Below are positions 1 through 64,000 of a stretch of 64,000 nt of DNA, one piece after another. The notes beneath the pieces are model-generated. The model worked only from the letters and a program-made list of their open reading frames with translations, searched no databases and had not been told where the DNA came from. The DNA is from Asticcacaulis taihuensis. Its GTDB lineage: Bacteria > Pseudomonadota > Alphaproteobacteria > Caulobacterales > Caulobacteraceae. Position 1 is the stretch's first letter. Every line of letters begins with the position of its first letter. The stretch is from NCBI RefSeq assembly GCF_900100255.1, contig NZ_FMTS01000001.1, positions 372,001 through 436,000 of the forward strand, read 5' to 3'. Position numbers and translations under genes: made by a program.

Positions 1-223
<223 letters not shown>

Positions 224-262
224 CTATTCAGCGAAATAATTGTTTCAATCGGTGAACAGTTA

Positions 263-607
263 TCACAGTCCCTCACCCGCGGTCGCTTTCAGGCCGATGA
301 TCGAGCTCAGGAGCATGACCAGAAACAGCACGCGCAAAGGCGTGACCGCTTCGTGGAACAGGAAGATACCGAGCACCGCCGCGCCTAAAGCGCCAATGCC
401 GACCCAGACGGCATAGGCCGTGCCGATCGGCAGGGTATTGGCGGCCTTCGCCAGCAGGAACATGCTGAGCGCCAGGGTCACGAGCGTAAAGATAGACGGG
501 ATGGGCTTGGTGAAACCGGCGCTGTATTTCAGGCCAATGGCCCAGCAGACCTCAAGCAAACCAGCGATGATGAGATAGATCCACGGCAAAGGCAGCAAGG
601 ACGGCAT
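263..607 (-). CDS. gdx: SMR-family exporter, Gdx/SugE (guanidinium) type
   Basis: A 114-aa protein with four hydrophobic segments, the size of small multidrug resistance transporters. The first helix carries the central glutamate (E19) in the context AGLLEVCWAIGLKY, typical of the SugE/Gdx subgroup rather than EmrE. The segment GTAYAVWVGIGA is also characteristic. Gdx proteins work as antiparallel dimers in the inner membrane and exchange guanidinium for protons. The start lies 5 bp after the rlmE stop, with an AAGGG site overlapping the end of rlmE, so the two genes are probably co-transcribed. No guanidine riboswitch is visible. The exact substrate is inferred from the subgroup. Confidence 0.85.
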   Translation of the reverse strand: MPSLLPLPWIYLIIAGLLEVCWAIGLKYSAGFTKPIPSIFTLVTLALSMFLLAKAANTLPIGTAYAVWVGIGALGAAVLGIFLFHEAVTPLRVLFLVMLLSSIIGLKATAGEGL

Positions 608-612
608 GACGT

Positions 613-1341
613 CTATCCCTTGTAACCCAGGGCGACGATATAGATTTCTGTCGATCCGGCGCGGCTGGACTTCGGCTTGAAGTGCTTGACTGTCTCGAAG
701 GCCAGTTTGAGCCGCAGCAGCAATTGTTCAGTTTCACCGCCCTGGAAAGCCTTGGCGACGAAGGCGCCGCCCGGCTTAAGGTTATCGAGCGCGAAATCAC
801 CGGCCAGTTCCAGGAGCCCCATGATCTTCAGGTGGTCGGTCTGTTTGTGGCCAACTGTATTATGCGCCAGGTCGGAAAGGACGACATCGGGCTTGCCACC
901 CATTAGTTCCATCAGTTTCAGACCGATGGCGGGATCGGTAAAATCGGCTTCCAGCAGGTCTGCGCCCGGCACCGGATCGACCGGCAGCAAATCCACGCCG
1001 ACAACATGAGAGGCGCCGCGCTTGATCGCTACCTGCACCCAGCCGCCCGGTGCGCAGCCGAGATCGACCACGCGCACGCCTTTTTTCAAGAAGTGAAAGC
1101 GCTCATCCAGTTCGATCAGCTTGAAGGCGGCACGCGAGCGCCAACCCTCGGCCTTGGCCTTCTGTACATAGGGGTCGTTCAGTTGCCGTTCCAGCCACTT
1201 GGCCGAGGATTGCGTGCGAAAACGCGCCGTCTTGACCGCCGTGTGCCCCTTATGGCGGCCGGACAGGTTGCCGCCTTCCGGCGGCTTGACCATACGGCGG
1301 CGGGGTTCATCTTTGGTTGGATCGTCGGAATTGTCGTTCAT
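613..1341 (-). CDS. rlmE: 23S rRNA 2'-O-ribose U2552 methyltransferase RlmE (FtsJ)
   Basis: 242 aa. After a basic, disordered N-terminus of about 45 residues comes an RrmJ/FtsJ fold. The SAM-binding motif VVDLGCAPGGW is at residues 91-101. The catalytic tetrad of the family can be placed as K74 (SRAAFKL), D157 (LSDLAHN), K197 (VAKAF) and E232 (STEIYIV). The enzyme methylates U2552 of 23S rRNA late in 50S assembly. Family members are usually about 210 aa; the excess is the charged N-terminal tail, common in alphaproteobacteria. The gene precedes the Gdx-type exporter with a 5-bp gap. Confidence 0.93.
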   Translation of the reverse strand: MNDNSDDPTKDEPRRRMVKPPEGGNLSGRHKGHTAVKTARFRTQSSAKWLERQLNDPYVQKAKAEGWRSRAAFKLIELDERFHFLKKGVRVVDLGCAPGGWVQVAIKRGASHVVGVDLLPVDPVPGADLLEADFTDPAIGLKLMELMGGKPDVVLSDLAHNTVGHKQTDHLKIMGLLELAGDFALDNLKPGGAFVAKAFQGGETEQLLLRLKLAFETVKHFKPKSSRAGSTEIYIVALGYKG

Positions 1342-1435
1342 GGCGGCGTCTATACTGGTTTTTGGCCGGATTGCGGAAACTATTTTTTCCTTATGCCCGG
1401 TGCTGCTAGGGTATTGGCCAAATCAAGGAGCCTTC

Positions 1436-1801
1436 ATGCGTCACATCCTCGCCCTGCTTGCTATTGCCAGCCTTGCCGCCGCCTGTTCGCCTGCGCCGCA
1501 GAAAGACACGGCGGCCACGCAAGTCTCGGCGAGCGCCGAAATGTCTGAAAGCAGCCGGTCATCGATAGCTATTACCGCCGCTATCAGCGACGCGGCTACA
1601 TCCTCCAGCGACGGCACCTGCATTTCCGAGATCGGCAAGGCGGCCTCGGATCGCCTGGTCGAGCGGTGCATCATGGTCTCCCCGGCCACGCACCCGCCCT
1701 GCAATGCCGCCAATAGCTGCCAGATGATCCAGGGTGAAATCGACCGGTCCTGCGCCATGTACGGCCCGGAAGAAAAGAAACCGGCGGAATGCACCAGGTA
1801 G
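1436..1801 (+). CDS. small putative lipoprotein, function unknown
   Basis: 121 aa. The start at 1436 is supported by an AAGGAG site 5 bp upstream, and the product begins with a short basic n-region, a hydrophobic stretch and a lipobox LAAAC at about residues 13-17, so it is probably lipid-anchored in the envelope. The mature part is Ser/Ala/Thr-rich and then carries about six cysteines (for example CISEIGK, RCIMV, PPCNAANSCQM, RSCAMYG) that could form disulphides in the periplasm. I do not recognise the family. It is divergent from rlmE and followed by a cyclophilin gene on the same strand. Confidence 0.72.
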   Translation: MRHILALLAIASLAAACSPAPQKDTAATQVSASAEMSESSRSSIAITAAISDAATSSSDGTCISEIGKAASDRLVERCIMVSPATHPPCNAANSCQMIQGEIDRSCAMYGPEEKKPAECTR

Positions 1802-1869
1802 GAATTATTTTGCAATTGCCTGGCTGACCTCCTATGTCAGGGCCACGATTTTTCTCAAGGAGACACTTC

Positions 1870-2340
1870 ATGTCCACCGATCCTGAAAATACCCTGATCC
1901 TGACGCTCGATACCGGTCCGGTCACCATCAAGCTGCGCCCCGACCTGGCGCCGAACCACGTTGCGCGCATCAAGGAACTGGCCCGCGAAGGCTTCTATGA
2001 CGGCATCGTCTTCCACCGCGTCATCCCCGGTTTCATGGCCCAGGGCGGTGACCCGCAAGGCCAGGGCTTTGGCGGTTCCGGCAAGAAGCTGAAGGCCGAA
2101 TTCAATGCCGAGCCCCACGTCCGCGGTGTCTGCTCGATGGCTCGTTCGCAAAATCCGGATTCGGCCGACAGCCAGTTTTTCATCTGCTTCGATGACGCCC
2201 GCTTCCTCGACAAGCAATATACGGTCTGGGGCGAAGTCACCGAAGGCATGGAAAATGTCGACGCCCTCCCCAACGGCGAGCCGCCGCGCAATCCGGGCAA
2301 GATCGTTAGCATGAAGGTTCAGGCGGACCTTCAGTCCTAG
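1870..2340 (+). CDS. ppiB: cytosolic cyclophilin-type peptidyl-prolyl isomerase
   Basis: 156 aa from the ATG at 1870, which has AAGGAG just upstream. A 12-codon upstream extension lacks such a site. The sequence shows cyclophilin hallmarks: FYDGIVFHRVIPGFMAQGGD, RSQNPDSADSQFFI and a C-terminal VWGEVTEGMENVD. It has no signal peptide, so it should catalyse prolyl cis-trans isomerisation in the cytosol. Length is normal for short bacterial cyclophilins. A second, exported cyclophilin is encoded at 8958-9845. Which of the two corresponds to PpiA or PpiB of other species is less certain than the family. Confidence 0.9.
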   Translation: MSTDPENTLILTLDTGPVTIKLRPDLAPNHVARIKELAREGFYDGIVFHRVIPGFMAQGGDPQGQGFGGSGKKLKAEFNAEPHVRGVCSMARSQNPDSADSQFFICFDDARFLDKQYTVWGEVTEGMENVDALPNGEPPRNPGKIVSMKVQADLQS

Positions 2341-2425
2341 GGCGCGTCGCGGCCGACGTCGCTTAAAAGTGCATGGTAAAAATGGTTTTAAGTCTTCGAT
2401 TTAAAGCCATCTTAAGACCTGTGGC

Positions 2426-2479
2426 GCAGGATACTCAACCCAGGCGGCAATATGTCCGCCAACCAGTAGAGTATCCTGC
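2426..2479 (+). promoter_or_regulatory. nested hairpin in the leader of the 2492 gene
   Basis: An 11-bp perfect inverted repeat (arms 2426-2436 and 2469-2479, core AGGATACTC/GAGTATCCT) encloses a second small stem (GGCGG at 2443-2447 and CCGCC at 2456-2460, loop of 8). The 3' arm ends about 12 bases before the ATG at 2492, directly next to the AAGGG that serves as ribosome binding site. It could be a terminator for the preceding cyclophilin gene, as TTTT follows shortly, or a translation-controlling leader structure. The pairing is seen directly; its role is inferred. Confidence 0.55.
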
Positions 2480-2491
2480 AAGGGTTTTAGT

Positions 2492-2893
2492 ATGAGTAAG
2501 CGTTCGCGTTTTGCGGTTACGGTTGACCGCGAGAATATGATCCTAATCATCCGCTTTCACAGCGTGCGCAACGATCAGGAGGCCGGCCCCGACCTGATCG
2601 ACCTGCTGGCTACCGTCGAAACGCCCTGGCTTTTCAACGCCATCTTCGACTTCCGCCGATATGAAGCCGACCTGTCGCGCGATTACCTGAAATTCCTGAC
2701 CGAAAAATGGGCGGCCTTTACGCGGGGCCGAGACCAGAACCGCAGCATGGCGCTGGTGGGCGGCGACTCCGACCTTACTTTCAATCTGAAAGCCATGCTC
2801 GATGTCATGCCTGACCGCCGGATCGCCATTTTCGACACCTTTGATGAAGGTCTGGATTGGATCAAGACGGGCGAGACCCGTCGGGCGGCTTAG
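2492..2893 (+). CDS. small alpha/beta protein, paralogue 1 of 3 (STAS/SpoIIAA-like?)
   Basis: 133 aa, no signal peptide or membrane segment. It aligns end to end with the next two genes: an N-terminal beta pair (FAVTVDRENMILIIRF), a central FDFRRYEADL, a GRDQNRS segment and a C-terminal IFDTFDEGLDWIKTG. The alternation of strands and helices and the C-terminal helix resemble SpoIIAA/STAS-like single-domain proteins, but I cannot assign a family with certainty. The ATG follows a nested hairpin and an AAGGG site. The three copies in a row suggest tandem duplication of a regulatory or scaffold protein. Confidence 0.68.
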   Translation: MSKRSRFAVTVDRENMILIIRFHSVRNDQEAGPDLIDLLATVETPWLFNAIFDFRRYEADLSRDYLKFLTEKWAAFTRGRDQNRSMALVGGDSDLTFNLKAMLDVMPDRRIAIFDTFDEGLDWIKTGETRRAA

Positions 2894-2954
2894 CGTCAAT
2901 CAAACCTTAAGGCGGACGTGGTAACCTGGGTAAAATAATTCGGCAGCCTTCACC

Positions 2955-3356
2955 ATGAGCCTTCGCGCCCGCGTTACCTTTTCCATTGATGAAGCCAGCC
3001 GGACGCTTGTTTTTCGCTATATTGGCGACCTGACGGGCGACCGGCTATATGCTCAGATTATCAATTATATTCAAACCATTGAAGCGCCATGGCTTTATGA
3101 TTTCCTGGTCGATGCCCGGCGTTTTGAAGGCGTCATCCAATCCAGCGACACTGAAACCTTCGGCCGCTGGTGGGCTGATCTGGCGCAGGGGCGTGATACC
3201 GGCCGCCGCATTGCTGTCGTTTCCAGCGACCCGCTGATCCACGCGCGCAAAGGCTTGCGAGATGCAATCTTTCCGCATCGAACTTCCGGCGTTTTTGATA
3301 CCATGGACGAAGCCCAGGAATGGCTGGCCACCGCTTCACCGCAGGCCGCAGCATGA
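2955..3356 (+). CDS. small alpha/beta protein, paralogue 2 of 3
   Basis: 133 aa, paralogous to its neighbours on both sides. Shared features are VTFSIDEASRTLVFRYIGDL near the N-terminus, the central VDARRFEGV, WADLAQGRDTGRR and the C-terminal VFDTMDEAQEWLA. It is closer to copy 3 than to copy 1, especially over RYIG and GRDxGRR. Its stop codon overlaps the start of copy 3 (ATGA at 3353-3356), so the two are translationally coupled. Function is unknown; a soluble STAS/SpoIIAA-like fold is the best guess from the strand-helix pattern. Confidence 0.68.
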   Translation: MSLRARVTFSIDEASRTLVFRYIGDLTGDRLYAQIINYIQTIEAPWLYDFLVDARRFEGVIQSSDTETFGRWWADLAQGRDTGRRIAVVSSDPLIHARKGLRDAIFPHRTSGVFDTMDEAQEWLATASPQAAA

Positions 3357-3742
3357 CCCGTGCGCGAGTCACGCTCACAGTGGACCGCAACGCCCGGATT
3401 ATCTTTGTCCGCTATATCGGCGAAGTCGACGGCCAGACCATTACGGAAAGCAGTATCAGTCAGTTCTCGGATGTCGAAAATGTGTGGGAATATGACGCCA
3501 TTTTCGACCTGCGCCGCTTCGACGGCGTGCTCCTCAGTCCGGAAGTCCAGGAACTGGGCGAGCGCTGGCGCGAACTGGTCAGCGGCCGGGATGCGGGCCG
3601 CCGTTCGGCCATCATCACCAGCGATCCATTCCTGATTGCCCGGCTGCCGGTCACGCGCCAGCGCTTTCCGGGCCGGACCATCGAAATATTCGCCACCTTC
3701 GACGAGGGCCTGGAATGGATCAAATCCGGCAAATTGTCTTGA
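3353..3742 (+). CDS. small alpha/beta protein, paralogue 3 of 3
   Basis: 129 aa from the ATG at 3353, chosen because it overlaps the previous stop as ATGA. An 11-codon upstream extension would run far into copy 2. It carries the shared motifs VTLTVDRNARIIFVRYIGEV, FDLRRFDGVL, GRDAGRR and FATFDEGLEWIKSG. It ends 32 bp before queA, so the triplet may be transcribed together with queA-tgt, but no functional link is evident. No enzyme motif is visible. Confidence 0.68.
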   Translation: MTRARVTLTVDRNARIIFVRYIGEVDGQTITESSISQFSDVENVWEYDAIFDLRRFDGVLLSPEVQELGERWRELVSGRDAGRRSAIITSDPFLIARLPVTRQRFPGRTIEIFATFDEGLEWIKSGKLS

Positions 3743-3774
3743 CCTGACGCGCTTTTGCGGCTTGAGACAGCCGC

Positions 3775-4836
3775 ATGTTAATTTCCGAATTCGATTTCGA
3801 CCTGCCCGAGAACCGCATTGCCCTGCGTCCAACCGAACCGCGAGAGGCCGCCCGCCTGCTGCGTGTCGATGAGCATGGCGCCCTGACCGACAGCCATATC
3901 GGCGATATAGCCGATTTCCTGAAGAGCGGCGATCTGCTGGTCGTCAATGATACGCGGGTGTTGCCGACCCAACTCGACGGCCAGCGCCTACGCGACGATA
4001 GCGTGGTTATGATCGAGGCCACTCTGGTCAAAAGCACCGGCGCTTCGCAGTGGCAGGCTTTCCTGAAACCGGGCCGAAAGGTGAAAGCCGGAGATCAATT
4101 GCTGTTTAAAAGCGATGCTACGGAACTGAAGGCCGTCGTTTCCGCCAAGGATGACAACGGCCTCTACACGCTCGACTTCCAGCATGGCCCGCAGGAATTG
4201 CTTGAACGGCTGCACCTGGTCGGCGGGATGCCGCTGCCACCCTATATTCGCTCAAAACGCCACGAGGATGAACAGGACAAGAGCGACTACCAGACCATTT
4301 TCGCCCGTGACGAAGGCTCTGTGGCCGCGCCAACCGCCGGCCTGCACTTCACTCCAGCCCTACTGGAAAAGCTGGCGGCCAAAGGCATAGCCATTGAGCG
4401 GATCACCCTGCATGTCGGCGCCGGCACCTTCCTGCCGGTAAAGGTCGAGGATACCGATGACCACGTCATGCACGCCGAATTCGGCATCATTACACCGGAA
4501 AGCGCTGCGCGGATCAACGCCGCGCGCGCGGCGGGCGGACGGATTATCTGCGTCGGCACCACGTCGCTGCGCCTGCTGGAATCCGCTTGCGATTCACAAG
4601 GCGCAATCCACCCCTTCGCCGCCGAAACCGCCATCTTTATTACGCCGGGCGTCACGATCCGCTCGTGCGACCTGCTGATGACCAATTTCCACCTGCCGAA
4701 ATCGACCCTGTTCATGCTGGTCTGCGCCCTGGCCGGCACCGAGGTCATGAAAAGAGCCTATGCCCACGCCATTGAGACCGGTTACCGCTTTTTCTCCTAT
4801 GGCGACGCCTGTTTGCTGAGTAATACGTCCCGATGA
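3775..4836 (+). CDS. queA: S-adenosylmethionine:tRNA ribosyltransferase-isomerase
   Basis: 353 aa, the normal length of QueA. The enzyme transfers and isomerises the ribosyl part of SAM onto preQ1 at tRNA position 34, giving epoxyqueuosine. Recognisable family segments are the N-terminal [20 protein letters not shown], the [16 protein letters not shown] block, [21 protein letters not shown], and the C-terminal [19 protein letters not shown] and [11 protein letters not shown]. The start at 3775 directly follows the three-paralogue cluster. The stop overlaps the tgt start as ATGA, so the two consecutive steps of queuosine synthesis are coupled. No preQ1 riboswitch is visible in the 32-bp gap upstream. 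Confidence 0.96.
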
Positions 4837-5951
4837 CCTACCCCTTCCAGATCACCGCCCACCAGGGACAGGCCCGCACCGGCGTCCTCAAGACACCGCG
4901 CGGAGATATACCGACGCCGATCTTCATGCCGGTCGGCACGGCCGCCACGGTCAAGGCCCTGACGCTCGACATGGTGAAACAGGCCCACGCGAAGATTATT
5001 CTCGGCAATACCTATCACCTGATGCTGCGCCCAACGGCGGAGCGCGTAGCGCGTCTGGGCGGCCTGCATAAATTCATGGGCTGGAACGGACCGATCCTGA
5101 CAGACAGCGGCGGCTTCCAGGTGATGAGCCTGTCCAAAATTTCCAAGGTCAAGGAGGACGCCGTCACCTTCCAAAGCCATATTGACGGCTCGCGGCACAT
5201 CCTGTCGCCGGAACGCTCGATCGAGATACAGGCTGATCTGCTGGGCTCGGATATCGTTATGCAACTTGACGAATGCGTTTCCTGGCCCGCCGAGGAAAAG
5301 CGCGCCCGCGAAGCTTTGCAGCTTTCCGCGCGCTGGGGCCTGCGATCGAAGCAGGCATTTGGCACCCGCGATACACAGGCACTGTTCGGCATCCAGCAAG
5401 GCTCAACCTTTGAACACCTGCGCCGGGAATCAACCGAACGTCTGCTCGATATCGGTTTCGATGGTTACGCTATCGGCGGCCTGGCGGTCGGCGAAGGCCA
5501 CGAGGCCATGTGCGAGACGCTGGATTACAGCGCACCGCTGCTGCCCTGGGATCGGCCGCGCTACCTGATGGGGGTCGGCAAGCCGATCGACCTTCTTGAA
5601 GGCGTGGCGCGCGGCGTCGATATGTTCGACTGCGTCCTGCCGACGCGTTCGGGCCGCCACGGCCAGGTCTGGACCTGGGATGGCCCGCTCAATATGAAGA
5701 ATGCCCGTTTCGCCGAAGACAACACACCGCTGGATGCTGAAAGCGATTGTCCGGCCAGCCGGGATTATTCAAAAGCCTATCTGCATCACCTCGTCAAATC
5801 GGAAGAAATCCTGGGTCAGATGCTGCTCAGTTGGCACAACATCGCCTTCTTCCAGGCCCTGATGATTCGCATTCGTGCCGCCATTACGGCCGGCACATTT
5901 GATGCCCTGCGCGCCGATCTGCTCTCCCGATGGAAAACGAAAGACGCTTGA
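4833..5951 (+). CDS. tgt: tRNA-guanine transglycosylase (queuine/preQ1)
   Basis: 372 aa. Tgt replaces guanine 34 of tRNAs for Asp, Asn, His and Tyr by preQ1. Catalytic aspartates fall in DSGGFQ (D91) and [11 protein letters not shown] (D266), with the GGLAVGEG substrate loop at 215-222. The C-terminal zinc site is odd: where the family usually has Cys-x-Cys-x2-Cys plus a distant His, this protein reads [11 protein letters not shown], leaving S304, C306 and S309, with H335 retained. So two of the three zinc cysteines appear to be serine. It overlaps queA by 4 bp, the standard queuosine pairing. Confidence 0.94.
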
Positions 5952-5962
5952 AGCTGTTGCGC

Positions 5963-6655
5963 TTAGCGGCGCTTTTTCGGCTTTGCCGGTACGGGAATCG
6001 GCTTGGGAACGGTTTTGCCCCCGGCATAGGTATCAGTATAGACACGCGGCACGAACCATGACGGCGCCGCCGGCGGCGCGCAGTTCTTGTTCATGCCTAC
6101 GCCCTTGAGATAGGCGCGGCGCACCTTACCGGCCTGGATGGCCGTATCCATTTCCTTCTGGTGGCGCTGCGCACCGGTCATCTGGCGCACCAGCCCGCGG
6201 AACGGAATGATGCTGCGCGTGGCGTTGCGCACGGACCCACGCGCCACATCACCGGCGGCCTCTCCCCCCCGTTCCCGAAGGCTTTTCGTATCTTCCGGCG
6301 GTGGCGGTTCGTCGAAATCGGCGCCCAGCAGGCTGTCGAGCTTGGTGACCTCGGAAGCAATGGCTTCACAGTTATCCAGTCCGGTCAGGTCATAGGGCTT
6401 GGTCACGGCCTGGGTCAGGATTTCCGGAATATCCTTGCGGCGCAGGTTCAGGTCTTCGAGCGGCGCCATGACCGCATCGCCCCAGCTATTACTCTGGTCA
6501 TCCGTGGAGGAACGCACGGCCTGTGTTTCCTCGGCCGGTCTGTGCTTGGGCTTCTCCACTACGACGCCACTGGCGTCATAATGGGGTTTCGAGGCGCAGC
6601 CTGATAACAAAGCCCCTCCCGCCAGTACCATAAGGGCGCACGTTCGGAGCTTCAT
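5963..6655 (-). CDS. putative lipoprotein, function unknown
   Basis: 230 aa from the ATG at 6655. Upstream in-frame starts to 6694 add only 13 residues before the signal sequence. The N-terminus MKLRTCALMVLAGGALLSGC ends in a lipobox LLSGC, so the mature protein is probably lipid-anchored. The rest is hydrophilic, with a proline-rich patch (DEPPPPED), a middle part with an amphipathic IIPFRGLVRQMTGAQRHQKE, and a basic proline/lysine tail (PVPAKPKKRR). I recognise no catalytic motif. It converges on tgt with an 11-bp gap. Confidence 0.7.
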   Translation of the reverse strand: MKLRTCALMVLAGGALLSGCASKPHYDASGVVVEKPKHRPAEETQAVRSSTDDQSNSWGDAVMAPLEDLNLRRKDIPEILTQAVTKPYDLTGLDNCEAIASEVTKLDSLLGADFDEPPPPEDTKSLRERGGEAAGDVARGSVRNATRSIIPFRGLVRQMTGAQRHQKEMDTAIQAGKVRRAYLKGVGMNKNCAPPAAPSWFVPRVYTDTYAGGKTVPKPIPVPAKPKKRR

Positions 6656-6893
6656 ATTCACAGTACTGGCAGCCTTCACCAACATCCCCCTCATACCTTC
6701 AGTCCAGAAACGCCATCGGCGCCTGTGTCCTGTGTAGACCCGTTATAGCTTATTCTGCACATAAAAAAACAATACATAAGAAAAAGCGTCTTTTTTCAAC
6801 GCCTCGCGCTTGCGAAATTAAATAGTCCACTCTATGAAGAGCCCCAGTTGATCCGCTCTTTCCAAAAACGGGTCAAGTCTGACTTATCTTCAT

Positions 6894-6970
6894 GAGCGCG
6901 TAGCTCAGCCGGCTAGAGCATCTGACTTTTAATCAGAGGGTCCTGGGTTCGAGTCCCAGCGCGCTCACCA
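6894..6970 (+). tRNA. tRNA-Lys (anticodon UUU)
   Basis: A 77-base cloverleaf can be drawn by eye. The acceptor stem GAGCGCG pairs fully with CGCGCTC. The D-arm contains GCTCAGCCGGCTAGAGC, the anticodon stem is TCTGA/TCAGA around the loop CTTTTAA with anticodon TTT, and the T-arm is CTGGGTTCGAGTCCCAG. The 3' CCA is encoded. The gene stands alone between a lipoprotein and hspQ. Confidence 0.97.
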
Positions 6971-7114
6971 AGTCTTTCTAGGATTTGCGTGACAATTTCA
7001 TGGCGATAAGCAGCGTAACACGGGCCTCATATATCGCCCGTGCAATATGAACCGGGCCTGAACCGGTTCGATTCGGCCAATTTTTCCACTAGTCATTTTT
7101 CAGGGCAACGGCCC

Positions 7115-7447
7115 TTAGTTGGCCATCCGGCTCTTCGGCTTATAGCGCCCGTTCTCGAATCGCTCGAAAATCAACTGCGTCTGCGGATGGGTAAAAGGCT
7201 GGCCGGTGTCATCGGCGCACAGATTGCCTTCGGACGCGTAGGCGACGTAACAGCTCTCGCCGTTGGTGGCCAGCAGATGATAAAACGGCTGGTCCTTCTG
7301 CGGACGCACACTTTCCGGGATCGCCTGCCACCATTCTTCCGTATTGGAAAATTCCGGATCGACGTCAAAAACGACGCCGCGGAACTCAAACAGATTGTGC
7401 TTGACCACCTGACCGATATCGAATTTCGCTGATCGTTGCTCTTGCAT
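7115..7447 (-). CDS. hspQ: heat shock protein HspQ
   Basis: 110 aa from the ATG at 7447, which has an AAGGAAG site 7 bp upstream; a 21-residue extension to 7510 lacks one. The sequence carries the HspQ/YccV (hemimethylated-DNA-binding) signature: KFDIGQVVKHNLFEFRGVVF near the N-terminus, then FSNTEEWW, DQPFYHLLA and YVAYASEGNL. In enterobacteria HspQ acts as a heat-induced specificity factor for Lon; the same role here is inferred from family. A DNA-binding function was also proposed for the family. Confidence 0.9.
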   Translation of the reverse strand: MQEQRSAKFDIGQVVKHNLFEFRGVVFDVDPEFSNTEEWWQAIPESVRPQKDQPFYHLLATNGESCYVAYASEGNLCADDTGQPFTHPQTQLIFERFENGRYKPKSRMAN

Positions 7448-7714
7448 GAAACGACTTCCTTGCCCCCATTCCCTGCCAGCATAATGGACCGAACACGGCG
7501 GATAACGCACCGCCCTTCTCCACGCGGTTGTGGCTTCAAATTATTTTCAATAACGGCGATTATGGTTGGGTAATTTACGGCCTGAGCCGATTTTGGGTTG
7601 GCATGTCCGGACACAGACCATAAAGTATGGGGGAAAGTTTGCCTGTCAGGTTGCGAAAACCTGGCCTCTGACATGGTGTCGGACCGGCAACCGTCCATAA
7701 GCGGGGTATGAGCC

Positions 7715-8917
7715 ATGTACCGGGCTCCCTCAAACGATCACCGGCGGGGCAAGTCGTCGGGCGGTCCGCGCAACGCATCAGGTGGATTGACTGTCCGCGG
7801 CGAAGCTGCGGTGGTCTATGCCGCGCTCGACCTCGGCACAAATAACTGCCGCCTGATGATCGCCACCTTCGCCAATTCCCAGTTTCGCATCGTCGAAGCA
7901 TTTTCGCGTATTGTCCGGCTCGGCGAGGGCCTGTCCCATTCCGGCCAGCTCCATGAGCGCGCCATGGATCGCGCCCTGAAAGCGCTGAAAATATGCGCCG
8001 AAAAGATCGAAAAACGCGGCGCCGTTCGCATCCGCGCGGTGGCGACGCAAGCCTGCCGCATCGCCCGCAACGGCCGCGAATTCATTGCCCGCGTTGAGCG
8101 CGAAACCGGCCTGAAACTGACCATCATCTCGCCGGAGGAAGAGGCGCACCTGTCGGTGATGGGCTGTGCCTCGCTGCTCGACCCGCGCGAGGTCAGCCCT
8201 GTGGCGCGCGCCGCCCTGGTTATGGATGTCGGTGGCGGCTCGACGGAACTGAGCTGGGTGGAACTGGCGGATGAGGCTCCAGCCCCGGCCACCTCCTTAT
8301 CAGACGCCCAGTCGCTGGCGCAAAATAATGCGCTCAAAGTGGCTCGCCGGATGCCTCGGCCACGCTATTGGATCTCGATTCCCGTCGGGGTGGTCAATCT
8401 GGCCGAACGCTTTCCAGAGCCTGTTTCCGGCCATACGGCGGCCTGGTTCGAAGCCATGGTCGAGGATGTCAGCCGGACAGTTCGCCACTTCACCGATCCG
8501 GAGACCCTGCGCCCGCATTTCGACCGGGGGGAAGCCTATATCGTTGGTACGTCCGGCGCGATTACATCCCTTGCCGGGATGCATCTGGGGCTGGAGCGCT
8601 ACGACCGTTCACGCGTCGACGGTTTGTGGATGAGCCATGCGCACGTGCAATCCGTCATCACCCGTCTGCTGGATATCGGACATGCCGGGCGCGAACAGGA
8701 ACCCTGTATCGGCAAGGATCGCGCCGACCTGGTTCTGGCCGGCGCCGCCATACTGGAAGCTATCCAGCGTTTGTGGCCGTGTCAAAGGCTGCGCGTGGCT
8801 GATCGCGGTCTGCGTGAAGGGCTGCTGCTTTCCATGGCGAAGAAAAAAGCTCGTCGGCGCCGCCGGCGTGGTGCGCGGACTGTCGGGCAAACCTCGGCAC
8901 TGCCTGTGGCGGAATAA
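7715..8917 (+). CDS. ppx: exopolyphosphatase / guanosine pentaphosphate phosphatase family protein
   Basis: 400 aa with the ASKHA fold of the Ppx/GppA family. The first phosphate-binding loop reads AALDLGTNNCRLMIA (about residues 36-50), the second VMDVGGGSTELSW (about 169-181). SPEEEAHLS and VGTSGAITSLAGM are further conserved blocks. Such enzymes hydrolyse polyphosphate and/or pppGpp; sequence alone does not tell which. The N-terminal 34 residues and a basic tail (KKKARRRRRRG) are outside the core. The length is that of the short alphaproteobacterial form without the C-terminal HD domain. A bidirectional terminator follows. Confidence 0.88.
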   Translation: MYRAPSNDHRRGKSSGGPRNASGGLTVRGEAAVVYAALDLGTNNCRLMIATFANSQFRIVEAFSRIVRLGEGLSHSGQLHERAMDRALKALKICAEKIEKRGAVRIRAVATQACRIARNGREFIARVERETGLKLTIISPEEEAHLSVMGCASLLDPREVSPVARAALVMDVGGGSTELSWVELADEAPAPATSLSDAQSLAQNNALKVARRMPRPRYWISIPVGVVNLAERFPEPVSGHTAAWFEAMVEDVSRTVRHFTDPETLRPHFDRGEAYIVGTSGAITSLAGMHLGLERYDRSRVDGLWMSHAHVQSVITRLLDIGHAGREQEPCIGKDRADLVLAGAAILEAIQRLWPCQRLRVADRGLREGLLLSMAKKKARRRRRRGARTVGQTSALPVAE

Positions 8918-8956
8918 AAAAAAGCGCCGGTCCTTGTGGCCAGCGCTCTTTTTTTT
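8918..8956. terminator. bidirectional intrinsic terminator between ppx and the exported cyclophilin gene
   Basis: A stem with AGCGC/GCGCT and an inner GG/CC is flanked by eight A's on the left and eight or nine T's on the right. It therefore reads as a U-tract terminator in both directions, as expected for two convergent genes (stops at 8917 and 8958). Confidence 0.85.
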
Positions 8957-8957
8957 A

Positions 8958-9845
8958 TTACCTGCCTGCCGGTGCCGCCGGCGTTGGCGTGGCTTCGGCC
9001 GTGACCGGCGCGGCGTTCAGTATCTTGGCGGGTACGGTGACGTCGCAATCGGAGAAATTATCGCCCTTGTCCTTGCGCGTGGCGTCAAGCACCGCCTGGA
9101 ACTGCGGCGAGGTCGTATCCATGACCTCGACCTGCGGCCGCTCAGCTTCCGGGATATCGGCCAGCACACGCACCGTATTCATCTTGTCCGGATTGACCGG
9201 CGGCTCGCCGATCTTCAGCTTGCGCACCACATCCAGGCCGGTGAGTATCGTACCGAAGGCGGTATATTTTTTCTCCAGCGACGAATTGGCACCACGCATC
9301 AGGAAGAACTGGCTGTTGCCCGAATCGGGGTCATAGCTGTGGGCCATACCGACCGTGCCCTGGCAGAACAGGCCCCAGGCATTGACCTTGCCGTCATTGG
9401 AAATGGCCATCAGTTCATTGACCTGGCTCTGGACCGGCATGGCGCCGACAAAACCGATCAGCGAACCCTTGGGCCGCGTGGCTACCGTGAACGGGAAGCT
9501 CGAATCGTGACGGACGGTGAACTCCGCCTTGACGTTCGGCAGGGTGGAATCGCCAGTGCCGTCGCCCTTCGGGTCGCCGGTCTGGGCCATGAAGTCTTCG
9601 ATGACGCGATGGAAGGTCAGGCCGTCATAAAAGTGCTGGCGGGTCAGGGTGAGCAGACGCTCGACGTGGTTCGGCGCCAGAGACGGATACATTTCGAGGA
9701 TGACCTGGCCCTTGGTGGTATCGATCACCAGGGTGTTATTGGGGTCCGCCATCCGGTAACCCGGATCAAGCGCAAATGCGGAAGTCGCCATCAAAGCCGC
9801 TATCGCCCCCGCCAGAAGCGCACTTTTTTTCACCAATGACATCAT
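8958..9845 (-). CDS. exported cyclophilin-type peptidyl-prolyl isomerase
   Basis: 295 aa. A signal peptide (KKSALLAGAIAALMATSAFA, cut after AFA) sends it to the periplasm. The core has cyclophilin blocks HFYDGLTFHRVIEDFMAQTGD, PDSGNSQFFLMRG and AFGTILTGLDVVRKL, which support prolyl isomerase activity on exported proteins. Compared with a minimal cyclophilin it has an insertion of about 40 residues before the QFF motif (around GFVGAMPVQSQV) and a C-terminal extension with an Ala/Pro/Thr-rich tail. The gene precedes coaD in reverse orientation terms: coaD ends 15 bp upstream on the same strand. Confidence 0.9.
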   Translation of the reverse strand: MMSLVKKSALLAGAIAALMATSAFALDPGYRMADPNNTLVIDTTKGQVILEMYPSLAPNHVERLLTLTRQHFYDGLTFHRVIEDFMAQTGDPKGDGTGDSTLPNVKAEFTVRHDSSFPFTVATRPKGSLIGFVGAMPVQSQVNELMAISNDGKVNAWGLFCQGTVGMAHSYDPDSGNSQFFLMRGANSSLEKKYTAFGTILTGLDVVRKLKIGEPPVNPDKMNTVRVLADIPEAERPQVEVMDTTSPQFQAVLDATRKDKGDNFSDCDVTVPAKILNAAPVTAEATPTPAAPAGR

Positions 9846-9860
9846 TCTTCCTGTCTAATT

Positions 9861-10367
9861 TCAACGAGCGACCTTAGGAGCGACCTTGGCCAGCAGGCGT
9901 TCCGCCACACTGGGGGCCACAAACGGCGCGATACTGCCGCCCAATTGGGCTATTTCTTTGACCAAACGCGACGCGACGGCCTGATGGCGCGGATCGGCCA
10001 TCAAAAAAACCGTCTCTATATCCCGGTTAAGCTGCTGGTTCATCGCCGTCATCTGGAATTCGTACTCGAAATCCGCCACAGCGCGCAAGCCGCGAATGAT
10101 GACGCCGGCCCCGACCTCCTGAGCAAAGTGCATCAACAGGCTATCGAAAGGTAGCACCTCAACGCGGTCACCGAGCGGCGCCACCTGTTCGCGCACCATT
10201 TCGACCCGCTCGTCGATGGTGAACATCGGCGCCTTGCCAATATTGCGCGCCACGCCGATCACCAGCTTATCGACCAGCTTGACCGCCCGGCCGATAATAT
10301 CGCTGTGGCCATTGGTGATCGGGTCAAAAGTCCCCGGATAAAGACCGGTCCTGTGGTCGGTTGTCAT
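9861..10367 (-). CDS. coaD: pantetheine-phosphate adenylyltransferase
   Basis: 168 aa from the ATG at 10367, which has AAGGGG 7 bp upstream; longer in-frame extensions run into gyrA. It catalyses the ATP-dependent adenylation of 4'-phosphopantetheine in CoA synthesis. The nucleotidyltransferase signature GTFDPITNGH is at residues 12-21, and the C-terminal ATP-binding region reads ASRLVKEIAQLGG. Length matches the bacterial hexameric enzyme (about 160 aa). It lies 25 bp downstream of gyrA and is likely read from the gyrA transcript. Confidence 0.95.
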   Translation of the reverse strand: MTTDHRTGLYPGTFDPITNGHSDIIGRAVKLVDKLVIGVARNIGKAPMFTIDERVEMVREQVAPLGDRVEVLPFDSLLMHFAQEVGAGVIIRGLRAVADFEYEFQMTAMNQQLNRDIETVFLMADPRHQAVASRLVKEIAQLGGSIAPFVAPSVAERLLAKVAPKVAR

Positions 10368-10392
10368 GCGGCGCCCCTTGCTGCGGCTGAGT

Positions 10393-13191
10393 TCAGGTCG
10401 CGTCCGTGACCGATGCGGTTTCGTCAGTTGTATCCGCATCGTCCTCGCCCGACTCCACAATCCGCTCGACCGAGACGACCTTCTGGCCTTCTGAGGTGCG
10501 GAAAATGGTGACGCCCTGGGTATTGCGGCTGGCGACGCGCACCGTCGTCACATTGGTACGGATCAGTTGCCCGCCCGATGTCACCAGCAGCAATCCATCC
10601 GTAGCATCGATCGGGAAGGAGGCAATGAGCTTGCCGCCGCGCTTGCTGAGATCGATGGCAACGATCCCCTGCCCGCCCCGGCCGGTGCGGCGGTAGTCGT
10701 AGGAGGATGACCGCTTGCCGAAACCGATATCCGAAACCGTCAGGATAAATTCCTCACCCGCCGCCAGTTCGGCGATGCGTTCCGGCGACAGGCTGGCTTC
10801 TTCGCCGCCCTCCTCGCCGTCGTCATCCACCGTCGCTTCTTCGCCCTCTTCCATATTGGCCGCCGCGCGTTGCTGGGCTGCATATTTCAGGTAGGCAGCG
10901 CGTTCGGCCGGCGTGGCGTCAACGCGTTTCAGGATCGCCATGGAGATGACCGTATCCTCACCCAGTAGGCGCACGCCGCGCACACCGGTCGAATCCCGGC
11001 CCTTGAAGACACGCACTTCGTCAACCGCGAAGCGGATCGACCGGCCGCCGGAGGTGGACAGCAGAACGTCCTGATCCTCATTACAGACGGCCACGCCGAC
11101 AATGGCGTCGCCCTCTTCCAGCTTCATGGCGATCTTGCCGGCACGATTGACATTGACGAAATCGCTCAGCTTGTTGCGGCGGATATCGCCCGACCGCGTG
11201 GCGAAGATGATGTCCTGGCGTTCCCAGGCGGCTTCATCCTCCGGCAGAGCCAGGATATTGGTGATGGTTTCGCCGCCATCGAGCGGCAGCAGATTGACGA
11301 ACGCCTTGCCCTTGGACTGCGGATTACCGAGCGGAAGGCGCCAGACCTTCAGCTTGTAAACCTTGCCGGTCGAGGAGAAGAACAGCATGGGCTGGTGCGT
11401 GGTGGCCGAATAGACACCCGTAATGGCGTCCTCGTCCTTCATGGCCATGCCGGAGCGGCCCTTGCCGCCGCGGTGCTGCTCACGATAGGCCGCCAGCGCC
11501 GTGCGCTTGACGTAACCGGAGTGGGTCACCGTGACCACCATGTCCTCACGCGGGATGAGGTCTTCATCTTCAATGTCGCCTTCACCATCGACGATCGTCG
11601 TGCGGCGCGGAACGGCATAATGGGCTTTCACCTCGCTCAGTTCCTCGCGCACAATCGCCAGTATGCGCTCGCGGGAGCCAAGAATTTCGAGATAGTTGGC
11701 GATGGCGGCGGCCAAAGTCTTGATCTCGTCGCCGATTTCATCACGACCGAGACCGGTCAGACGCGACAGGGTCAGGGCCAGGATGGCGCGCGCCTGTTCG
11801 TCGGTCAGGCGGACCTGGCGGTCTTCGAGCACGATCGAGCGCGGATCAGCGATCAGATCGATCATTGGCGCCATGTCACCGGACGGCCAGGTGCGCGAGG
11901 TCAGGCGTTGGCGGGCTTCCGATGGATCGGCCGACGAGCGGATGATGTGGATCACTTCATCGATATTGGCGACGGCGATCGACAGACCGACCAGGGTATG
12001 GCCACGATCCCGCGCCTTGCCCAATTCGAAGCGCGTACGACGGACCACCACTTCTTCGCGGAATTCGAGGAATAGTTCGAGCAGCTTGCGCAGGCCCATC
12101 TGCTGCGGACGGCCATGATTCAGCGCCAGCATATTGACGCCGAAGCTCGATTGCAGTGCCGTATAGCGATAAAGCTGGTTCAAGATGACATCGCCCGAAG
12201 CTTCGCGCTTCAGTTCGACAACGACACGCATCCCCTGGCGGTCGCTTTCATCGCGGATGTCGGAAATGCCTTCGATCCGCTTTTCACGCACCATGTCGGC
12301 GATATATTCGATCAGGGTCGCTTTATTGACCTGATACGGAATCTCAGTGATGACGATGGCTTCACGGTCCTTGCGGATCGTCTCGACGCTGGCCTTGCCG
12401 CGCGTGACGACCGAGCCGCGCCCGGTCATCAGGGCCTGGCGCGCCCCGGAACGGCCGAGGATTTCACCGCCGGTCGGGTAATCCGGCCCCGGCACGATAT
12501 CGAGCAGTTCTTCCAGGGTGACGTTCGGATTATCCAGCAGGGCCAGGCAGGCATCGATCACTTCGCCGAGATTGTGCGGCGGGATATTGGTCGCCATACC
12601 GACGGCGATGCCGCCGGCGCCATTGACCAGCAGGTTGGGAATCCGCGACGGCAGGACCGAGGGCTCGTCTTCCTTGCCGTCATAGTTGGGCTGGAAGTCG
12701 ACTGTATCCTTGTCGATATCGGCCAGCAGCGACATGGCCGGCTTGGAGAGGCGGGATTCGGTATAACGCATGGCGGCCGGGGCATCGCCATCGACCGAGC
12801 CGAAATTACCCTGACCATCGACCAGCAGCAGCCCCATCGAGAAGGGCTGGGCCATACGGACCAACGAATTGTAGATCGCCAGGTCGCCGTGCGGGTGATA
12901 CTTACCCATCACGTCACCGACGATACGCGAGCATTTCACATAGGATTTTTCGGGCGTGTGCCCTTCCTTATGCATCGAATACATGATGCGGCGGTGGACG
13001 GGTTTCAGGCCGTCACGGGCGTCCGGCAGGGCGCGCGACACGATGACGCTCATGGCGTAATCGAGATAGGAACGCTTCAGTTCGTCTTCGATCGTAATGA
13101 AGCTGATGCCGGCCGGCGGTTGGCCGCCAAAACCGTTGCGGGGATCTTCGTCTTCAGGCCCCAAAACGTCGCCAGATGTCGTGTCGTTCAT
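10393..13191 (-). CDS. gyrA: DNA gyrase subunit A
   Basis: 932 aa. The breakage-reunion domain has the catalytic tyrosine Y143 (AAMRYTE). The C-terminal beta-pinwheel has the GyrA box QHRGGKG, which distinguishes it from ParC. Linker insertions rich in Glu/Asp/Gly (around [16 protein letters not shown]) explain the extra length over the 875-aa E. coli protein. The quinolone-determining region reads [21 protein letters not shown] in part: L104 and N108 occupy the positions of E. coli Ser83 and Asp87, where Leu and Asn are well-known quinolone-resistance residues. ssb lies upstream, coaD downstream. Confidence 0.97.
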
Positions 13192-13211
13192 GAATTCAAT
13201 GTCTTGTATGC

Positions 13212-13240
13212 ATCCGCGCCGTCCATCGGGCGGCGCGGAT
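13212..13240. other. GC-rich hairpin in the ssb-gyrA gap
   Basis: Arms ATCCGCGCCG (13212-13221) and CGGCGCGGAT (13231-13240) pair perfectly over 10 bp with a 9-base loop. There is no T-tract on the minus-strand side, so it is not a classical terminator for ssb. It could slow or attenuate read-through from ssb into gyrA, or simply stabilise an mRNA end. Confidence 0.5.
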
Positions 13241-13270
13241 TGTTAAAACGCGTAGAGATACAGTTCTGAT

Positions 13271-13765
13271 TTAGAACGGAATTTCGTCATCCAGGTCGAA
13301 GTTCTGCGGCGCGCCGGAAGGGGCCGCCTTCGGACCGGAAGATGCGGGTGCGCCGCCGTAAGAGTCCTCATACTGGTCATAACCGCCGCCGGAAGAGGCG
13401 CCGCCGCTGTCGCCACGGCCGCCCAGAAGGGTCAGGTTGCCATTGAAGCGCTGCAGGACGACCTCGGTCGAATATTTCTCGACGCCGTTCTGGTCGGTCC
13501 ATTTGCGCGTTTGCAGACTTCCTTCGACATAGACCGAGGAGCCCTTGCGCAGATATTGTTCGGCGATCTTGGCCAGGTTGTCATTGAAGATGACGACGCG
13601 GTGCCATTCGGTCTTTTCCTTGCGCTCACCCGTCGCCTTGTCGCGCCACTGCTCGGACGTAGCGATCGTCAGGTTGGCGATCCGGTCGCCAGAGGGCATG
13701 TTGCGAATTTCGGGATCCTTGCCGAGATTGCCGATCAGAATGACCTTGTTGACACTGCCTGCCAT
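13271..13765 (-). CDS. ssb: single-stranded DNA-binding protein
   Basis: 164 aa. The OB-fold starts with [19 protein letters not shown] and includes [20 protein letters not shown] and [17 protein letters not shown] Gly/Ser-rich linker follows, and the protein ends in the acidic tip DLDDEIPF, the docking site for SSB partner proteins. It coats single-stranded DNA during replication and repair as a tetramer. It is upstream of gyrA on the same strand, separated by 79 bp containing a hairpin. I saw no canonical alphaproteobacterial LexA box (GTTC-N7-GTTC) upstream. Confidence 0.97.
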
Positions 13766-13928
13766 CGTAATTTTCCTTTTTTGCCTGAGCGCTTTCCACG
13801 CTCTTTTGTTCCATGACGAATCGGTTCGCCGTCAGGGCGCCGAATAGTTAACACTAGAACCTTATGCCGCTCATGGGAAGGCCCGCGACGGCTTTGCCGC
13901 CGCTTCTCGCTGCCTCTTCCACAGATAG

Positions 13929-14396
13929 TTACTTCTTCGCGTCCGAAGGCATTTGCGGCAGGTTTTTCGGGATATCGACCGTCACTTTTTCACCGGTCGG
14001 CGCCTCTTCCTGAACCACCGATCCCGGCGCCACCAGACGGCCATCGGGCGCCTTGACCAGGAGCGGGAAAGCCGGTCCTTCATAGTGCTGCGAATAGCGC
14101 ACTTCGCGCCCGCTGGCGAAGAGGAAGGTGCCATTATAGGCGCCAATCGTCTGCTCACCAGCCGTGCGGGTCGCCATCAGATCCATGCGGGCATTATAGA
14201 GCCGGACAGCGCAGTGTTCGAGATCCGGTTCGCTCTTGGACAGTTCGTTGAATTTCAGGCCGCCCGCCTTGGGATAGCCGATATAGTAACAGGCACCGGC
14301 CACCTCCGGCGCCTTAACGCGCTTCTGGCATCCGGCAAGGCCGGTCATTGCCGCGGCACCGATCAGGCCCGCCAGCAGAATTGTCTTGATTTTCAT
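13929..14396 (-). CDS. putative lipoprotein, function unknown
   Basis: 155 aa. The N-terminus MKIKTILLAGLIGAAAMTGL leads to a lipobox (LAGC at about residues 20-23), so it is probably a lipid-anchored envelope protein. The mature region includes GACYYIGYPKAGGLKFNEL, then HCAVRLYNARMDL and GAYNGTFLFASGREVRY. The CAVRLYNAR segment resembles CAILLFDTR in the next upstream gene (14523-15197), suggesting a shared domain. No enzymatic motif is recognised. Confidence 0.72.
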   Translation of the reverse strand: MKIKTILLAGLIGAAAMTGLAGCQKRVKAPEVAGACYYIGYPKAGGLKFNELSKSEPDLEHCAVRLYNARMDLMATRTAGEQTIGAYNGTFLFASGREVRYSQHYEGPAFPLLVKAPDGRLVAPGSVVQEEAPTGEKVTVDIPKNLPQMPSDAKK

Positions 14397-14475
14397 GGGT
14401 TATCCTTCCTGATCCGCCCCTTAATCCGGCATCGGATTTAACCACGTTTAACCGGAAAAAACCAAGGAAATCCAT

Positions 14476-14504
14476 GAAAAAAGGCGGGACAAATGCCCGC
14501 CCTT
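14476..14504 (-). terminator. intrinsic terminator after the 14523-15197 gene
   Basis: On the minus strand a GGCGGG/CCCGCC stem with a short loop is followed by a run of T's (the plus strand shows seven A's before the left arm). It lies 19 bp after the stop of the 14523-15197 gene. Confidence 0.85.
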
Positions 14505-14522
14505 ATATTGCTTCAACGCCTC

Positions 14523-15197
14523 TCAGCGCACCATCGGCACCGAACAGCCCTGCCCCTGGTCGACGAGCGGACGGAAGGTGGCGTTGTCATCCGATTGTTC
14601 GACGCGCCGCGGCACCAGACGCAGGGTTTTACTGCCCCAGCGGCCGTATGACGCCTGGCCGGGTGATACGCAGCGCGTATCGAAGAGAAGGATGGCGCAC
14701 TGACCAAGCGTAATATTATCCGCCAGCTTGTTCCAGGAATTGCTGCTGTAGCGCAGGCAGGAAGCCGTAGGACCAGCGGCCGTTGCCGTGGGCGGCACGA
14801 TTTCGGCGCCCTGGGCCGGATCGGCCGGCTGGGCGGCCTCGGCGCTGCCCGGCGCGCCGGGCACTGGCACAAGCGAAGCCGTGGGCGCGGCCACCTGGTT
14901 GCCGTTGTCGTCGATGCCGACATCAAGCTGCTGGGCGGCGACACCATTCTTCTTGGCGCATTCGGCCAGGGTGACGTCGCCGACATAGGCGCCATTGACA
15001 TAACAGCGCAGCGGTTTCTTGGTGTCGAGCGAGGGCGCCGGATCGGCCACCTTGAAGGTCAGGCCGGTCGGCTGATCATTCATCTTTTCGTCATCCTTGT
15101 GGCCGCGCGAAATGCCCATCGCCAGTATGATGCCGACAATAATTGCCACCGCCGCCCCGATGCCGATGGCGATCCAGCGCTTTTGATCCTTGGCCAT
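14523..15197 (-). CDS. membrane-anchored protein with Cys-containing periplasmic part, unknown
   Basis: 224 aa. A basic start (MAKDQKRW) and one hydrophobic helix at residues 9-27 suggest an inner-membrane anchor with the rest in the periplasm. The exported part contains LRCYVNGAYVGDVTLAECAKKNG, a Pro/Ala-rich linker (residues about 105-145) and a C-terminal domain with LGQCAILLFDTRCVSP and GRWGSKTLRLVPRR. This last part resembles the neighbouring lipoprotein at 13929-14396. The family is not recognised. A terminator follows at 14476-14504. Confidence 0.72.
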   Translation of the reverse strand: MAKDQKRWIAIGIGAAVAIIVGIILAMGISRGHKDDEKMNDQPTGLTFKVADPAPSLDTKKPLRCYVNGAYVGDVTLAECAKKNGVAAQQLDVGIDDNGNQVAAPTASLVPVPGAPGSAEAAQPADPAQGAEIVPPTATAAGPTASCLRYSSNSWNKLADNITLGQCAILLFDTRCVSPGQASYGRWGSKTLRLVPRRVEQSDDNATFRPLVDQGQGCSVPMVR

Positions 15198-15350
15198 GAA
15201 CTCCCCTCATTGACGCAAACACGCGTCCTGACTGCTAACCATGATACGATTGACGCGAAAAGATGGCAACCGAATGACGGCCGGCAATCTGTTGCATTAT
15301 GAGGAAGGTAAAAGCCCTGTTCCGCGCGCTGCTGTCAAGCGCCGGTTGGG

Positions 15351-18341
15351 CTAGCCGCCGCCCGTCAGGCGATTCAGCGCTGCTTGGTAGTTGGCGATCT
15401 GGTCGGTCATATATTGCGGCACCGCACCGCCGGTCTTGCCTTTTTTACTGTTTTCGCTCTCCTGCGGGTCACCGTAACGCAGATAGGTATAGGCTTTCTG
15501 GACATTTTTCAGCGTGTCCTGCAAGGAGGCGATCGCCTTGGCGATATTGGAGTCGGAATTCAGGTTCAACGAAGTGTCGAACTCCAGCCCCATCGTTTTC
15601 TGGGACTTGAGATAATTACTCGACGATGCATCCATCGTCTTGTCAGCATCATTGGTGATCATGCCGGATGCCAGCCCAAGTCCCGCCAGGGCGTCCTTGC
15701 CCGCCGGTCCGCTGACGATTTCCATCTGGCTCGATTTGTTCGCCGGCTTGATATCCAGCCGGTCGATCTGCTTGCCGGTGACCTTGGTAACATCCGCCGT
15801 CAGCTTGTAGCCGGAAGCGCGGGTGATTTTGGTGGCCAGGCTTTCCAGCGTGTCATTGGCCTCGATAGTGATGGTCTTCTTTACGCCGGTCTTGGGATCG
15901 ACCAGGTAAAACTGGTCGCCGGTGCGCACACTGGTGCCCGAAGTAATCAGTTTGGAATCGGTGGTTTCGATCTTGCCGAGCGGCAGGCCGAGACGATCGA
16001 GCACACTGCCGGAATTGGCCGATACCGCGATGGCATTGGGCGTCACCATGCCGTTCGTGCCGGTATAACGGGTCTGGTATTCCACGGCACCCGTGTCGAT
16101 ATTGAGGCGCGCCAGATAGGCGTCATTGCCATTGATCTTGGTCGTGCCGTCGATCGCGCCATTGGTCTGGCCGGAAATCCACGCCTTGCCATTGGCAAAC
16201 TGCACCTTGGCGTCTTTTTCAGTACCTGTGCCACCATAGAAGGCGATGCGGTCATTGGAGGTGACGGACATGTCCGCATCCACCGACAGGGCGAAGGCAT
16301 CATAGGAGCCGGCATATTGCGCGGTTTCGTTGCCGGTGGCGCTCAGGAGGTTGCCAGACCCCGACGATCCGCCCAGATAGACCTTGCCGTTATAGATATC
16401 CATGCCGCTGATCGTGCCGCCGCCAATGCCGCCCAGGTCGCGCGAAGCCGACTGGGTGGCCGTATATTTGGTCGTGGTCACGCCCTTGGCGTCGGTCGTC
16501 GTGGTCGAGCCCAGGTCGAAGGTTTTCAGGACGGCATTGCCGTTTTCCACGCCGGCGACATAGAGCGTATTACCGTCTGCCTTGAGCTGAGACACCGTAT
16601 CGCTCTGCGCCGTCCCGGTCTGGACGGTGAATTTGTAGTCGCCCGTAGCAGAAAAGCCCATGACATAGCCGTCATAGCCGCCCTTTGTCGTACCACTGGC
16701 GCCCTGCATCAAACCTTGAGTCTTACCGCCGACATAGACGGAGCCGTCATCGCCGAAGGTCACCGAGGTCGCTTCGTCGGCGCCGCTCGCGCCGCGCCTT
16801 TGCGTCCACTGCTCAACGCCAGCGGCATCGTAGACCGTAACGAAACTGTCTGCAGTCGTGTTATCGGCGCCGTTCAGGCTGGTCGTTGTGGTCGAGCTGC
16901 TGGTGGCCGTATGCGTGCCGCTGCCATAGGTTGTCACCTTCGTGGTGGCGACGTCCAGCGCGCCGGTCACCGAGCCGGTCACAGCCACCTTGCCATCGGC
17001 CGAGACCGCCAGGGCAAGGCCCGAGGCCGTATCGCTGGCACCCAGGGTGCGCGTGAAGACGATCTTGCCGGCGGAGTCGTACTTGATCAGGGCCACATCC
17101 TGGGTGCCCTTGATCGTCTGGTCGTCGGTCGTATTATCAACATTGGCCAGCACATAGAGCGACCCATCCGGCCCGGCGGCGGTCTGCAGGGCGTTGGCGA
17201 TGGTGTCGTCGGATGAGCCGTTGGCGTCCACATTGGCCACGGAATCGGGCAGGACGGTCTGGCCGGATTCGCCGGCCGTCCAGTATTGCGCCCCGACCTT
17301 GGAGATCGCCGCCGCCGGCTGTTCGGTCGTGCTGGAACTGTCGGTCTGGAATTTCAGGATCTGCGAGGTGACGCTGTTGGTCGTGGTTGAGGTGCCGTCC
17401 GCCGCCTTTTTGGTGGTGGTGATCGTCGGGTCGCCGGTGGTCTGCACCACATAGACCGAATCCTGCAATGCCGGCGCGCTCATGGTGAGCGCCTCGGTCG
17501 TCACCCCCTTGATTTGCAACCCGAACGTATCCTGGCCGGCAGACAATGTGACCGTCTTGCCGTTGATTGTCGTCGTCGTCGGCACGGCCGGCGTGCGGTT
17601 AACCACGAACTTGGTCTGGAGCCCCTGCTCTTTCAGCTTGCTGTTGATGTAGCTGACCACGTTCGACATGCTGCGGGTCTGCGTACCCATTTCCGCCAGG
17701 TCGATATTGACGGCAAACGGCGTCGCCGTGCCGATCTTCTTGACGCTCATGGTAAACTTGACGTCGCCCTCGAACGCCTTGACGGCGGTCGAGGGCGAGC
17801 CGGTCTGGATCGCCGGGCCGGTATACAGGGTATCGGTCCGCGCCGTGCCGACCGTGCCCTTGAGTTCACTGGTCAGGGTGCCTTCGGTCAGGGACAGGTG
17901 ATCGTATTTCGTATCGGACAGATAACTGCCGACCTCGGTCATGCCTGCGGCAAAACGGCGCTGGACCGCCGCCAGGGTCAGGGCGGATATCTTGGAATCC
18001 TGCGCCTTGCTGGCCAGCCCTTCCAGGGCATTCAAGCCCTGATACAGCGTGAAGAGTTTGGTATAGTCAGGCGAGGCGCCGGCTACATTGGAGGTGACGG
18101 CATTGGGATCGATAAACCGGCGCCCACCCAGAACCTTCGTGACCAGATCGTCTTCCGACATCATGCCGGAGCTGCCCGTCCAGGGCGCTGATGGCGCTGC
18201 CGCCTGGCCCGTGGGGGAATTGGTTTTCGTACTGGCGGAGCTGGTCGACGACGAACCAGACGATGACGCATCCGTCGTCGCAATGCCCATCTTGGCATTG
18301 TAATAATTGGTCAGCAATGAGGCATCGAAGGAGATGGTCAC
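15351..18341 (-). CDS. flaEY: large FlaEY-like flagellar regulatory/filament protein
   Basis: 996 aa, next to the flagellins. From memory, the Caulobacter flagellin cluster contains FlaEY, a protein of similar size affecting flagellin synthesis and filament assembly; position, size and composition fit. The first 60 residues are Ser/Thr/Ala-rich. About residues 350-740 carry repeating SVYVGGKTQG, GYDGYVMGFSATGDY, SYDAFALSVDADM and DAYLARLNIDTG units, typical of SBBP-type beta-propeller repeats. A later part (DTLESLATKITRASGY) resembles hook/flagellin-like IN motifs, and the C-terminus is helical (AKAIASLQDTLKNVQKAY). No signal peptide, as expected for a flagellar-exported or cytosolic protein. 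Confidence 0.62.
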   Translation of the reverse strand: MTISFDASLLTNYYNAKMGIATTDASSSGSSSTSSASTKTNSPTGQAAAPSAPWTGSSGMMSEDDLVTKVLGGRRFIDPNAVTSNVAGASPDYTKLFTLYQGLNALEGLASKAQDSKISALTLAAVQRRFAAGMTEVGSYLSDTKYDHLSLTEGTLTSELKGTVGTARTDTLYTGPAIQTGSPSTAVKAFEGDVKFTMSVKKIGTATPFAVNIDLAEMGTQTRSMSNVVSYINSKLKEQGLQTKFVVNRTPAVPTTTTINGKTVTLSAGQDTFGLQIKGVTTEALTMSAPALQDSVYVVQTTGDPTITTTKKAADGTSTTTNSVTSQILKFQTDSSSTTEQPAAAISKVGAQYWTAGESGQTVLPDSVANVDANGSSDDTIANALQTAAGPDGSLYVLANVDNTTDDQTIKGTQDVALIKYDSAGKIVFTRTLGASDTASGLALAVSADGKVAVTGSVTGALDVATTKVTTYGSGTHTATSSSTTTTSLNGADNTTADSFVTVYDAAGVEQWTQRRGASGADEATSVTFGDDGSVYVGGKTQGLMQGASGTTKGGYDGYVMGFSATGDYKFTVQTGTAQSDTVSQLKADGNTLYVAGVENGNAVLKTFDLGSTTTTDAKGVTTTKYTATQSASRDLGGIGGGTISGMDIYNGKVYLGGSSGSGNLLSATGNETAQYAGSYDAFALSVDADMSVTSNDRIAFYGGTGTEKDAKVQFANGKAWISGQTNGAIDGTTKINGNDAYLARLNIDTGAVEYQTRYTGTNGMVTPNAIAVSANSGSVLDRLGLPLGKIETTDSKLITSGTSVRTGDQFYLVDPKTGVKKTITIEANDTLESLATKITRASGYKLTADVTKVTGKQIDRLDIKPANKSSQMEIVSGPAGKDALAGLGLASGMITNDADKTMDASSSNYLKSQKTMGLEFDTSLNLNSDSNIAKAIASLQDTLKNVQKAYTYLRYGDPQESENSKKGKTGGAVPQYMTDQIANYQAALNRLTGGG

Positions 18342-18471
18342 AACAGGTCCGACGGCGAATGACAGGTATCAGCGCTCAGTATCGACCCATAATCCTTAAG
18401 AGTCGTAAACACTTGAGATTAATGCGCCGGAAGTCCTGATAAAATAACGCCCAGACGGTCGCGCCAAACTG

Positions 18472-18499
18472 AAAAAGGCGAGCCCGAAGCCCGCCTTTT
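18472..18499 (-). terminator. intrinsic terminator after the flagellin at 18525
   Basis: Minus-strand stem AAGGCG/CGCCTT extended by inner GC pairs around a TTCGG-type loop, followed by TTTTTC. It separates the flagellin at 18525-19355 from the FlaEY-like gene, so the latter probably has its own promoter in 18342-18470. Confidence 0.85.
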
Positions 18500-18524
18500 C
18501 ACAGATATCCGGATACCTGCCGCC

Positions 18525-19355
18525 CTATTTGAACAGCGACAGGATCTGCTGCGGTGACTGGTTGGCGATCGACAGCGCCTGGGTGCCGAGTTGCTGCTGA
18601 ACCTGAAGCGCCTGGAGGCGTGAACTTTCCTTGGCCATGTCGGCATCCACCAGATTGCCGATACCGCCGGTGATCGAATCCTGCAGTTTCGAGACGAAAC
18701 TCAAATGGCCCTCGATCTGCTTGGCCTGCGAGCCCAGCGCGCCCAGATTGGCATTGAGATTATCGATCGATGTATCGAGTTGGCTGAGGAGCAGCGATGC
18801 GCCGGTGGCCGAGGAAATATCGCTGCCAGCGGAAAGCGTGATGATCGGCCCGCCCAGCGCCATGGTGCGAACACTCAGCGTGATGACCGAATTGGCGTCA
18901 GCATTGGCGATGAACTGGATGGCGTTGGACAGCGAACCGTCGATGATGTTGGAGCCGTTGAAAGTGGCGTTTTCCACCACGTGGGTAATCTGGCCGAGAA
19001 TGGCCTTGTAATCGCTACTGAGCGCATTGCGCGACGTGGTGTCGATCGATGTGTCCATCGCGCCGACAACTTTTTCGCGCAACTGATTCAGCAGATCGGA
19101 GACCGATTCACCGGCCGCCAGCGACACATCCGCGATGGAAGACGCCCGGTTAAGGCTGTCGGTCACGGCGTTCAGGCCACCCAGGTCCGCGCGTTGCCCC
19201 TGAGCGATGGCGTAGACTGATGCATTGTCCTTGGCAGAGGAGACCGCCAGGCCTGTGCTGATCTTCTGCTGCGCATCCTCAAGGCTTTTGTTGGTTACAT
19301 TGAGATTCTGCAAGGCAATCATCGCGGAGGAGTTCGTATGAACGCTCACTGTCAT
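18525..19355 (-). CDS. flagellin (divergent copy, FljJ-like)
   Basis: 276 aa, a short flagellin with the conserved N-terminal ([35 protein letters not shown]) and C-terminal ([39 protein letters not shown]) helices of the D0/D1 domains and a minimal centre. It differs clearly from the two other flagellins here, which are close to each other. That matches the Caulobacter pattern in which FljJ is the divergent, hook-proximal flagellin. No good sigma-54 site is visible directly upstream, unlike the other two. A terminator follows. Confidence 0.9.
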   Translation of the reverse strand: MTVSVHTNSSAMIALQNLNVTNKSLEDAQQKISTGLAVSSAKDNASVYAIAQGQRADLGGLNAVTDSLNRASSIADVSLAAGESVSDLLNQLREKVVGAMDTSIDTTSRNALSSDYKAILGQITHVVENATFNGSNIIDGSLSNAIQFIANADANSVITLSVRTMALGGPIITLSAGSDISSATGASLLLSQLDTSIDNLNANLGALGSQAKQIEGHLSFVSKLQDSITGGIGNLVDADMAKESSRLQALQVQQQLGTQALSIANQSPQQILSLFK

Positions 19356-19499
19356 GGCCTAAATACCTTCTATAAAAACGCCGACTCAGCAGAGTCTTAA
19401 CTTTTATGGTAAGCAAATGGTTAACAAGCGCAAACGACTTTTACCGCGCATTAGGGAATGCACGGTGGATAAATACAGATATTGACCTGAAAGCCCGGT

Positions 19500-19835
19500 T
19501 TAGACGTCCGTCTTTATGACCGAACCCGCCTGGTAATTCGAAGATTCTCTCATCTTGGCAAGCTCCTGACGCGGCAGAACGCGAACCACTTCGCCGGTAT
19601 AGCGATCGATGGCCTTGTAGACCCAATCGCCCGTGTCCGGGTCCTTGTCGACCGTCAGCCGCAGCATGTAGGCCGGTGTCTGCCCCTGGCTGCTTCCCTT
19701 GGAAAGGTCGGCACCCGTTTCATTCTTCGATTGCTCCGAACCATTGCCGGCGGCAATCTCAACAGGCACGTCAGGCGCAGGTTTTACATGAGATACGTCA
19801 GGAACCTGCGGGAAACTGAGGATATTATTGATCAT
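19500..19835 (-). CDS. flaG: FlaG-family flagellar protein
   Basis: 111 aa. The N-terminal half is hydrophilic and low in order. The C-terminal half reads YMLRLTVDKDPDTGDWVYKA and then IDRYTGEVVRVLPRQELAKM, the FlaG signature (strand, D-x-TGEVVR-x-(I/L)P, helix). FlaG proteins influence filament length in other bacteria. The gene lies between two flagellin genes on the same strand, with a terminator of the upstream flagellin at 19890-19926. Confidence 0.8.
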   Translation of the reverse strand: MINNILSFPQVPDVSHVKPAPDVPVEIAAGNGSEQSKNETGADLSKGSSQGQTPAYMLRLTVDKDPDTGDWVYKAIDRYTGEVVRVLPRQELAKMRESSNYQAGSVIKTDV

Positions 19836-19889
19836 CTTCGCAACTCGCCTGCGCTCTTACACATCAGGCGCCCTCCGATAGAATGGGTG

Positions 19890-19926
19890 AAAAGAAAAAG
19901 GGAGACGAGCCTGTGGCCCGCCTCCC
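19890..19926 (-). terminator. intrinsic terminator after the flagellin at 19950
   Basis: On the minus strand GGGAG/CTCCC plus further G-C and G-T pairs form a long stem, followed by TTTTTCTTTTC. It ends the transcript of the flagellin at 19950-20780 before flaG. Confidence 0.85.
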
Positions 19927-19949
19927 GATTTCAAGAGGCTTTGGACCGA

Positions 19950-20780
19950 TTAACGGAACAGGCTCAGGACAGTCGAGGTCGACTGGTTGGCAATGGACAG
20001 GGCCTGAATGCCGAGTTGCTGCTTTGTTTGCAGAGCTTGCAGTTTGGCGCTTTCCTTGGCCAGGTCAGCATCGACCAGGTTGCCGATACCGGCAGTGATC
20101 GAGTCTTGCAGCTTGCCGACGAACTCCAGGTGGTTATCAACCGCCTTGGACGACGTACCCAGCTTGGCGAGAGCCGCCGAAACCGAGTTGATCGAGCTGT
20201 CGAGCGTGCTGAGCAGGGCGCCGGCCGACGACGCGGTCGAGAACGACGCGTTGCTGGCGAGGGTCACGATGCTGCCGCCGAGCGACAGGTTCTGAGCGGC
20301 AACCGTCAGGACGCTGGAACCATCGGCATTGGCAAGAGCCGTAACCGAGCCCTGGCTACCGTCAACGAGATTGATACCGTTGAAGGAGGCGTTGGTCAGG
20401 GTCTTGGTGATCTGATCGCGGATGGATTCGAAGTCGGCCTTGAGGGCGCTGCGGCTGGTGGAGTCCAGCGAAGTGTCGGAAGCGGCCAGGGCCTTTTCCT
20501 TCAACTGGGTCAGCATGTCCGAAACGGATTCGCCGGCGGACGAAGCAACGTCCACAACCGAAGTCGCACGGGACAGGGAGTCCTTGACAGCGTCGAGCGA
20601 CGAAACGGTCGAACGCTGGCTTTGGGCGATGGCGAAAGCGGCGCCGTCGTCCTTGGCACTGCCAACCTTCAAACCGGTATTGATGCGGTTTTGGGTCGTT
20701 TGCAGGTCGGTGTTGGTTTTATTGAGGTTTTGCAGGGCAATCATAGCCCCGACATTGGTATTGACGCTATTCACGGGCAT
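19950..20780 (-). CDS. flagellin (FljK/FljL-like)
   Basis: 276 aa. Typical flagellin ends: [20 protein letters not shown] and [20 protein letters not shown] at the N-terminus, [20 protein letters not shown] and [20 protein letters not shown] at the C-terminus, with a small central region, giving a filament subunit near 28 kDa. It is a close paralogue of the flagellin at 21085-21915. A sigma-54 promoter at 20855-20869 implies a leader of about 60 bases, long enough for FlbT-type translational control known in Caulobacter (inference). A palindrome CTTCTAGAAG lies in the leader at 20794-20803. Confidence 0.95.
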
Positions 20781-20854
20781 CGGTCTAGTCTTTCTTCTAG
20801 AAGTGAACCGGCGACGTTTTGTCTGCCGGCGGCATTTTGCCTAAGGTCGAGACT

Positions 20855-20869
20855 GCAAGAAAAGGGCCA
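20855..20869 (-). promoter_or_regulatory. sigma-54 promoter of the flagellin at 19950
   Basis: The minus strand reads TGGCCC-TTTTC-TTGC, matching the sigma-54 -24/-12 consensus (TGGCAC-N5-TTGC) with GG and GC at the exact spacing. It lies about 75 bp upstream of the flagellin ATG. Confidence 0.85.
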
Positions 20870-20916
20870 CAACGGCCAAATTTCGAAAAATACGCAACGA
20901 ACTGATTTATTTGATT

Positions 20917-20931
20917 TTAATGGCACATTAA
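20917..20931 (-). promoter_or_regulatory. CtrA-type box (TTAA-N7-TTAA)
   Basis: TTAA-TGGCACA-TTAA is an exact match to the CtrA binding consensus of Caulobacter (TTAA-N7-TTAA). It sits between the sigma-54 promoter at 20855 and the ftr-like elements at 20937-20979. Whether CtrA binds here is inferred; a single such match can occur by chance. Confidence 0.5.
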
Positions 20932-20936
20932 GGATA

Positions 20937-20979
20937 TTTTTGCCGGGCAGTTTTTGCCGGGGAGCGGCAATATTTGCCG
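20937..20979 (-). promoter_or_regulatory. ftr-type enhancer elements (FlbD sites)
   Basis: Two copies of the motif CGGCAA...TTGCCG lie about 70-110 bp upstream of the sigma-54 promoter. One is a near-perfect dyad, CGGCAATATTTGCCG at 20965-20979; the other, on the minus strand, begins CCCCGGCAAAAACTGCC at about 20937-20962. They resemble the Caulobacter ftr enhancers bound by the sigma-54 activator FlbD, at the usual distance of about 100 bp. Confidence 0.7.
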
Positions 20980-21048
20980 AGATCGGCAGCTTTTGCCCAC
21001 AAACTTGCGCTCTTCGCCTCCCCCTTCAAAATGGGGACAACGGAAAAT

Positions 21049-21078
21049 AAGCCGGGGCGGACGCGGCCCGCCCCGGCA
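21049..21078 (-). terminator. intrinsic terminator after the flagellin at 21085
   Basis: Perfect 10-bp stem GCCGGGGCGG/CCGCCCCGGC (21051-21060 and 21068-21077). On the minus strand it is followed by TTATTTT. It lies 7 bp after the flagellin stop. Confidence 0.9.
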
Positions 21079-21084
21079 TAAGGG

Positions 21085-21915
21085 TTACTTGAACAGGCTG
21101 AGCACCGTTTGCGGCGCCTGATTGGCGATGGATAGCGCCTGCACGCCCAATTGCTGCTTTGTCTGCAACGATTGGAGTTTCGCGCTTTCTTTCGCCAGGT
21201 CAGCGTCCACAAGGTTGCCGATACCTGCCGTAACCGAGTCTTGCAGATTACCAATGAAGGTCATGTGCGCCTCCAGAGCCTTGGAAGACGTACCCAGTTT
21301 CGCCAGGGCCGCCGAGACATTGTTGATCGAGTCATCAATCGTCGTCAGCAGGGCGCCCGCGGAAGAAGCAGTGGCAAACGCAGCCGTCGTTGCCAACGTC
21401 ACGATCGTGCCGCCGAGGCTCAGATTTTGCCCGGCGACGGTCAGTCGTGAATTGCCGTCGGCGTTCGCCAGGGCCTCAAGGCCCGGCAGAGACCCATCAA
21501 TCAGGTTGATGCCGTTGAACTTGGCATTCGACATGGTCTTGGTGATCTGATCACGCAAGGCAGCGAAATCCGTGTTCAGGGCTTCCCGGCTGGTGGTATC
21601 CAACGACGTGTCGGAAGCTGCGAGTGCCTTCTCCTTCATCTGGGTGAGCATATCCGAAATGCTTTCACCCGCCGACATGGCCACATCCACGGAGGATGTC
21701 GCCCGGTTCAGCGAGTCTTTTACCGCATCCAGGGAGGCAACGGTGGATCGCTGGCTTTGAGCGATAGCGAAGGTCGCACCGTCATCCTTGGCTGAGCCCA
21801 CCTTCAAACCGGTGTTGATCCGGTTCTGGGTGGTAGACAGTTCGGAATTCGTCTTGTTCAGGTTTTGCAGCGCAATCATTGCGCCAACATTGGTGTTCAC
21901 CGAGTTGTTCAACAT
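21085..21915 (-). CDS. flagellin (FljK/FljL-like)
   Basis: 276 aa with the standard flagellin termini ([60 protein letters not shown]). It is a near-duplicate of the flagellin at 19950-20780, so the two probably build most of the filament. It is the first gene of the cluster, with its own sigma-54 promoter at 21992-22006 and ftr-like elements further upstream, and its own terminator at 21049-21078. GGAAAGGAAATCCG directly before the ATG acts as ribosome binding site. Confidence 0.95.
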
Positions 21916-21991
21916 CGGATTTCCTTTCCATTCTGGTCGGGGGATTTAAACGGCTTTTGCCGCACAGCTATTTTAGCCGGTAATGCACACA

Positions 21992-22006
21992 GCAAGCCGG
22001 AGGCCA
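21992..22006 (-). promoter_or_regulatory. sigma-54 promoter of the flagellin at 21085
   Basis: The minus strand reads TGGCCT-CCGGC-TTGC, with the GG and GC of the -24/-12 elements at the correct spacing. It lies about 77 bp upstream of the flagellin ATG, nearly the same distance as for the paralogous flagellin gene. Confidence 0.82.
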
Positions 22007-22098
22007 GGGAAAGGGTGGGCAAATTTTAATTTAATTCGTTGAAATTAAATAATATTATTTAGTTGCCACATGCCGAATCAACCCGCTAAAAACGGCAC

Positions 22099-22146
22099 CC
22101 CGGCAAAAGCTTCCGTAAATCCCGACCGGGCGGCAATTTTAACCGG
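22099..22146 (-). promoter_or_regulatory. ftr-like enhancer elements upstream of the flagellin at 21085
   Basis: CCCGGCAAAAGCTTCCG (22099-22115) and CGGCAATTTTAACCGG (22131-22146) are imperfect dyads of the CGGCAA/TTGCCG type, about 95-140 bp upstream of the sigma-54 promoter. The rest of the 459-bp gap 21916-22374 is AT-rich near 22020-22070 and shows no gene. It is shared with the divergent serine hydrolase gene. Confidence 0.55.
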
Positions 22147-22374
22147 CCGTTAGCCATATTCGCCGGCATTTTCTGGCCAATCCTTCCATTGGAACACATT
22201 TTGCTCACAAAAATATGACCCTGTGAATTTCCCGTTTACCAAAACGATTTTGAAACCATTTACCGATTAGCCTAGTCTTTCCCGGCAAATGACGGCGAGA
22301 TTCGCTATCGATTTTTTACACCCCTGAGCGCAGGACGGCGGCGCGCCTGGGGCTCTCTACTGGTTTGTAAGCTT

Positions 22375-23619
22375 ATGACCGCAACACATGAAAACCCGGC
22401 CATTCTGACACGGCGCTCAACCCTCGGCTTGATGCTGGCCGCACTGGCGGGCAATGCCGCCGCCCCCTCCCTGATCCGGACCGTGGAACAAGTGGCTGCC
22501 CCGGCAACACCGGTAAAAAAGACGCTGGGACCGCCCCTGCTCGAATGGCCCAGCCTGACAGCGCTTGGCCAGGCGATGGTCGACAAAAAACTGACACCAG
22601 GCTTGAGCCTCAGCGTCATGGCTGCCGGCGTGCTGCTCTATTCCAAAGGGTTCGGCCTGGCCAATATAGAAAGCAATGCCGCCGCCACGCCGCAGACCGG
22701 ATTTCGCGTGGCCTCGATCACCAAGCAGTTCACGGCCGCCGCCATTCTGCTCCTCGCCGAAGGCGGCCTTCTGACTCTTGATGATCCGTTGTCGAAATTC
22801 CTGCCAGCGGTGCCGCGCGGTGAAAACATCACCCTGCGCCAGCTCCTCAGCCACACCTCCGGTATGGGGGACTATATCAACGGGCAGCTCAGCAGCATCC
22901 TGACCGAGGCCCAGACCCGAGACTATACGGCCGACGAACTCATCAAAATCATCACCGCCCGCCAGCCCTTCTACCGCGCCCAGCCCGGCGCCACCTGGCT
23001 TTACAGCAACAGCGCCTTCACCCTTCTGGGCATTGTTGTGGAAAAGTTGTCCGGCATGGCCTTTGCCGACTTCTGCGCCCAGCATCTGTTTGCACCGGCC
23101 GGGCTGAGCCAAACGGTGATCGACAAAACCTGCACCACCACGGCCATCTGCAACGGCTATCGCCCCAACTTCCGGGCACCGACGAAATATGACCTGGCCA
23201 TGCCTATTTCCCCGAGTTTCGCGGGCGGCGCCGGCGCCATCCGCTCCACCACGGAAGATCTGTGCCTGTGGCATCTGGCCCTGCTGAGCGGCAAGGTACT
23301 GAAGCCGGAAAGCGTGGAGGCCATGCTTACCCCCACCCTGCTCAGGAACGGCAAGCCTGCCTATGAACGCCAGGGCGCCGATCCGCTGGAATATGGACTG
23401 GGCCAGGGGCTCGGCACCATGAAGAGCCTGAAACTGGCAGCGCATGGCGGTCGTATCAACGGCTTCACCGGCCATCTGCGCAGCTTTACGGACAGCAAGT
23501 TGACCGTTGCTATTCTCTATAACAGTGATGGTGGCGGCGCACCCGGTTTCGCAGCGGCCCAAAAGGGTCTAAAAACCGAGGCCAGCCGCCTCGGCATCGA
23601 ACATCTCGGCCTGGTCTGA
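22375..23619 (+). CDS. serine hydrolase of the beta-lactamase class C / penicillin-binding family
   Basis: 414 aa. The catalytic motifs of the family are present: S114-x-x-K117 in VASITKQFT, Y210-S-N in LYSNSA, and HGG in LAAHGGRINGF at about 356-360. The N-terminus LTRRSTLGLMLAALAGNAAA resembles a twin-arginine signal, so export by Tat is likely. Members include D-alanyl-D-alanine carboxypeptidases, esterases and AmpC-type beta-lactamases; the sequence does not decide which. The start at 22375 lacks a clear ribosome binding site. It is divergent from the flagellin cluster. Confidence 0.85.
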   Translation: MTATHENPAILTRRSTLGLMLAALAGNAAAPSLIRTVEQVAAPATPVKKTLGPPLLEWPSLTALGQAMVDKKLTPGLSLSVMAAGVLLYSKGFGLANIESNAAATPQTGFRVASITKQFTAAAILLLAEGGLLTLDDPLSKFLPAVPRGENITLRQLLSHTSGMGDYINGQLSSILTEAQTRDYTADELIKIITARQPFYRAQPGATWLYSNSAFTLLGIVVEKLSGMAFADFCAQHLFAPAGLSQTVIDKTCTTTAICNGYRPNFRAPTKYDLAMPISPSFAGGAGAIRSTTEDLCLWHLALLSGKVLKPESVEAMLTPTLLRNGKPAYERQGADPLEYGLGQGLGTMKSLKLAAHGGRINGFTGHLRSFTDSKLTVAILYNSDGGGAPGFAAAQKGLKTEASRLGIEHLGLV

Positions 23620-23624
23620 CCGCC

Positions 23625-23885
23625 TTATGATCGGCGATAGGACTGATCCGTATCCTGATTGTCAGCGTTCAGGCGTTCTTCCGAGCCATCGACGTAGAGA
23701 TTTATCGATCCGTCGGCGGCCGTCTCGACGCGGTTGACTATCGCCGGCCCGCCAAAGCGATCGCGCATGTTTTCGTCATTGATGCGATGTTCCGGCTGGG
23801 GTGTGCTCTGGAAACGGAAATCGTTCGACAGGTAAATTTCCTCGCCGGTGTTGTTGTCGAAGATATGGTAAGTCGTCTCGGCCAT
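23625..23885 (-). CDS. small hypothetical protein
   Basis: 86 aa, hydrophilic and acidic, with no signal peptide. The N-terminal part YHIFDNNTGEEIYLSNDFRF and a following VNRVETAADGSINLYVDG suggest a small beta-rich fold. It ends 5 bp from the convergent serine hydrolase stop. A GGAGCATTCAA site precedes the ATG at 23885. The family is not recognised. Confidence 0.6.
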   Translation of the reverse strand: MAETTYHIFDNNTGEEIYLSNDFRFQSTPQPEHRINDENMRDRFGGPAIVNRVETAADGSINLYVDGSEERLNADNQDTDQSYRRS

Positions 23886-23979
23886 TTGAATGCTCCTTCA
23901 GTAGGATCACTCTGCCACGACCTGGTATAAAAACAAGATACGGAAATTACATTGAAAGCCGGCAGCACGGCACCAGAGG

Positions 23980-24456
23980 TCAGGCTGCGCGCAGGAGGCG
24001 GACACCCTCACCTTCAGGCTCAAGCCTTAATGACGGGATGGCGGTCAGCATGGGCCTGAGCTGGGCCAGGGAGGCTGGCTTGACCATGTAGCCCGCCGCG
24101 CCCAGGGCCTTTGCCCTGGCCTGGTCCTGGTCATAGGTGGAGCCGGTACACATCACCACGGCTATATGCTTCAATGTCGCGTTCCTACGCACCGCCTCCA
24201 GAAGCTCGAAACCATCCATGCCGGGCATATTGATATCGAGTAAAAGCAGATCGACCGCCTCTCCAAGAATTATGGCCTGCTCCAGCATTTCCAGCGCCTC
24301 TCTTGCGCCATGGGCGACCTTGAGATTGAACTGCATCCTGTCCCGGACCTGAAGGAAAACACGGGCCAGTTCGATATCCGCCTTCCGGTCGTCGATCAGG
24401 AGCACATTCGCCAGCGGCGCGGCTGGCTGATCAGTCTTCAAGGCGTCGGTGCTCAT
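23980..24456 (-). CDS. single-domain response regulator (Rcp1-like)
   Basis: 158 aa from the ATG at 24456 (AAGG upstream); a 6-codon extension to 24474 is possible. The receiver domain has the acidic pair in LLIDDRKADIEL, the phospho-acceptor D74 in LLLLDINMPGMDG, the threonine in MCTGST and the lysine in YMVKPASLAQL. The insert of about six residues before the acceptor and the R-K-A-D-I-E-L start are typical of Rcp1-type regulators that pair with phytochrome-like or PAS kinases. No output domain is present. No kinase is adjacent. Confidence 0.88.
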   Translation of the reverse strand: MSTDALKTDQPAAPLANVLLIDDRKADIELARVFLQVRDRMQFNLKVAHGAREALEMLEQAIILGEAVDLLLLDINMPGMDGFELLEAVRRNATLKHIAVVMCTGSTYDQDQARAKALGAAGYMVKPASLAQLRPMLTAIPSLRLEPEGEGVRLLRAA

Positions 24457-24663
24457 ATCATATGTCCTTCGCATCCTGCGGCGCTCAATGCGAACAACAC
24501 AAATCGTAATGCGCCTTTCAGGTCACATTATACGTCGGTCATGTTCGCACTTCTCTATTAGGCAAATTACCGACGCATGTCTTAAGGCTTGGTCAACCCG
24601 CCGCCGCCAGGGTGCCCGAAAGTTGATTTTGACACTCTCATATGTGCGTGAGAAGCTGTTGTT

Positions 24664-25155
24664 ATGGGTCTCTATTTCTCACATATCGACACGCTGGTTG
24701 GCGTAGCGACGGCCACCGTGGACGAAGACGGCGCCCTGCTTGAGTTCACTTTCCTGAATGGCGAGATGTCCAACCCTTTTTCCCGCCCCGACCAGGCGGA
24801 ACACGCGCCGGTGAGGCTCAAAGAGGTAACCCGGCAGGTGCATGAATTCTTCGATCGCAAACGCACCGTTTTCACCCTGGACCTGAAACCGCGGGGCACT
24901 GACTTTCAGCTTAAGGTATGGAAGGCCCTGTGCAACATCCCCTTCGGAGAAACCTGGTCATACCAGCGGATTGCCGCTGCCACGGGCGACATCAATGCCA
25001 CCCAGGCTGTCGGCGGCGCCAATAACAAAAACCCGATTGCTCTTATCATCCCCTGCCACCGTGTCATCGGCAAGAACGGCGCCCTGACGGGCTATGGCGG
25101 CGGCCTCCCGCTCAAGCAGAAACTGCTCGATTTCGAGACCCCGCTCCTCTTCTGA
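24664..25155 (+). CDS. ogt: methylated-DNA--[protein]-cysteine S-methyltransferase
   Basis: 163 aa. The active site IIPCHRVIG places the methyl-accepting cysteine at C131. The DNA-binding region GTDFQLKVWKALCNIPFGET and the GGANNKNPIALIIPCHR context are standard. The protein removes methyl groups from O6-methylguanine and O4-methylthymine by suicide transfer. It lacks the Ada N-terminal zinc domain, so it is the Ogt type. It stands alone between a response regulator and a small lipoprotein. Confidence 0.94.
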   Translation: MGLYFSHIDTLVGVATATVDEDGALLEFTFLNGEMSNPFSRPDQAEHAPVRLKEVTRQVHEFFDRKRTVFTLDLKPRGTDFQLKVWKALCNIPFGETWSYQRIAAATGDINATQAVGGANNKNPIALIIPCHRVIGKNGALTGYGGGLPLKQKLLDFETPLLF

Positions 25156-25288
25156 TTGAGGAGGTTTTGCCACAGTCCTGCGGCATTGATACACCTTGCG
25201 ATATTTCCGATAGGCTTAAGGGATCTCTGTGGAATATGATGGAGAGAAGCCGGCCAAAGCGCTACGAACCGGCAATACGGAGCCTCCC

Positions 25289-25435
25289 ATGATTGCTCAT
25301 CAAACGCCTGTCCGTCTGCTGATCCTGGCCCTGACGTCCATGGTTCTGCTGTCCGCCTGTAATCAGGAGCCCGGCGATTCCGCACCGAGCGAAGTACCGG
25401 CTTCCGCCCCGATGGACAGCAGTGCCTCCTCCTGA
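25289..25435 (+). CDS. very small putative lipoprotein
   Basis: 48 aa from the ATG at 25289, with GGAG at 25279-25282. It consists of a basic start, a hydrophobic segment LLILALTSMVLLSAC ending in a lipobox, and only about 24 mature residues rich in Ser/Pro/Ala (EPGDSAPSEVPASAPMDSS). It resembles entericidin-sized lipopeptides in architecture only. It precedes a cytochrome c lipoprotein by 73 bp. Confidence 0.6.
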   Translation: MIAHQTPVRLLILALTSMVLLSACNQEPGDSAPSEVPASAPMDSSASS

Positions 25436-25508
25436 GTGTGACATTTTAACGGTCGCCAGACGCCCCGATTTGGCTTAAGACATGGATTTTCATTCAGAGG
25501 CAGATCAC

Positions 25509-26033
25509 ATGACGAAGGCCATCTTGCTATTCTCTGCTGCCACGCTGATCTTAAACGGCTGCGATTCCAAGGCGGATAATGATGATGCGCCGGACGTCGT
25601 GATGGCGGCACCTCATGTCTATACCGACGCGGAAAAGACCGCCATCCAGGCCACCTTCCCCGCCCCCTACAATACCGCCGACCTGGCCGCCGGCGAAAAG
25701 CAGTTCACCAAATGCCGCGCCTGCCACACAATCGGACCCGACAAGATGAACCTGGTGGGGCCGCATCTGTATGGTGTCTTCGGCCGCAAATCGGGAACCG
25801 AACCGGGCTACACCTTCACCGAAGCCATGACAGCCCATAATGTCACCTGGGATTTCGACACGCTGGATACCTACCTTGCCGCGCCCCAGTCGGTCGTCAA
25901 GGGTACGAAGATGAGCTATCAGGGCATCCAGAATGAAACCGACCGCCGCAATCTGATTGCCTGGCTCAAGCTGGAAACGACGCCCTATGCGGCGCCGGCA
26001 GCGGCTTCTGAATCGACCTCAAGCGCCGACTAG
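25509..26033 (+). CDS. class I c-type cytochrome, lipoprotein
   Basis: 174 aa from the ATG at 25509, preceded by AGAGG. The N-terminus has a lipobox-like LNGC at residues 15-18, so it may be lipid-anchored in the periplasm. Haem is bound by C69-R-A-C72-H73, and the distal ligand is M135 in GTKMSY. Blocks NLVGPHLYGVFGRKSG and NLIAWLK are typical of mono-haem cytochromes of the c2/c556-like class that carry electrons in the periplasm. A short Ala/Ser tail follows. Its end overlaps the convergent barrel gene by 4 bp. Confidence 0.9.
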   Translation: MTKAILLFSAATLILNGCDSKADNDDAPDVVMAAPHVYTDAEKTAIQATFPAPYNTADLAAGEKQFTKCRACHTIGPDKMNLVGPHLYGVFGRKSGTEPGYTFTEAMTAHNVTWDFDTLDTYLAAPQSVVKGTKMSYQGIQNETDRRNLIAWLKLETTPYAAPAAASESTSSAD

Positions 26034-26812
26034 AACGTCTTCCACAGGCTGACAACGACCGCATGGACGGCCGGGACATTACGGCCGGCCACGGTTTGCC
26101 GCAGGCCGAGTTGCAGGCTGGTCTGCTGCTGGGGGCCGAAACAGCGCACCACGCTCAGTTCTGTATTGGCCCATTGCGCATATCCCCAGGCGGCCTTGTC
26201 GGTACGGCCGGCGAAAACCTGCGCCATGACCATCCATTTCGGTGACGGCTTCACCCCCAGAGTCGCATCGACACGCCATTCATTGGCTTCATATTGGCGC
26301 AGATGACGCGCTGCCTGAAGATCGACAAACGCATCCTTGCCCAGCAGTCTAAAATTCCGGCCGGCATAGGCGCGCAGGTCGTAATCGGTCCCGCCCTTCG
26401 ACGTCTGGTCGTAATCAGTGCGCCGTCCTTTGCCGAAACCTTCGAGCGTGGCGCCCAACGCAAAGACGAAATCATCGGTACGTTTCAAGGTCCAGCGTCC
26501 TCCGGCTTCAATCGAACTCAGACCGGAAAAGCGTTCCGAACCAGTGGCATAGTCACGGTAATTGACCTTGGCTGTCAGGGTCAGGTGCTCGGTGACACCA
26601 TGATCGACAAACAGCGACAGGTTGTTTTGCGTCCACTTATTCAGCGCGATCGTCTTGTCCCCGGAGGCATCGAAACCCTGATCCGCACTGCCAGGTTCAT
26701 AGGTTATGATCGCCTGTGTCTCGCCCTTCATCTGCGGCCAGGCGCCTGCTTGCGCGACAGACGGCAATACCAGACACACCGCAAGCACGGCCAGCCGCAA
26801 CCACATTTTCAT
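26030..26812 (-). CDS. outer-membrane beta-barrel protein, unknown
   Basis: 260 aa with a signal peptide (WLRLAVLAVCLVLPSVAQA, cut before GAW). The mature part alternates short amphipathic strands (LSLFVDHGVTEHLTLTAKVN, FVFALGATLEGFG, WMVMAQVFAGR) and ends with a terminal phenylalanine (VVSLWKTF), which fits a porin-like or transport-related barrel of 10-12 strands. I do not recognise a specific family, and there is no enzyme motif. It overlaps the cytochrome gene tail by 4 bp. Confidence 0.72.
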   Translation of the reverse strand: MKMWLRLAVLAVCLVLPSVAQAGAWPQMKGETQAIITYEPGSADQGFDASGDKTIALNKWTQNNLSLFVDHGVTEHLTLTAKVNYRDYATGSERFSGLSSIEAGGRWTLKRTDDFVFALGATLEGFGKGRRTDYDQTSKGGTDYDLRAYAGRNFRLLGKDAFVDLQAARHLRQYEANEWRVDATLGVKPSPKWMVMAQVFAGRTDKAAWGYAQWANTELSVVRCFGPQQQTSLQLGLRQTVAGRNVPAVHAVVVSLWKTF

Positions 26813-26895
26813 GGATTTCCCCCAAACGGACCAAGTGTCCGCTTCGGCATCAAATCAAAAAATGGTTAATGAGGCAATATGCGACTTTAAAGCGA

Positions 26896-27384
26896 TCAGG
26901 CAGGCCGAACGAACACCCGGCCCTCGTAAATACGTTCTATGATGACGCGATCACTGGCCGCCAGTTTCATCTGGCTCGATTCCCCCAGCACGGCCGGCCA
27001 TTCGACGCCATCAAACACCACGCGGCCGGTGCGTTCGCCGCCTGACACCAGCTCAAAGCCGCTGAGCACCTCGGCCTCCTTGCCGACCATGCGCCTGTGC
27101 GGGTCGTTCACGTCCGGGCTGTGGCTGCTGACCTTGAGGAATTTCGGCGTCAGCAGTCCCATGACCAGACTCAGGACCGCGAAAGTCAGGGCCTGAAGGA
27201 ACAGGCCGAACGGCAGGCCCGTCAGACAGATCACCGCCACCACGCCAGCCGCGGCGGCCGCCCACAGCAGCCATTGTGTGCCCAGAAACATTTCAATGCC
27301 GAGCAGAAGAAGACCGAAGACGAACCAGAACCAGAAGGCGTTCATCGACATCGGCCCCATCAGAAGAATGGCATTCATATCCAT
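26896..27384 (-). CDS. NfeD-like membrane protein
   Basis: 162 aa. Three or four hydrophobic segments (FWFWFVFGLLLLGIEMFL, WLLWAAAAAGVVAVICL, FLQALTFAVLSLVMGLL) are followed by a soluble OB-fold-like C-terminal domain (MVGKEAEVLSGFELVSGGER to RVIIERIYEGRVFVRP). This is the short NfeD form encoded next to SPFH proteins. It is 9 bp downstream of the QmcA-like gene, the standard pair that forms a membrane microdomain complex. Confidence 0.88.
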   Translation of the reverse strand: MDMNAILLMGPMSMNAFWFWFVFGLLLLGIEMFLGTQWLLWAAAAAGVVAVICLTGLPFGLFLQALTFAVLSLVMGLLTPKFLKVSSHSPDVNDPHRRMVGKEAEVLSGFELVSGGERTGRVVFDGVEWPAVLGESSQMKLAASDRVIIERIYEGRVFVRPA

Positions 27385-27393
27385 GTAAACCTC

Positions 27394-28365
27394 CTACGCC
27401 TTCTTCGCCGGCGCCTTCGTATCCGGTCCGACCGATTTGATCAGTTCGGCCACGCCGCCGACCATGCCAGCCAGGGACGACATATCGGCCGGCATGATTA
27501 GGGTCTTGGTATTGTTCGACTCGGCGAAACGGCCGAAGGCTTCGACATATTTCTGCGCCACGAAATAGTTGATGGCGTTGACATCGCCTTTGGCAATAGC
27601 CTGGGACACGACATCCGTGGCGCGGGCTTCCGCCTCGGCGGAGCGCTCGCGGGCCTCGGCGTCACGGAAGGCTGCCTCCTTGCGGCCCTCGGCTTCCAGC
27701 ACGGCGGATTGCTTCGATCCTTCGGCGCGGGCAATCGCGGCCTGCTTTTCGCCATCCGCTTCGATGATCAGGGCACGACGTTCGCGTTCGGCCTTCATCT
27801 GGCGCGCCATCGAATCCGTTATGTCATGTGGCGGCTTCAAGTCCTTGATTTCAATGCGATTTACCTTTACACCCCACGGGCTGGTGGCATGGTCGATTAC
27901 ATTCAGCAGACGCGAATTGATGGCGTCGCGTTGGGAAAGCACCTCGTCCAGTTCCATGGCGCCAACGACCGTCCGCAGGTTCGTCATGGCCAGTTGGGTG
28001 ATGGCGTTGTCAAGATTATCGACGCGATAGGCGGCCAGCGCGGCATCGATCACCTGGGTGAAGACGATGCCGTCGACCTTGACGTTGACATTGTCCTTGG
28101 TAATGACGTCCTGCTGCGGCACATCGAAGACGCGTTCCATCATATTGACCTTGCGCCCGATCGCCTCAACGAACGGCGTCAGGAAGGCGATGCCCGGCTT
28201 GAGCGTGCGCGTATAGCGGCCAAAGTTCTCGATGGTGAATTCGTACCCCTGGGGCACGATCTTCACGATGCTGAACAGCATCATGACGCCGAGCACGATG
28301 ACGACAAAGGTCAAGGGTCCGAAAATGGAAATGGATTGCAGCAATTGGGCCTCCCCCGAAATCAC
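27394..28365 (-). CDS. qmcA: SPFH/band-7 (stomatin-like) membrane protein QmcA
   Basis: 323 aa. One N-terminal membrane helix (TFVVIVLGVMMLFSIVKIV) precedes a band-7 domain with YEFTIENFGRYTRTLKPG, VPQQDVITKDNVNVKVDGIV and NRIEIKDLKPPHDI. A long Ala/Glu/Arg coiled coil (about residues 195-265) and a short tail follow. Such proteins oligomerise into membrane microdomains and may modulate FtsH-type proteases. nfeD follows at 9 bp. Confidence 0.9.
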   Translation of the reverse strand: MISGEAQLLQSISIFGPLTFVVIVLGVMMLFSIVKIVPQGYEFTIENFGRYTRTLKPGIAFLTPFVEAIGRKVNMMERVFDVPQQDVITKDNVNVKVDGIVFTQVIDAALAAYRVDNLDNAITQLAMTNLRTVVGAMELDEVLSQRDAINSRLLNVIDHATSPWGVKVNRIEIKDLKPPHDITDSMARQMKAERERRALIIEADGEKQAAIARAEGSKQSAVLEAEGRKEAAFRDAEARERSAEAEARATDVVSQAIAKGDVNAINYFVAQKYVEAFGRFAESNNTKTLIMPADMSSLAGMVGGVAELIKSVGPDTKAPAKKA

Positions 28366-28443
28366 ACCACCAATATGGGGTATGTAATGGCCATTATACA
28401 GGGGGTTCCGGCCAGGCCCTAGCCAAATCGGCGTGAAAGCGGT

Positions 28444-31038
28444 TTAAGCCACTTCCGCCTTTGCGTCCGGCTGGTCTTCCTTGAGGCGCAGCAGCCCGGC
28501 CACCGTATCGATCAGCGTATCCATGATGATCGGCTTCGGGATATGCGCATCCATGCCGGCGGCATAACAGGCTTCGACCTGATCGTGCATGGCATCGGCG
28601 GTCAGGGCAACGATCGGCACATGCTGGCCTTCGGGTTCCTGCGACCGGAAGATACGCGTGGCCTCCAGGCCGCCCAGGCGTGGCATGTTGAGGTCCATCA
28701 GGACCAGATCATAGCGCGACATGTCGAGATCAAGCGCTTCCTGGCCATCGACCGCCTCGGTAATGATAAAGCCGAAGGGCTCGAGGAACAGGCGCGCCAC
28801 CTTGCGGTTGACCGGGTGATCGTCGACCAGAAGGATATGCATCCCCGGCAGGTCGGCATTGTCATCGTGCTTGGGCATGGATTTCATTTCCGGCTGCTCC
28901 GATTCGGGCACGGCCATAACCTCGCCGGCTTCAAAAGTCATAACGAACACCGAGCCGATGCCCTCTTCGCTGGTGACGCTCAGGGAGCCGCCCATCAATT
29001 CCGCCAGGCGGCGGCTGATGTTGAGGCCCAGGCCGGTGCCGCCATATTTACGGGTGGTGACCGCATCCGCCTGGGTAAAGGCCTCAAACAGCTTGTCGAG
29101 TGTGGCCTTGCTCATGCCTATGCCCGTATCGCGGACCTCGACACGCACCCGATACCCGCCCTCTTCGCGCGGCGTGGCCGAGGCCAGGATGCGCACCGTA
29201 CCCTTTTCGGTGAACTTCAGAGCATTGGAAACGAGGTTGGACAGGCACTGATAAACACGCAGCACATCAAAGGTCATCGGCGCCCTGGCGTTTTCGTCCA
29301 GTTCATAACGCAGCATCACGTCCTTGCCGTCGAGCAGCGAACCGTAGGTATTGATAACGCGCTCGATCATGTCCTTGAGCGTTGTAGGTGTTGGCGCCAA
29401 CTCGATCTTGCCGGCTTCGATGCGCGACATGTCAAGCACATCATTGAGCAATACCAGCAGGGTCTGGCCGGAATCGACGAGGATATCGACCTGTTCGCGC
29501 TGGCTTTCGGTGAGGTCGTTTTTCTTGAGTGCCTGCGCCATGCCAAGCACGCCATTCAGCGGCGTGCGCAGTTCGTGGCTCATGACGGCGAGGAAGCGCG
29601 ACTTGGCGGCATTTGCGGCTTCGGCATGTTCGTGCGCGTCACGCAGGTGCCACTGCATCCGGCGCATCCGGAAGACCCACAAAGCGCCGCCAACCAGAAT
29701 CACCAGCAACAGTAAGGCGATCAGACCGGCCGCGCCGAGCAGCAGGTTGCGCATCTGCACCTGCTTGACCAGCAGGCGGCTTTCGGCTGTTTTGCCGTCC
29801 AGTTCCTTGCGCAGCGCCTTGTACATACCCTGTACTGAGTCCACGCGAGATTTTTCGTAATAGGCAGCCTGAGTGCGAGTCCATTCGTCCAGCGCATCAA
29901 AAGCTTCATTGCCACGGCCATCAGCACGCAGCATATAAGCCTGCAGACGCTTATCGAACGACGAATCAGGCGGGCTCATGCTTTCAGGTAAGGCCCGCAA
30001 TTTGGCTAAGTAAAAACGAGCCTTCGTTGTGTCGGTTCCATCAGCATAGGCACGCGCGAGCAGGCGCATTTTCCACACATCCAGCACATTATTGATGATG
30101 CCTTTGTTAACATATGACTCAGCCAGGCACTCTCTGACCGCGGCATATTTTTGCGCCTGATCCTCAATAGTGGCGCACAGAAACTCATCCCAAGTCTTCA
30201 GGTCTTCAACATTATACTTGTTAACGTAGTCGGTATGCAGCTTTTGAAACTGCTCGGCGACCGGCATATCGTTTTCGTGCGCCGCCCATAAGGCCAGATC
30301 GTAGACCATATCGAGCTTTTGGGAGAAAAAGGCATTCTTTTGCGATAATTTCGCCATGGCCAGCATATTGTTGGCATAGGCGTCATAATCACCGACAGCG
30401 CCAAGCGAGAAAGCAGTAACCTGATATGCCGCCTCCAGCACGGGTTCGGCATCAGGGCCTTCCGCCTTGAGGTGTACGATAAGCTTGTCACCCAGATCGA
30501 TAGCGTCTGCCCACTGCTCGAAATGTTGCAGGTAACGTATCCGTTCGATCATGACGATGCTTTGCAGCGCCTGATTGGGCGTCGTCAGATAAGCGCTCCA
30601 CTCACGATCCGAGAAACCTTTAAAATCACCGATTTCACTTTGGTAAGCCTGGTACATAAACCGGGCCAACAAATCGAGATTGGTGTCGTCTTCTTTTTGA
30701 GCCAGTTTGAGAATGCGGTCGTGCCAAGCCAGTAATTTGCTTTCATTCTGGTCAGTTTTGTAGGCATATAATACCCGCCACAAGGCGTGAATTCGAGCAT
30801 CGCCGGAAAGCCTGACAGCACGCTCGCCATAAGTGTCAATCTCATTTTCAGTGTATGTAAACGGGCTGGAGGCCACCAGATTATATACAGCCAGCAATTT
30901 ATCGTGCCGCGGGGCGATCGGTTGTTCCTGCGCAAACACCGATATGGGCATCACAAAAAAGGCGAGCAGGAGTGCCCCCACTAAAGCAAGCCAATGCTTT
31001 ACGGTCGCAATGCTCATTGCGCGATCAGAGCGACCCAT
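28444..31038 (-). CDS. hybrid sensor histidine kinase with periplasmic helical-repeat sensor
   Basis: 864 aa. An N-terminal signal/TM helix (residues about 14-36) is followed by about 390 residues of helical, TPR-like periplasmic sequence. A second TM (about 431-456, LLGAAGLIALLLLVILVGG) leads to a short linker and a HisKA domain with H488 (MSHELRTPLNGV). An HATPase domain (GTGLGLNISRRLAEL) and a C-terminal receiver with D782 (LVLMDLNMPRLGG) follow. It should autophosphorylate and pass phosphate to its own receiver. There is no HPt domain in it and no response regulator partner next to it. GGGAG precedes the ATG at 31038. Confidence 0.92.
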   Translation of the reverse strand: MGRSDRAMSIATVKHWLALVGALLLAFFVMPISVFAQEQPIAPRHDKLLAVYNLVASSPFTYTENEIDTYGERAVRLSGDARIHALWRVLYAYKTDQNESKLLAWHDRILKLAQKEDDTNLDLLARFMYQAYQSEIGDFKGFSDREWSAYLTTPNQALQSIVMIERIRYLQHFEQWADAIDLGDKLIVHLKAEGPDAEPVLEAAYQVTAFSLGAVGDYDAYANNMLAMAKLSQKNAFFSQKLDMVYDLALWAAHENDMPVAEQFQKLHTDYVNKYNVEDLKTWDEFLCATIEDQAQKYAAVRECLAESYVNKGIINNVLDVWKMRLLARAYADGTDTTKARFYLAKLRALPESMSPPDSSFDKRLQAYMLRADGRGNEAFDALDEWTRTQAAYYEKSRVDSVQGMYKALRKELDGKTAESRLLVKQVQMRNLLLGAAGLIALLLLVILVGGALWVFRMRRMQWHLRDAHEHAEAANAAKSRFLAVMSHELRTPLNGVLGMAQALKKNDLTESQREQVDILVDSGQTLLVLLNDVLDMSRIEAGKIELAPTPTTLKDMIERVINTYGSLLDGKDVMLRYELDENARAPMTFDVLRVYQCLSNLVSNALKFTEKGTVRILASATPREEGGYRVRVEVRDTGIGMSKATLDKLFEAFTQADAVTTRKYGGTGLGLNISRRLAELMGGSLSVTSEEGIGSVFVMTFEAGEVMAVPESEQPEMKSMPKHDDNADLPGMHILLVDDHPVNRKVARLFLEPFGFIITEAVDGQEALDLDMSRYDLVLMDLNMPRLGGLEATRIFRSQEPEGQHVPIVALTADAMHDQVEACYAAGMDAHIPKPIIMDTLIDTVAGLLRLKEDQPDAKAEVA

Positions 31039-31130
31039 GCCGTCTCCCGTTACCTAAAGTTCTTCCATTTGGCCATAAAGACCTTAGGATTCACTTAAAC
31101 TGCAAGGTTACGAAGACGGTAATATGCAAA

Positions 31131-31153
31131 CGCCCCGCGGCAAGCGCGGGGCG
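31131..31153 (-). terminator. GC-rich hairpin after the small peptide gene
   Basis: Perfect 9-bp stem CGCCCCGCG/CGCGGGGCG with a 5-base loop. It lies 38 bp after the stop of the 46-aa peptide gene (minus strand), with TTTG following. The T-run is short, so termination may be partial. Confidence 0.7.
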
Positions 31154-31191
31154 TAAAAGTTATTACTGAATTCCGTCAGTTTCGGGCGTAA

Positions 31192-31332
31192 TTAACGCAT
31201 ACCACCACAGACGCAACCGAACTGCGGCGAGCAGTTGCAGGTCGGCATCTGGTGGGCGACAGCTTGGCTAACGGCGAAAGAGGCGCCGGCAGCGGCAACC
31301 ATAGCGACAACAGCGATAGTCAACTTCTTCAT
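31192..31332 (-). CDS. 46-aa exported cysteine-rich peptide
   Basis: Too short for usual gene callers. The ATG at 31332 has AGGAG 8 bp upstream. The product starts MKKLTIAVVAMVAAAGASFA, a clear Sec signal peptide, and the mature part (about 25 residues) ends MPTCNCSPQFGCVCGGMR, with four cysteines in two C-x-C pairs. Its own terminator-like hairpin follows at 31131-31153. Possible roles are metal binding or a disulphide-bonded periplasmic or secreted peptide; nothing decides between them. Convincing as a gene because signal, ribosome site and terminator all agree. Confidence 0.72.
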   Translation of the reverse strand: MKKLTIAVVAMVAAAGASFAVSQAVAHQMPTCNCSPQFGCVCGGMR

Positions 31333-31569
31333 AAACTTACTCCTGAGACTCACCAAAAGAACATTTGACGCAGTCTGGAGCTCCGCACTGACGTTTGGAA
31401 TTACAGCCCTGCCGCACGGATTCGAGTGGGATTAACCACTTCTATTACCGTTAACAGCCATTAACCACAAAAATGAAACTCGCACAAGACGCGAAATTAC
31501 CGCATCCGCCTCCATACTTTGATTTTTTGTATTCTTTGACCGTACGCGACCGAAAGGTCACAGTCCTTT

Positions 31570-32013
31570 TTAACGACCTGAATTTTGCCGGGCGTGTGCG
31601 GATTTCAACAGCACGTCATGCATATCCGCATTATTAATCAATGACATAGCCACATCCAGACGCATGAAGCGCGCCGCATCGGCGTCATCTCCGGCTACCG
31701 GCTCCCCTGCAAGCCACTCAGCGCCGTAATCGATCAGAATATAATGAAATTCCGGCTCGATTATCTCGTAGATGGCGAGTAATCCGCTGATTTTCGCCTC
31801 TACACCGGTTTCTTCAAACAACTCACGCAAGGCGGCCGCCTCTAGTCTCTCCCCCCGCTGCACCTTGCCACCGGGAACCGTCCACTCACCCTGACGAGGC
31901 GCTTGTCCGCGCCGTATCAGCAGAACTTCGTCGCCCCGCCAGCACACAACCCCCACGGCAGGCACCGGATGTGAGCCGGACTGACCGGATGGATTAGGTT
32001 TTGTGTCTTGCAC
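31570..32013 (-). CDS. NUDIX hydrolase
   Basis: 147 aa from the GTG at 32013, which has AGAGAGGCGG upstream. An ATG at 32070 in the same frame would add 19 basic residues and abut the divergent dehydrogenase start at 32073. The NUDIX box is complete: GGKVQRGERLEAAALRELFEETGVEA fits G-x5-E-x7-R-E-U-x-E-E-x-G-U (given here as a whole only to show spacing: G at about residue 46, REL and EET near 61-67). The family hydrolyses nucleoside diphosphates linked to other groups, such as ADP-ribose or oxidised dNTPs; the substrate is not predictable here. Confidence 0.87.
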   Translation of the reverse strand: MQDTKPNPSGQSGSHPVPAVGVVCWRGDEVLLIRRGQAPRQGEWTVPGGKVQRGERLEAAALRELFEETGVEAKISGLLAIYEIIEPEFHYILIDYGAEWLAGEPVAGDDADAARFMRLDVAMSLINNADMHDVLLKSAHARQNSGR

Positions 32014-32072
32014 TTCCCGCCTCTCTCGCTTAACGCAACGCGAACACCTAACCTTTAGCCAGAGTCTCATCC

Positions 32073-33503
32073 ATGTCTACGCCCGCCTTTCCCGACGCTC
32101 CGCCCGTCTCGCCCGAAGTGCTCGCGCAGATCAAGGCCGTGGTCGGTGAAGCCGGTTACAGCGAAGACCCGATGCGTGTCGACCCGAAGCTGACCGAATG
32201 GCGCGGCAAATGGAAGGGCCACACCCCCCTGCTCGTCCTGCCGAAATCGACCGAGGAAGTCTCGGCAGTGGTCAAGATCTGCTATGACAATGGGGTGGCC
32301 ATCACGCCGCAGGGCGGCAATACCGGCCTGGTCGGCGGGCAAATCCCTTTCGGCGAAATCCTGATCTCGCTGGAACGCATGAAGGCGGTCCGCGATGTGG
32401 CCCCGACCGATGACACCATGGTGCTGGAATCCGGCCTGAGCCTTTTGGATGCCCAGCAGATCGCTGAAAAAGCCGGCCGCTATTTTCCGCTGTCGCTGGC
32501 GGCCGAAGGCACCGCCACGGTCGGCGGCGTGATCAGCACAAACGCCGGCGGCACGGCCGTACTGCGCTATGGCGTGACCCGCGACCTTGTGTCCGGACTT
32601 GAGGTGGTACTGCCCAATGGCGATATTTTCCATGGCCTGAAGCGCCTGCGCAAGGACAATACGGGCTACGATATTAAACACATGTTTATCGGCGCCGAAG
32701 GTACGCTCGGCATCATCACCGCCGCCTCGCTGAAACTCTTCCCGATCATGAACTCGCGCTCGACGGCGATCGTGGCTTTCGACAGCGCGCAGAAAGCGAT
32801 CGACCTGCTGGTTCGTGCCAAGCAGGAAACCGGCGGACAGGTTGAGGCCTTCGAACTGATGGGCCGCTATGGTCTCTCGCTGGTGCTGAAGCACATTCCC
32901 GATACGCGTGAGCCGTTGGGCGCCGAATATCCATGGTACGCCCTAATCGAAGTCGCGTCCGGCGATCCGGAAGGCGCCGCCTCATCGATGGAGCGCCTGC
33001 TGGAGGCCGCCTTCGAGGAAGAACTGGTGCTCGACGCCGTCATCGCCCAGAACGAAACCCAGGCCGCCGAGTTCTGGCGCCTGCGCGAAGACCATTCCGC
33101 CGCCGAGAAGGCCGAAGGCGCCGCCTGGAAGCACGACATTTCCGTGCCCCTGTCGCGCATGGCCGAATATATGGAAGAAGGCGCGAAGGCGATCGAAGCC
33201 TTCCTGCCCGGTGCGCGCCTTGTGGCCTTTGGCCATGTCGGCGACGGCAATGTCCACTTCAACGTGATCGTACCCGAAGGCATGGACGCTGGCGAATTCA
33301 ACGCCATGCGCGATGCTGGCGCCAAGGTCGTGCATGATCTGGTCAATGAATATGAAGGCTCGATATCGGCCGAACATGGCCTCGGCCGCATGAAAACCGA
33401 AGAAGCCCTGCTCTACAAGGACCCGGTGACGGTCTCGGCTATGCAGGCTCTGCGCCTGGCGCTTGATCCGAAGCGCATCATGAACCCGCATGTGTTGTTT
33501 TAG
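32073..33503 (+). CDS. FAD-linked oxidoreductase (GlcD / D-2-hydroxyglutarate dehydrogenase type)
   Basis: 476 aa. The vanillyl-alcohol-oxidase-type FAD domain shows TPQGGNTGLVGGQIP, LAAEGTATVGGVISTNAGGT and MFIGAEGTLGIIT. The C-terminal part has FGHVGDGNVHFNV and SISAEHGLGRMK, with histidines that bind a metal in D-2-hydroxyacid dehydrogenases. Such enzymes oxidise D-2-hydroxyglutarate, D-lactate or glycolate. The length and lack of a Fe-S domain fit the D-2-hydroxyglutarate/D-lactate group. The stop overlaps the convergent regulator gene by 4 bp. Confidence 0.9.
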   Translation: MSTPAFPDAPPVSPEVLAQIKAVVGEAGYSEDPMRVDPKLTEWRGKWKGHTPLLVLPKSTEEVSAVVKICYDNGVAITPQGGNTGLVGGQIPFGEILISLERMKAVRDVAPTDDTMVLESGLSLLDAQQIAEKAGRYFPLSLAAEGTATVGGVISTNAGGTAVLRYGVTRDLVSGLEVVLPNGDIFHGLKRLRKDNTGYDIKHMFIGAEGTLGIITAASLKLFPIMNSRSTAIVAFDSAQKAIDLLVRAKQETGGQVEAFELMGRYGLSLVLKHIPDTREPLGAEYPWYALIEVASGDPEGAASSMERLLEAAFEEELVLDAVIAQNETQAAEFWRLREDHSAAEKAEGAAWKHDISVPLSRMAEYMEEGAKAIEAFLPGARLVAFGHVGDGNVHFNVIVPEGMDAGEFNAMRDAGAKVVHDLVNEYEGSISAEHGLGRMKTEEALLYKDPVTVSAMQALRLALDPKRIMNPHVLF

Positions 33504-34327
33504 CGCGCAAATATAGCGTCAACAGCCGCCTGGGCCAGGTCTTCCGCCGGATCATCCTTGGCGCGAATGACACCCGCCACGCTCTTGAGCAAATCATGCA
33601 TGGTGAAGGGCTTGGGCAATAAGGCATCCGCCCCGGCCGCCTTGGCTGCGGCCAGGACATGGACAGCGGTAATGGTGGCGTCAACGCCTTCCGACATGGC
33701 CACAACCTTGCAGTGACCGAAGTCGCTCTTGATCTGGGCTGTCCCCTCGATACCACCGATACCGGGGATAAGCACCGCCGTCACCACGACATCGATCAGG
33801 CCGAGATTATGATCGAAGAAAGCGTCTTCCATATTGGCCGCATAGGAAACCTTATAGCCGACCTGCTTCAGCACCCGGCAGATATCGTTACGCAGGTCTT
33901 CATTGTCCTCGATGACCAGGACATTGTGGTCTTTCGAGCGGGCGCGATGATAGGCATTGGTATCGGCCAGCAGGTTTTTCAGCTTTTCCGGATTGAACGG
34001 CTTGGGCAGGACAAAATCCGCCCCGGCGACCCGCGCCTGGTTCATGGCGGTGGTAATGGCGTTGCCACGCCCGCCACCATCGGACATGATGGCCAGGGGG
34101 GCATCCTGGGCTTCACCGCGGATCTGATCGATATGTTCAATGGTGGCGCCATTGGCATCATAGGCATCGAACAGCAGTAAATGGAAACGGCTGCCCTTCA
34201 GCATCCGCATGGCCATTTTCTGATCGAAGCTGAGAACAGAGGTCCATTTCTGCTGATGCAGCATCAAGGCAATGCGCTGCGCCAGATCACGGTTCTGATC
34301 CATTATAAGCACGCTGCCTTGACTCAT
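33500..34327 (-). CDS. double-receiver response regulator with inactive second receiver
   Basis: 275 aa, two receiver domains in tandem and no output domain. Domain 1 keeps an acceptor D54 (LLLFDAYDANG) and the lysine in VLPKPFNPEKL. Domain 2 starts VLVIEDNEDL and ends LLPKPFTMHDLL, but the acceptor position reads VVVTAVLIPG: alanine 184 replaces aspartate. The paralogue at 34548-35339 has D186 there. So domain 2 cannot be phosphorylated in the normal way. The two genes are neighbours on the same strand, 220 bp apart. The gap contains a dyad TTTAAGT-N7-ACTTAAA at 34369-34389. Confidence 0.88.
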   Translation of the reverse strand: MSQGSVLIMDQNRDLAQRIALMLHQQKWTSVLSFDQKMAMRMLKGSRFHLLLFDAYDANGATIEHIDQIRGEAQDAPLAIMSDGGGRGNAITTAMNQARVAGADFVLPKPFNPEKLKNLLADTNAYHRARSKDHNVLVIEDNEDLRNDICRVLKQVGYKVSYAANMEDAFFDHNLGLIDVVVTAVLIPGIGGIEGTAQIKSDFGHCKVVAMSEGVDATITAVHVLAAAKAAGADALLPKPFTMHDLLKSVAGVIRAKDDPAEDLAQAAVDAIFAR

Positions 34328-34547
34328 ACGGAACCCTTGAAACGGCGACTTTATTCTTGTTTCCCGAATTTAAGTAAAAAACACTTAAAATCTCAATAAC
34401 GCTCCAAGGGCGTCTTTTAATGCACTAAGTTTTATAAATTCGTGCGGCAATATATTACACAAACGGTTAGCAGATACCATTCAAAAACGTGCTGTTTGCT
34501 TAATCATTATTATGGTTTACAGGCAGATAACCATATAGTCATTATCA

Positions 34548-35339
34548 TCAGGCAACGGCGCAGGCTTCACCCAGGATCGCTTCAATCAGATAGGTCAGGT
34601 CGCTGGCGGAAAACGGCTTGGGCAGTAAGGCATCCGCCCCCATGTATTTGGCAGCGGAAAGCGCCTGGGCATTGCCCACCCGATTGTCAGACCCGGCGGA
34701 CATGGCAACAATGGCCACCTTCGGCCAGGTCGATTTGATGATCTGGATGCCCTCGATTCCCCCCATACCCGGCATGAAGATATCGGTAATGACGACATCG
34801 ACGTGGGCGATATCAACGCGATCGAATGCCTCCTCCATCGAACGCGCCTCGCTGATGCGGTAACCTTCCTCCGCCAGTGCCACAGTGGTCAATTTGCGAA
34901 CCACCCGGCAGTCATCGACGACCAGGACGTGTTTGGGCCGGACCGGCGCGCGGCGCATCTTGGCGGCCTCATCAAGGATAATAGCCAGGTCATCAGGCGC
35001 GAAAGGCTTGGGCAGAACAAAATCCGCCTGAGCGCGGCGCGCGGCATTGAGGGTCGAATTGAGTGCCGCGCCACCGGCTCCGCCGGCGCTCATGATGGCG
35101 ATCGGCACGCCTGGCGCCAGTTCACGGATCTCCGGCAGCAGGGTCAGGGTATTGCCGTCATCGACATACACATCGAGCAGAAGCAGATCGACGCGCGACG
35201 CCCTGAGTTGCTGAAAGACCATCTTGTGATCGAAGCTCAGCACCGCCGACCACCCCAGTGGCGTAAGCATACGTGAAATCAGTTGCGCCTGGACGCGGCT
35301 GTCTTCCAGAACAAGTACAGTACCGGCGGATACGGGCAT
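34548..35339 (-). CDS. double-receiver response regulator
   Basis: 263 aa from the ATG at 35339, preceded by AGGGGAG at 8 bp. Two receiver domains are fused. The first has D56 (LLLLDVYVDDG) and VLPKPFAPDDL; the second has LVVDDCRVVRK, D186 (VVITDIFMPGMGG) and LLPKPFSASDL. Both look active. It is paralogous over its whole length to the upstream-neighbour product at 33500-34327. No DNA-binding or enzymatic output domain is present, so it probably works by protein contact or as a phosphate relay or sink. Confidence 0.88.
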   Translation of the reverse strand: MPVSAGTVLVLEDSRVQAQLISRMLTPLGWSAVLSFDHKMVFQQLRASRVDLLLLDVYVDDGNTLTLLPEIRELAPGVPIAIMSAGGAGGAALNSTLNAARRAQADFVLPKPFAPDDLAIILDEAAKMRRAPVRPKHVLVVDDCRVVRKLTTVALAEEGYRISEARSMEEAFDRVDIAHVDVVITDIFMPGMGGIEGIQIIKSTWPKVAIVAMSAGSDNRVGNAQALSAAKYMGADALLPKPFSASDLTYLIEAILGEACAVA

Positions 35340-35565
35340 GTGGATGGCTCCCCTATTGTCTTGGTCATACACTTACGCGCCGAGATCGGGCCTTGCCGAA
35401 ATCGGTTACGGGTACGCTTAAGCAACTGGAACGCTACTGACCTCTCTCCTGAACTCCCGTCAGGCCGGCTCTGATTGTCTTGCCATTCTATTGTACAGAA
35501 TGACGAACATCCTTATGTTGGCCGGTGACGCGAACCCTAAACCGCAAAGCTTAAAAAAACCGTTC

Positions 35566-36354
35566 ATGCTGACTCTTTTATCGCCCGCCAAATCGCTCGA
35601 CCTTACGCCCTTCGATGACGGCATCAGCCCCACGGAACCGCGGTTCTCGGAACAGAGCGCAAAACTATTAAAAAGCCTCAAGCGATTAAAGCCGAAGCAC
35701 ATCGCCGAACTGATGGATATTTCACCGGCGCTCAGCGAACTGAATTATGAGCGCTATCAGGGCTTTGAAGACCAGACACGGGGCGCCGCCGCCTTTATGT
35801 TCGATGGCGATGTTTATAGCGGTCTCGAAGCCCGCACGCTGGACAAAGCCGGCCTGGAATGGGCGCAGGATCATATCCGCATCCTGTCTGGCTTTTACGG
35901 CGTATTGCGACCGCTCGACCTGATCCGTCCGTACCGTCTGGAAATGGGATCGCAACTGAAAACAGGACGTGCGGACTCGCTGTATCAGTTCTGGGGCGAC
36001 AGCCTGGCCAAAAGCCTGAATGAAGAATTGAAGTCGCAAGGGGATGACACGCTCGTCAATCTGGCCAGCACCGAATATTCGCGCGCTGCCCTGACAAAAG
36101 TGCTGAAGGCAAATGCTGTCAGTCCACGCTTTCTCGAAATCAAGGGCAATGAGGCTAAGATCGTTTCCTTTTTCGCCAAGAAAGCCCGTGGCCTGATGGC
36201 GCGATACATGATTGATAACCGCATCGACCGCATCGATGGCCTGAAGGATTTCAGAGTGGCCGATTATCAATTCCGCGCCGACCTGTCGAAGGACGGTGAC
36301 TGGGTGTTTACCCGCCCGCAGCCAGCCCTGGTAACGAAGAAGAAGGCCGCTTAA
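35566..36354 (+). CDS. yaaA: YaaA-family peroxide stress protein
   Basis: 262 aa from the ATG at 35566. An upstream TTG at 35491 is in frame but adds unconserved sequence. The family start MLTLLSPAKSLD is present, as are FNG-type DGDVYSGLEA, RILSGFYGVLRPLDLIRPYR and LVNLASTEYS. YaaA (DUF328) limits intracellular iron under peroxide stress in E. coli and binds DNA with a helix-hairpin-helix-like region. The stop overlaps the convergent tsaC stop. Confidence 0.9.
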   Translation: MLTLLSPAKSLDLTPFDDGISPTEPRFSEQSAKLLKSLKRLKPKHIAELMDISPALSELNYERYQGFEDQTRGAAAFMFDGDVYSGLEARTLDKAGLEWAQDHIRILSGFYGVLRPLDLIRPYRLEMGSQLKTGRADSLYQFWGDSLAKSLNEELKSQGDDTLVNLASTEYSRAALTKVLKANAVSPRFLEIKGNEAKIVSFFAKKARGLMARYMIDNRIDRIDGLKDFRVADYQFRADLSKDGDWVFTRPQPALVTKKKAA

Positions 36355-37268
36355 CCGACAAACCCCGCCGCGCGTTTGATACGGTCATTGATGGCCTCGC
36401 CGATGCCGTCTTCCGGCATGGGAGCGATTTCGATCACAGGCGGGTTCAGGCGGTCGGCTTCACGCAAGGCCCGGAAGAGATTTGCGGCAGCCTCATGCAG
36501 ATCGCGCCTGGCACTGAGTTGGATGACCGGACCGGTGAAATTCGTCGGCCCGAAAGCCAGATAGGCCGCGCTGGCGGACGGTTCATCCACATTGATTTTA
36601 ACGGGCGCGTCCGGCGCATAGTGCAGGCTCAGCCGTCCAGGAGACCGGTGGCCTTCGGCCTGATCAGACGCCAGCGGCCCAATTACCGCCTCGACCTGTG
36701 CCCGGGTTACGGCACCGGCACGCAGGTAGCGAGCATCATCGAGTAGACTGACAACCGTTGATTCCACGCCAACATGGCAGTCGCCACCGTCCGGCGACGC
36801 CTGGACAAAGGCGCCGGTTTCCTCATAGGCATCCGCTTGCGTGGTAGGACTCGGCCGCCCCGAGCGATTGGCCGAGGGCGCCACCACGCCTCCGCCAAAA
36901 CCGCGCAAGATATCCAGAGCCATCGGATGCGCAGGCATCCGCAAGGCCACGCTATCCAGGCCGGCGCGCGCCAGATCGCAGGCCAGACCAGCATCGCGTA
37001 CCGGCACAACCAGAGTCAGCGGGCCCGGCCAGAAGGCTTTCGCCAAGGCGCGCGCACGATCATCGAACACGCCGATTTGTTCGGCCAGGACGATATCGCC
37101 GATATGCACGATCAGCGGATTGAAACGCGGTCGTCCCTTGGCCTCGAAAACCTTGATGACCGCTTCCGGATCATCGGCGCGCGCACCAAGCCCGTAGACC
37201 GTCTCCGTCGGCAGATGGATCAGCGCCCCCTCACGCAGGGCGCTTACCGCCGCATCGACATCACTCAT
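36351..37268 (-). CDS. tsaC: L-threonylcarbamoyladenylate synthase (Sua5/YwlC type)
   Basis: 305 aa. The YrdC domain has HLPTETVYGLGARADDPEAV, KGRPRFNPLIVHI, FWPGPLTLVVP and VVAPSANRSGRPSPT. A C-terminal Sua5 domain follows after SPGRLSLHYAPDAP. The enzyme makes threonylcarbamoyl-AMP from threonine, bicarbonate and ATP for t6A at position 37 of tRNA. The length marks the Sua5 type rather than the short TsaC. Its start overlaps the stop of the cytochrome b561-YceI gene (ATGA). Confidence 0.93.
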   Translation of the reverse strand: MSDVDAAVSALREGALIHLPTETVYGLGARADDPEAVIKVFEAKGRPRFNPLIVHIGDIVLAEQIGVFDDRARALAKAFWPGPLTLVVPVRDAGLACDLARAGLDSVALRMPAHPMALDILRGFGGGVVAPSANRSGRPSPTTQADAYEETGAFVQASPDGGDCHVGVESTVVSLLDDARYLRAGAVTRAQVEAVIGPLASDQAEGHRSPGRLSLHYAPDAPVKINVDEPSASAAYLAFGPTNFTGPVIQLSARRDLHEAAANLFRALREADRLNPPVIEIAPMPEDGIGEAINDRIKRAAGFVG

Positions 37269-38524
37269 TTCGACGCTTTAGCCTTCAGGTTGATCTTCAC
37301 GGTCACCTTGGCTGGCACCGAATCCGTCTTGGCCCAGTCGCCCGTTCCGACCCCGAAGGCCGTGCGATCCAGATCGACCGTACCCGACATGATGGCGACG
37401 CCCGACTTGATATTCAGCGTGAACGGCAGGTTGAGGGGCTTCGTCGTGCCGTGCATCGTCAGCCTGCCCTTGGCAACGAAATGGGTCGCGTCTGTTTTGG
37501 TGAAGCTGGACGCCTCGTAAATGGCCTTGGGCGTGGCGGCGACATTGAAGAAGGCATCGCTTTTCAGCGTGCCGTCGCGGTCGCCATCGCCGGAATTGAC
37601 CGAGGCCAGATCGATCGTTACCTTGACGTGCGATTTATCGAGTTGCTCCGGATCGAAGGCAATATTGGCCGGATAACTGCTGAATCCACCATTGATCGCC
37701 TCACCGGAAAAGGTGGTGGCGAATGCGATGGTAGTGGCGGATTTGTCGACAATCCAGTTGGTCACTGCGGCAGCAGAAGACGCGCTCGAAGCGGCATCGG
37801 CCGAAGACGCGACTGCCGAGGCTGGCGCTTCCACTGAAACAGACTCAGCCGCAGCCTCGGGCAGTGGCGGCGGTGCCTCTTTGCCTTCGTTCAGCGGCGT
37901 TCCGCGATAAATACCGAAACCGAGCGCCACGGCCAGACCGACCACACCGATCGGCAGGAGCCAGCGGTAGTTCAGGATCGGGCGCGGCGTCAGACCCGGC
38001 ACCATATGCTCGACCACCGTATCCTTGTCGACAAACTGGTGCTTCAGTGCCGCCAGGACATGCAGCGGGATCATGACATAGAAGATCAGCTTAGCGAGCA
38101 GGCCGTGCACGGTCTCGAAGGTTTCGTGTGTTTCGTGGTTCTGCGGCACGGGCAGGTGCGGCCAGGCGATACCGAAGAAGGGAACCTCCCGCGCAGAGGT
38201 CGACACCATCAGCCAGCCGGACAAAGGCAGGGCGATCATCACCAGATAGAAGCCGAGATGCAGCGCCTTGGCGGCCAGGGCCTGCCATTTTGGCATAGGC
38301 GGTTCGGGCGGCGCCTTGTAGGCCACGCGTAACCCAATGCGCAGGAAGGTCAGCAGCAGGATCAGAATACCGATCGACTTATGCAGGTTGGCGCGATTGA
38401 GCAGGAAGGTATCCTTGTCCTCGAAGCGCCAGCCCAGGAAGACCATGAACAAAATCAGAAAGGCCATCAGCCAGTGAATATAGCGGCTATAACGATTATA
38501 GCTGGTTGGGGTCAGATCTGTCAT
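37265..38524 (-). CDS. cytochrome b561-YceI fusion protein
   Basis: 419 aa from the ATG at 38524, preceded by GAGGAG. Residues about 1-200 form a di-haem cytochrome b561 with four helices and histidines in YSRYIHWLMAF, ANLHKSIGILIL and MIPLHVLAALKHQF. Another helix (LLPIGVVGLAVALGFGIY) and an Ala/Ser/Pro-rich linker lead to a C-terminal YceI domain (IAFATTFSGEAINGGFSSYP to VKVTIDLASVNSGDGDRD), a lipocalin-like fold that binds isoprenoid quinones. The two are often neighbours (yceJ-yceI) and here are one chain. Likely a membrane electron carrier with a tethered periplasmic quinone-binding domain (inference). Confidence 0.9.
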   Translation of the reverse strand: MTDLTPTSYNRYSRYIHWLMAFLILFMVFLGWRFEDKDTFLLNRANLHKSIGILILLLTFLRIGLRVAYKAPPEPPMPKWQALAAKALHLGFYLVMIALPLSGWLMVSTSAREVPFFGIAWPHLPVPQNHETHETFETVHGLLAKLIFYVMIPLHVLAALKHQFVDKDTVVEHMVPGLTPRPILNYRWLLPIGVVGLAVALGFGIYRGTPLNEGKEAPPPLPEAAAESVSVEAPASAVASSADAASSASSAAAVTNWIVDKSATTIAFATTFSGEAINGGFSSYPANIAFDPEQLDKSHVKVTIDLASVNSGDGDRDGTLKSDAFFNVAATPKAIYEASSFTKTDATHFVAKGRLTMHGTTKPLNLPFTLNIKSGVAIMSGTVDLDRTAFGVGTGDWAKTDSVPAKVTVKINLKAKASK

Positions 38525-38694
38525 AACGGCCACTCTCCTCAGATATGCCTTGCATACACTACCCGTCATAAGGGGTCATGCAAAAACAAATGCAATAGTC
38601 ACGATTACAATTTAATCAAAGTTGACGTTCACGTAAATTAAGCTTGCGGCGCGGTTTTCGCCGTCATAGACTGCCTGAAAACAGGGAGTCGAAA

Positions 38695-40449
38695 TTGACC
38701 TACCGCCCCAGTCTCAAGGATATCACCTTCTGCCTCGATCATGTCATCGGCATGTCGGCAAGCTACAATTCGCCGGCTTTTCCGGACTTCGATTCCGGTC
38801 TCCGCGACGCGGTGCTTGACGCCGCCGGGCAACTGGCCGGAGACGTGCTGGCGCCGCTCAATCGCGCCGGTGATCTGGCTGGCACCCGGCTGGAAGGCGA
38901 CCAGGTCGTGATCGCGCCGGGTTTTCTGGAAGCAATTAAAACCTATGCCGAGGGCGGCTGGTATGGGCTGGCGGCCGATCCAGCCTATGGCGGCCAGGGC
39001 TTACCGAAAATGCTGGAGCAAGCCTGTTTTGATATGTTCCACGGCGCCAACATGGCCTTTACCCTGTTGCCGACCCTGAGCCAAGGCGCCATCGAGGCCA
39101 TCCACGCACATGGTACGCAAGCCCAGAAAGACCTGTTCCTGCCGAAGCTGATCGCCGGCGAATGGTCGGGCACCATGAACCTGACCGAACCCGGCGCCGG
39201 TTCCGATCTGGCGGCCCTGACCACCAGGGCCGAACCGAATGGAGATGGTACTTTCCGCATCACTGGCCAGAAGATTTTCATCACCTGGGGCGAGCACGAC
39301 GGTACGGAAAATATCGTCCATCTCGTCCTGGCCCGCCTGCCGGATGCGCCGAAGGGCACACGCGGCATTTCGCTGTTCCTGTGCCCGAAATTTCTGGTCG
39401 ATACCGAAGGTAGTATCGGCGCGCGCAACACGGTCAAATGCGTTGGTCTGGAGCACAAGCTCGGCATCCACGCCTCCCCCACCTGCGTCATGTCGTTCGA
39501 GGCTGCGCAGGCCGAACTGATCGGCCCGCCCAATGGCGGGTTGGCGGCCATGTTCACCATGATGAATGCCGCGCGCCTGGCTGTCGGCTTTGAAGGCGTG
39601 GGCCTTGCCGATGCCGCCTGGCAAAAGGCGCAAAACTATGCGCTGGAACGCCGACAAGGCAAGTCGCTGATCACCGGTCAGGACTATGCGCCGATCTATG
39701 ATCATCCGGATGTCCGCCTGATGCTGGCCGTGATGAAAGCCAAGGTCGAGGCCGCCCGCGCAATCTGTATGCTGACGGCCTCTGCCATTGATGCGGTGAA
39801 GCGGGGTGAGGATGCCGAACGCCATAAGCGCCGGGAGGACTTTCTGGTGCCCATTGCCAAGGCCTGGAGCACCGACCGTGGCGTTGAGGTGGCCTCCGCC
39901 GGGGTGCAGGTGCATGGCGGCATGGGCTTTATCGAGGAAACCGGCGCCGCGCAATACTACCGTGACGCCCGTATCGCGCCGATCTACGAAGGCACCAACG
40001 GCATTCAGGCCGCCGATCTGGTCGGGCGCAAGCTGGGCCATGACGGCACCGCCGCGAAGGAATTAGCCGACGATATAAAAGCTTTTCTAAACAGCGACTT
40101 GCCGGCAAATTTCAAAGCAGAGTGTGAAGCATTGAAATCCGCGCTTGCGGCTTTCACTACAGCCACGGATCATCTGCTGGCGCAAAAAGCCGCCGCACCT
40201 CTCGATGTGGCCGCCGCAGCCACCACCTATCTGACGCTCTGCGGTGACCTGATCGGCGGCTGGCTGCTGCTGAAGGGCGCCGTGGCTGCACATAACCAAC
40301 TGGAAACCGGTGACAAAATATGGCTGACCGACCGCATCAAACTGATGCGTGTCTTTTATGCCCATGTGCTCAGCCATGCCTCGGCCCATGTGGCGGCGAT
40401 TAAGTCCGGCTATGGCGCTTTGGACGACCTTACGCTCAATCTGGATTAG
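38695..40449 (+). CDS. acyl-CoA dehydrogenase (long form)
   Basis: 584 aa from a TTG start at 38695, chosen because CAGGGAG lies 6 bp upstream. The FAD/substrate domain has NLTEPGAGSDLAAL, GQKIFITWGEHD and GISLFLCPKFLVD. The catalytic glutamate is in the RIAPIYEGTNGIQAADLVGR block at about residue 431. The extra C-terminal domain of about 120 residues marks the long form found with beta-oxidation genes in alphaproteobacteria. Likely role: first step of fatty acid or related acyl-CoA oxidation. The gene stands alone. Confidence 0.92.
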   Translation: MTYRPSLKDITFCLDHVIGMSASYNSPAFPDFDSGLRDAVLDAAGQLAGDVLAPLNRAGDLAGTRLEGDQVVIAPGFLEAIKTYAEGGWYGLAADPAYGGQGLPKMLEQACFDMFHGANMAFTLLPTLSQGAIEAIHAHGTQAQKDLFLPKLIAGEWSGTMNLTEPGAGSDLAALTTRAEPNGDGTFRITGQKIFITWGEHDGTENIVHLVLARLPDAPKGTRGISLFLCPKFLVDTEGSIGARNTVKCVGLEHKLGIHASPTCVMSFEAAQAELIGPPNGGLAAMFTMMNAARLAVGFEGVGLADAAWQKAQNYALERRQGKSLITGQDYAPIYDHPDVRLMLAVMKAKVEAARAICMLTASAIDAVKRGEDAERHKRREDFLVPIAKAWSTDRGVEVASAGVQVHGGMGFIEETGAAQYYRDARIAPIYEGTNGIQAADLVGRKLGHDGTAAKELADDIKAFLNSDLPANFKAECEALKSALAAFTTATDHLLAQKAAAPLDVAAAATTYLTLCGDLIGGWLLLKGAVAAHNQLETGDKIWLTDRIKLMRVFYAHVLSHASAHVAAIKSGYGALDDLTLNLD

Positions 40450-40460
40450 CGCATATATTA

Positions 40461-40535
40461 GAAACCACGAATAGGCACGAATAAACACGAATATCGCCGC
40501 AGCATTCGTGTTTATTCGTGCCTATTCGTGGTTTC
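40461..40535. repeat. perfect 32-bp inverted repeat with phased CACGAAT repeats
   Basis: Arms 40461-40492 and 40504-40535 are perfectly complementary over 32 bp with an 11-base loop. Each arm holds three copies of CACGAAT at exact 10-bp steps (one helical turn), so six in total. It fills the gap between two convergent genes (stops at 40449 and 40566). It could act as a transcription barrier for both, a protein-binding array, or a mobile palindromic repeat. There is no T-tract. The structure is directly visible; function is unknown. Confidence 0.97.
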
Positions 40536-40565
40536 GATACCTAACGGTAATTCACTCGCCTAACC

Positions 40566-41477
40566 TCAATGCACAGGCGATTGTTCCGGCGTTACTTGAT
40601 CGCCGCCCTCGCCTTGCGACGGCTTGGCCGCCTGACCGACCGTATCGGTCACGCGCCGCGTCATATCCTGCGTATCGGTGGTGGCGCCGCCCGGTGTCCG
40701 CATCGGTGCCGGCGCGGCCGGCTTCAGGCTGACCGATGGGTTAAGACCCGTTCCTTGCGCTTTCAGCATCAGATTGATGGTTTCGCGCACGAACACGGCG
40801 TCCGTCACCACGCCGAGTTCCAGACGCTGATTGTCGTCCTCGACCTGTTTGATCAGAACGCCGGCGACAAAGGCGTGTCCCTTGTCGCCTTGGGACGTCA
40901 TGAAGACCGGACCGCCGGAATTGCCCGGCACGGCCGTCAGGTCAATCAGGAAGGTGGGATAAGTGGTTGAAGGTGCCACCGGCCACGAGGCCAGGCGGCC
41001 GGCGCGCAGGATCGGAAAACCGGCGACATTGGCAGAAAGGCCATGCGGATAGCCAAGCGTCATCATTTCGTCGCCCGCCGCCACGCGCTCATTGATAAAG
41101 GTGGCGTCATCAGCCAGCCAGTCGGCCGGGATGGCGGAATCGCGCAAACCTTCGGGCACATCGACCGGAATGATGGCGATATCCTGCGCCGGATGCTGAT
41201 ACCAGGCCGGACCATTGACGGTGCGGATGGTCATGTTGGAGGGGACATAGCTCCAGTTACCTTTGACGCCCTGGACGCGCCAGCCGATCCGCACATCGGC
41301 GGCCGGCATTTTTTCGAAAACGTGAGCGGCGGTGACCAGCACAACCTCACTCGTACCGTCGGCCCTGGGCACCGACACCAGAAAACCGGTGCCGACCATG
41401 CGCTTGGCCTCGCTGATCGGCTGATCGATCTGCACGGTCGCCTTGATCAGGGCTACTGTCAGGTCAACATCCATCAT
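40566..41477 (-). CDS. trypsin-like serine protease, cytosolic
   Basis: 303 aa from the ATG at 41477, with GGGGGAA 8 bp upstream. The catalytic triad of the S1 family can be placed at H52 (VTAAHVFEK), D99 (PAQDIAII) and S187 (VPGNSGGPV). No signal peptide is visible, unusual for this class, so it may act in the cytosol or be non-classically located. There is no PDZ domain; the C-terminal 90 residues are Pro/Thr/Gln-rich and disordered. Function in stress response or protein quality control is inferred from the fold only. Confidence 0.82.
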   Translation of the reverse strand: MMDVDLTVALIKATVQIDQPISEAKRMVGTGFLVSVPRADGTSEVVLVTAAHVFEKMPAADVRIGWRVQGVKGNWSYVPSNMTIRTVNGPAWYQHPAQDIAIIPVDVPEGLRDSAIPADWLADDATFINERVAAGDEMMTLGYPHGLSANVAGFPILRAGRLASWPVAPSTTYPTFLIDLTAVPGNSGGPVFMTSQGDKGHAFVAGVLIKQVEDDNQRLELGVVTDAVFVRETINLMLKAQGTGLNPSVSLKPAAPAPMRTPGGATTDTQDMTRRVTDTVGQAAKPSQGEGGDQVTPEQSPVH

Positions 41478-41668
41478 CACGCTTTTCCCCCAAAAAACCT
41501 AAAACAACAGCCAAAGCCATTTGACGACATTTCCGGATTGGGTCAATCCTCTACCCCAATCGTGCGCCACGCCATTACAAAAACCTTCCGGGGACTTTGA
41601 CCAGACCTGGTAACCCTTTTATGACGCAGGCTGGTTTTGCCGCCACACTCCCGATCAAGGAAACTTAC

Positions 41669-43825
41669 GTGCCCGCCTCTCCCAAAACAGCCGCCTTCCC
41701 TCCTGTCGCGCCCTCGCCGGTACGGCAGCCGTTCGAGATTACCCAGCTCGGTCATACGCGCATCGATGATTATCACTGGATGAAGGACGACAACTGGCAG
41801 GCGGTGTTGCGCGATCCCGGCCTGATCCGCGCCGATATCAAGGCGGCCCTGATCGAGGAAAACGCCTATTCCGCCGCCATGCTGGAAGATACGAAAGCCC
41901 TGCAGGAAGATATCTTTGCCGAGATGAAGGGGCGCATCAAGGAAGACGATGCCAGCGTGCCTTCGCCCGATGGCGATTGGGAGTACTATTCACGTTTCGA
42001 GACGGGCGCCCAGCATCCGATTATTGCGCGACGGCCACGCGCAAAAGAGGCGTTTCCAGCCCCGATCCCTTCCACTGAAGACACCCGTGCGGCCGAGCAA
42101 ATCCTGCTCAATGAGGACGAACGCGCCAAAGGCACCGACTTCTACGAGACCTCGGATGCCCAGCACAGCCCTGATCACACCCTCTTTGCGTGGGGGGAAG
42201 ATACGCAAGGGTCTGAATATTACACTGTGTATGTAAGGGATCTGGCGACGGGAGAAATCCTTCCGAACCCGATCGAAAGCTGTGACGGCGGCTTCACCTT
42301 CTCGCCGGATTCCCGATACATCTTCTGGACCTGGCGCGATGAAAACTCCCGCCCGGCCAAGGTCTATCGCCGGCCGGCCAGAGGTGGCGAAGACGTACTG
42401 GTCTATGATGAACCGGACGAAGGTTTTTTCCTGCATGTCGGTACGCTCAGTTCGGACGCCTTTATCAGCATCGGCGGCGGCAATCACGAAACCAATGAGA
42501 CCTGGCTGATCCCGGCCGCCACACCGGAAGCCGTGCCCTTCTGCGTCCAGCCACGCGAGGACGGCATCCAGTACGATATCGACCACTGGGATGACCGCTT
42601 TATCATCCGCACCAATGCCGACGGCGCCATCGATTTCAAGCTGATGGTTTCCTTCGCCGAAAAGCCCGCACGCGACACCTGGACCGATCTGGTGCCGCAT
42701 CGCCCCGGCATCTACATCACCGGCTCAGGCGTCTATAAGCGCCACATGATCCGCGTGGAGCGTGAAAACGCCAATACCCGTATAGTTATCACGCGTAAGG
42801 CGGATATGACCGAGCATGAAATCTCGGTAGCCGAGGAAGCCTACAGCCTGGGCGCGGCCGGCGGTTATGAATACGATACCGATATCCTGCGCTACAGCTA
42901 CACCTCCCCCACCACGCCGGCCCAGACCTTCGACTATAATATGGAGACGCGCGAACAGGTTCTGCGCAAGGTCCAGGTCATTCCCTCCGGTCACAGTCCG
43001 AAGGACTATGTGGCCCGCCGGCTTTACGCCACGGCGCCCGACGGCCAGCAAGTACCGATCACCGCTCTGATGAAGGCAGATACCAAGCTCGACGGCACCG
43101 CGCCGCTGATGCTCTATGCCTACGGCTCCTACGGTACGCCGATGGACCCCGGTTTTTCGATCCGTAGTTTAAGTCTCGTCAACCGCGGCTGGGTCTATGC
43201 CATCGCCCATATCCGCGGCGGATCGGAAAAGGGCTATGGCTGGTTCCTCGACGGCCGCAAATATAAAAAGATGAATACATTCACCGATTTCATCGCCTGC
43301 GCCGAAAGCTTGTGCGACGCCGGTTACGGTACACGCGGCCGTATCGTCGCCTATGGCGGATCGGCTGGCGGGATGTTGATGGGCGCGGTCACCAATCTGC
43401 GCCCGGACCTGTGGGCCGGTGTCATCGGCGCGGTGCCATTCATTGACGTGCTCAACACCATGAGCGACATCTCCCTGCCCCTGACCCCACCGGAATGGCC
43501 CGAATGGGGCAATCCGCTGGAGGATGAAGAGGCTTACCAATATATCGCTTCCTATTCGCCTTACGACAATATCGCGGCCAAGCCCTATCCGCCGGTTCTG
43601 GCCACGGGGGGCCTGAGCGATACCCGCGTCACCTACTGGGAGCCGATGAAGTGGATCGCCAGGCTGCGTGAAAAATCGACTTCGGATTCGCCCATGCTGC
43701 TCAAAATCAATATGGAGGCCGGCCATGGCGGCGCTTCAGGCCGGTTCGAGTTCCTGAAGGAAATCGCCTTCGATTATGCCTTCGCCATCTGGGCCCAAGA
43801 GAAAAAAGGCGAGCGCAAGGCATGA
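41669..43825 (+). CDS. ptrB: oligopeptidase B (S9 prolyl oligopeptidase family)
   Basis: 718 aa from the GTG at 41669, which has AAGG 8 bp upstream; an ATG at 41621 adds 16 residues without a ribosome site. The N-terminal beta-propeller has YHWMKDDNWQAVLRDP, DGDWEYYSRFE and FSPDSRYIFWTWRDEN. The C-terminal hydrolase has S565 (YGGSAGGML), D651 (LSDTRVTYWEP) and H686 (AGHGGASGR). It cleaves small peptides after basic residues in the cytosol or periplasm. It is coupled to the next gene by an ATGA overlap. Confidence 0.92.
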   Translation: MPASPKTAAFPPVAPSPVRQPFEITQLGHTRIDDYHWMKDDNWQAVLRDPGLIRADIKAALIEENAYSAAMLEDTKALQEDIFAEMKGRIKEDDASVPSPDGDWEYYSRFETGAQHPIIARRPRAKEAFPAPIPSTEDTRAAEQILLNEDERAKGTDFYETSDAQHSPDHTLFAWGEDTQGSEYYTVYVRDLATGEILPNPIESCDGGFTFSPDSRYIFWTWRDENSRPAKVYRRPARGGEDVLVYDEPDEGFFLHVGTLSSDAFISIGGGNHETNETWLIPAATPEAVPFCVQPREDGIQYDIDHWDDRFIIRTNADGAIDFKLMVSFAEKPARDTWTDLVPHRPGIYITGSGVYKRHMIRVERENANTRIVITRKADMTEHEISVAEEAYSLGAAGGYEYDTDILRYSYTSPTTPAQTFDYNMETREQVLRKVQVIPSGHSPKDYVARRLYATAPDGQQVPITALMKADTKLDGTAPLMLYAYGSYGTPMDPGFSIRSLSLVNRGWVYAIAHIRGGSEKGYGWFLDGRKYKKMNTFTDFIACAESLCDAGYGTRGRIVAYGGSAGGMLMGAVTNLRPDLWAGVIGAVPFIDVLNTMSDISLPLTPPEWPEWGNPLEDEEAYQYIASYSPYDNIAAKPYPPVLATGGLSDTRVTYWEPMKWIARLREKSTSDSPMLLKINMEAGHGGASGRFEFLKEIAFDYAFAIWAQEKKGERKA

Positions 43826-44358
43826 TCGATATCCGCCCGGCAACAGAAGACGACTTCACCGCCATTACCGCCATCTATGCCTGGAATGTCGCGCACGGCA
43901 CCGGCACCTTCGCCCTGGAAGCACCTCCCGAAAGTGAAATGCTCGCCGGTTTTCATGCTGTACAGAAACTACGCCTGCCCTATCTGGTCGCGGAGGAAGA
44001 CGGCAAGGTACTGGGCTATGCCTATGCCGCGCCCTTCCGCACTCGTCCGGCCTACAAATATGTCGTGGAAGACAGCATCTATCTGGCGCCGGAAGCTACC
44101 GGCCGCGGCATCGGCAAGGCGCTGCTGCTAAAACTGATGGAACTCTGTACCAAACGTGGCCTTTACAGCATGATCGCCGTGATCGGCGACAGCGAAAACC
44201 TGGCCTCGATCGGGGTGCATAAGGCGTGCGGTTTTGATTATACCGGCAGCCTGCCCCGCGCCGGTTTCAAATTCGACCGCTGGCTCGATGTCGTCTTTAT
44301 GACGTGCGACCTGCTGCCCTACACGCCTGATCCGCAAGGGGCCGGCTGGGACGGTTAA
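43822..44358 (+). CDS. GNAT N-acetyltransferase (phosphinothricin-acetyltransferase-like)
   Basis: 178 aa. The fold starts IDIRPATEDDFTAITAIYAW and contains the acetyl-CoA loop GRGIGKALL at about residues 95-103 and SIGVHKACGFDYTGSL near the end. The order of motifs and the block VVEDSIYLAPEATGRGIG are typical of the Pat/Bar/MddA group, which acetylates phosphinothricin, methionine sulfoximine or amino acid analogues. The physiological substrate is unknown. It overlaps the oligopeptidase gene by 4 bp. Confidence 0.86.
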   Translation: MIDIRPATEDDFTAITAIYAWNVAHGTGTFALEAPPESEMLAGFHAVQKLRLPYLVAEEDGKVLGYAYAAPFRTRPAYKYVVEDSIYLAPEATGRGIGKALLLKLMELCTKRGLYSMIAVIGDSENLASIGVHKACGFDYTGSLPRAGFKFDRWLDVVFMTCDLLPYTPDPQGAGWDG

Positions 44359-44397
44359 GCGCTTTCCCAAAAGTGTAATGCACTTTTGGGAAAGCGC
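44359..44397. repeat. dispersed palindromic repeat, copy A
   Basis: A perfect 17-bp inverted repeat (44359-44375 and 44381-44397, arm GCGCTTTCCCAAAAGTG, loop TAATG) begins right after the GNAT stop. It is a relative of copy B at 47081-47124. Similar palindromes are common intergenic elements in alphaproteobacteria (from memory). Confidence 0.9.
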
Positions 44398-44415
44398 GTA
44401 GAGCAAAAAAATTAA

Positions 44416-44442
44416 AAGCGCCGATCTGTCAAATCGGCGCTT
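44416..44442. terminator. intrinsic terminator after the GNAT gene
   Basis: Perfect 10-bp stem AAGCGCCGAT/ATCGGCGCTT with a 7-base loop, after an A-rich run and followed by TTCTAATT. It separates ptrB-GNAT from the porin gene. Confidence 0.75.
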
Positions 44443-44534
44443 CTAATTGGCCCGATTGCGATAACGGCGTTCACTCAAAAGTAGCGATTTTGTGAAATAA
44501 TGTAGGGAAAGTAACAGCTTACCCGCGTGATCTC

Positions 44535-45695
44535 ATGTCCTCCCTTCGCCCTCACCGTCAATCCTCGGCTATCGGCTTTTACGGCTTTATCGCCCTGCTG
44601 GTCCTGGCCGCCGTCGTTTCACAGAAAGCCCGCGCCGGCGAAATCGAGACCGGCGCGGTCCTGACCACAGAAGTCGACTCCCTTGTCAGCGGCGGCCTTA
44701 ATGTCGGCTCCAGCACGCTCAGCAATCTCGACCTGACGGCGCACTGGCAGAATGACAGCGGCTGGGAAGCTTTCGGCTATGTGCTGGGTGATTTCGGCGA
44801 TGATTTTTCCGCCAACCGGGTCGGCGATGTGCAGGTGACCTCCAATATAGATTGCCCCGATGGCTGGCGGCTGTTTGAAGCCTATGGAAAAAAGACCTTC
44901 GGTGACAGCCAAGGCTATGTCATGGCCGGCCTGATCAATCTCAACGGTATTTTCGACGTCCAGGATAATGCCACGGTCTTTCTGAATGCCTCGCACGGCA
45001 TCGGCGTCGACTATTCGCAGACCGGTCCCTCCATCTTCCCCACGACCGGCCTGGGTCTGGTCGGTCAATGGCGATTGACCTTCCACCAGACCTTCCGCGC
45101 CGGCATTTTTGATGGCGTGCCCGGCGATCCTTACGATGACAAGAAGTTCGTCTACATCAAGCTGTCGGCCGAGGAAGGCAGTCATTGGGCCGGCGAATAC
45201 CAGTACGACTTCACCGGCGGCTTCGTGAAACTCGGCGCCTGGAAGAACACCGCCACCCTGGATCGCCTTGATGGCACCGGCACATCCGACGGCAATGGCG
45301 GCGCCTATGCGCAGGCCGCTTTTACCCTCACCGGCAATGACGACCGTGGCCTCAAGGGCTGGGTTCGCGCCGGACTGACCAATGACCAACTGATGGCGAT
45401 CGCCGACTATGTCGGTGGCGGCCTGGTCTATACCGGTCCGATCAGGGGGCACGATACCGACCAACTGGGCTTCGCCGTGGCTGCCGCCCATTTCGGCGCA
45501 CCCTATCAGGCATCTACCGGTGAAACCCTCAGGCGCGAGATCACCTACGAACTGACCTATCGCTGGGATATCCGCGACGGCCTGTCAGTGCAGCCGGACC
45601 TACAATATGTGCAAAATCCATACGGCCGCACGGACATAGACGATGCCTTGGTTGTCGGTCTGCGCTTGAAAACGGACCTTATGGCCATACGTTAA
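44535..45695 (+). CDS. OprB-family carbohydrate-selective porin
   Basis: 386 aa. A signal peptide (FIALLVLAAVVSQKARAGE region, about residues 18-35) is followed by a beta-barrel with OprB signatures: LDLTAHWQNDSGWEAFGY near the start, GLVGQWRLTFHQTFRAGIFD and VPGDPYDDKK in the middle, and YRWDIRDGLSVQPDLQYV at the end. OprB porins let sugars across the outer membrane. The usual terminal Phe is replaced by a short tail (LMAIR). No sugar uptake genes are nearby. Confidence 0.84.
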   Translation: MSSLRPHRQSSAIGFYGFIALLVLAAVVSQKARAGEIETGAVLTTEVDSLVSGGLNVGSSTLSNLDLTAHWQNDSGWEAFGYVLGDFGDDFSANRVGDVQVTSNIDCPDGWRLFEAYGKKTFGDSQGYVMAGLINLNGIFDVQDNATVFLNASHGIGVDYSQTGPSIFPTTGLGLVGQWRLTFHQTFRAGIFDGVPGDPYDDKKFVYIKLSAEEGSHWAGEYQYDFTGGFVKLGAWKNTATLDRLDGTGTSDGNGGAYAQAAFTLTGNDDRGLKGWVRAGLTNDQLMAIADYVGGGLVYTGPIRGHDTDQLGFAVAAAHFGAPYQASTGETLRREITYELTYRWDIRDGLSVQPDLQYVQNPYGRTDIDDALVVGLRLKTDLMAIR

Positions 45696-45845
45696 ACCGC
45701 GTTTTACTTCCGCGAATGACGCTCGACAGCCTGTCGCTTAACCTGCATATTACGCGCACGCAACCTCTTGCAGAGGCTCTGTGCGACCCCAAGTGGGAAA
45801 CAACCTGTTTCAAACATCCCATACGCGTAAGGCCAAGGAACCTAG

Positions 45846-46279
45846 ATGGCACGGATAAAAACAGGTAAATCCAGCGCGCCTCATTTCGTGGATGCTCATA
45901 TCGGTTCGCATATCCATATGAGGCGCAAATTCCTGAATATGAGCCAGGAGCCCTTGGCGAAGGGAATTGGTCTGACATTCCAGCAAATTCAAAAATATGA
46001 GCGCGGGACCAACCGCGTCAGCGCTTCAACACTATTTTATATCGCCAGGTTCTGAAAATGCCGATCAGCTATTTTTACGAGGGGCTGGGCAGCGATGAAA
46101 CAGCACCCGGTTTTTCAGAATCCGAATCCGAGCAATATGTCAGCGCGTTTTTGCTGACAACAGAAGGAATCGAGTTGGCTAAGGCTTTCCCGCGTATTCG
46201 TGATCGAAAGGTGCGTCAGCAGATTCTGGCACTGGTGCGCGTCACTGCCGAAAGTATATATGGTGACAAGAATGCGTAG
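45846..46279 (+). pseudogene. Xre-family (HTH_3) regulator split by a frameshift
   Basis: Two overlapping-in-sense halves form one alphaproteobacterial Cro/CI-type regulator. Frame 1 (45846-46055) gives [20 protein letters not shown] and [20 protein letters not shown], then stops with TGA after YIARF. The next frame continues [12 protein letters not shown] (ATG at 46058) to 46279. A single missing C at about 46052 (TTCTGA instead of TTCCTGA) would restore the usual [11 protein letters not shown] join. So it is a recent one-base deletion, a sequencing error, or two separately translated pieces, since the second ATG lies 2 bp after the stop. AAGGAA precedes the first ATG. Confidence 0.82.
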
Positions 46280-46385
46280 GCGCAGCTACTAAAAGGGCTC
46301 CTCGGAAAAGCATTTTTTAGGCCTTCGCGCATATGCAAGGTGTATAGATTTGACCCGTTAGCGTGGTGTTTTTGTGTAGCCTTGG

Positions 46386-47075
46386 CTAGGGCTTCAAGCG
46401 GTAGCCTATCCCTGGCTCAGTGACGATGAAGCGGGGATTTAACGCATCGTCTTTCAGCTTTTCGCGCAGGTGCTGGGTATGAATGCGCAGATAGGTCTGA
46501 TTGTCAGTGCTATGCTTACCCCAGACTTCATTCAGAAGTGCGCCATGAGTCAGCACCTTACCGGAATTGCGCGCCAGGACCGCCAGCAATTTATATTCGA
46601 TTGGCGTCAGGTGTACATCCTCCCCGTCCAGTTGTATGCGCCGAGCAGCCGTGTCTATTCTGAGATTATCATGATCATAAACGAAAGGTGCATCACCCTG
46701 GGGCTGGTTCCGCTTGCGAAGGGCCACCTTGATGCGCGCGATCAACTCGGCAGCGGAAAAGGGCTTGGTCAGATAGTCGTCGGCCCCCAGTTCTAGCGCT
46801 TCCACCTTGTCCGCCTCCTGGCCGCGCGCGGACAGCACGATAATCGGCGTTCGCCCCCATTCCCTGATCTGCCGGATGATCTCCATGCCATCCATGTCAG
46901 GCAATCCCAAATCGAGAAGGATAACGTCAGGTATTTGTGACACCACCTTTTGCAAGCCAGCCTTGCCTGTCTCGGCCTCAAGCACCATCATGCCGTTGGC
47001 GCCAAGGGTCGTGCGCAAAAATTTGCGGATGTCGCTTTCGTCTTCAATTGAGAGGATGCGGGGAGAGTCGGCCAT
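46386..47075 (-). CDS. kdpE: response regulator KdpE
   Basis: 229 aa, OmpR/PhoB family. The receiver has IEDESDIRKF, acceptor D55 (VILLDLGLPDMDG) and lysine in DDYLTKPFSAAEL. The C-terminal winged helix includes HLTPIEYKLLAVLARNSGKV and DNQTYLRIHTQHLREKL. With KdpD it activates the kdp promoter at low potassium. It lies 97 bp after kdpD rather than overlapping it, as is more usual; the gap is filled by two inverted repeats (47081-47124 and 47135-47180). Candidate target boxes are at 54647-54931. Confidence 0.95.
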   Translation of the reverse strand: MADSPRILSIEDESDIRKFLRTTLGANGMMVLEAETGKAGLQKVVSQIPDVILLDLGLPDMDGMEIIRQIREWGRTPIIVLSARGQEADKVEALELGADDYLTKPFSAAELIARIKVALRKRNQPQGDAPFVYDHDNLRIDTAARRIQLDGEDVHLTPIEYKLLAVLARNSGKVLTHGALLNEVWGKHSTDNQTYLRIHTQHLREKLKDDALNPRFIVTEPGIGYRLKP

Positions 47076-47080
47076 TTAAA

Positions 47081-47124
47081 GCACTTTCCGAAAAGTGTGA
47101 CGCACTTTTCGGTTTAAAAAGTGC
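47081..47124. repeat. dispersed palindromic repeat, copy B (with 5-bp insertion)
   Basis: The left arm GCACTTTCCGAAAAGTG (47081-47097) pairs, across a TGACG loop, with CACTTTTCGG (47103-47112) and, after an unpaired TTTAA, with AAAGTGC (47118-47124). It is the same type as copy A at 44359-44397, with a 5-bp insertion in the right arm. It lies in the kdpD-kdpE gap, 5 bp before the kdpE start on the minus strand. Confidence 0.88.
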
Positions 47125-47134
47125 GCAAAAGCAA

Positions 47135-47180
47135 AGATATAGAGTGTCAATCTAATTCAATCAGATGCCACTCTATATCT
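47135..47180. repeat. 12-bp inverted repeat at the kdpD stop
   Basis: AGATATAGAGTG (47135-47146) and CACTCTATATCT (47169-47180) pair perfectly around a 22-base loop. The right arm overlaps the end of kdpD (stop at 47173-47175). It may be a weak terminator or processing site between kdpD and kdpE. Confidence 0.8.
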
Positions 47181-49908
47181 CTTGGGAAGTTAGGAAGGAC
47201 GTAGCGATTGGGAGGGTAAAGATGAAGCTGGCGCCAGTGCCTGACCGCATACCATCGGACGAGGCAAGCATGCGGTTGTTCTTCGCATAGATCATGCCGC
47301 CATGCGCCTGCACGATACCGCGGCAGATGGCCAGTCCCAGACCTGTGCCGCCGGAGCGATCCGACCGTAATTCCTGCCCTTTCTGGAACTGCTCGAAGAT
47401 GCGCGCCTCGTCGCCGTCCTTGAGTCCTGTGCCATTGTCGGAGATACGAACCCGCAGGCGGTCAGCGTCCTTTTCGACATAGATGACCACCTCGCCATCA
47501 TCATCCGTATGCTGGAAGGCATTCTCGATCAGGTTTATGAAGACCTGCTCGATCAGCCCGCCATCGATCATCACCATCGGCAGGTTGCCTGATATCTGCG
47601 TCCGCAGGGTTCGGCCGCCCTTGGTCGCTTCCACCCGTCCAAGCGCGGCCCCAATGATTTCCTGGATCATATAAGGTTGAAAATTCAGTTTCATATGACC
47701 GGAGGTAATCGCCGCCATGTCCAGAAGATTACCGACGAATTTTTGCAGGCGGGTCAGTTGCCCCCATAAGGATGTCAGTTCATCCATTGCCTTTCGCGGC
47801 AGCTCCTTGCGCATCCGCAGAAGCGTGCTCACCGAACCATTCATGACGGTAAGCGGCGTGCGCAGGTCATGCGACAGCGATGACAGCAGCACGTTGCGCA
47901 GTTTTTCATTCTCCGATTCGACCTTCGATTCCGCCGCCTCGTCCGACCGCCGTGCGCGTTGCAGGGCTCCGGCGATCAGGCTGGCAAAAGCCTCGAATTG
48001 CAATATCTCGGCGCCGGTGAACGGATGACCGTTGTCGCGTGCGGTCAGGCCGAGTACGCCCAGGGTTTCCTTTTCGGCCAGCAGCGGCAGGTACAGGCCG
48101 TTGGCCGATGGCATGGTGTCGGTATCGCGGCCCGCCATCTGGCCGTTGGCGACCACCCAATTGATTGCTCCCGTTTCACGCATGTCCGGCGTAGTCACGC
48201 CTTCCGGATAAGCCTTCAGCCCCTCCGGCGTTTTTACAAACAGGGTCACATCGAGACTGAAAGGTTCGCTGATATGCCGGGTGGCCACTTCGCAAATCAT
48301 GTCGACGCTGCGCTCGGCTGATAGGCTCCGCGTTAGGCCATAGAGAATCTGGGTCTCGCGCTCGCGGTTGCTGACGAGCCGCGCGTGACGCGACAGACGC
48401 GCGGTCAGCGAACCCACCACCAAGGATGTCACAAGCATGAAGGCGAAGGTGACGTAATAGTAGGTGTCGTAGAAGTTGAAAGTATAATAGGGATCGGTGA
48501 AGAAAAAATTGAATGCCGGAACGCTCAGGATCGAGGCCAGGACCGACGGCCCCAGCCCCAGCCGTGCCGCCACGATGACCACGCCGGTGAGATAGATCAT
48601 GGCCAGATTATTCGAAGGCGTATGGTCGCGGAAGACGAACCCGATCGCCGTGCACAGGGCGACCATGGCCGTGGCAAGCAGGTAGTCCAGCGGCCGGGCC
48701 AGATAAGGCCGGATCACCGCGGCCGCCGTGACGGGCTCACGTGTCTGACCAGTGGCGCCATGTACGACTGTGATCTCGATACCGTCGCTTTGCTCGATAA
48801 GGGCCTGCGCGAAGGTTGCGCGAAACGGCTTTAGCCACAGGGGCGGTCGGCGATACCCGACCACGATGCGCGTAAAGCCGTTTTGCTGTGCATAGGCCAG
48901 GATATCCTGCGCCGGTCGCGCGCCGGAAAGCCGCACAATCTGCGCACCGAGACTTTCCGCCAGACGCAGATATTGCTCGACGCGGGTGCGGTCCTTCTCA
49001 TCAAGCTGCTCATGCCGGTCGCTTTGCAGATAGACGGCAAACCAGGGCGCCCGTCCCCGCACGGACATGCGTTTGGCGTGGCGGATCAGGCGGGTGGAGA
49101 GCGGGTCAGGCCCGATCAGCAGCATGATCTTCTGACCAAGCTGAGCTTCGTTCTGTCCCATGGCAGCGTTGAGTTCGTCGCTCTGGGCGTCAACGCGCTC
49201 GGCCGTGCGGCGCAGGGCCATTTCGCGCAAGGCCAGCAGATTGCTTTTTTTGAAAAAGTTTTCGGCGGCGCGCTTGTTCGCACCTTCGGCGACGTAGACC
49301 TTACCCTCGGCCAGTCGCTTCAGAAGGTCGTCCGACGGAATATCAACGAGCGCGATTTCGTCCGCTGCCTCGAAAATGGTGTCCGGCACCGTTTCCTTGA
49401 CCCAGACGCCCGTCAGGCGCGCCACCTGGTCGTTGACGCTTTCCAGATGCTGCACATTCAGCGTGGCGTAAACATCTATGCCGTTATCGAGCAGTTCCTC
49501 GACATCCTGCCAGCGCTTGGGGTGGCGCGATCCCGGCGCATTGCTGTGCGCGAATTCGTCCATCAGGATCAGCGACGGTTTGCGTGCCAGGGCGCCGTCC
49601 AGATCGAACTCGCGGACAATGACGCCGCGATGTTCGATCTCCAGTAATGGCAAAACCGGCAGCCCTTCTACAAGGGCTGCCGTTTCTGTACGACCATGGT
49701 GTTCGACGACACCAACCAGCACATCCCGCCCCTCGGCCTGGCGCCGGCGCGCCTCACCGAGCATGGCGTAGGTTTTGCCGACCCCCGCGGACGAACCGAA
49801 GAATACCTTCAGATGGCCGCGCGGGGATCCGCTGGTCTCATTCTCAACCAGTTTCAGCAGCTTGTCCGGATCAGGTCTCCCCGCGGGGCGACGATTGTCA
49901 GGTTTCAC
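47173..49908 (-). CDS. kdpD: sensor histidine kinase KdpD
   Basis: 911 aa with full KdpD architecture. The N-terminal cytoplasmic domain has Walker [10 protein letters not shown] (38-46) and Walker [12 protein letters not shown], then a USP-like domain ([20 protein letters not shown]). About four membrane helices lie at residues 405-500. A GAF-like region follows, then HisKA with H680 ([12 protein letters not shown]) and an HATPase domain ([18 protein letters not shown]). It senses potassium limitation or turgor and phosphorylates KdpE. The start overlaps the kdpC stop by 4 bp (ATGA), so it is part of the kdp operon. Confidence 0.96.
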
Positions 49909-50492
49909 TTCAACTTTCCGTCGAGCCTGAGATTGACTTCCAGGACGTTGACACGCGGTTCGCCCAGTACGCCAAGATCGCGCTGGCGGGTGGATTTGGC
50001 AATGGCTGATTTGACAACCGCCGCGCCAATACCTCGCGCCTGGGCGATTCGTCCCACCTGATAATCCGCCGCAGCCGGGCTGATTTCCGGATCGAGACCC
50101 GATCCGGAAGCGGTGACGAGATCGACCGGGATGGGTCTGGCGTTCAGAGGATCAGCCTTTTGCAAAGCCTCGATCCGCCCCTTGACGGCGTCCATCAGCG
50201 CCGGATTATTGGCGCCAAGGTTGGAACCGGAAGAGGCGCCGCCATTATAGGGCGCGGTGCCGGTGGCGGACAGCCGGCCCCACAGGTACTGCGGCTGATC
50301 GAAATTCTGGCCGATCAGGCGCGAACCGATGACCTTGCCATCAGAATCCCTGATCAGGCTGCCCTGCGCCTGGGCCTTGAAGCCCAGTTGCAGAATGCCC
50401 GTGGTCACCATGGGATAGACGCCGCCCAGAAGAACCGTTAGCAGGACGGTTGTGCCGATAGCCGGACGCAGGGTTGAGAGAAGAGATTTCAT
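49905..50492 (-). CDS. kdpC: potassium-transporting ATPase subunit KdpC
   Basis: 195 aa from the ATG at 50492, preceded by AAGGAG; a GTG two codons upstream is possible. One N-terminal TM ([20 protein letters not shown]) leads to a periplasmic domain with [40 protein letters not shown] and the C-terminal [14 protein letters not shown]. KdpC stabilises the KdpFABC complex. It overlaps kdpD by 4 bp. A shorter, diverged KdpC-like protein is encoded at 56311-56871. Confidence 0.96.
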
Positions 50493-50565
50493 TTTCACAC
50501 TCCTTAAGCCAGTCCGCCGCGCTCAAGCAGCGCAGCGGTAGCGCATCTAAAAATACGTGGAATTG

Positions 50566-52659
50566 CTACGCTAATCCCACGGCCGCGAGGGCCATGTCGA
50601 TCAGCTTGATGCCAATGAAGGGCGCGATAATGCCCCCGAGCCCATAGACGAACATATTGCGCGACAGCATCTTCGCCGCCGGTTCGGCCCGGTACTTGAC
50701 GCCTTTCAACGCCAGCGGGATCAGCGCAATGATAACCAGCGCATTGAAGATGACCGCAGCCAGGATGGCGCTTTGCGGCGATTTCAGCCCCATCACATTC
50801 AGCGCCCCAAGCACCGGATAGGTGGTAGCAAAGGCCGCCGGGATGATGGCGAAATACTTGGCCAGATCGTTGGCGATCGAGAAGGTCGTCAGCGATCCGC
50901 GCGTCATCAGGAGTTGCTTGCCGATCTCGACGACCTCGATCAGCTTGGTCGGATCGCTGTCGAGATCGACCATGTTGCCGGCTTCCTTCGCGGCCTGGGT
51001 GCCGGAATTCATGGCCACGGCCACGTCGGACTGGGCCAGGGCCGGGGCGTCGTTGGTGCCGTCACCCACCATGGCGACTAACTCGCCGCCTTCCTGCATC
51101 TGGCGGATGTATTTCAGCTTGGTCTCAGGTGTCGCCTGGGCGAGGAAGTCATCGACGCCGGCTTCCGAGGCGATGGCCGCGGCGGTCAGCGGGTTGTCGC
51201 CGGTGATCATGATGGACTTGATGCCCATCTTGCGCAGGTCAGCGAGGCGCGCCTTGATATCCGGCTTGACGATGTCTTTCAGGTAGACCACGCCCAGTAC
51301 CTGGCTGTTCTCGGCCACGGTCAGCGGCGTGCCGCCCTGGCGCGCAATATCCTCGATCTGGACGGTCACTTCAGCCGGCACCGATCCCCCCTTTTGCGCG
51401 ACGATCCTGGCGATGGCGTCGCCCGCGCCTTTCAGGATATGGCGTTCGTTGATGATGATGCCCGATACCCGTTGCTCAGCGCTGAAGGGAATGAAGTCCG
51501 CCTTCAGGTCTTTCACGTCCCGTTCCGGCAGGCCGAACAGCTTGCGGGCCAGCACGACGATCGACCGGCCTTCCGGCGTCTCGTCGGCCAGAGACGACAG
51601 TTCGGAAGCCTCGGCTAGTTGCTGCTGGGTGATGCCCGGTGCCGGGAAGAATTCGACCGCCTGACGGTTGCCGAAGGTGATGGTGCCGGTCTTGTCGAGC
51701 AGCAGGACATTGACGTCGCCGGCGGCTTCGACTGCACGGCCGGAGGTGGCGATGACATTGGCCTTGATCAGGCGCTGCATCCCCGAAATGCCGATGGCGG
51801 AGAGCAACCCGCCGATTGTGGTCGGGATCAGACAGACCAGAAGCGCGATCAGTACCGTGATGGTGATAACCGAGCCGGCGCCGGCACGCTCGACGCTGAA
51901 CAGCGAGTAAGGCAGCAGGGTAGCGCAGACCAGCAGGAAGATGATGGTCAGCGCCGCCAGCAGAATCGACAGGGCGATTTCGTTGGGGGTCTTCTGGCGC
52001 TTGGCCGATTCCACTAACGAGATCATGCGGTCAAGGAAGCTTTCGCCCGGATCGGAGGTGACGCGCACCACGATCCAGTCGGAGAGGACGCGCGTGCCGC
52101 CGGTAACGGCATCGCGGTCGCCGCCGGATTCGCGGATGACAGGCGCCGATTCACCGGTCACGGCGCTTTCGTCAACCGAGGCGATGCCTTCGAGAACCTG
52201 ACCATCGGCGGGGACAAAATCACCGGCTTCGACGACGATGATGTCGCCCTTGCGCAGGGAATTGGCCGGAACACTGAGGTGCTTTGTGCGATCCGTGACC
52301 TTGTTCAGCTTCTTGGCCGAGACATCACGACGCGACTTCTTCAGGCTGTCGGCCTGAGCCTTGCCCTTGCCTTCGGCGATGGCCTCGGCAAAGTTGGCAA
52401 ACAGCAGGGTGAACCACAGCCAGAAGGTGATCAGGCCAACGAACCACAGCGGCTGGCCGCCGCCGATGATGGCGTCCGGCCTGACCAGCATAACGCCGAA
52501 GATGCCGGTGGTGATGATCGAGCCGACGAACACCAGAAACATGACCGGGTTGCGCGCCTGGTAGAGCGGGTTGAGACGGAGGATGGAGTTCCTGAAGACG
52601 GCCCCCATATCCGCCCCCTCGAAAAGTCCACCCTTTTGGGATTTGGACGTAACGGACAT
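50566..52659 (-). CDS. kdpB: potassium-transporting ATPase ATP-binding subunit KdpB
   Basis: 697 aa, P-type ATPase of the KdpB class. Phosphorylated D322 is in [12 protein letters not shown]. The actuator motif reads AVTGESAPV, the hinge region [12 protein letters not shown], and the N-domain KGAGDAI. It hydrolyses ATP to drive potassium through KdpA. kdpA ends 4 bp upstream; kdpC starts 73 bp downstream. It is the only KdpB in the window, although two KdpA-type genes exist. Confidence 0.97.
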
Positions 52660-52663
52660 GGAC

Positions 52664-54397
52664 TTAGCCCTTGATCATGTTGAAGTGTTCGACGACCGGG
52701 CCGAGCGCCAGCGTAGGCACATAGGTCAGGACGGTGACGATGACGATGACGCCGACCAGGGTCGCTATGAAAAGCACATTGTGCGTCGGCAGCGTGCCGG
52801 CAGATTCAGGCACCGTTTTCTTTGCCGCGAGGGCGCCGGCGAGCGCTAGAGTCGGAATGATGATCCAGAAGCGTGAAAACAGCATGCAGATGCCGAGCAG
52901 CGAATTGTAGAACGGGGTATTGGCTGACAGGCCGGCAAAGGCCGAACCGTTGTTGTTGCCGGCCGAGGTCACGGCATAGAGGACTTCGGAAAAGCCGTGT
53001 GCCCCAGGATTGTAGATTCCCGCCTGCCCGTCCTTGGTCATTACGGCGATGGCCGTGCCGATCAGGACCAGTATGCCCGGAACCAGCATGGCGATTGAGG
53101 CCATTTTGATCTCGAAGCTCTGGATCTTTTTGCCGAGGTATTCCGGTGTGCGGCCGACCATCAGGCCGGCAATGAAGACGGTGAGGATAACCATGACCAG
53201 CATGCCGTAGAGACCCGAGCCGACGCCGCCATAGATGATTTCGCCGAACTTCATCAGCAACAGCGGAACCATGCCGCCAAGGGGGGTATAACTGTCATGC
53301 ATGGAGTTCACGCTGCCATTGGAGGCCGCTGTTGTCGCCGAGGCCCACAGTGCGGAGTTGGTGATGCCGAAACGTGTTTCCTTGCCTTCCATATTGCCGC
53401 CGGGCTGAAGGTGGCTTGCCATCTGATCGATATGCAGCGCGGCGAAGTTCGGATTGCCGCCTTGTTCCATGGCGACGCAGAAAATAAGGAGCGGCACGAA
53501 AATGATTGTCATGGCCGCCAGTATCGACCAGCCCTGACGCTTGTCCTTGACCATGACGCCGAAGGTGTAACACAAGGCCGCCGGGATCAGCAGGATCGAC
53601 AGGACTTCAATGAAGTTGGCCAGGGGCGTCGGGTTTTCCAGCGGATGCGCCGAATTGACATTGAAGAAGCCGCCGCCATTGGTGCCGAGTTGTTTAATAG
53701 CCACCTGGGAAGCCGCCGGACCGACGGCAATCGTTTGATCGATGCCCTGAAGCGTATGTGCTGTCACATAGGCATCAAAGGTCTGCACGACGCCCTGTGA
53801 ACCGAGCAGGATCGCAACGATCAACGCCAGAGGCAGAAGGACATAGATGTTGGCGCGGACCATATCGACCCAGAAATTGCCTATGCCCGTTGATTCCTTG
53901 CGCGACAGGCCGCGGATCAATGCCACCAGCACGGCGAGACCGACGGCGGGCGAGATGAAGTTCTGCACGGTCAGGCCGACCATCTGGCTAAAATAACTCA
54001 TGGTGGTTTCACCACCGTAGGCTTGCCAGTTGGTGTTGGTGACGAAACTCGCTGCCGTATTAAACGACAGGTCAGGCGTCAGGCCGGGCAGCTTCTGCGG
54101 ATTAAACGGCAGCAGGTTCTGAAAGACGAGGATGAAGTAAAGCACGATGAAGGCGATTGCCGAAAACACCATCGTGGCAATAGCGTAGTCCTTCCAGCTC
54201 ATGTCATCCTTATCAGGATCGACGCCGCAAATGGTATAGGTGAGTTTTTCGAGCCAGCCGAGTACCGGCGACATGAAGGTCTTTTCGCCCTGGAAGACCC
54301 TGGCCATGTAGCCACCGAGCGGCACTACGCACGCCAGAAGCACCGCCATATAGAGGGCAAGCTGCAGCCAGCCATTGCCCGTGATAAATTGGGACAT
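52664..54397 (-). CDS. kdpA: potassium-transporting ATPase potassium-binding subunit KdpA
   Basis: 577 aa with ten membrane helices and all four filter segments: SFVTNTNWQ (117-125), GTNGGGFFN (238-246), [10 protein letters not shown] (355-364) and [12 protein letters not shown] (478-489). This is a normal potassium-selective KdpA. It follows kdpF by 12 bp and precedes kdpB by 4 bp in a conventional operon. It is the reference for judging the degenerate KdpA-like protein at 55010-56314. Confidence 0.97.
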
Positions 54398-54409
54398 TGT
54401 CGCCTCGAT

Positions 54410-54502
54410 TTAGGGAAAGATTTCGGGTTTGATCAGGGCTACCAGAAGGTAGCCAAGCAGGCCGAGGACAAGTATCCCGGCACCGATATAGAGCGCAGTC
54501 AT
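54410..54502 (-). CDS. kdpF: KdpF small subunit
   Basis: 30 aa: MTALYIGAGILVLGLLGYLL and then VALIKPEIFP. A single membrane helix and the LIKPE-x-F end are the KdpF signature. KdpF is a lipid-like stabiliser of the KdpFABC complex. The start overlaps the stop of the preceding 31-aa ORF (ATGA), and kdpA follows 12 bp later. Confidence 0.92.
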   Translation of the reverse strand: MTALYIGAGILVLGLLGYLLVALIKPEIFP

Positions 54503-54594
54503 TGGCCGCTCTCCCGCAGGCGCTCGCACAGCCCAATGAAAAGGGCGGAAACGACGAAGAACGCCACCCCGCCCGCGAAATAGATGAAAGTCAT
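54499..54594 (-). CDS. 31-aa single-helix membrane peptide upstream of kdpF
   Basis: MTFIYFAGGVAFFVVSALFI followed by GLCERLRESGQ: one hydrophobic helix and a charged tail. It overlaps kdpF by 4 bp and is the first gene of the kdp operon, with GGAGG 10 bp upstream. Comparable tiny membrane ORFs ending in a C-(D/E)-R-L-type tail occur before kdpF in other alphaproteobacteria (from memory). Probably an accessory of the Kdp complex. Confidence 0.75.
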   Translation of the reverse strand: MTFIYFAGGVAFFVVSALFIGLCERLRESGQ

Positions 54595-54646
54595 GACGAA
54601 AGCCTCCTGGAGGTCAGATTGACCGAAGTGCTTTAGACGAGATCAC

Positions 54647-54770
54647 ATATAGGTAGTGTATAAAGTGGGGCTGGCCACATATAGATTTCGTATAGAAAGT
54701 GGCACTGTACAGCCAGGCTCAAACATATAGAGAGTAGACGTAACGCCTGCCAAATATAGGGGATGTATTG
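54647..54770 (-). promoter_or_regulatory. array of four KdpE-like boxes upstream of the kdp operon
   Basis: On the minus strand the half-site pair (N)TATAC-N5-CTATAT recurs at 54647-54663, 54679-54695, 54725-54741 (weak) and 54754-54770. Half-sites are 11 bp apart, the spacing of the direct repeat in the E. coli KdpE operator (TTTATAC...TTTACAC). They lie 50-180 bp upstream of the first kdp gene. The copies are best explained as a multi-site KdpE operator. Confidence 0.65.
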
Positions 54771-54914
54771 AAAAAAAATGGTAGATTAAGGGTTTTACAG
54801 GTCAGACCACGGCGCATCATGGTTATCGAACAGCCATGAAAAGCTATTTTTTGCGCCAAAACTAAGGCCGAAACCTCTGCAATTATACACACGTCCTGTG
54901 TGCGGCCACAAAAA

Positions 54915-54931
54915 TTATACACTTTCTATAC
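54915..54931 (+). promoter_or_regulatory. KdpE-like box upstream of the kdpA-like gene
   Basis: TTATAC-ACTTT-CTATAC followed by ACC, with 11-bp half-site spacing, closely resembles the E. coli KdpE operator. It is 79 bp upstream of the kdpA-like ATG at 55010. A weaker TTATAC-containing site lies at 54883-54899. Remaining sequence of the 54595-55009 gap shows no further gene. Confidence 0.62.
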
Positions 54932-55009
54932 ACCGATTGCTTTATCAGCGCATTGACGACGGAGCCGCGCGGCCTCCGGCGCAATCCCGTAGGTTGCAAG
55001 GCATGTTGC

Positions 55010-56314
55010 ATGGTACCGATACACGTTCGCGCAGACTATCTGCATCTGGCTATAAACCTGGGCATACTTGTCTTATGTGTCGCGCCGCTCGGCGGTTACC
55101 TGAGCCGGGTTTTCCGTGGAGAACCGACCATCCTTGCGCCCCTCATGTCGTGGTTTGAAACCCGGCTTTACGATTGCGCAGGGGTGGACGCCCGAGCGGA
55201 AATGTCATGGAGAACCTATGCCTTGTCCGCTGTCCTGTTTTCAGGGCTCGGTTTCGTTGCCCTTTACCTGCTCCTGATCTTCCAGGCAGCGCTGCCAGGC
55301 GCGGGCCAGGCGGCGCAAGGCTTCTCGCCTGGCCTTGCTTTCAATACCTCCGCCGGCTTCGTGACCGATGCCGGCCAGCCTTTACAGTCTGATGCCGGCG
55401 CGCTTAGTCCCTTGAGCCAGATGGCCGGGCTGACGGTTCAGAACTTCCTGTCCGCCGCCGTCAGCCTGTCGGTGTTCATTGCCGTAACCCGCGGCATCGC
55501 GCGCACCACACCGGGAAGGATAGGCAACTTCTGGGTCGATGTGGTACGGTCCCTGCTCTACGTCCTGCTGCCGCTATCCCTTGCCTATGCCCTGCTCCTC
55601 GCCACGGCCGGCGTCGGGGATGCCATAGAGGCATACGCTGTTAAAAACCTGCTTCATCCCTCTGCGACGGCCGGCGATTTTCAGACCATAGCGACCCTGG
55701 AGACTCTGAAATTGACAGTCACCAGCGAAGGCAGCTTTATCAATGCGAATAATGCCCATCTTACGAATGTTTCGACGCCGCTCGCCCAACTTCTCGACTG
55801 GCTTTCCCGCTGGCTCCTTCCCTCCGCCCTATGCTGGACGTTCGGAAATATGACAGGCGCGAAGCGCCACACCTATCTTCTGATGGCAGGCGCGGCCAGC
55901 TTGCTTGCCATATCTGCGGCGGCATCCGGCTGGCTTGAGACCGCGCCGCCTATCAGCCTGTTCGGTCTCATGGACGGCAACGGAATCGTCCTTTACTGCC
56001 TGATCGCTACCCTTATCGCCACAGTCGTCATTCGCAAGGGGCTGTTCGGCCAGTCGGCAAGTTTTCTCGACCATCGCCTCAGCCTGTTCGACATTACTAT
56101 GGCAGCAACGGCATTGCTTGTCCCCACCATTATAGTAACCGGCCTGTTGATGATCAGGGATTTGAACATACAGGCCGGGCCGCTTCCCTCTCTTGCCGAT
56201 CCGATCGGAGGGCTTGGCACACTCATCAGCCGCTTCTGGATCATGATCCCTGCCCTCGCCATCGCGGGGTCTTTTGCAACCGCGACCGCGCCGTTTTCCA
56301 AAGGCGTAAAATGA
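55010..56314 (+). CDS. degenerate KdpA-like membrane protein lacking filter motifs
   Basis: 434 aa from the ATG at 55010, which aligns with the normal KdpA start; a TTG at 54953 is in frame. The skeleton of KdpA is preserved: APLGGYLSRVFRGE, FNTSAGFVT, GLTVQNFLSAAV, RIGNFWVDVVRS and LISRFWIMIPALAIAGS. The four selectivity-filter segments are not: TNTNWQ has become TDAGQP (119-124), GTNGGGFFN has become TSEGSFINA (238-246), and the third and fourth are deleted, making it 143 residues shorter. It cannot be a normal potassium channel subunit. It overlaps the kdpC-like gene (ATGA), and no kdpB follows. Confidence 0.85.
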   Translation: MVPIHVRADYLHLAINLGILVLCVAPLGGYLSRVFRGEPTILAPLMSWFETRLYDCAGVDARAEMSWRTYALSAVLFSGLGFVALYLLLIFQAALPGAGQAAQGFSPGLAFNTSAGFVTDAGQPLQSDAGALSPLSQMAGLTVQNFLSAAVSLSVFIAVTRGIARTTPGRIGNFWVDVVRSLLYVLLPLSLAYALLLATAGVGDAIEAYAVKNLLHPSATAGDFQTIATLETLKLTVTSEGSFINANNAHLTNVSTPLAQLLDWLSRWLLPSALCWTFGNMTGAKRHTYLLMAGAASLLAISAAASGWLETAPPISLFGLMDGNGIVLYCLIATLIATVVIRKGLFGQSASFLDHRLSLFDITMAATALLVPTIIVTGLLMIRDLNIQAGPLPSLADPIGGLGTLISRFWIMIPALAIAGSFATATAPFSKGVK

Positions 56315-56871
56315 CCTCGACCCTATCGCAATTTCGCGCCCCCCTTGTGCTTCTCACGGCCTCGGCACTGCTGCTGGGTGTGGCCTATCCCCTTTTCGTG
56401 AAAGCCTTGATAGGAAACGCCTGGAATGCCCAGGTGAGCGACACGGCCATACGAGACCGGTCAGGCCGTGTCCTGGCCTCCGCGCTCGATCCCGCCCCCA
56501 CAAATGCACCCCGTTACTTCTGGGGGCAGGTTATCGATGCCACCGCCCCTGACTGCTACCTGGATCGACAAACCTATTCTCCAGATTGCCAGAATGCGCT
56601 GAAATTCCGAAGGGTACTTCTAGGAACCGACTCTGATACACCAGTACCGGAAGACCTGATCACGTTTGGCATCCCCGGACAAATGCCGAGGATCAGCCCC
56701 GAGGCAGCGGCGTTTCAGATCCACCGGGTGGCTTTGGCGCGCGGCGTCAGCGACGCGAAAGTCTCGTCGCTCGTTCAGGCGTCCACGCATAACCCCACCT
56801 ACACGCTAGGCAGCGGACTTTATGTAAACGTCCTTGAACTCAACCTGCGTCTGGACGGAAAATTGAAATGA
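56311..56871 (+). CDS. KdpC-like protein (orphan, without KdpB)
   Basis: 186 aa. One N-terminal helix (VLLTASALLLGVAYPLFV) and a periplasmic domain as in KdpC: RYFWGQVIDATAPDC, PRISPEAAAFQIHRVALARG and the C-terminal [15 protein letters not shown], nearly identical to the canonical end. The usual [10 protein letters not shown] loop is altered to ITFGIPGQMP, and extra cysteines are present (DCYLDRQTYSPDCQ). It is translationally coupled to the KdpA-like protein, so the two probably form a complex. A Kup permease starts 53 bp later. Confidence 0.85.
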   Translation: MTSTLSQFRAPLVLLTASALLLGVAYPLFVKALIGNAWNAQVSDTAIRDRSGRVLASALDPAPTNAPRYFWGQVIDATAPDCYLDRQTYSPDCQNALKFRRVLLGTDSDTPVPEDLITFGIPGQMPRISPEAAAFQIHRVALARGVSDAKVSSLVQASTHNPTYTLGSGLYVNVLELNLRLDGKLK

Positions 56872-56923
56872 TACCGCGCGCCAAGACCTTCGATATTTAG
56901 TTGCCTTTGCCTGAGACCTATTC

Positions 56924-58924
56924 ATGACCCATGCCCCCTCTTCGTCCGAAGCCGGATCCGCATCCCAAACGCCAGCCAGCGACGCCCTTCAAGTGCCCTC
57001 CCCTGAGCCAGATGCTGTAAAAGCATCCAACGAAGCAGAGGCTATCGAAAGTCACGGCCACGGCCACACCGGCTTCTGGGGGCTGGCGATCGGCGCGATC
57101 GGCGTCGTGTTCGGCGACATCGGCACCAGCCCGCTTTATGCCATGAGGGAGGCCCTCCACCACACAAGAGCCGGCACCAATCCGCAACTGGCCACCTTCG
57201 GTGTAATCTCGCTTGTATTCTGGGCGTTGCTCCTGCTTGTGACGGTTAAATACGTCATCTTCCTGATGCGAGCGGACAACAAGGGCGAAGGCGGTACGCT
57301 GGCGCTCATGGCGCTGGCGCAGAAAGCCCTGGGGCGCCATTCGCAGGCCGTCTTCTTCCTTGGCATGTGCGGGGCCGCCCTGTTCTATGGGGACAGCCTG
57401 ATCACGCCGGCCCTGTCGGTCATGAGTGCGATCGAAGGACTGAAAGACGCGCCTGGAGTCGGGCACAGCGTCGATGGCTATATTGTGCCGATTTCGATCG
57501 TCATTCTGGTTGCTCTGTTCCTGGTTCAGTCAAAAGGCACTGCCAAGGTGGCGCGGTTCTTCGGCCCCGTCATGCTTGCCTGGTTCATCGTGATTGCCGG
57601 CATGGGCGTCTATTATGTGGCGCAGAAGCCGATGATCCTGCAATCTCTGAGCCCGGTTTACGGCATTCAGTTCCTGCTGGCCAACGGACTTACCGGTTTC
57701 ATTATCCTGGGCAGCGTCTTCCTGGTCGTTACTGGAGCAGAAGCCTTGTACGCTGATATGGGCCACTTCGGGAAAAGGCCCATCAACATGGCCTGGCTTT
57801 GGGTCGTTTTTCCCTGCCTGATCCTGAACTATCTTGGTCAGGGCGCCCTGACCCTCGTTGATCCGACGGCGCATGAGAACCCGTTCTGGCGCATGGTGCC
57901 GGACATGTTCTACTGGCCGGTCATGCTCCTCGCCACCATGGCGACTGTGATCGCCTCCCAGGCCGTTATCACCGGGGCCTATTCGATGACACAACAGGCC
58001 GTTCAGCTTGGCCTGATGCCGAGAATTGATATACAACGAACATCGGAAACACAGGCCGGTCAGATTTTCGTGCCGCAGATCAACACCATGCTAATGATCG
58101 GCGTGCTGGTGCTGATCGTCATGTTCCAAAGCTCAGACAAACTCACCTCCGCCTACGGCATCGCCGTTACGGGGACAATGTTCATCAGCACGATCATGGC
58201 CTATATCGTCATCCGCAAGGTCTGGCTGTGGCCGAAGGTGCGCACGCTTGCCCTGCTCATTCCCCTTGGCATTATTGAAGCCATCTTCATGGCGTCAAAC
58301 CTGACGAAGTTCTTTTCCGGCGCCTGGATGCCTCTTGCATTCGGCCTGGTCCTGATCTTGATCATGCACACGTGGACGAAAGGCACTCGCACCCTGACTG
58401 AAAAGGCCCGGCGCGACAGCGTATCCTTGCTCGACTTGGCCGACATGCTCAAAAAGCGGCCGCCGCACCGTGTTGCCGGCACCGCCATTTTCCTGACGTC
58501 AGACGCCGAATTGGCCCCCGTGGCCCTCATGCACAACCTCAAGCACAACAAGGTTCTGCACGAAAAGAATATCATCCTGACGGTAAAGACCACCAATACA
58601 CCTCGGGTCGATGAGGCGAACCGCATTACGATCGATATTCTGAACGAAGATTTCAAACGGATCACGGTGGCCTACGGCTTCATGGAAAGCCCCAACCTGC
58701 CGCGCGCGCTCGGTCTGTGCCGAAAGCTCGGCCTGAAATTCGATATCATGTCCACCAGCTTCTTCCTGGGCAAGCGCAATGTCGTGCCGTCAGCCAATTC
58801 CGGGATGCCAATCTGGCAGGACAAGCTGTTTATCTTCCTCATGAAAAACGCCACCAATCCGACCGAGTTCTTCCATATCCCGCCGGGCCGTGTTGTTGAA
58901 CTTGGGACGCAGGTTACTGTTTAA
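56924..58924 (+). CDS. kup: Kup-family low-affinity potassium uptake permease
   Basis: 666 aa. After a hydrophilic N-terminus of about 48 residues (His-rich ESHGHGHTGF) come 12 membrane helices and a soluble C-terminal domain. Family signatures are IGVVFGDIGTSPLYA, VTKYV-type VTVKYVIFLMRADNKGEGGT, LFYGDSLITPALSVMSAIEG and SQAVITGAYSMTQQAVQLG. Kup imports potassium with protons. It lies 53 bp after the kdpC-like gene on the same strand, so the three may be one unit. Confidence 0.95.
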   Translation: MTHAPSSSEAGSASQTPASDALQVPSPEPDAVKASNEAEAIESHGHGHTGFWGLAIGAIGVVFGDIGTSPLYAMREALHHTRAGTNPQLATFGVISLVFWALLLLVTVKYVIFLMRADNKGEGGTLALMALAQKALGRHSQAVFFLGMCGAALFYGDSLITPALSVMSAIEGLKDAPGVGHSVDGYIVPISIVILVALFLVQSKGTAKVARFFGPVMLAWFIVIAGMGVYYVAQKPMILQSLSPVYGIQFLLANGLTGFIILGSVFLVVTGAEALYADMGHFGKRPINMAWLWVVFPCLILNYLGQGALTLVDPTAHENPFWRMVPDMFYWPVMLLATMATVIASQAVITGAYSMTQQAVQLGLMPRIDIQRTSETQAGQIFVPQINTMLMIGVLVLIVMFQSSDKLTSAYGIAVTGTMFISTIMAYIVIRKVWLWPKVRTLALLIPLGIIEAIFMASNLTKFFSGAWMPLAFGLVLILIMHTWTKGTRTLTEKARRDSVSLLDLADMLKKRPPHRVAGTAIFLTSDAELAPVALMHNLKHNKVLHEKNIILTVKTTNTPRVDEANRITIDILNEDFKRITVAYGFMESPNLPRALGLCRKLGLKFDIMSTSFFLGKRNVVPSANSGMPIWQDKLFIFLMKNATNPTEFFHIPPGRVVELGTQVTV

Positions 58925-59010
58925 GACTTCCGATCCGGACTTTACAATCAGGCACAGGCCCGATTGATTTCACAGGTGTGATCTGATGATGCTCCTGATG
59001 AGTAAGGATC

Positions 59011-59061
59011 ATGAGTGACCTTTTTTGGCTGATGGACGAGCAGATGGTTCGGGCTCAGCCT
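59011..59061 (+). mobile_element. remnant of an IS5-type transposase start
   Basis: GAGTAAGGATC just before an ATG and the translation MSDLFWLMDEQMVRAQP match the N-terminus of IS5-family transposase ORF A proteins as I remember them (MSDLFWL-x-(D/E)EQM-x-R). The similarity ends after about 17 codons and the frame closes soon after. No inverted ends or target duplication can be assigned. Confidence 0.5.
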
Positions 59062-59277
59062 TGTGCGGTCTTTTTGCCGTCAACAGGAGCACACGCGCGC
59101 CATTAAAGCCCATTTTTCTTAATGTACGTAAAAGTAGGGAGAAAAAGCCTGGCTGTCCATTGCGTCAGTACTTCGAACTTTATTTTCCGCCCCGGATCGC
59201 GTTTTGAAAGAAAAGCTTGAAGCCATTAGGCGAGATGAGCACGGATGGCTCCGACCGACTTAGTCTAAATTAGGACG

Positions 59278-59307
59278 ACGTTGGCAGCGGGAGGCCACTG
59301 CCAACGT
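59278..59307. repeat. 10-bp inverted repeat
   Basis: ACGTTGGCAG (59278-59287) and CTGCCAACGT (59298-59307) pair perfectly with a 10-base loop. There is no T-run. It may be a leftover of a mobile element or a regulatory dyad. Confidence 0.6.
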
Positions 59308-59691
59308 AGCCGGCACAAGCTGCAATTCACAAAGATCGTTCGCCATACCGCGACGCGCAAAGTTGTGATTGCTTAAGAATGGGCTTGCGATTGCCGTATG
59401 CGCCAGCCCTTGACGCTTCGGAAGCGAGTCGCCGATGTAGAGTAAAAAGCGTTCTATGTTGGAGCGGGGAAATGATGGTTAGGAAAGTGACCTTTCCAAT
59501 GACTGACGACCACTGAGGCTTGCCAAATCTGAGAAAACTTAAGGGGTTTCTGCTAAACTCTCAATAGGTGGGAGCCGGACAAGCAAAAACGATATGCCGA
59601 TGGATGGCGGTGGCTGCCGTGCGACATCATGTCTGCGCGGCAAAGTCCAACACGATTGACTTTATGCGCCGATACCATATGCTTTCTAGCG

Positions 59692-60042
59692 ATGCTGAAG
59701 GCTGTGCTTTACATATTCGCCGTCATGGGCCTGCTCGTCTCGCCACTGCATGCGCAGGCGGCTCAGCGAGATTGCGAGGGTATGACCGCGTCCATGGCGA
59801 TGACTGCCATGAGTAGCAATTCAATGGATTGCTGTGATCATGAAAAGTCGAGCAAGTCTCCCGACAAATCCTGTTTCAACAATTGCATCGCTATGTGTGG
59901 CTTGAGTGTCGCTTTCGACGTCAAGCCGTTGGCATCGCAGCCGATGCTGGCTATCGTTCAAGCATCGTTCGAAGACCTGACCACTTCGTCGGTTGCCGAA
60001 GAGCCTCGACTGCTCATTCCCCCTCCAAAATCACTCGCCTGA
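59692..60042 (+). CDS. small exported Cys/Met-rich protein before a metal-efflux operon
   Basis: 116 aa from the ATG at 59692; a longer start at 59629 is in frame, and neither has a strong ribosome site. The N-terminus MLKAVLYIFAVMGLLVSPLH leads to a likely cut after AQA. The mature part has clustered Met and Cys (MTASMAMTAMSSNSMDCCDH, then SCFNNCIAMCG), suitable for binding copper or similar metals. It is 131 bp upstream of the Cus/Czc genes, so it is probably a metal-binding periplasmic accessory (inference). Confidence 0.65.
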   Translation: MLKAVLYIFAVMGLLVSPLHAQAAQRDCEGMTASMAMTAMSSNSMDCCDHEKSSKSPDKSCFNNCIAMCGLSVAFDVKPLASQPMLAIVQASFEDLTTSSVAEEPRLLIPPPKSLA

Positions 60043-60173
60043 CATAAGCGGCCATTGACCGCTTGACGCCCGTGGCTTGCCCGTGCGCGCTATCTCATAT
60101 GTATAGCGGCACTTGCCGGACGCGGATTTGAGCCCTGCCCTAACGCAGGGATTACCTTGTCAGGTCTTCTCCA

Positions 60174-61406
60174 ATGCGAATCCTATTCTGTGCGGCCTTA
60201 TCGGTCGCTCTCGCCGCGCCGCTCGCGCGTGCCGAACCGCTCACCTTTGATGCGGCGCTAACACTGGCGCAAAAGTCCGCGCCGAGTCTCGCGGCCAAGT
60301 CGGCGGATGTCGACGCCGCCCGTTCATCGGCTGTTTCCGCCGGACGGCTGCCCGATCCCAAGCTGCGATTTGGTATCGAGAACTTTCCCATCTCCGGCCC
60401 CCCCGCGGGATCGTTCAGCCGCGAAAGCATGACCATGACAACCGTTGGGGTCACGCAGGACGTCCCGAATGCCATTAAACGGCGAGCGGAACGTAGTCGG
60501 GCGGATGCGGATATCAATGCCGCCCGAGCCAGCCAGACTGTCGAATACCGCTCCGTTCAGGTCAATACGGCCGTCGCGTGGGTTAATCTTTATTATGCCA
60601 AGGCGAAGCTCGCGGCGCTCGACGATGTCGCCGTCACGATTTCATCGAACCAGAAAACGGCAACCTCTCAACTGACCAGTGGCGGCCTTCGCCCGTCTCA
60701 GACACTGGCGGCGGATCAACTCATGGCCGCTTTGGGTGACCGTCGTGCCGACCTGACGGCTGAAGTCGCCAGAGCGCGCGCTGAACTTGTGCGTTGGACC
60801 GGCGATGAGACGGCGGATACCGCCGGCACGCCTCCCGATTTCGAGGTCAACCCATCGGCGCTTCAGGCCGAATTGGACCGGAACCCCATGCTTGGCGTAT
60901 ATTCTGCCGTGGCTGATCAGGCCGATGCGGACGTGAACCTTGCCAGGGCAAATAAGTATCCGGACTGGGGTTGGGATGTGACCTACGCGCACCGCGACCA
61001 TATGTGGGGCGATATGGTTTCAACCGGCGTCACGATCAGCCTGCCCCTTTTCTCGAAGAACCGGCAAGATCCCGCTATCCAGGCGCGGCAGGAACAGGTC
61101 ACCAAGGCCCGCCTGGACCAAGAGGCGGTCCATCGTCAGTTGCAGGCTCAACTCGATGCCGACTTGGCGGATCACATCATGCACCATGACCGGCTCAATC
61201 GAGCGCGCGCCACGCTCGTGCCTCTGGCGCAGAAACGGGCAGATCTTGAAGTCGCCAGTTACGGCGCGGGAACCGCCATGCTGTCCGATGTTCTGGATGC
61301 CCAACTGGCCCTGGCCGAGGCCCGTGTCGACTTGTTGTCTCGCGAAGCGGATGTTGCTGTCGATGCCGTTCGGATTACCCTGACCTACGGGAGCGATACG
61401 CAATGA
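60174..61406 (+). CDS. outer-membrane factor of a heavy-metal RND efflux system (CusC/CzcC type)
   Basis: 410 aa. A signal peptide (ILFCAALSVALAAPLARA) is followed by TolC-type repeats: LTFDAALTLAQKSAPSLAAK, the SREMT-like GIENFPISG, ISLPLFSKNRQDPAIQAR and YGAGTAMLSDVLDAQLALAE. It forms the trimeric exit channel. It lacks the lipobox of E. coli CusC. It overlaps the adaptor gene by 4 bp (ATGA). Confidence 0.9.
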   Translation: MRILFCAALSVALAAPLARAEPLTFDAALTLAQKSAPSLAAKSADVDAARSSAVSAGRLPDPKLRFGIENFPISGPPAGSFSRESMTMTTVGVTQDVPNAIKRRAERSRADADINAARASQTVEYRSVQVNTAVAWVNLYYAKAKLAALDDVAVTISSNQKTATSQLTSGGLRPSQTLAADQLMAALGDRRADLTAEVARARAELVRWTGDETADTAGTPPDFEVNPSALQAELDRNPMLGVYSAVADQADADVNLARANKYPDWGWDVTYAHRDHMWGDMVSTGVTISLPLFSKNRQDPAIQARQEQVTKARLDQEAVHRQLQAQLDADLADHIMHHDRLNRARATLVPLAQKRADLEVASYGAGTAMLSDVLDAQLALAEARVDLLSREADVAVDAVRITLTYGSDTQ

Positions 61407-62893
61407 CCCTCTTGAACTTGTCTCCCCGTCTGCGTCTGGGTGTGTCGGCCGCGCTCATTGCCCTCGTGGCTGGCGCCGCTGGCTTTGGTCTCGCCAAGCT
61501 GCAAGGGCCGGGAAAGTCCCCCGTCACGCCCGCCACCGCGGGCAAGGGCAAGGTGCTTTACTGGTATGATCCGATGAAGCCGGACCAGCATTTCGACAAG
61601 CCGGGCAAATCGCCCTTTATGGATATGCAGCTCGTCCCGCGATACGCTGATGAGGCCGGGAACGCGCTGGCCGGGATTACCATCGACCCCACACAACAGC
61701 AAAATCTGGGCGTGCGCCTGGCTACCGTCGAACGAGGCGAATTCGCCGACAGCGTCGCCGCCGCTGGCTCGCTCGATTTCAATCAACGGAATGTCGCGAT
61801 TGTCCAGGCGCGGGCGAATGGCTTCGTGCAACGCGTCTATGCCCGAGCCCCCGGCGACATTGTCGCGGCCGGCGCCCCGATTGCCGACATCCTCGTCCCC
61901 TCGTGGGGAGGCGCGCAATCCGAATATCTGGCGGTCAGGCAGACCCATGACCCGGCGCTTGAGGCCGCGGCCCGGCAGAGGCTGGTGCTGCTCGGCATGC
62001 CGACCGGCCTGATCGACAGCGTTGGCCGTTCGGGCCATATCAGCAACGTCGTTACCATCACCACACCGGTCGGCGGGGCGATACAGACCCTCGATGTTCG
62101 CCAAGGCATGACCGTCAGTCAGGGACAGACCTTGGCCCAGGTGACGGGTCTGTCGACAGTCTGGCTTACAGCGTCTGTGCCTGAGGTCCAGGCCGGCCGC
62201 ATAAGACTGAACCAGGCTGTGACGGCTGAGTTGGCGGCCTTTCCGGGTGAAACCTTCAGCGGCAGTGTCGCCGCCATTCTGCCGACAGCCCAGGCTGATA
62301 GCCGGACGCTCAACGTGCGTGTCGAACTGCCCAATACGGGCGGCAGACTGCGTCCCGGCATGTTTGCCACGGTTCATCTCAGCGGAGATACTGGTCAGGC
62401 CCTCTTCGTCCCGTCCGAATCCCTAATCCGTACCGGCAAACGCACCTTGGTGATGCTCGCTGCGGGCAAAGGCCGGTTTACACCGGTTGAGGTCCAGACC
62501 GGCCGCGAAAGCGGTGACCGCACCGAAATCCTCGCCGGCCTCAATGAGGGCGACACGGTCGTAGCCTCCGGGCAATTCCTGATCGACTCGGAAGCGAGCC
62601 TGGCCGGTATCAATGCCCGTCCCTTGACCTCTGCCCCACCGGCAGCGCCCGCCTCACCCCAAACGCTTTATCGGACCGACGGGGTGATTGAGCAGCTGAA
62701 GGGCGAGTCGATTACCCTGAGCCATGGCCCTGTCCCCGCCATCGGTTGGCCGGCCATGACGATGACGTTCAAACTGTCATCGGCCACGCTCGCGAAGGGC
62801 ATGAAGACAGGTGATCATGTGACATTCGGCTTTGTCCAAAAGCCCGATGGCCCGGTCATCGAACAGATCCGGCCGATGGGGGCGGTGCGATGA
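61403..62893 (+). CDS. periplasmic adaptor of a metal RND pump with fused CusF-like domain (CusB type)
   Basis: 496 aa. After an N-terminal membrane anchor comes a heavy-metal-binding segment [20 protein letters not shown] (residues about 53-72, with MDMQLVP next). The barrel-hairpin core contains GIDP-like [32 protein letters not shown] and [11 protein letters not shown]. The last 80 residues ([20 protein letters not shown], then [11 protein letters not shown]) are a CusF-type copper/silver chaperone domain fused to the adaptor. It is coupled on both sides by ATGA overlaps. Confidence 0.92.
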
Positions 62894-64000
62894 TCGCTGC
62901 CCTCATCCGCTGGTCCGTCACAAATCGCTTCTTCGTCATCCTGGCGACGATCGCCGTTATCGCCGGCGGCATATTCGCCATCAAGGCGACAGCCGTGGAC
63001 GCCTTGCCCGATCTCTCCGACGTGCAGGTCGTCATCCGCACCTCCTATGCTGGCCAGGCGCCTCAGATCGTCGAGAACCAAGTTACCTACCCGCTCGCCA
63101 CAACCATGCTGTCTGTGCCGGGGGCCAAAACGGTGCGCGGCTATTCCTTCTTCGGCGACAGCTTCGTCTATGTGCTATTCGAGGACGGCACCGACCTCTA
63201 CTGGGCGCGCTCGCGCGTCCTGGAATATCTCAATCAGGTACAGGGGCGCCTGCCGGCCGGCGCCAAGCCGTCCTTGGGTCCGGACGCAACCGGCGTGGGC
63301 TGGGTCTATGAATATGCGCTGATCGACAAGACCGGTCAGCACGACCTATCGCAATTGCGCGCCTTGCAGGACTGGTTCCTGCGCTACGAACTGAAGTCCC
63401 TGCCAGGCGTGGCCGAAGTCGCCAGCATCGGCGGCATGGTCAAGCAGTATCAGGTCGTGCTCGATCCGGTGAATCTCGCCGCCTATGGTGTCACCCACCA
63501 GAACGTGGTCTCCGCCATCCAGAACGCCAATGGCGAAAGCGGCGGCTCCGTGCTGGAACTGGCCGAAGCCGAATACATGGTCCGGGCGGGCGGCTACCTG
63601 AAGACGCTCGATGACTTCCGGGCCATCCCGTTGAAGACCGTGGCCGGCGGCGTCCCCGTCACTTTGGGTCAAGTCGCCACCATCCAGATCGGACCTGAGA
63701 TGCGCCGGGGCATCGCGGAACTGAACGGCCAGGGCGAGGTTGCCGGCGGCGTGGTCATCCTGCGTTCCGGCAAGAACGCCATGGAAACTATTTCCGCCGT
63801 CAAAGCCAAGCTGACTGAGCTGAAGAAAAGCCTGCCGCCGGGCGTCGAGGTCGTCACCACCTATGACCGGTCGCAACTGATCGACCGCGCCATCGGCAAC
63901 CTGCGCGAAAAGCTGATCGAGGAATTCCTGGTCGTTGCTATCGTCTGCGGCCTGTTCCTGTGGCATGTCCGCTCGGCGCTGGTCGCCATCCTCACCCTGC
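62890..64000 (+). CDS. RND heavy-metal efflux pump CusA/CzcA type (cut by window edge)
   Basis: The first 370 codons are present and the frame is open to the window end. It starts [20 protein letters not shown] and continues with the typical first helix, [45 protein letters not shown] and AVG-type [14 protein letters not shown]. The end reaches the second helix region [20 protein letters not shown]. It is the inner-membrane pump of the tripartite system. The start overlaps the adaptor stop by 4 bp. Metal specificity (copper/silver versus cobalt/zinc/cadmium) leans to Cu/Ag from the CusF domain in the partner. Confidence 0.94.

Follow-up and report, generated by a model that had tools for sequence, protein, structure and literature searches.

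What can a KdpA-KdpC pair still do once its potassium filter has been erased and no KdpB follows it? The question is raised by two adjacent genes in the window, by which we mean the whole stretch of 64,000 nucleotides of Asticcacaulis taihuensis DNA that was analysed. A sequence-only reading had described them as an orphan pair without KdpB. The word orphan does not fit: a complete kdpF-A-B-C-D-E operon, its genes named from their best NCBIfam matches, runs divergently from kdpA2-kdpC2-kup2 across a common intergenic region of 612 bp. The absence of KdpB holds for the pair's own operon, in which kup2 is the next gene after kdpC2 in all four loci found, but not for the locus, since the divergent operon that shares this intergenic region encodes KdpB about 2.3 kb from the pair. 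The features of the locus are listed here.

55010..56314, plus strand: kdpA2, KdpA paralogue of 434 aa with filters 1 and 2 rewritten and P-loops 3 and 4 and the last helix deleted
56311..56871, plus strand: kdpC2, KdpC paralogue of 186 aa with the periplasmic loop replaced, carrying Cys82 and Cys93
56924..58924, plus strand: kup2, Kup-family K+ transporter, third gene of the operon and one of two Kups in the genome
54916..54931, plus strand: predicted KdpE-type operator TATACACTTTCTATAC upstream of kdpA2, exact TATAC-N6-TATAC
54647..54662, minus strand: predicted KdpE-type operator facing kdpF, one mismatch
54679..54694, minus strand: second predicted KdpE-type operator facing kdpF, one mismatch, 32 bp from the first
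54499..54594, minus strand: 31-codon open reading frame before kdpF, with one hydrophobic stretch and a 4-base overlap with kdpF
54410..54502, minus strand: kdpF, 30 aa, above the TIGR02115 cut-off
52664..54397, minus strand: ordinary kdpA, all four filters present
50566..52659, minus strand: kdpB, above the TIGR01497 cut-off
49905..50498, minus strand: ordinary kdpC
47173..49908, minus strand: kdpD, sensor kinase whose top-scoring family is KdpD (784.6 bits, under the model cut-off of 1123)
46386..47075, minus strand: kdpE, response regulator whose top-scoring family is KdpE (259.6 bits, under the model cut-off of 325)

The match of the window's KdpD spans its full length, as does that of the KdpD of G024, a genome without the pair. 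The 31-codon frame has no match in NCBIfam and is possibly another small Kdp membrane peptide. A sigma-70 scan gave three promoter-like sites against 2.6 in shuffles, and a terminator scan gave seven against 4.5. Downstream, at 60174-63999 on the plus strand, lies a CusCBA-like metal efflux set made up of an outer-membrane efflux protein, a CusB-like fusion protein with a CusF domain and an RND pump that is cut by the window end.

KdpA2 had been read as a 434-residue KdpA homologue with its first two filters changed and its third and fourth missing, and alignment with KdpA confirms this. The protein passes the Pfam KdpA gathering score (243.9 versus 22.6 bits), although the match is limited to residues 17-312, or profile positions 4-299 of 548, and it fails the NCBI equivalog model TIGR00680 (203.6 bits against a cut-off of 387.7). 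In E. coli numbering, counted by hand from the alignment at this and the other KdpA2 positions named below, N112-T113-N114-W115-Q116 of filter 1 has become D-A-G-Q-P; GTNGGGFFN of filter 2 has become VTSEGSFIN; and the segments bearing filters 3 and 4, together with the last helix, are absent. Our reference set combined the window's ordinary KdpA with 40 others out of 70 listed; across these 41 sequences, 206 columns are at least 90% conserved. KdpA2 keeps 78 of these columns (77 after realignment with the other KdpA2s), and the loss is unevenly spread. Within segment bounds that we set by the KdpA topology, numbered as in this genome's KdpA, filter segments 1 to 4 retain 7/19, 9/28, 0/25 and 2/19 conserved columns, TM10 retains 1/19 and helix D3M2 only 4/24; the well-kept segments are the cytoplasmic loop with D1M1 (9/9), D1M2 (14/16), D2M1 (12/13) and D4M2 (6/8). 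Misalignment as a hiding place for the filters was rejected, because the motifs were still missing when KdpA2 was aligned and then realigned with the 41 ordinary KdpAs, the realignment leaving one conserved column in filter 3, none in filter 4 and one in TM10. The other three KdpA2 orthologues keep at most 6/19, 9/28, 3/25 and 2/19 columns in the four filters. Of the 206 columns, 21 are conserved throughout the four KdpA2s, including R162, G173, N174, W176, D178 and R181 (numbered as in the ordinary KdpA of the window), and the motif R-GN-W-D--R at the D1M2/D2M1 junction is conserved in every one.

The structural model of KdpA2 (mean pLDDT 73.7, pTM 0.80) contains nine helices of transmembrane length, pore helix P1 and a low-confidence P2, and it has no P3, P4 or TM10, falling short of the ten transmembrane helices in M1-P-M2 repeats that mark a KdpA. 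Foldseek nevertheless superposes it on KdpA with TM scores of 0.71-0.74 and an rmsd of 5.9-6.5 Å, and the model of KdpC2 matches KdpC with TM scores of 0.66-0.67; the alignments fed to the structure predictor for both proteins were mostly ordinary KdpA or KdpC. Since the four filters are gone while the cytoplasmic-side D1-D2 scaffold is best kept, KdpA2 would be unable to select or conduct K+ as KdpA does.

The proposed coupling of kdpA2 to a KdpC homologue with an altered loop is likewise borne out: both frames are intact and overlap by 4 bases, and KdpC2 reads ITFGIPGQMP where ordinary KdpC has its SSGSNLG loop. KdpC2 resembles KdpC (PF02669) in its single transmembrane helix, in the conserved C-terminal P, Q, R and NLRLD positions and in its fold, and it passes the Pfam gathering score (88.5 versus 24.1 bits), but it has lost the GSNLG of SSGSNLG, has gained a pair of cysteines and fails the KdpC equivalog cut-offs (at best 90.4 versus 178 bits). 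Each of the four KdpC2s carries two cysteines and no more, one within residues 81-82 and one within 89-93, at the position of the ordinary SSGSNLG loop. None of the 39 ordinary KdpCs in the alignment has a cysteine beyond residue 45; among 73 ordinary KdpC frames, taken as the KdpC-like frames in the loci of the best 80 of 588 relatives, 71 have none beyond that residue, two (L106 and L112) have one and none has two. The two periplasmic cysteines of KdpC2 may form a disulfide. A class-wide search with KdpC2 returned KdpC-like matches of at most 37% identity over most of the length and up to 46% over shorter stretches.

Whether filter loss and the A-C-Kup order are conserved had been left as a check, and both recur in four of 25 genus genomes: the window's own (G000), G017, G015 and G021. 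In all four loci kdpA2-kdpC2-kup2 stands divergent from kdpABCD, with kdpE read only in the window and kup2 of G015 running off a contig end. A frameshift or assembly error in 55010-56314, which would have undercut the sequence-only reading, is excluded because the same order and the same losses recur in three other genomes. The overlap of the KdpA2 and KdpC2 frames measures 4 bases in the window's genome, 4 in G021 and 10 in G017. G021 also has a 4-base overlap of KdpC2 with Kup2; in the window, 52 bases separate kdpC2 from kup2. A search for KdpA detected it in 21 of the 25 genomes, and 17 of these 21 show no KdpA2. Samples of the order (398 genomes, only five of them of the genus), the class (385) and the phylum (398, of which 136 have KdpA) yielded no further KdpA recognisable as short and intact. 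Partial matches were set aside as lying at contig ends (G079 twice, G886, G961, G969, G687 and G939), as one gene in two frames (G505 and G878) or as a piece of 45 residues interrupted by an in-frame stop (G1087). For 19 regions, namely those of the 17 pair-less genus genomes with KdpA, the other kdp locus of G017 and that of G042 from another family, the roughly 6 kb upstream of kdpA were searched by BLAST (E 1e-4), and apart from kdpA itself neither A2 nor C2 nor Kup was detected. Among the best 80 of 588 relatives in named genomes, a set that may omit the window genome and those near it, none exceeded 42% identity to KdpA2. A plasmid-borne family was rejected: 458 plasmid records match KdpA2, all below 60% identity and none covering 80%. 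G017 carries two kdp operons (L023 and L135/L137), one with kdpA2-kdpC2-kup2 and the other with a GntP-family permease at the pair's place. The kdpF-kdpA2 intergenic region of G015 (L024:7380-7537) contains inverted repeats nested within one another, with 28-nt arms that are 89% complementary and arms of 16 nt outside them; they may represent a hairpin or a small mobile element.

As paralogues of KdpA and KdpC, KdpA2 and KdpC2 are old. The other three KdpA2s are 33-58% identical to the window's copy, and the four make up one side of a branch (98/99) on which the tool warned of long branches and composition; the result is consistent with a single origin but does not prove one. In G017, the kdpA next to the pair clusters with the kdpA of the pair-less genome G022 (100/99), so movement or recombination may have affected kdp and the pair independently. 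Between the window's genome and G017, pN/pS is 0.277/0.674 for KdpA2, 0.248/0.734 for KdpC2, 0.116/0.525 for KdpA and 0.071/0.670 for Kup2. Maximum-likelihood omega, from two codon models on three- or four-species sets, is 0.058-0.144 for KdpA2 and 0.044-0.073 for KdpC2, similar to the working KdpA (0.070-0.102) and KdpC (0.040-0.085) and far below 1, values that are rough because synonymous change is near saturation. Kup2 is under far stronger constraint than the pair (omega 0.009-0.025, three species). The omega values of KdpA2 and KdpC2 are at odds with unconstrained drift.

According to an excerpt of PMC3264566, the binding site of E. coli KdpE consists of two 6-bp half-sites, TTTATA and TTTACA, with 5 bp between them. 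The TATAC-N6-TATAC of the window has the same 11-bp period with CTATAC-like half-sites, and the kdpA2 operon is preceded by a 6-bp direct repeat with 5-bp spacing, as in the KdpE regulon. With at most one mismatch the pattern occurs three times in the window, always in the kdpF-kdpA2 intergenic region, a number reached in 0 of 100 shuffles. In the whole 3.97-Mb genome there is a single exact copy, lying 78 bases before kdpA2; the reversed-pattern control gave two in the same genome, so rarity alone says little and the argument rests on conservation. Each of the four genomes has between one and three exact copies ahead of kdpA2, with 76-89 bp between the closest one and the start. Among 19 other kdp promoters, a site is found at 14 when up to one mismatch is tolerated and at all 19 when up to two are, the latter figure carrying little meaning; the chance rates, 0.13 and 0.53 per kb respectively, are overestimates because the background holds real sites.

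Kup2 also occurs without the pair, in G024, G022, G003 and a second locus of G017. All four of these copies have an exact site within 350 bp upstream, a feature that none of 23 other Kups shows. Within the genus Kup2 thus has the appearance of a KdpE target; in Sinorhizobium fredii KdpE did not bind the kup promoter, according to the portion of PMC9239096 consulted. kup2 passes the kup model TIGR00794 (548.9 versus 539.6 bits) and differs from other members of the Kup family (PF02705) by its KdpE-type operator and, in four species, by the two Kdp-derived genes ahead of it, this filterless pair separating kup2 from the operator there. The linked Kup2s require two label changes in the Kup tree and form a single group in 0% of 200 bootstrap trees, with the unlinked Kup2 of G024 nested among them (94/93). 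The linkage has thus been lost, moved or gained more than once, and because pair-less copies exist, one of them nested among linked ones, the pair would be a modifier of Kup2 rather than a requirement. In G003 (L174:1953-6308, G003:C8), where no KdpA was found, Kup2 adjoins a KdpE-like regulator and a 475-aa KdpD-like kinase without the N-terminal sensor half, with an exact operator upstream of kup2; this genome appears to have KdpDE without a Kdp pump. Tandem kup genes lie at L169:5680-9747, L170:6250-10318 and L171:5171-9234, one copy in G022 and one in G019 being split by a frame change; in all three loci a KdpE-type site is present at the second copy and absent at the first.

Because the pair is intact in four species, always behind the low-K+ switch and before the same type of importer, it has probably taken on a new role, as a helper or a regulator. 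The order A2-C2-Kup2 makes Kup2 the first candidate partner. Among the roles that the sequence-only reading had offered, accessory of the neighbouring Kup is favoured by this order in all four loci and by the KdpE-type promoter ahead of it. We envisage that KdpDE would induce kdpA2-kdpC2-kup2 along with kdpFABC at low potassium, presumably through KdpE binding, that KdpA2 and KdpC2 would form a non-conducting membrane module, and that this module would dock on Kup2 and tune or stabilise it when K+ is scarce, a dead paralogue thus serving as a regulator. That the module is mainly an accessory or regulator of the co-expressed Kup2 is a reading we hold tentatively, a little short of an even chance. 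Against it stand the pair-less Kup2s, for which the pair is evidently not strictly needed, the many KdpA-bearing genus genomes without KdpA2, the scattering of linked Kup2s in the Kup tree, the shrinkage of KdpA2 in G021 to 320 aa with 34 of the 206 conserved columns left, and omega estimates that are rough at saturation and far lower for Kup2 itself. A bolder version, in which the dead KdpA-KdpC subcomplex is a dedicated, redox-capped regulatory subunit of Kup and KdpDE builds both a pump and a Kup with parts borrowed from the pump, strikes us as somewhat unlikely.

The pair could instead act on the Kdp pump, damping or stabilising KdpFABC through mixed complexes with KdpA, KdpC, KdpF or KdpB, which may form via the D1-D2 half of KdpA2 that is well kept in the window's genome and G017. 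The divergent genes share an operator type in all four loci, and KdpA2 lies beside kdpABCD in each genome that has it. However, kdpA2-kdpC2 are co-directional with kup2 and not with kdp, and the regions facing KdpB are the worst kept: Arg400 of helix D3M2, which contacts the KdpB P domain in the part of PMC6255902 consulted, reads as Gln in the window's KdpA2 and is deleted in G021, and Glu370 is deleted (compare the excerpts of PMC6255902 and PMC12629597), although Arg400 is still Arg in G017 and G015. Arg493, which sits in the vestibule according to the excerpt of PMC12629597, is retained by three of the four KdpA2s and replaced by His in that of G021. The earlier suggestion of a decoy for KdpB is weakened, since the surfaces known to contact KdpB are least kept. 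We consider action on the pump unlikely. We attach a distinctly low probability to a K+ or redox sensor in which the cysteine domain of KdpC2 and the scaffold of KdpA2 report the outside to KdpD or Kup2. The cysteine pair peculiar to KdpC2 speaks for it, as does the precedent of NF038185, a 'KdpD-like non-kinase potassium sensor' by its model name and likewise a Kdp component without its active module, though related to the KdpD sensor half, unlike KdpA2 and KdpC2; but the filter, which is the ion-binding site of KdpA, is gone, and the KdpD match spans the whole protein both here and in the pair-less G024. It is similarly improbable that the pair has lost its function and is read through as a translated leader delivering ribosomes to kup2. 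The 4-base overlaps, the continued shrinkage of KdpA2 (434, 426, 368 and 320 aa across the four genomes) and the relatives with Kup2 alone would suit such a leader; constraint on the amino acids equal to that of working subunits, polar residues kept in every KdpA2, a new cysteine pair and the gap between kdpC2 and kup2 in the window would not. An ordinary decaying duplicate or a sequencing or assembly artefact is scarcely credible: divergence is fast, but four genomes share intact frames, order and deletions, with omega far below 1. The sequence-only reading's judgement that this is not simple decay holds, given four intact orthologues, omega like that of working subunits and the cysteine pair gained by KdpC2.

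The component families are known. KdpA2 shares with KdpA (PF03814; E. coli KdpA, PDB 5mrw/6hra) its homology, its model fold and the helical skeleton of four repeats, and differs in lacking a working filter, P-loops 3 and 4, TM10 and an operon KdpB and in failing the equivalog cut-off. Catalytically dead membrane paralogues kept as regulators are familiar from the iRhoms, which belong to a eukaryotic proteolysis pathway and have no homology to the pair. As far as our searches reach, the combination and the filter loss are undescribed: in the open-access literature, with subscription journals mostly outside, the matches listed show no description of a KdpA-KdpC pair of this kind, those listed for Asticcacaulis and potassium look off topic, and a search for KdpA paralogues and truncated or second KdpAs found nothing.

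The role of KdpC in the pump is still called unknown in the excerpt of PMC9651954. A KdpA-KdpC pair kept without a filter and without an operon KdpB is a natural dissection of KdpA-KdpC function, and its remaining function is unlikely to depend on K+ selection. A role of the pair in regulating Kup2 would show the parts of a pump becoming regulatory subunits, and a Kup under the control of KdpDE.
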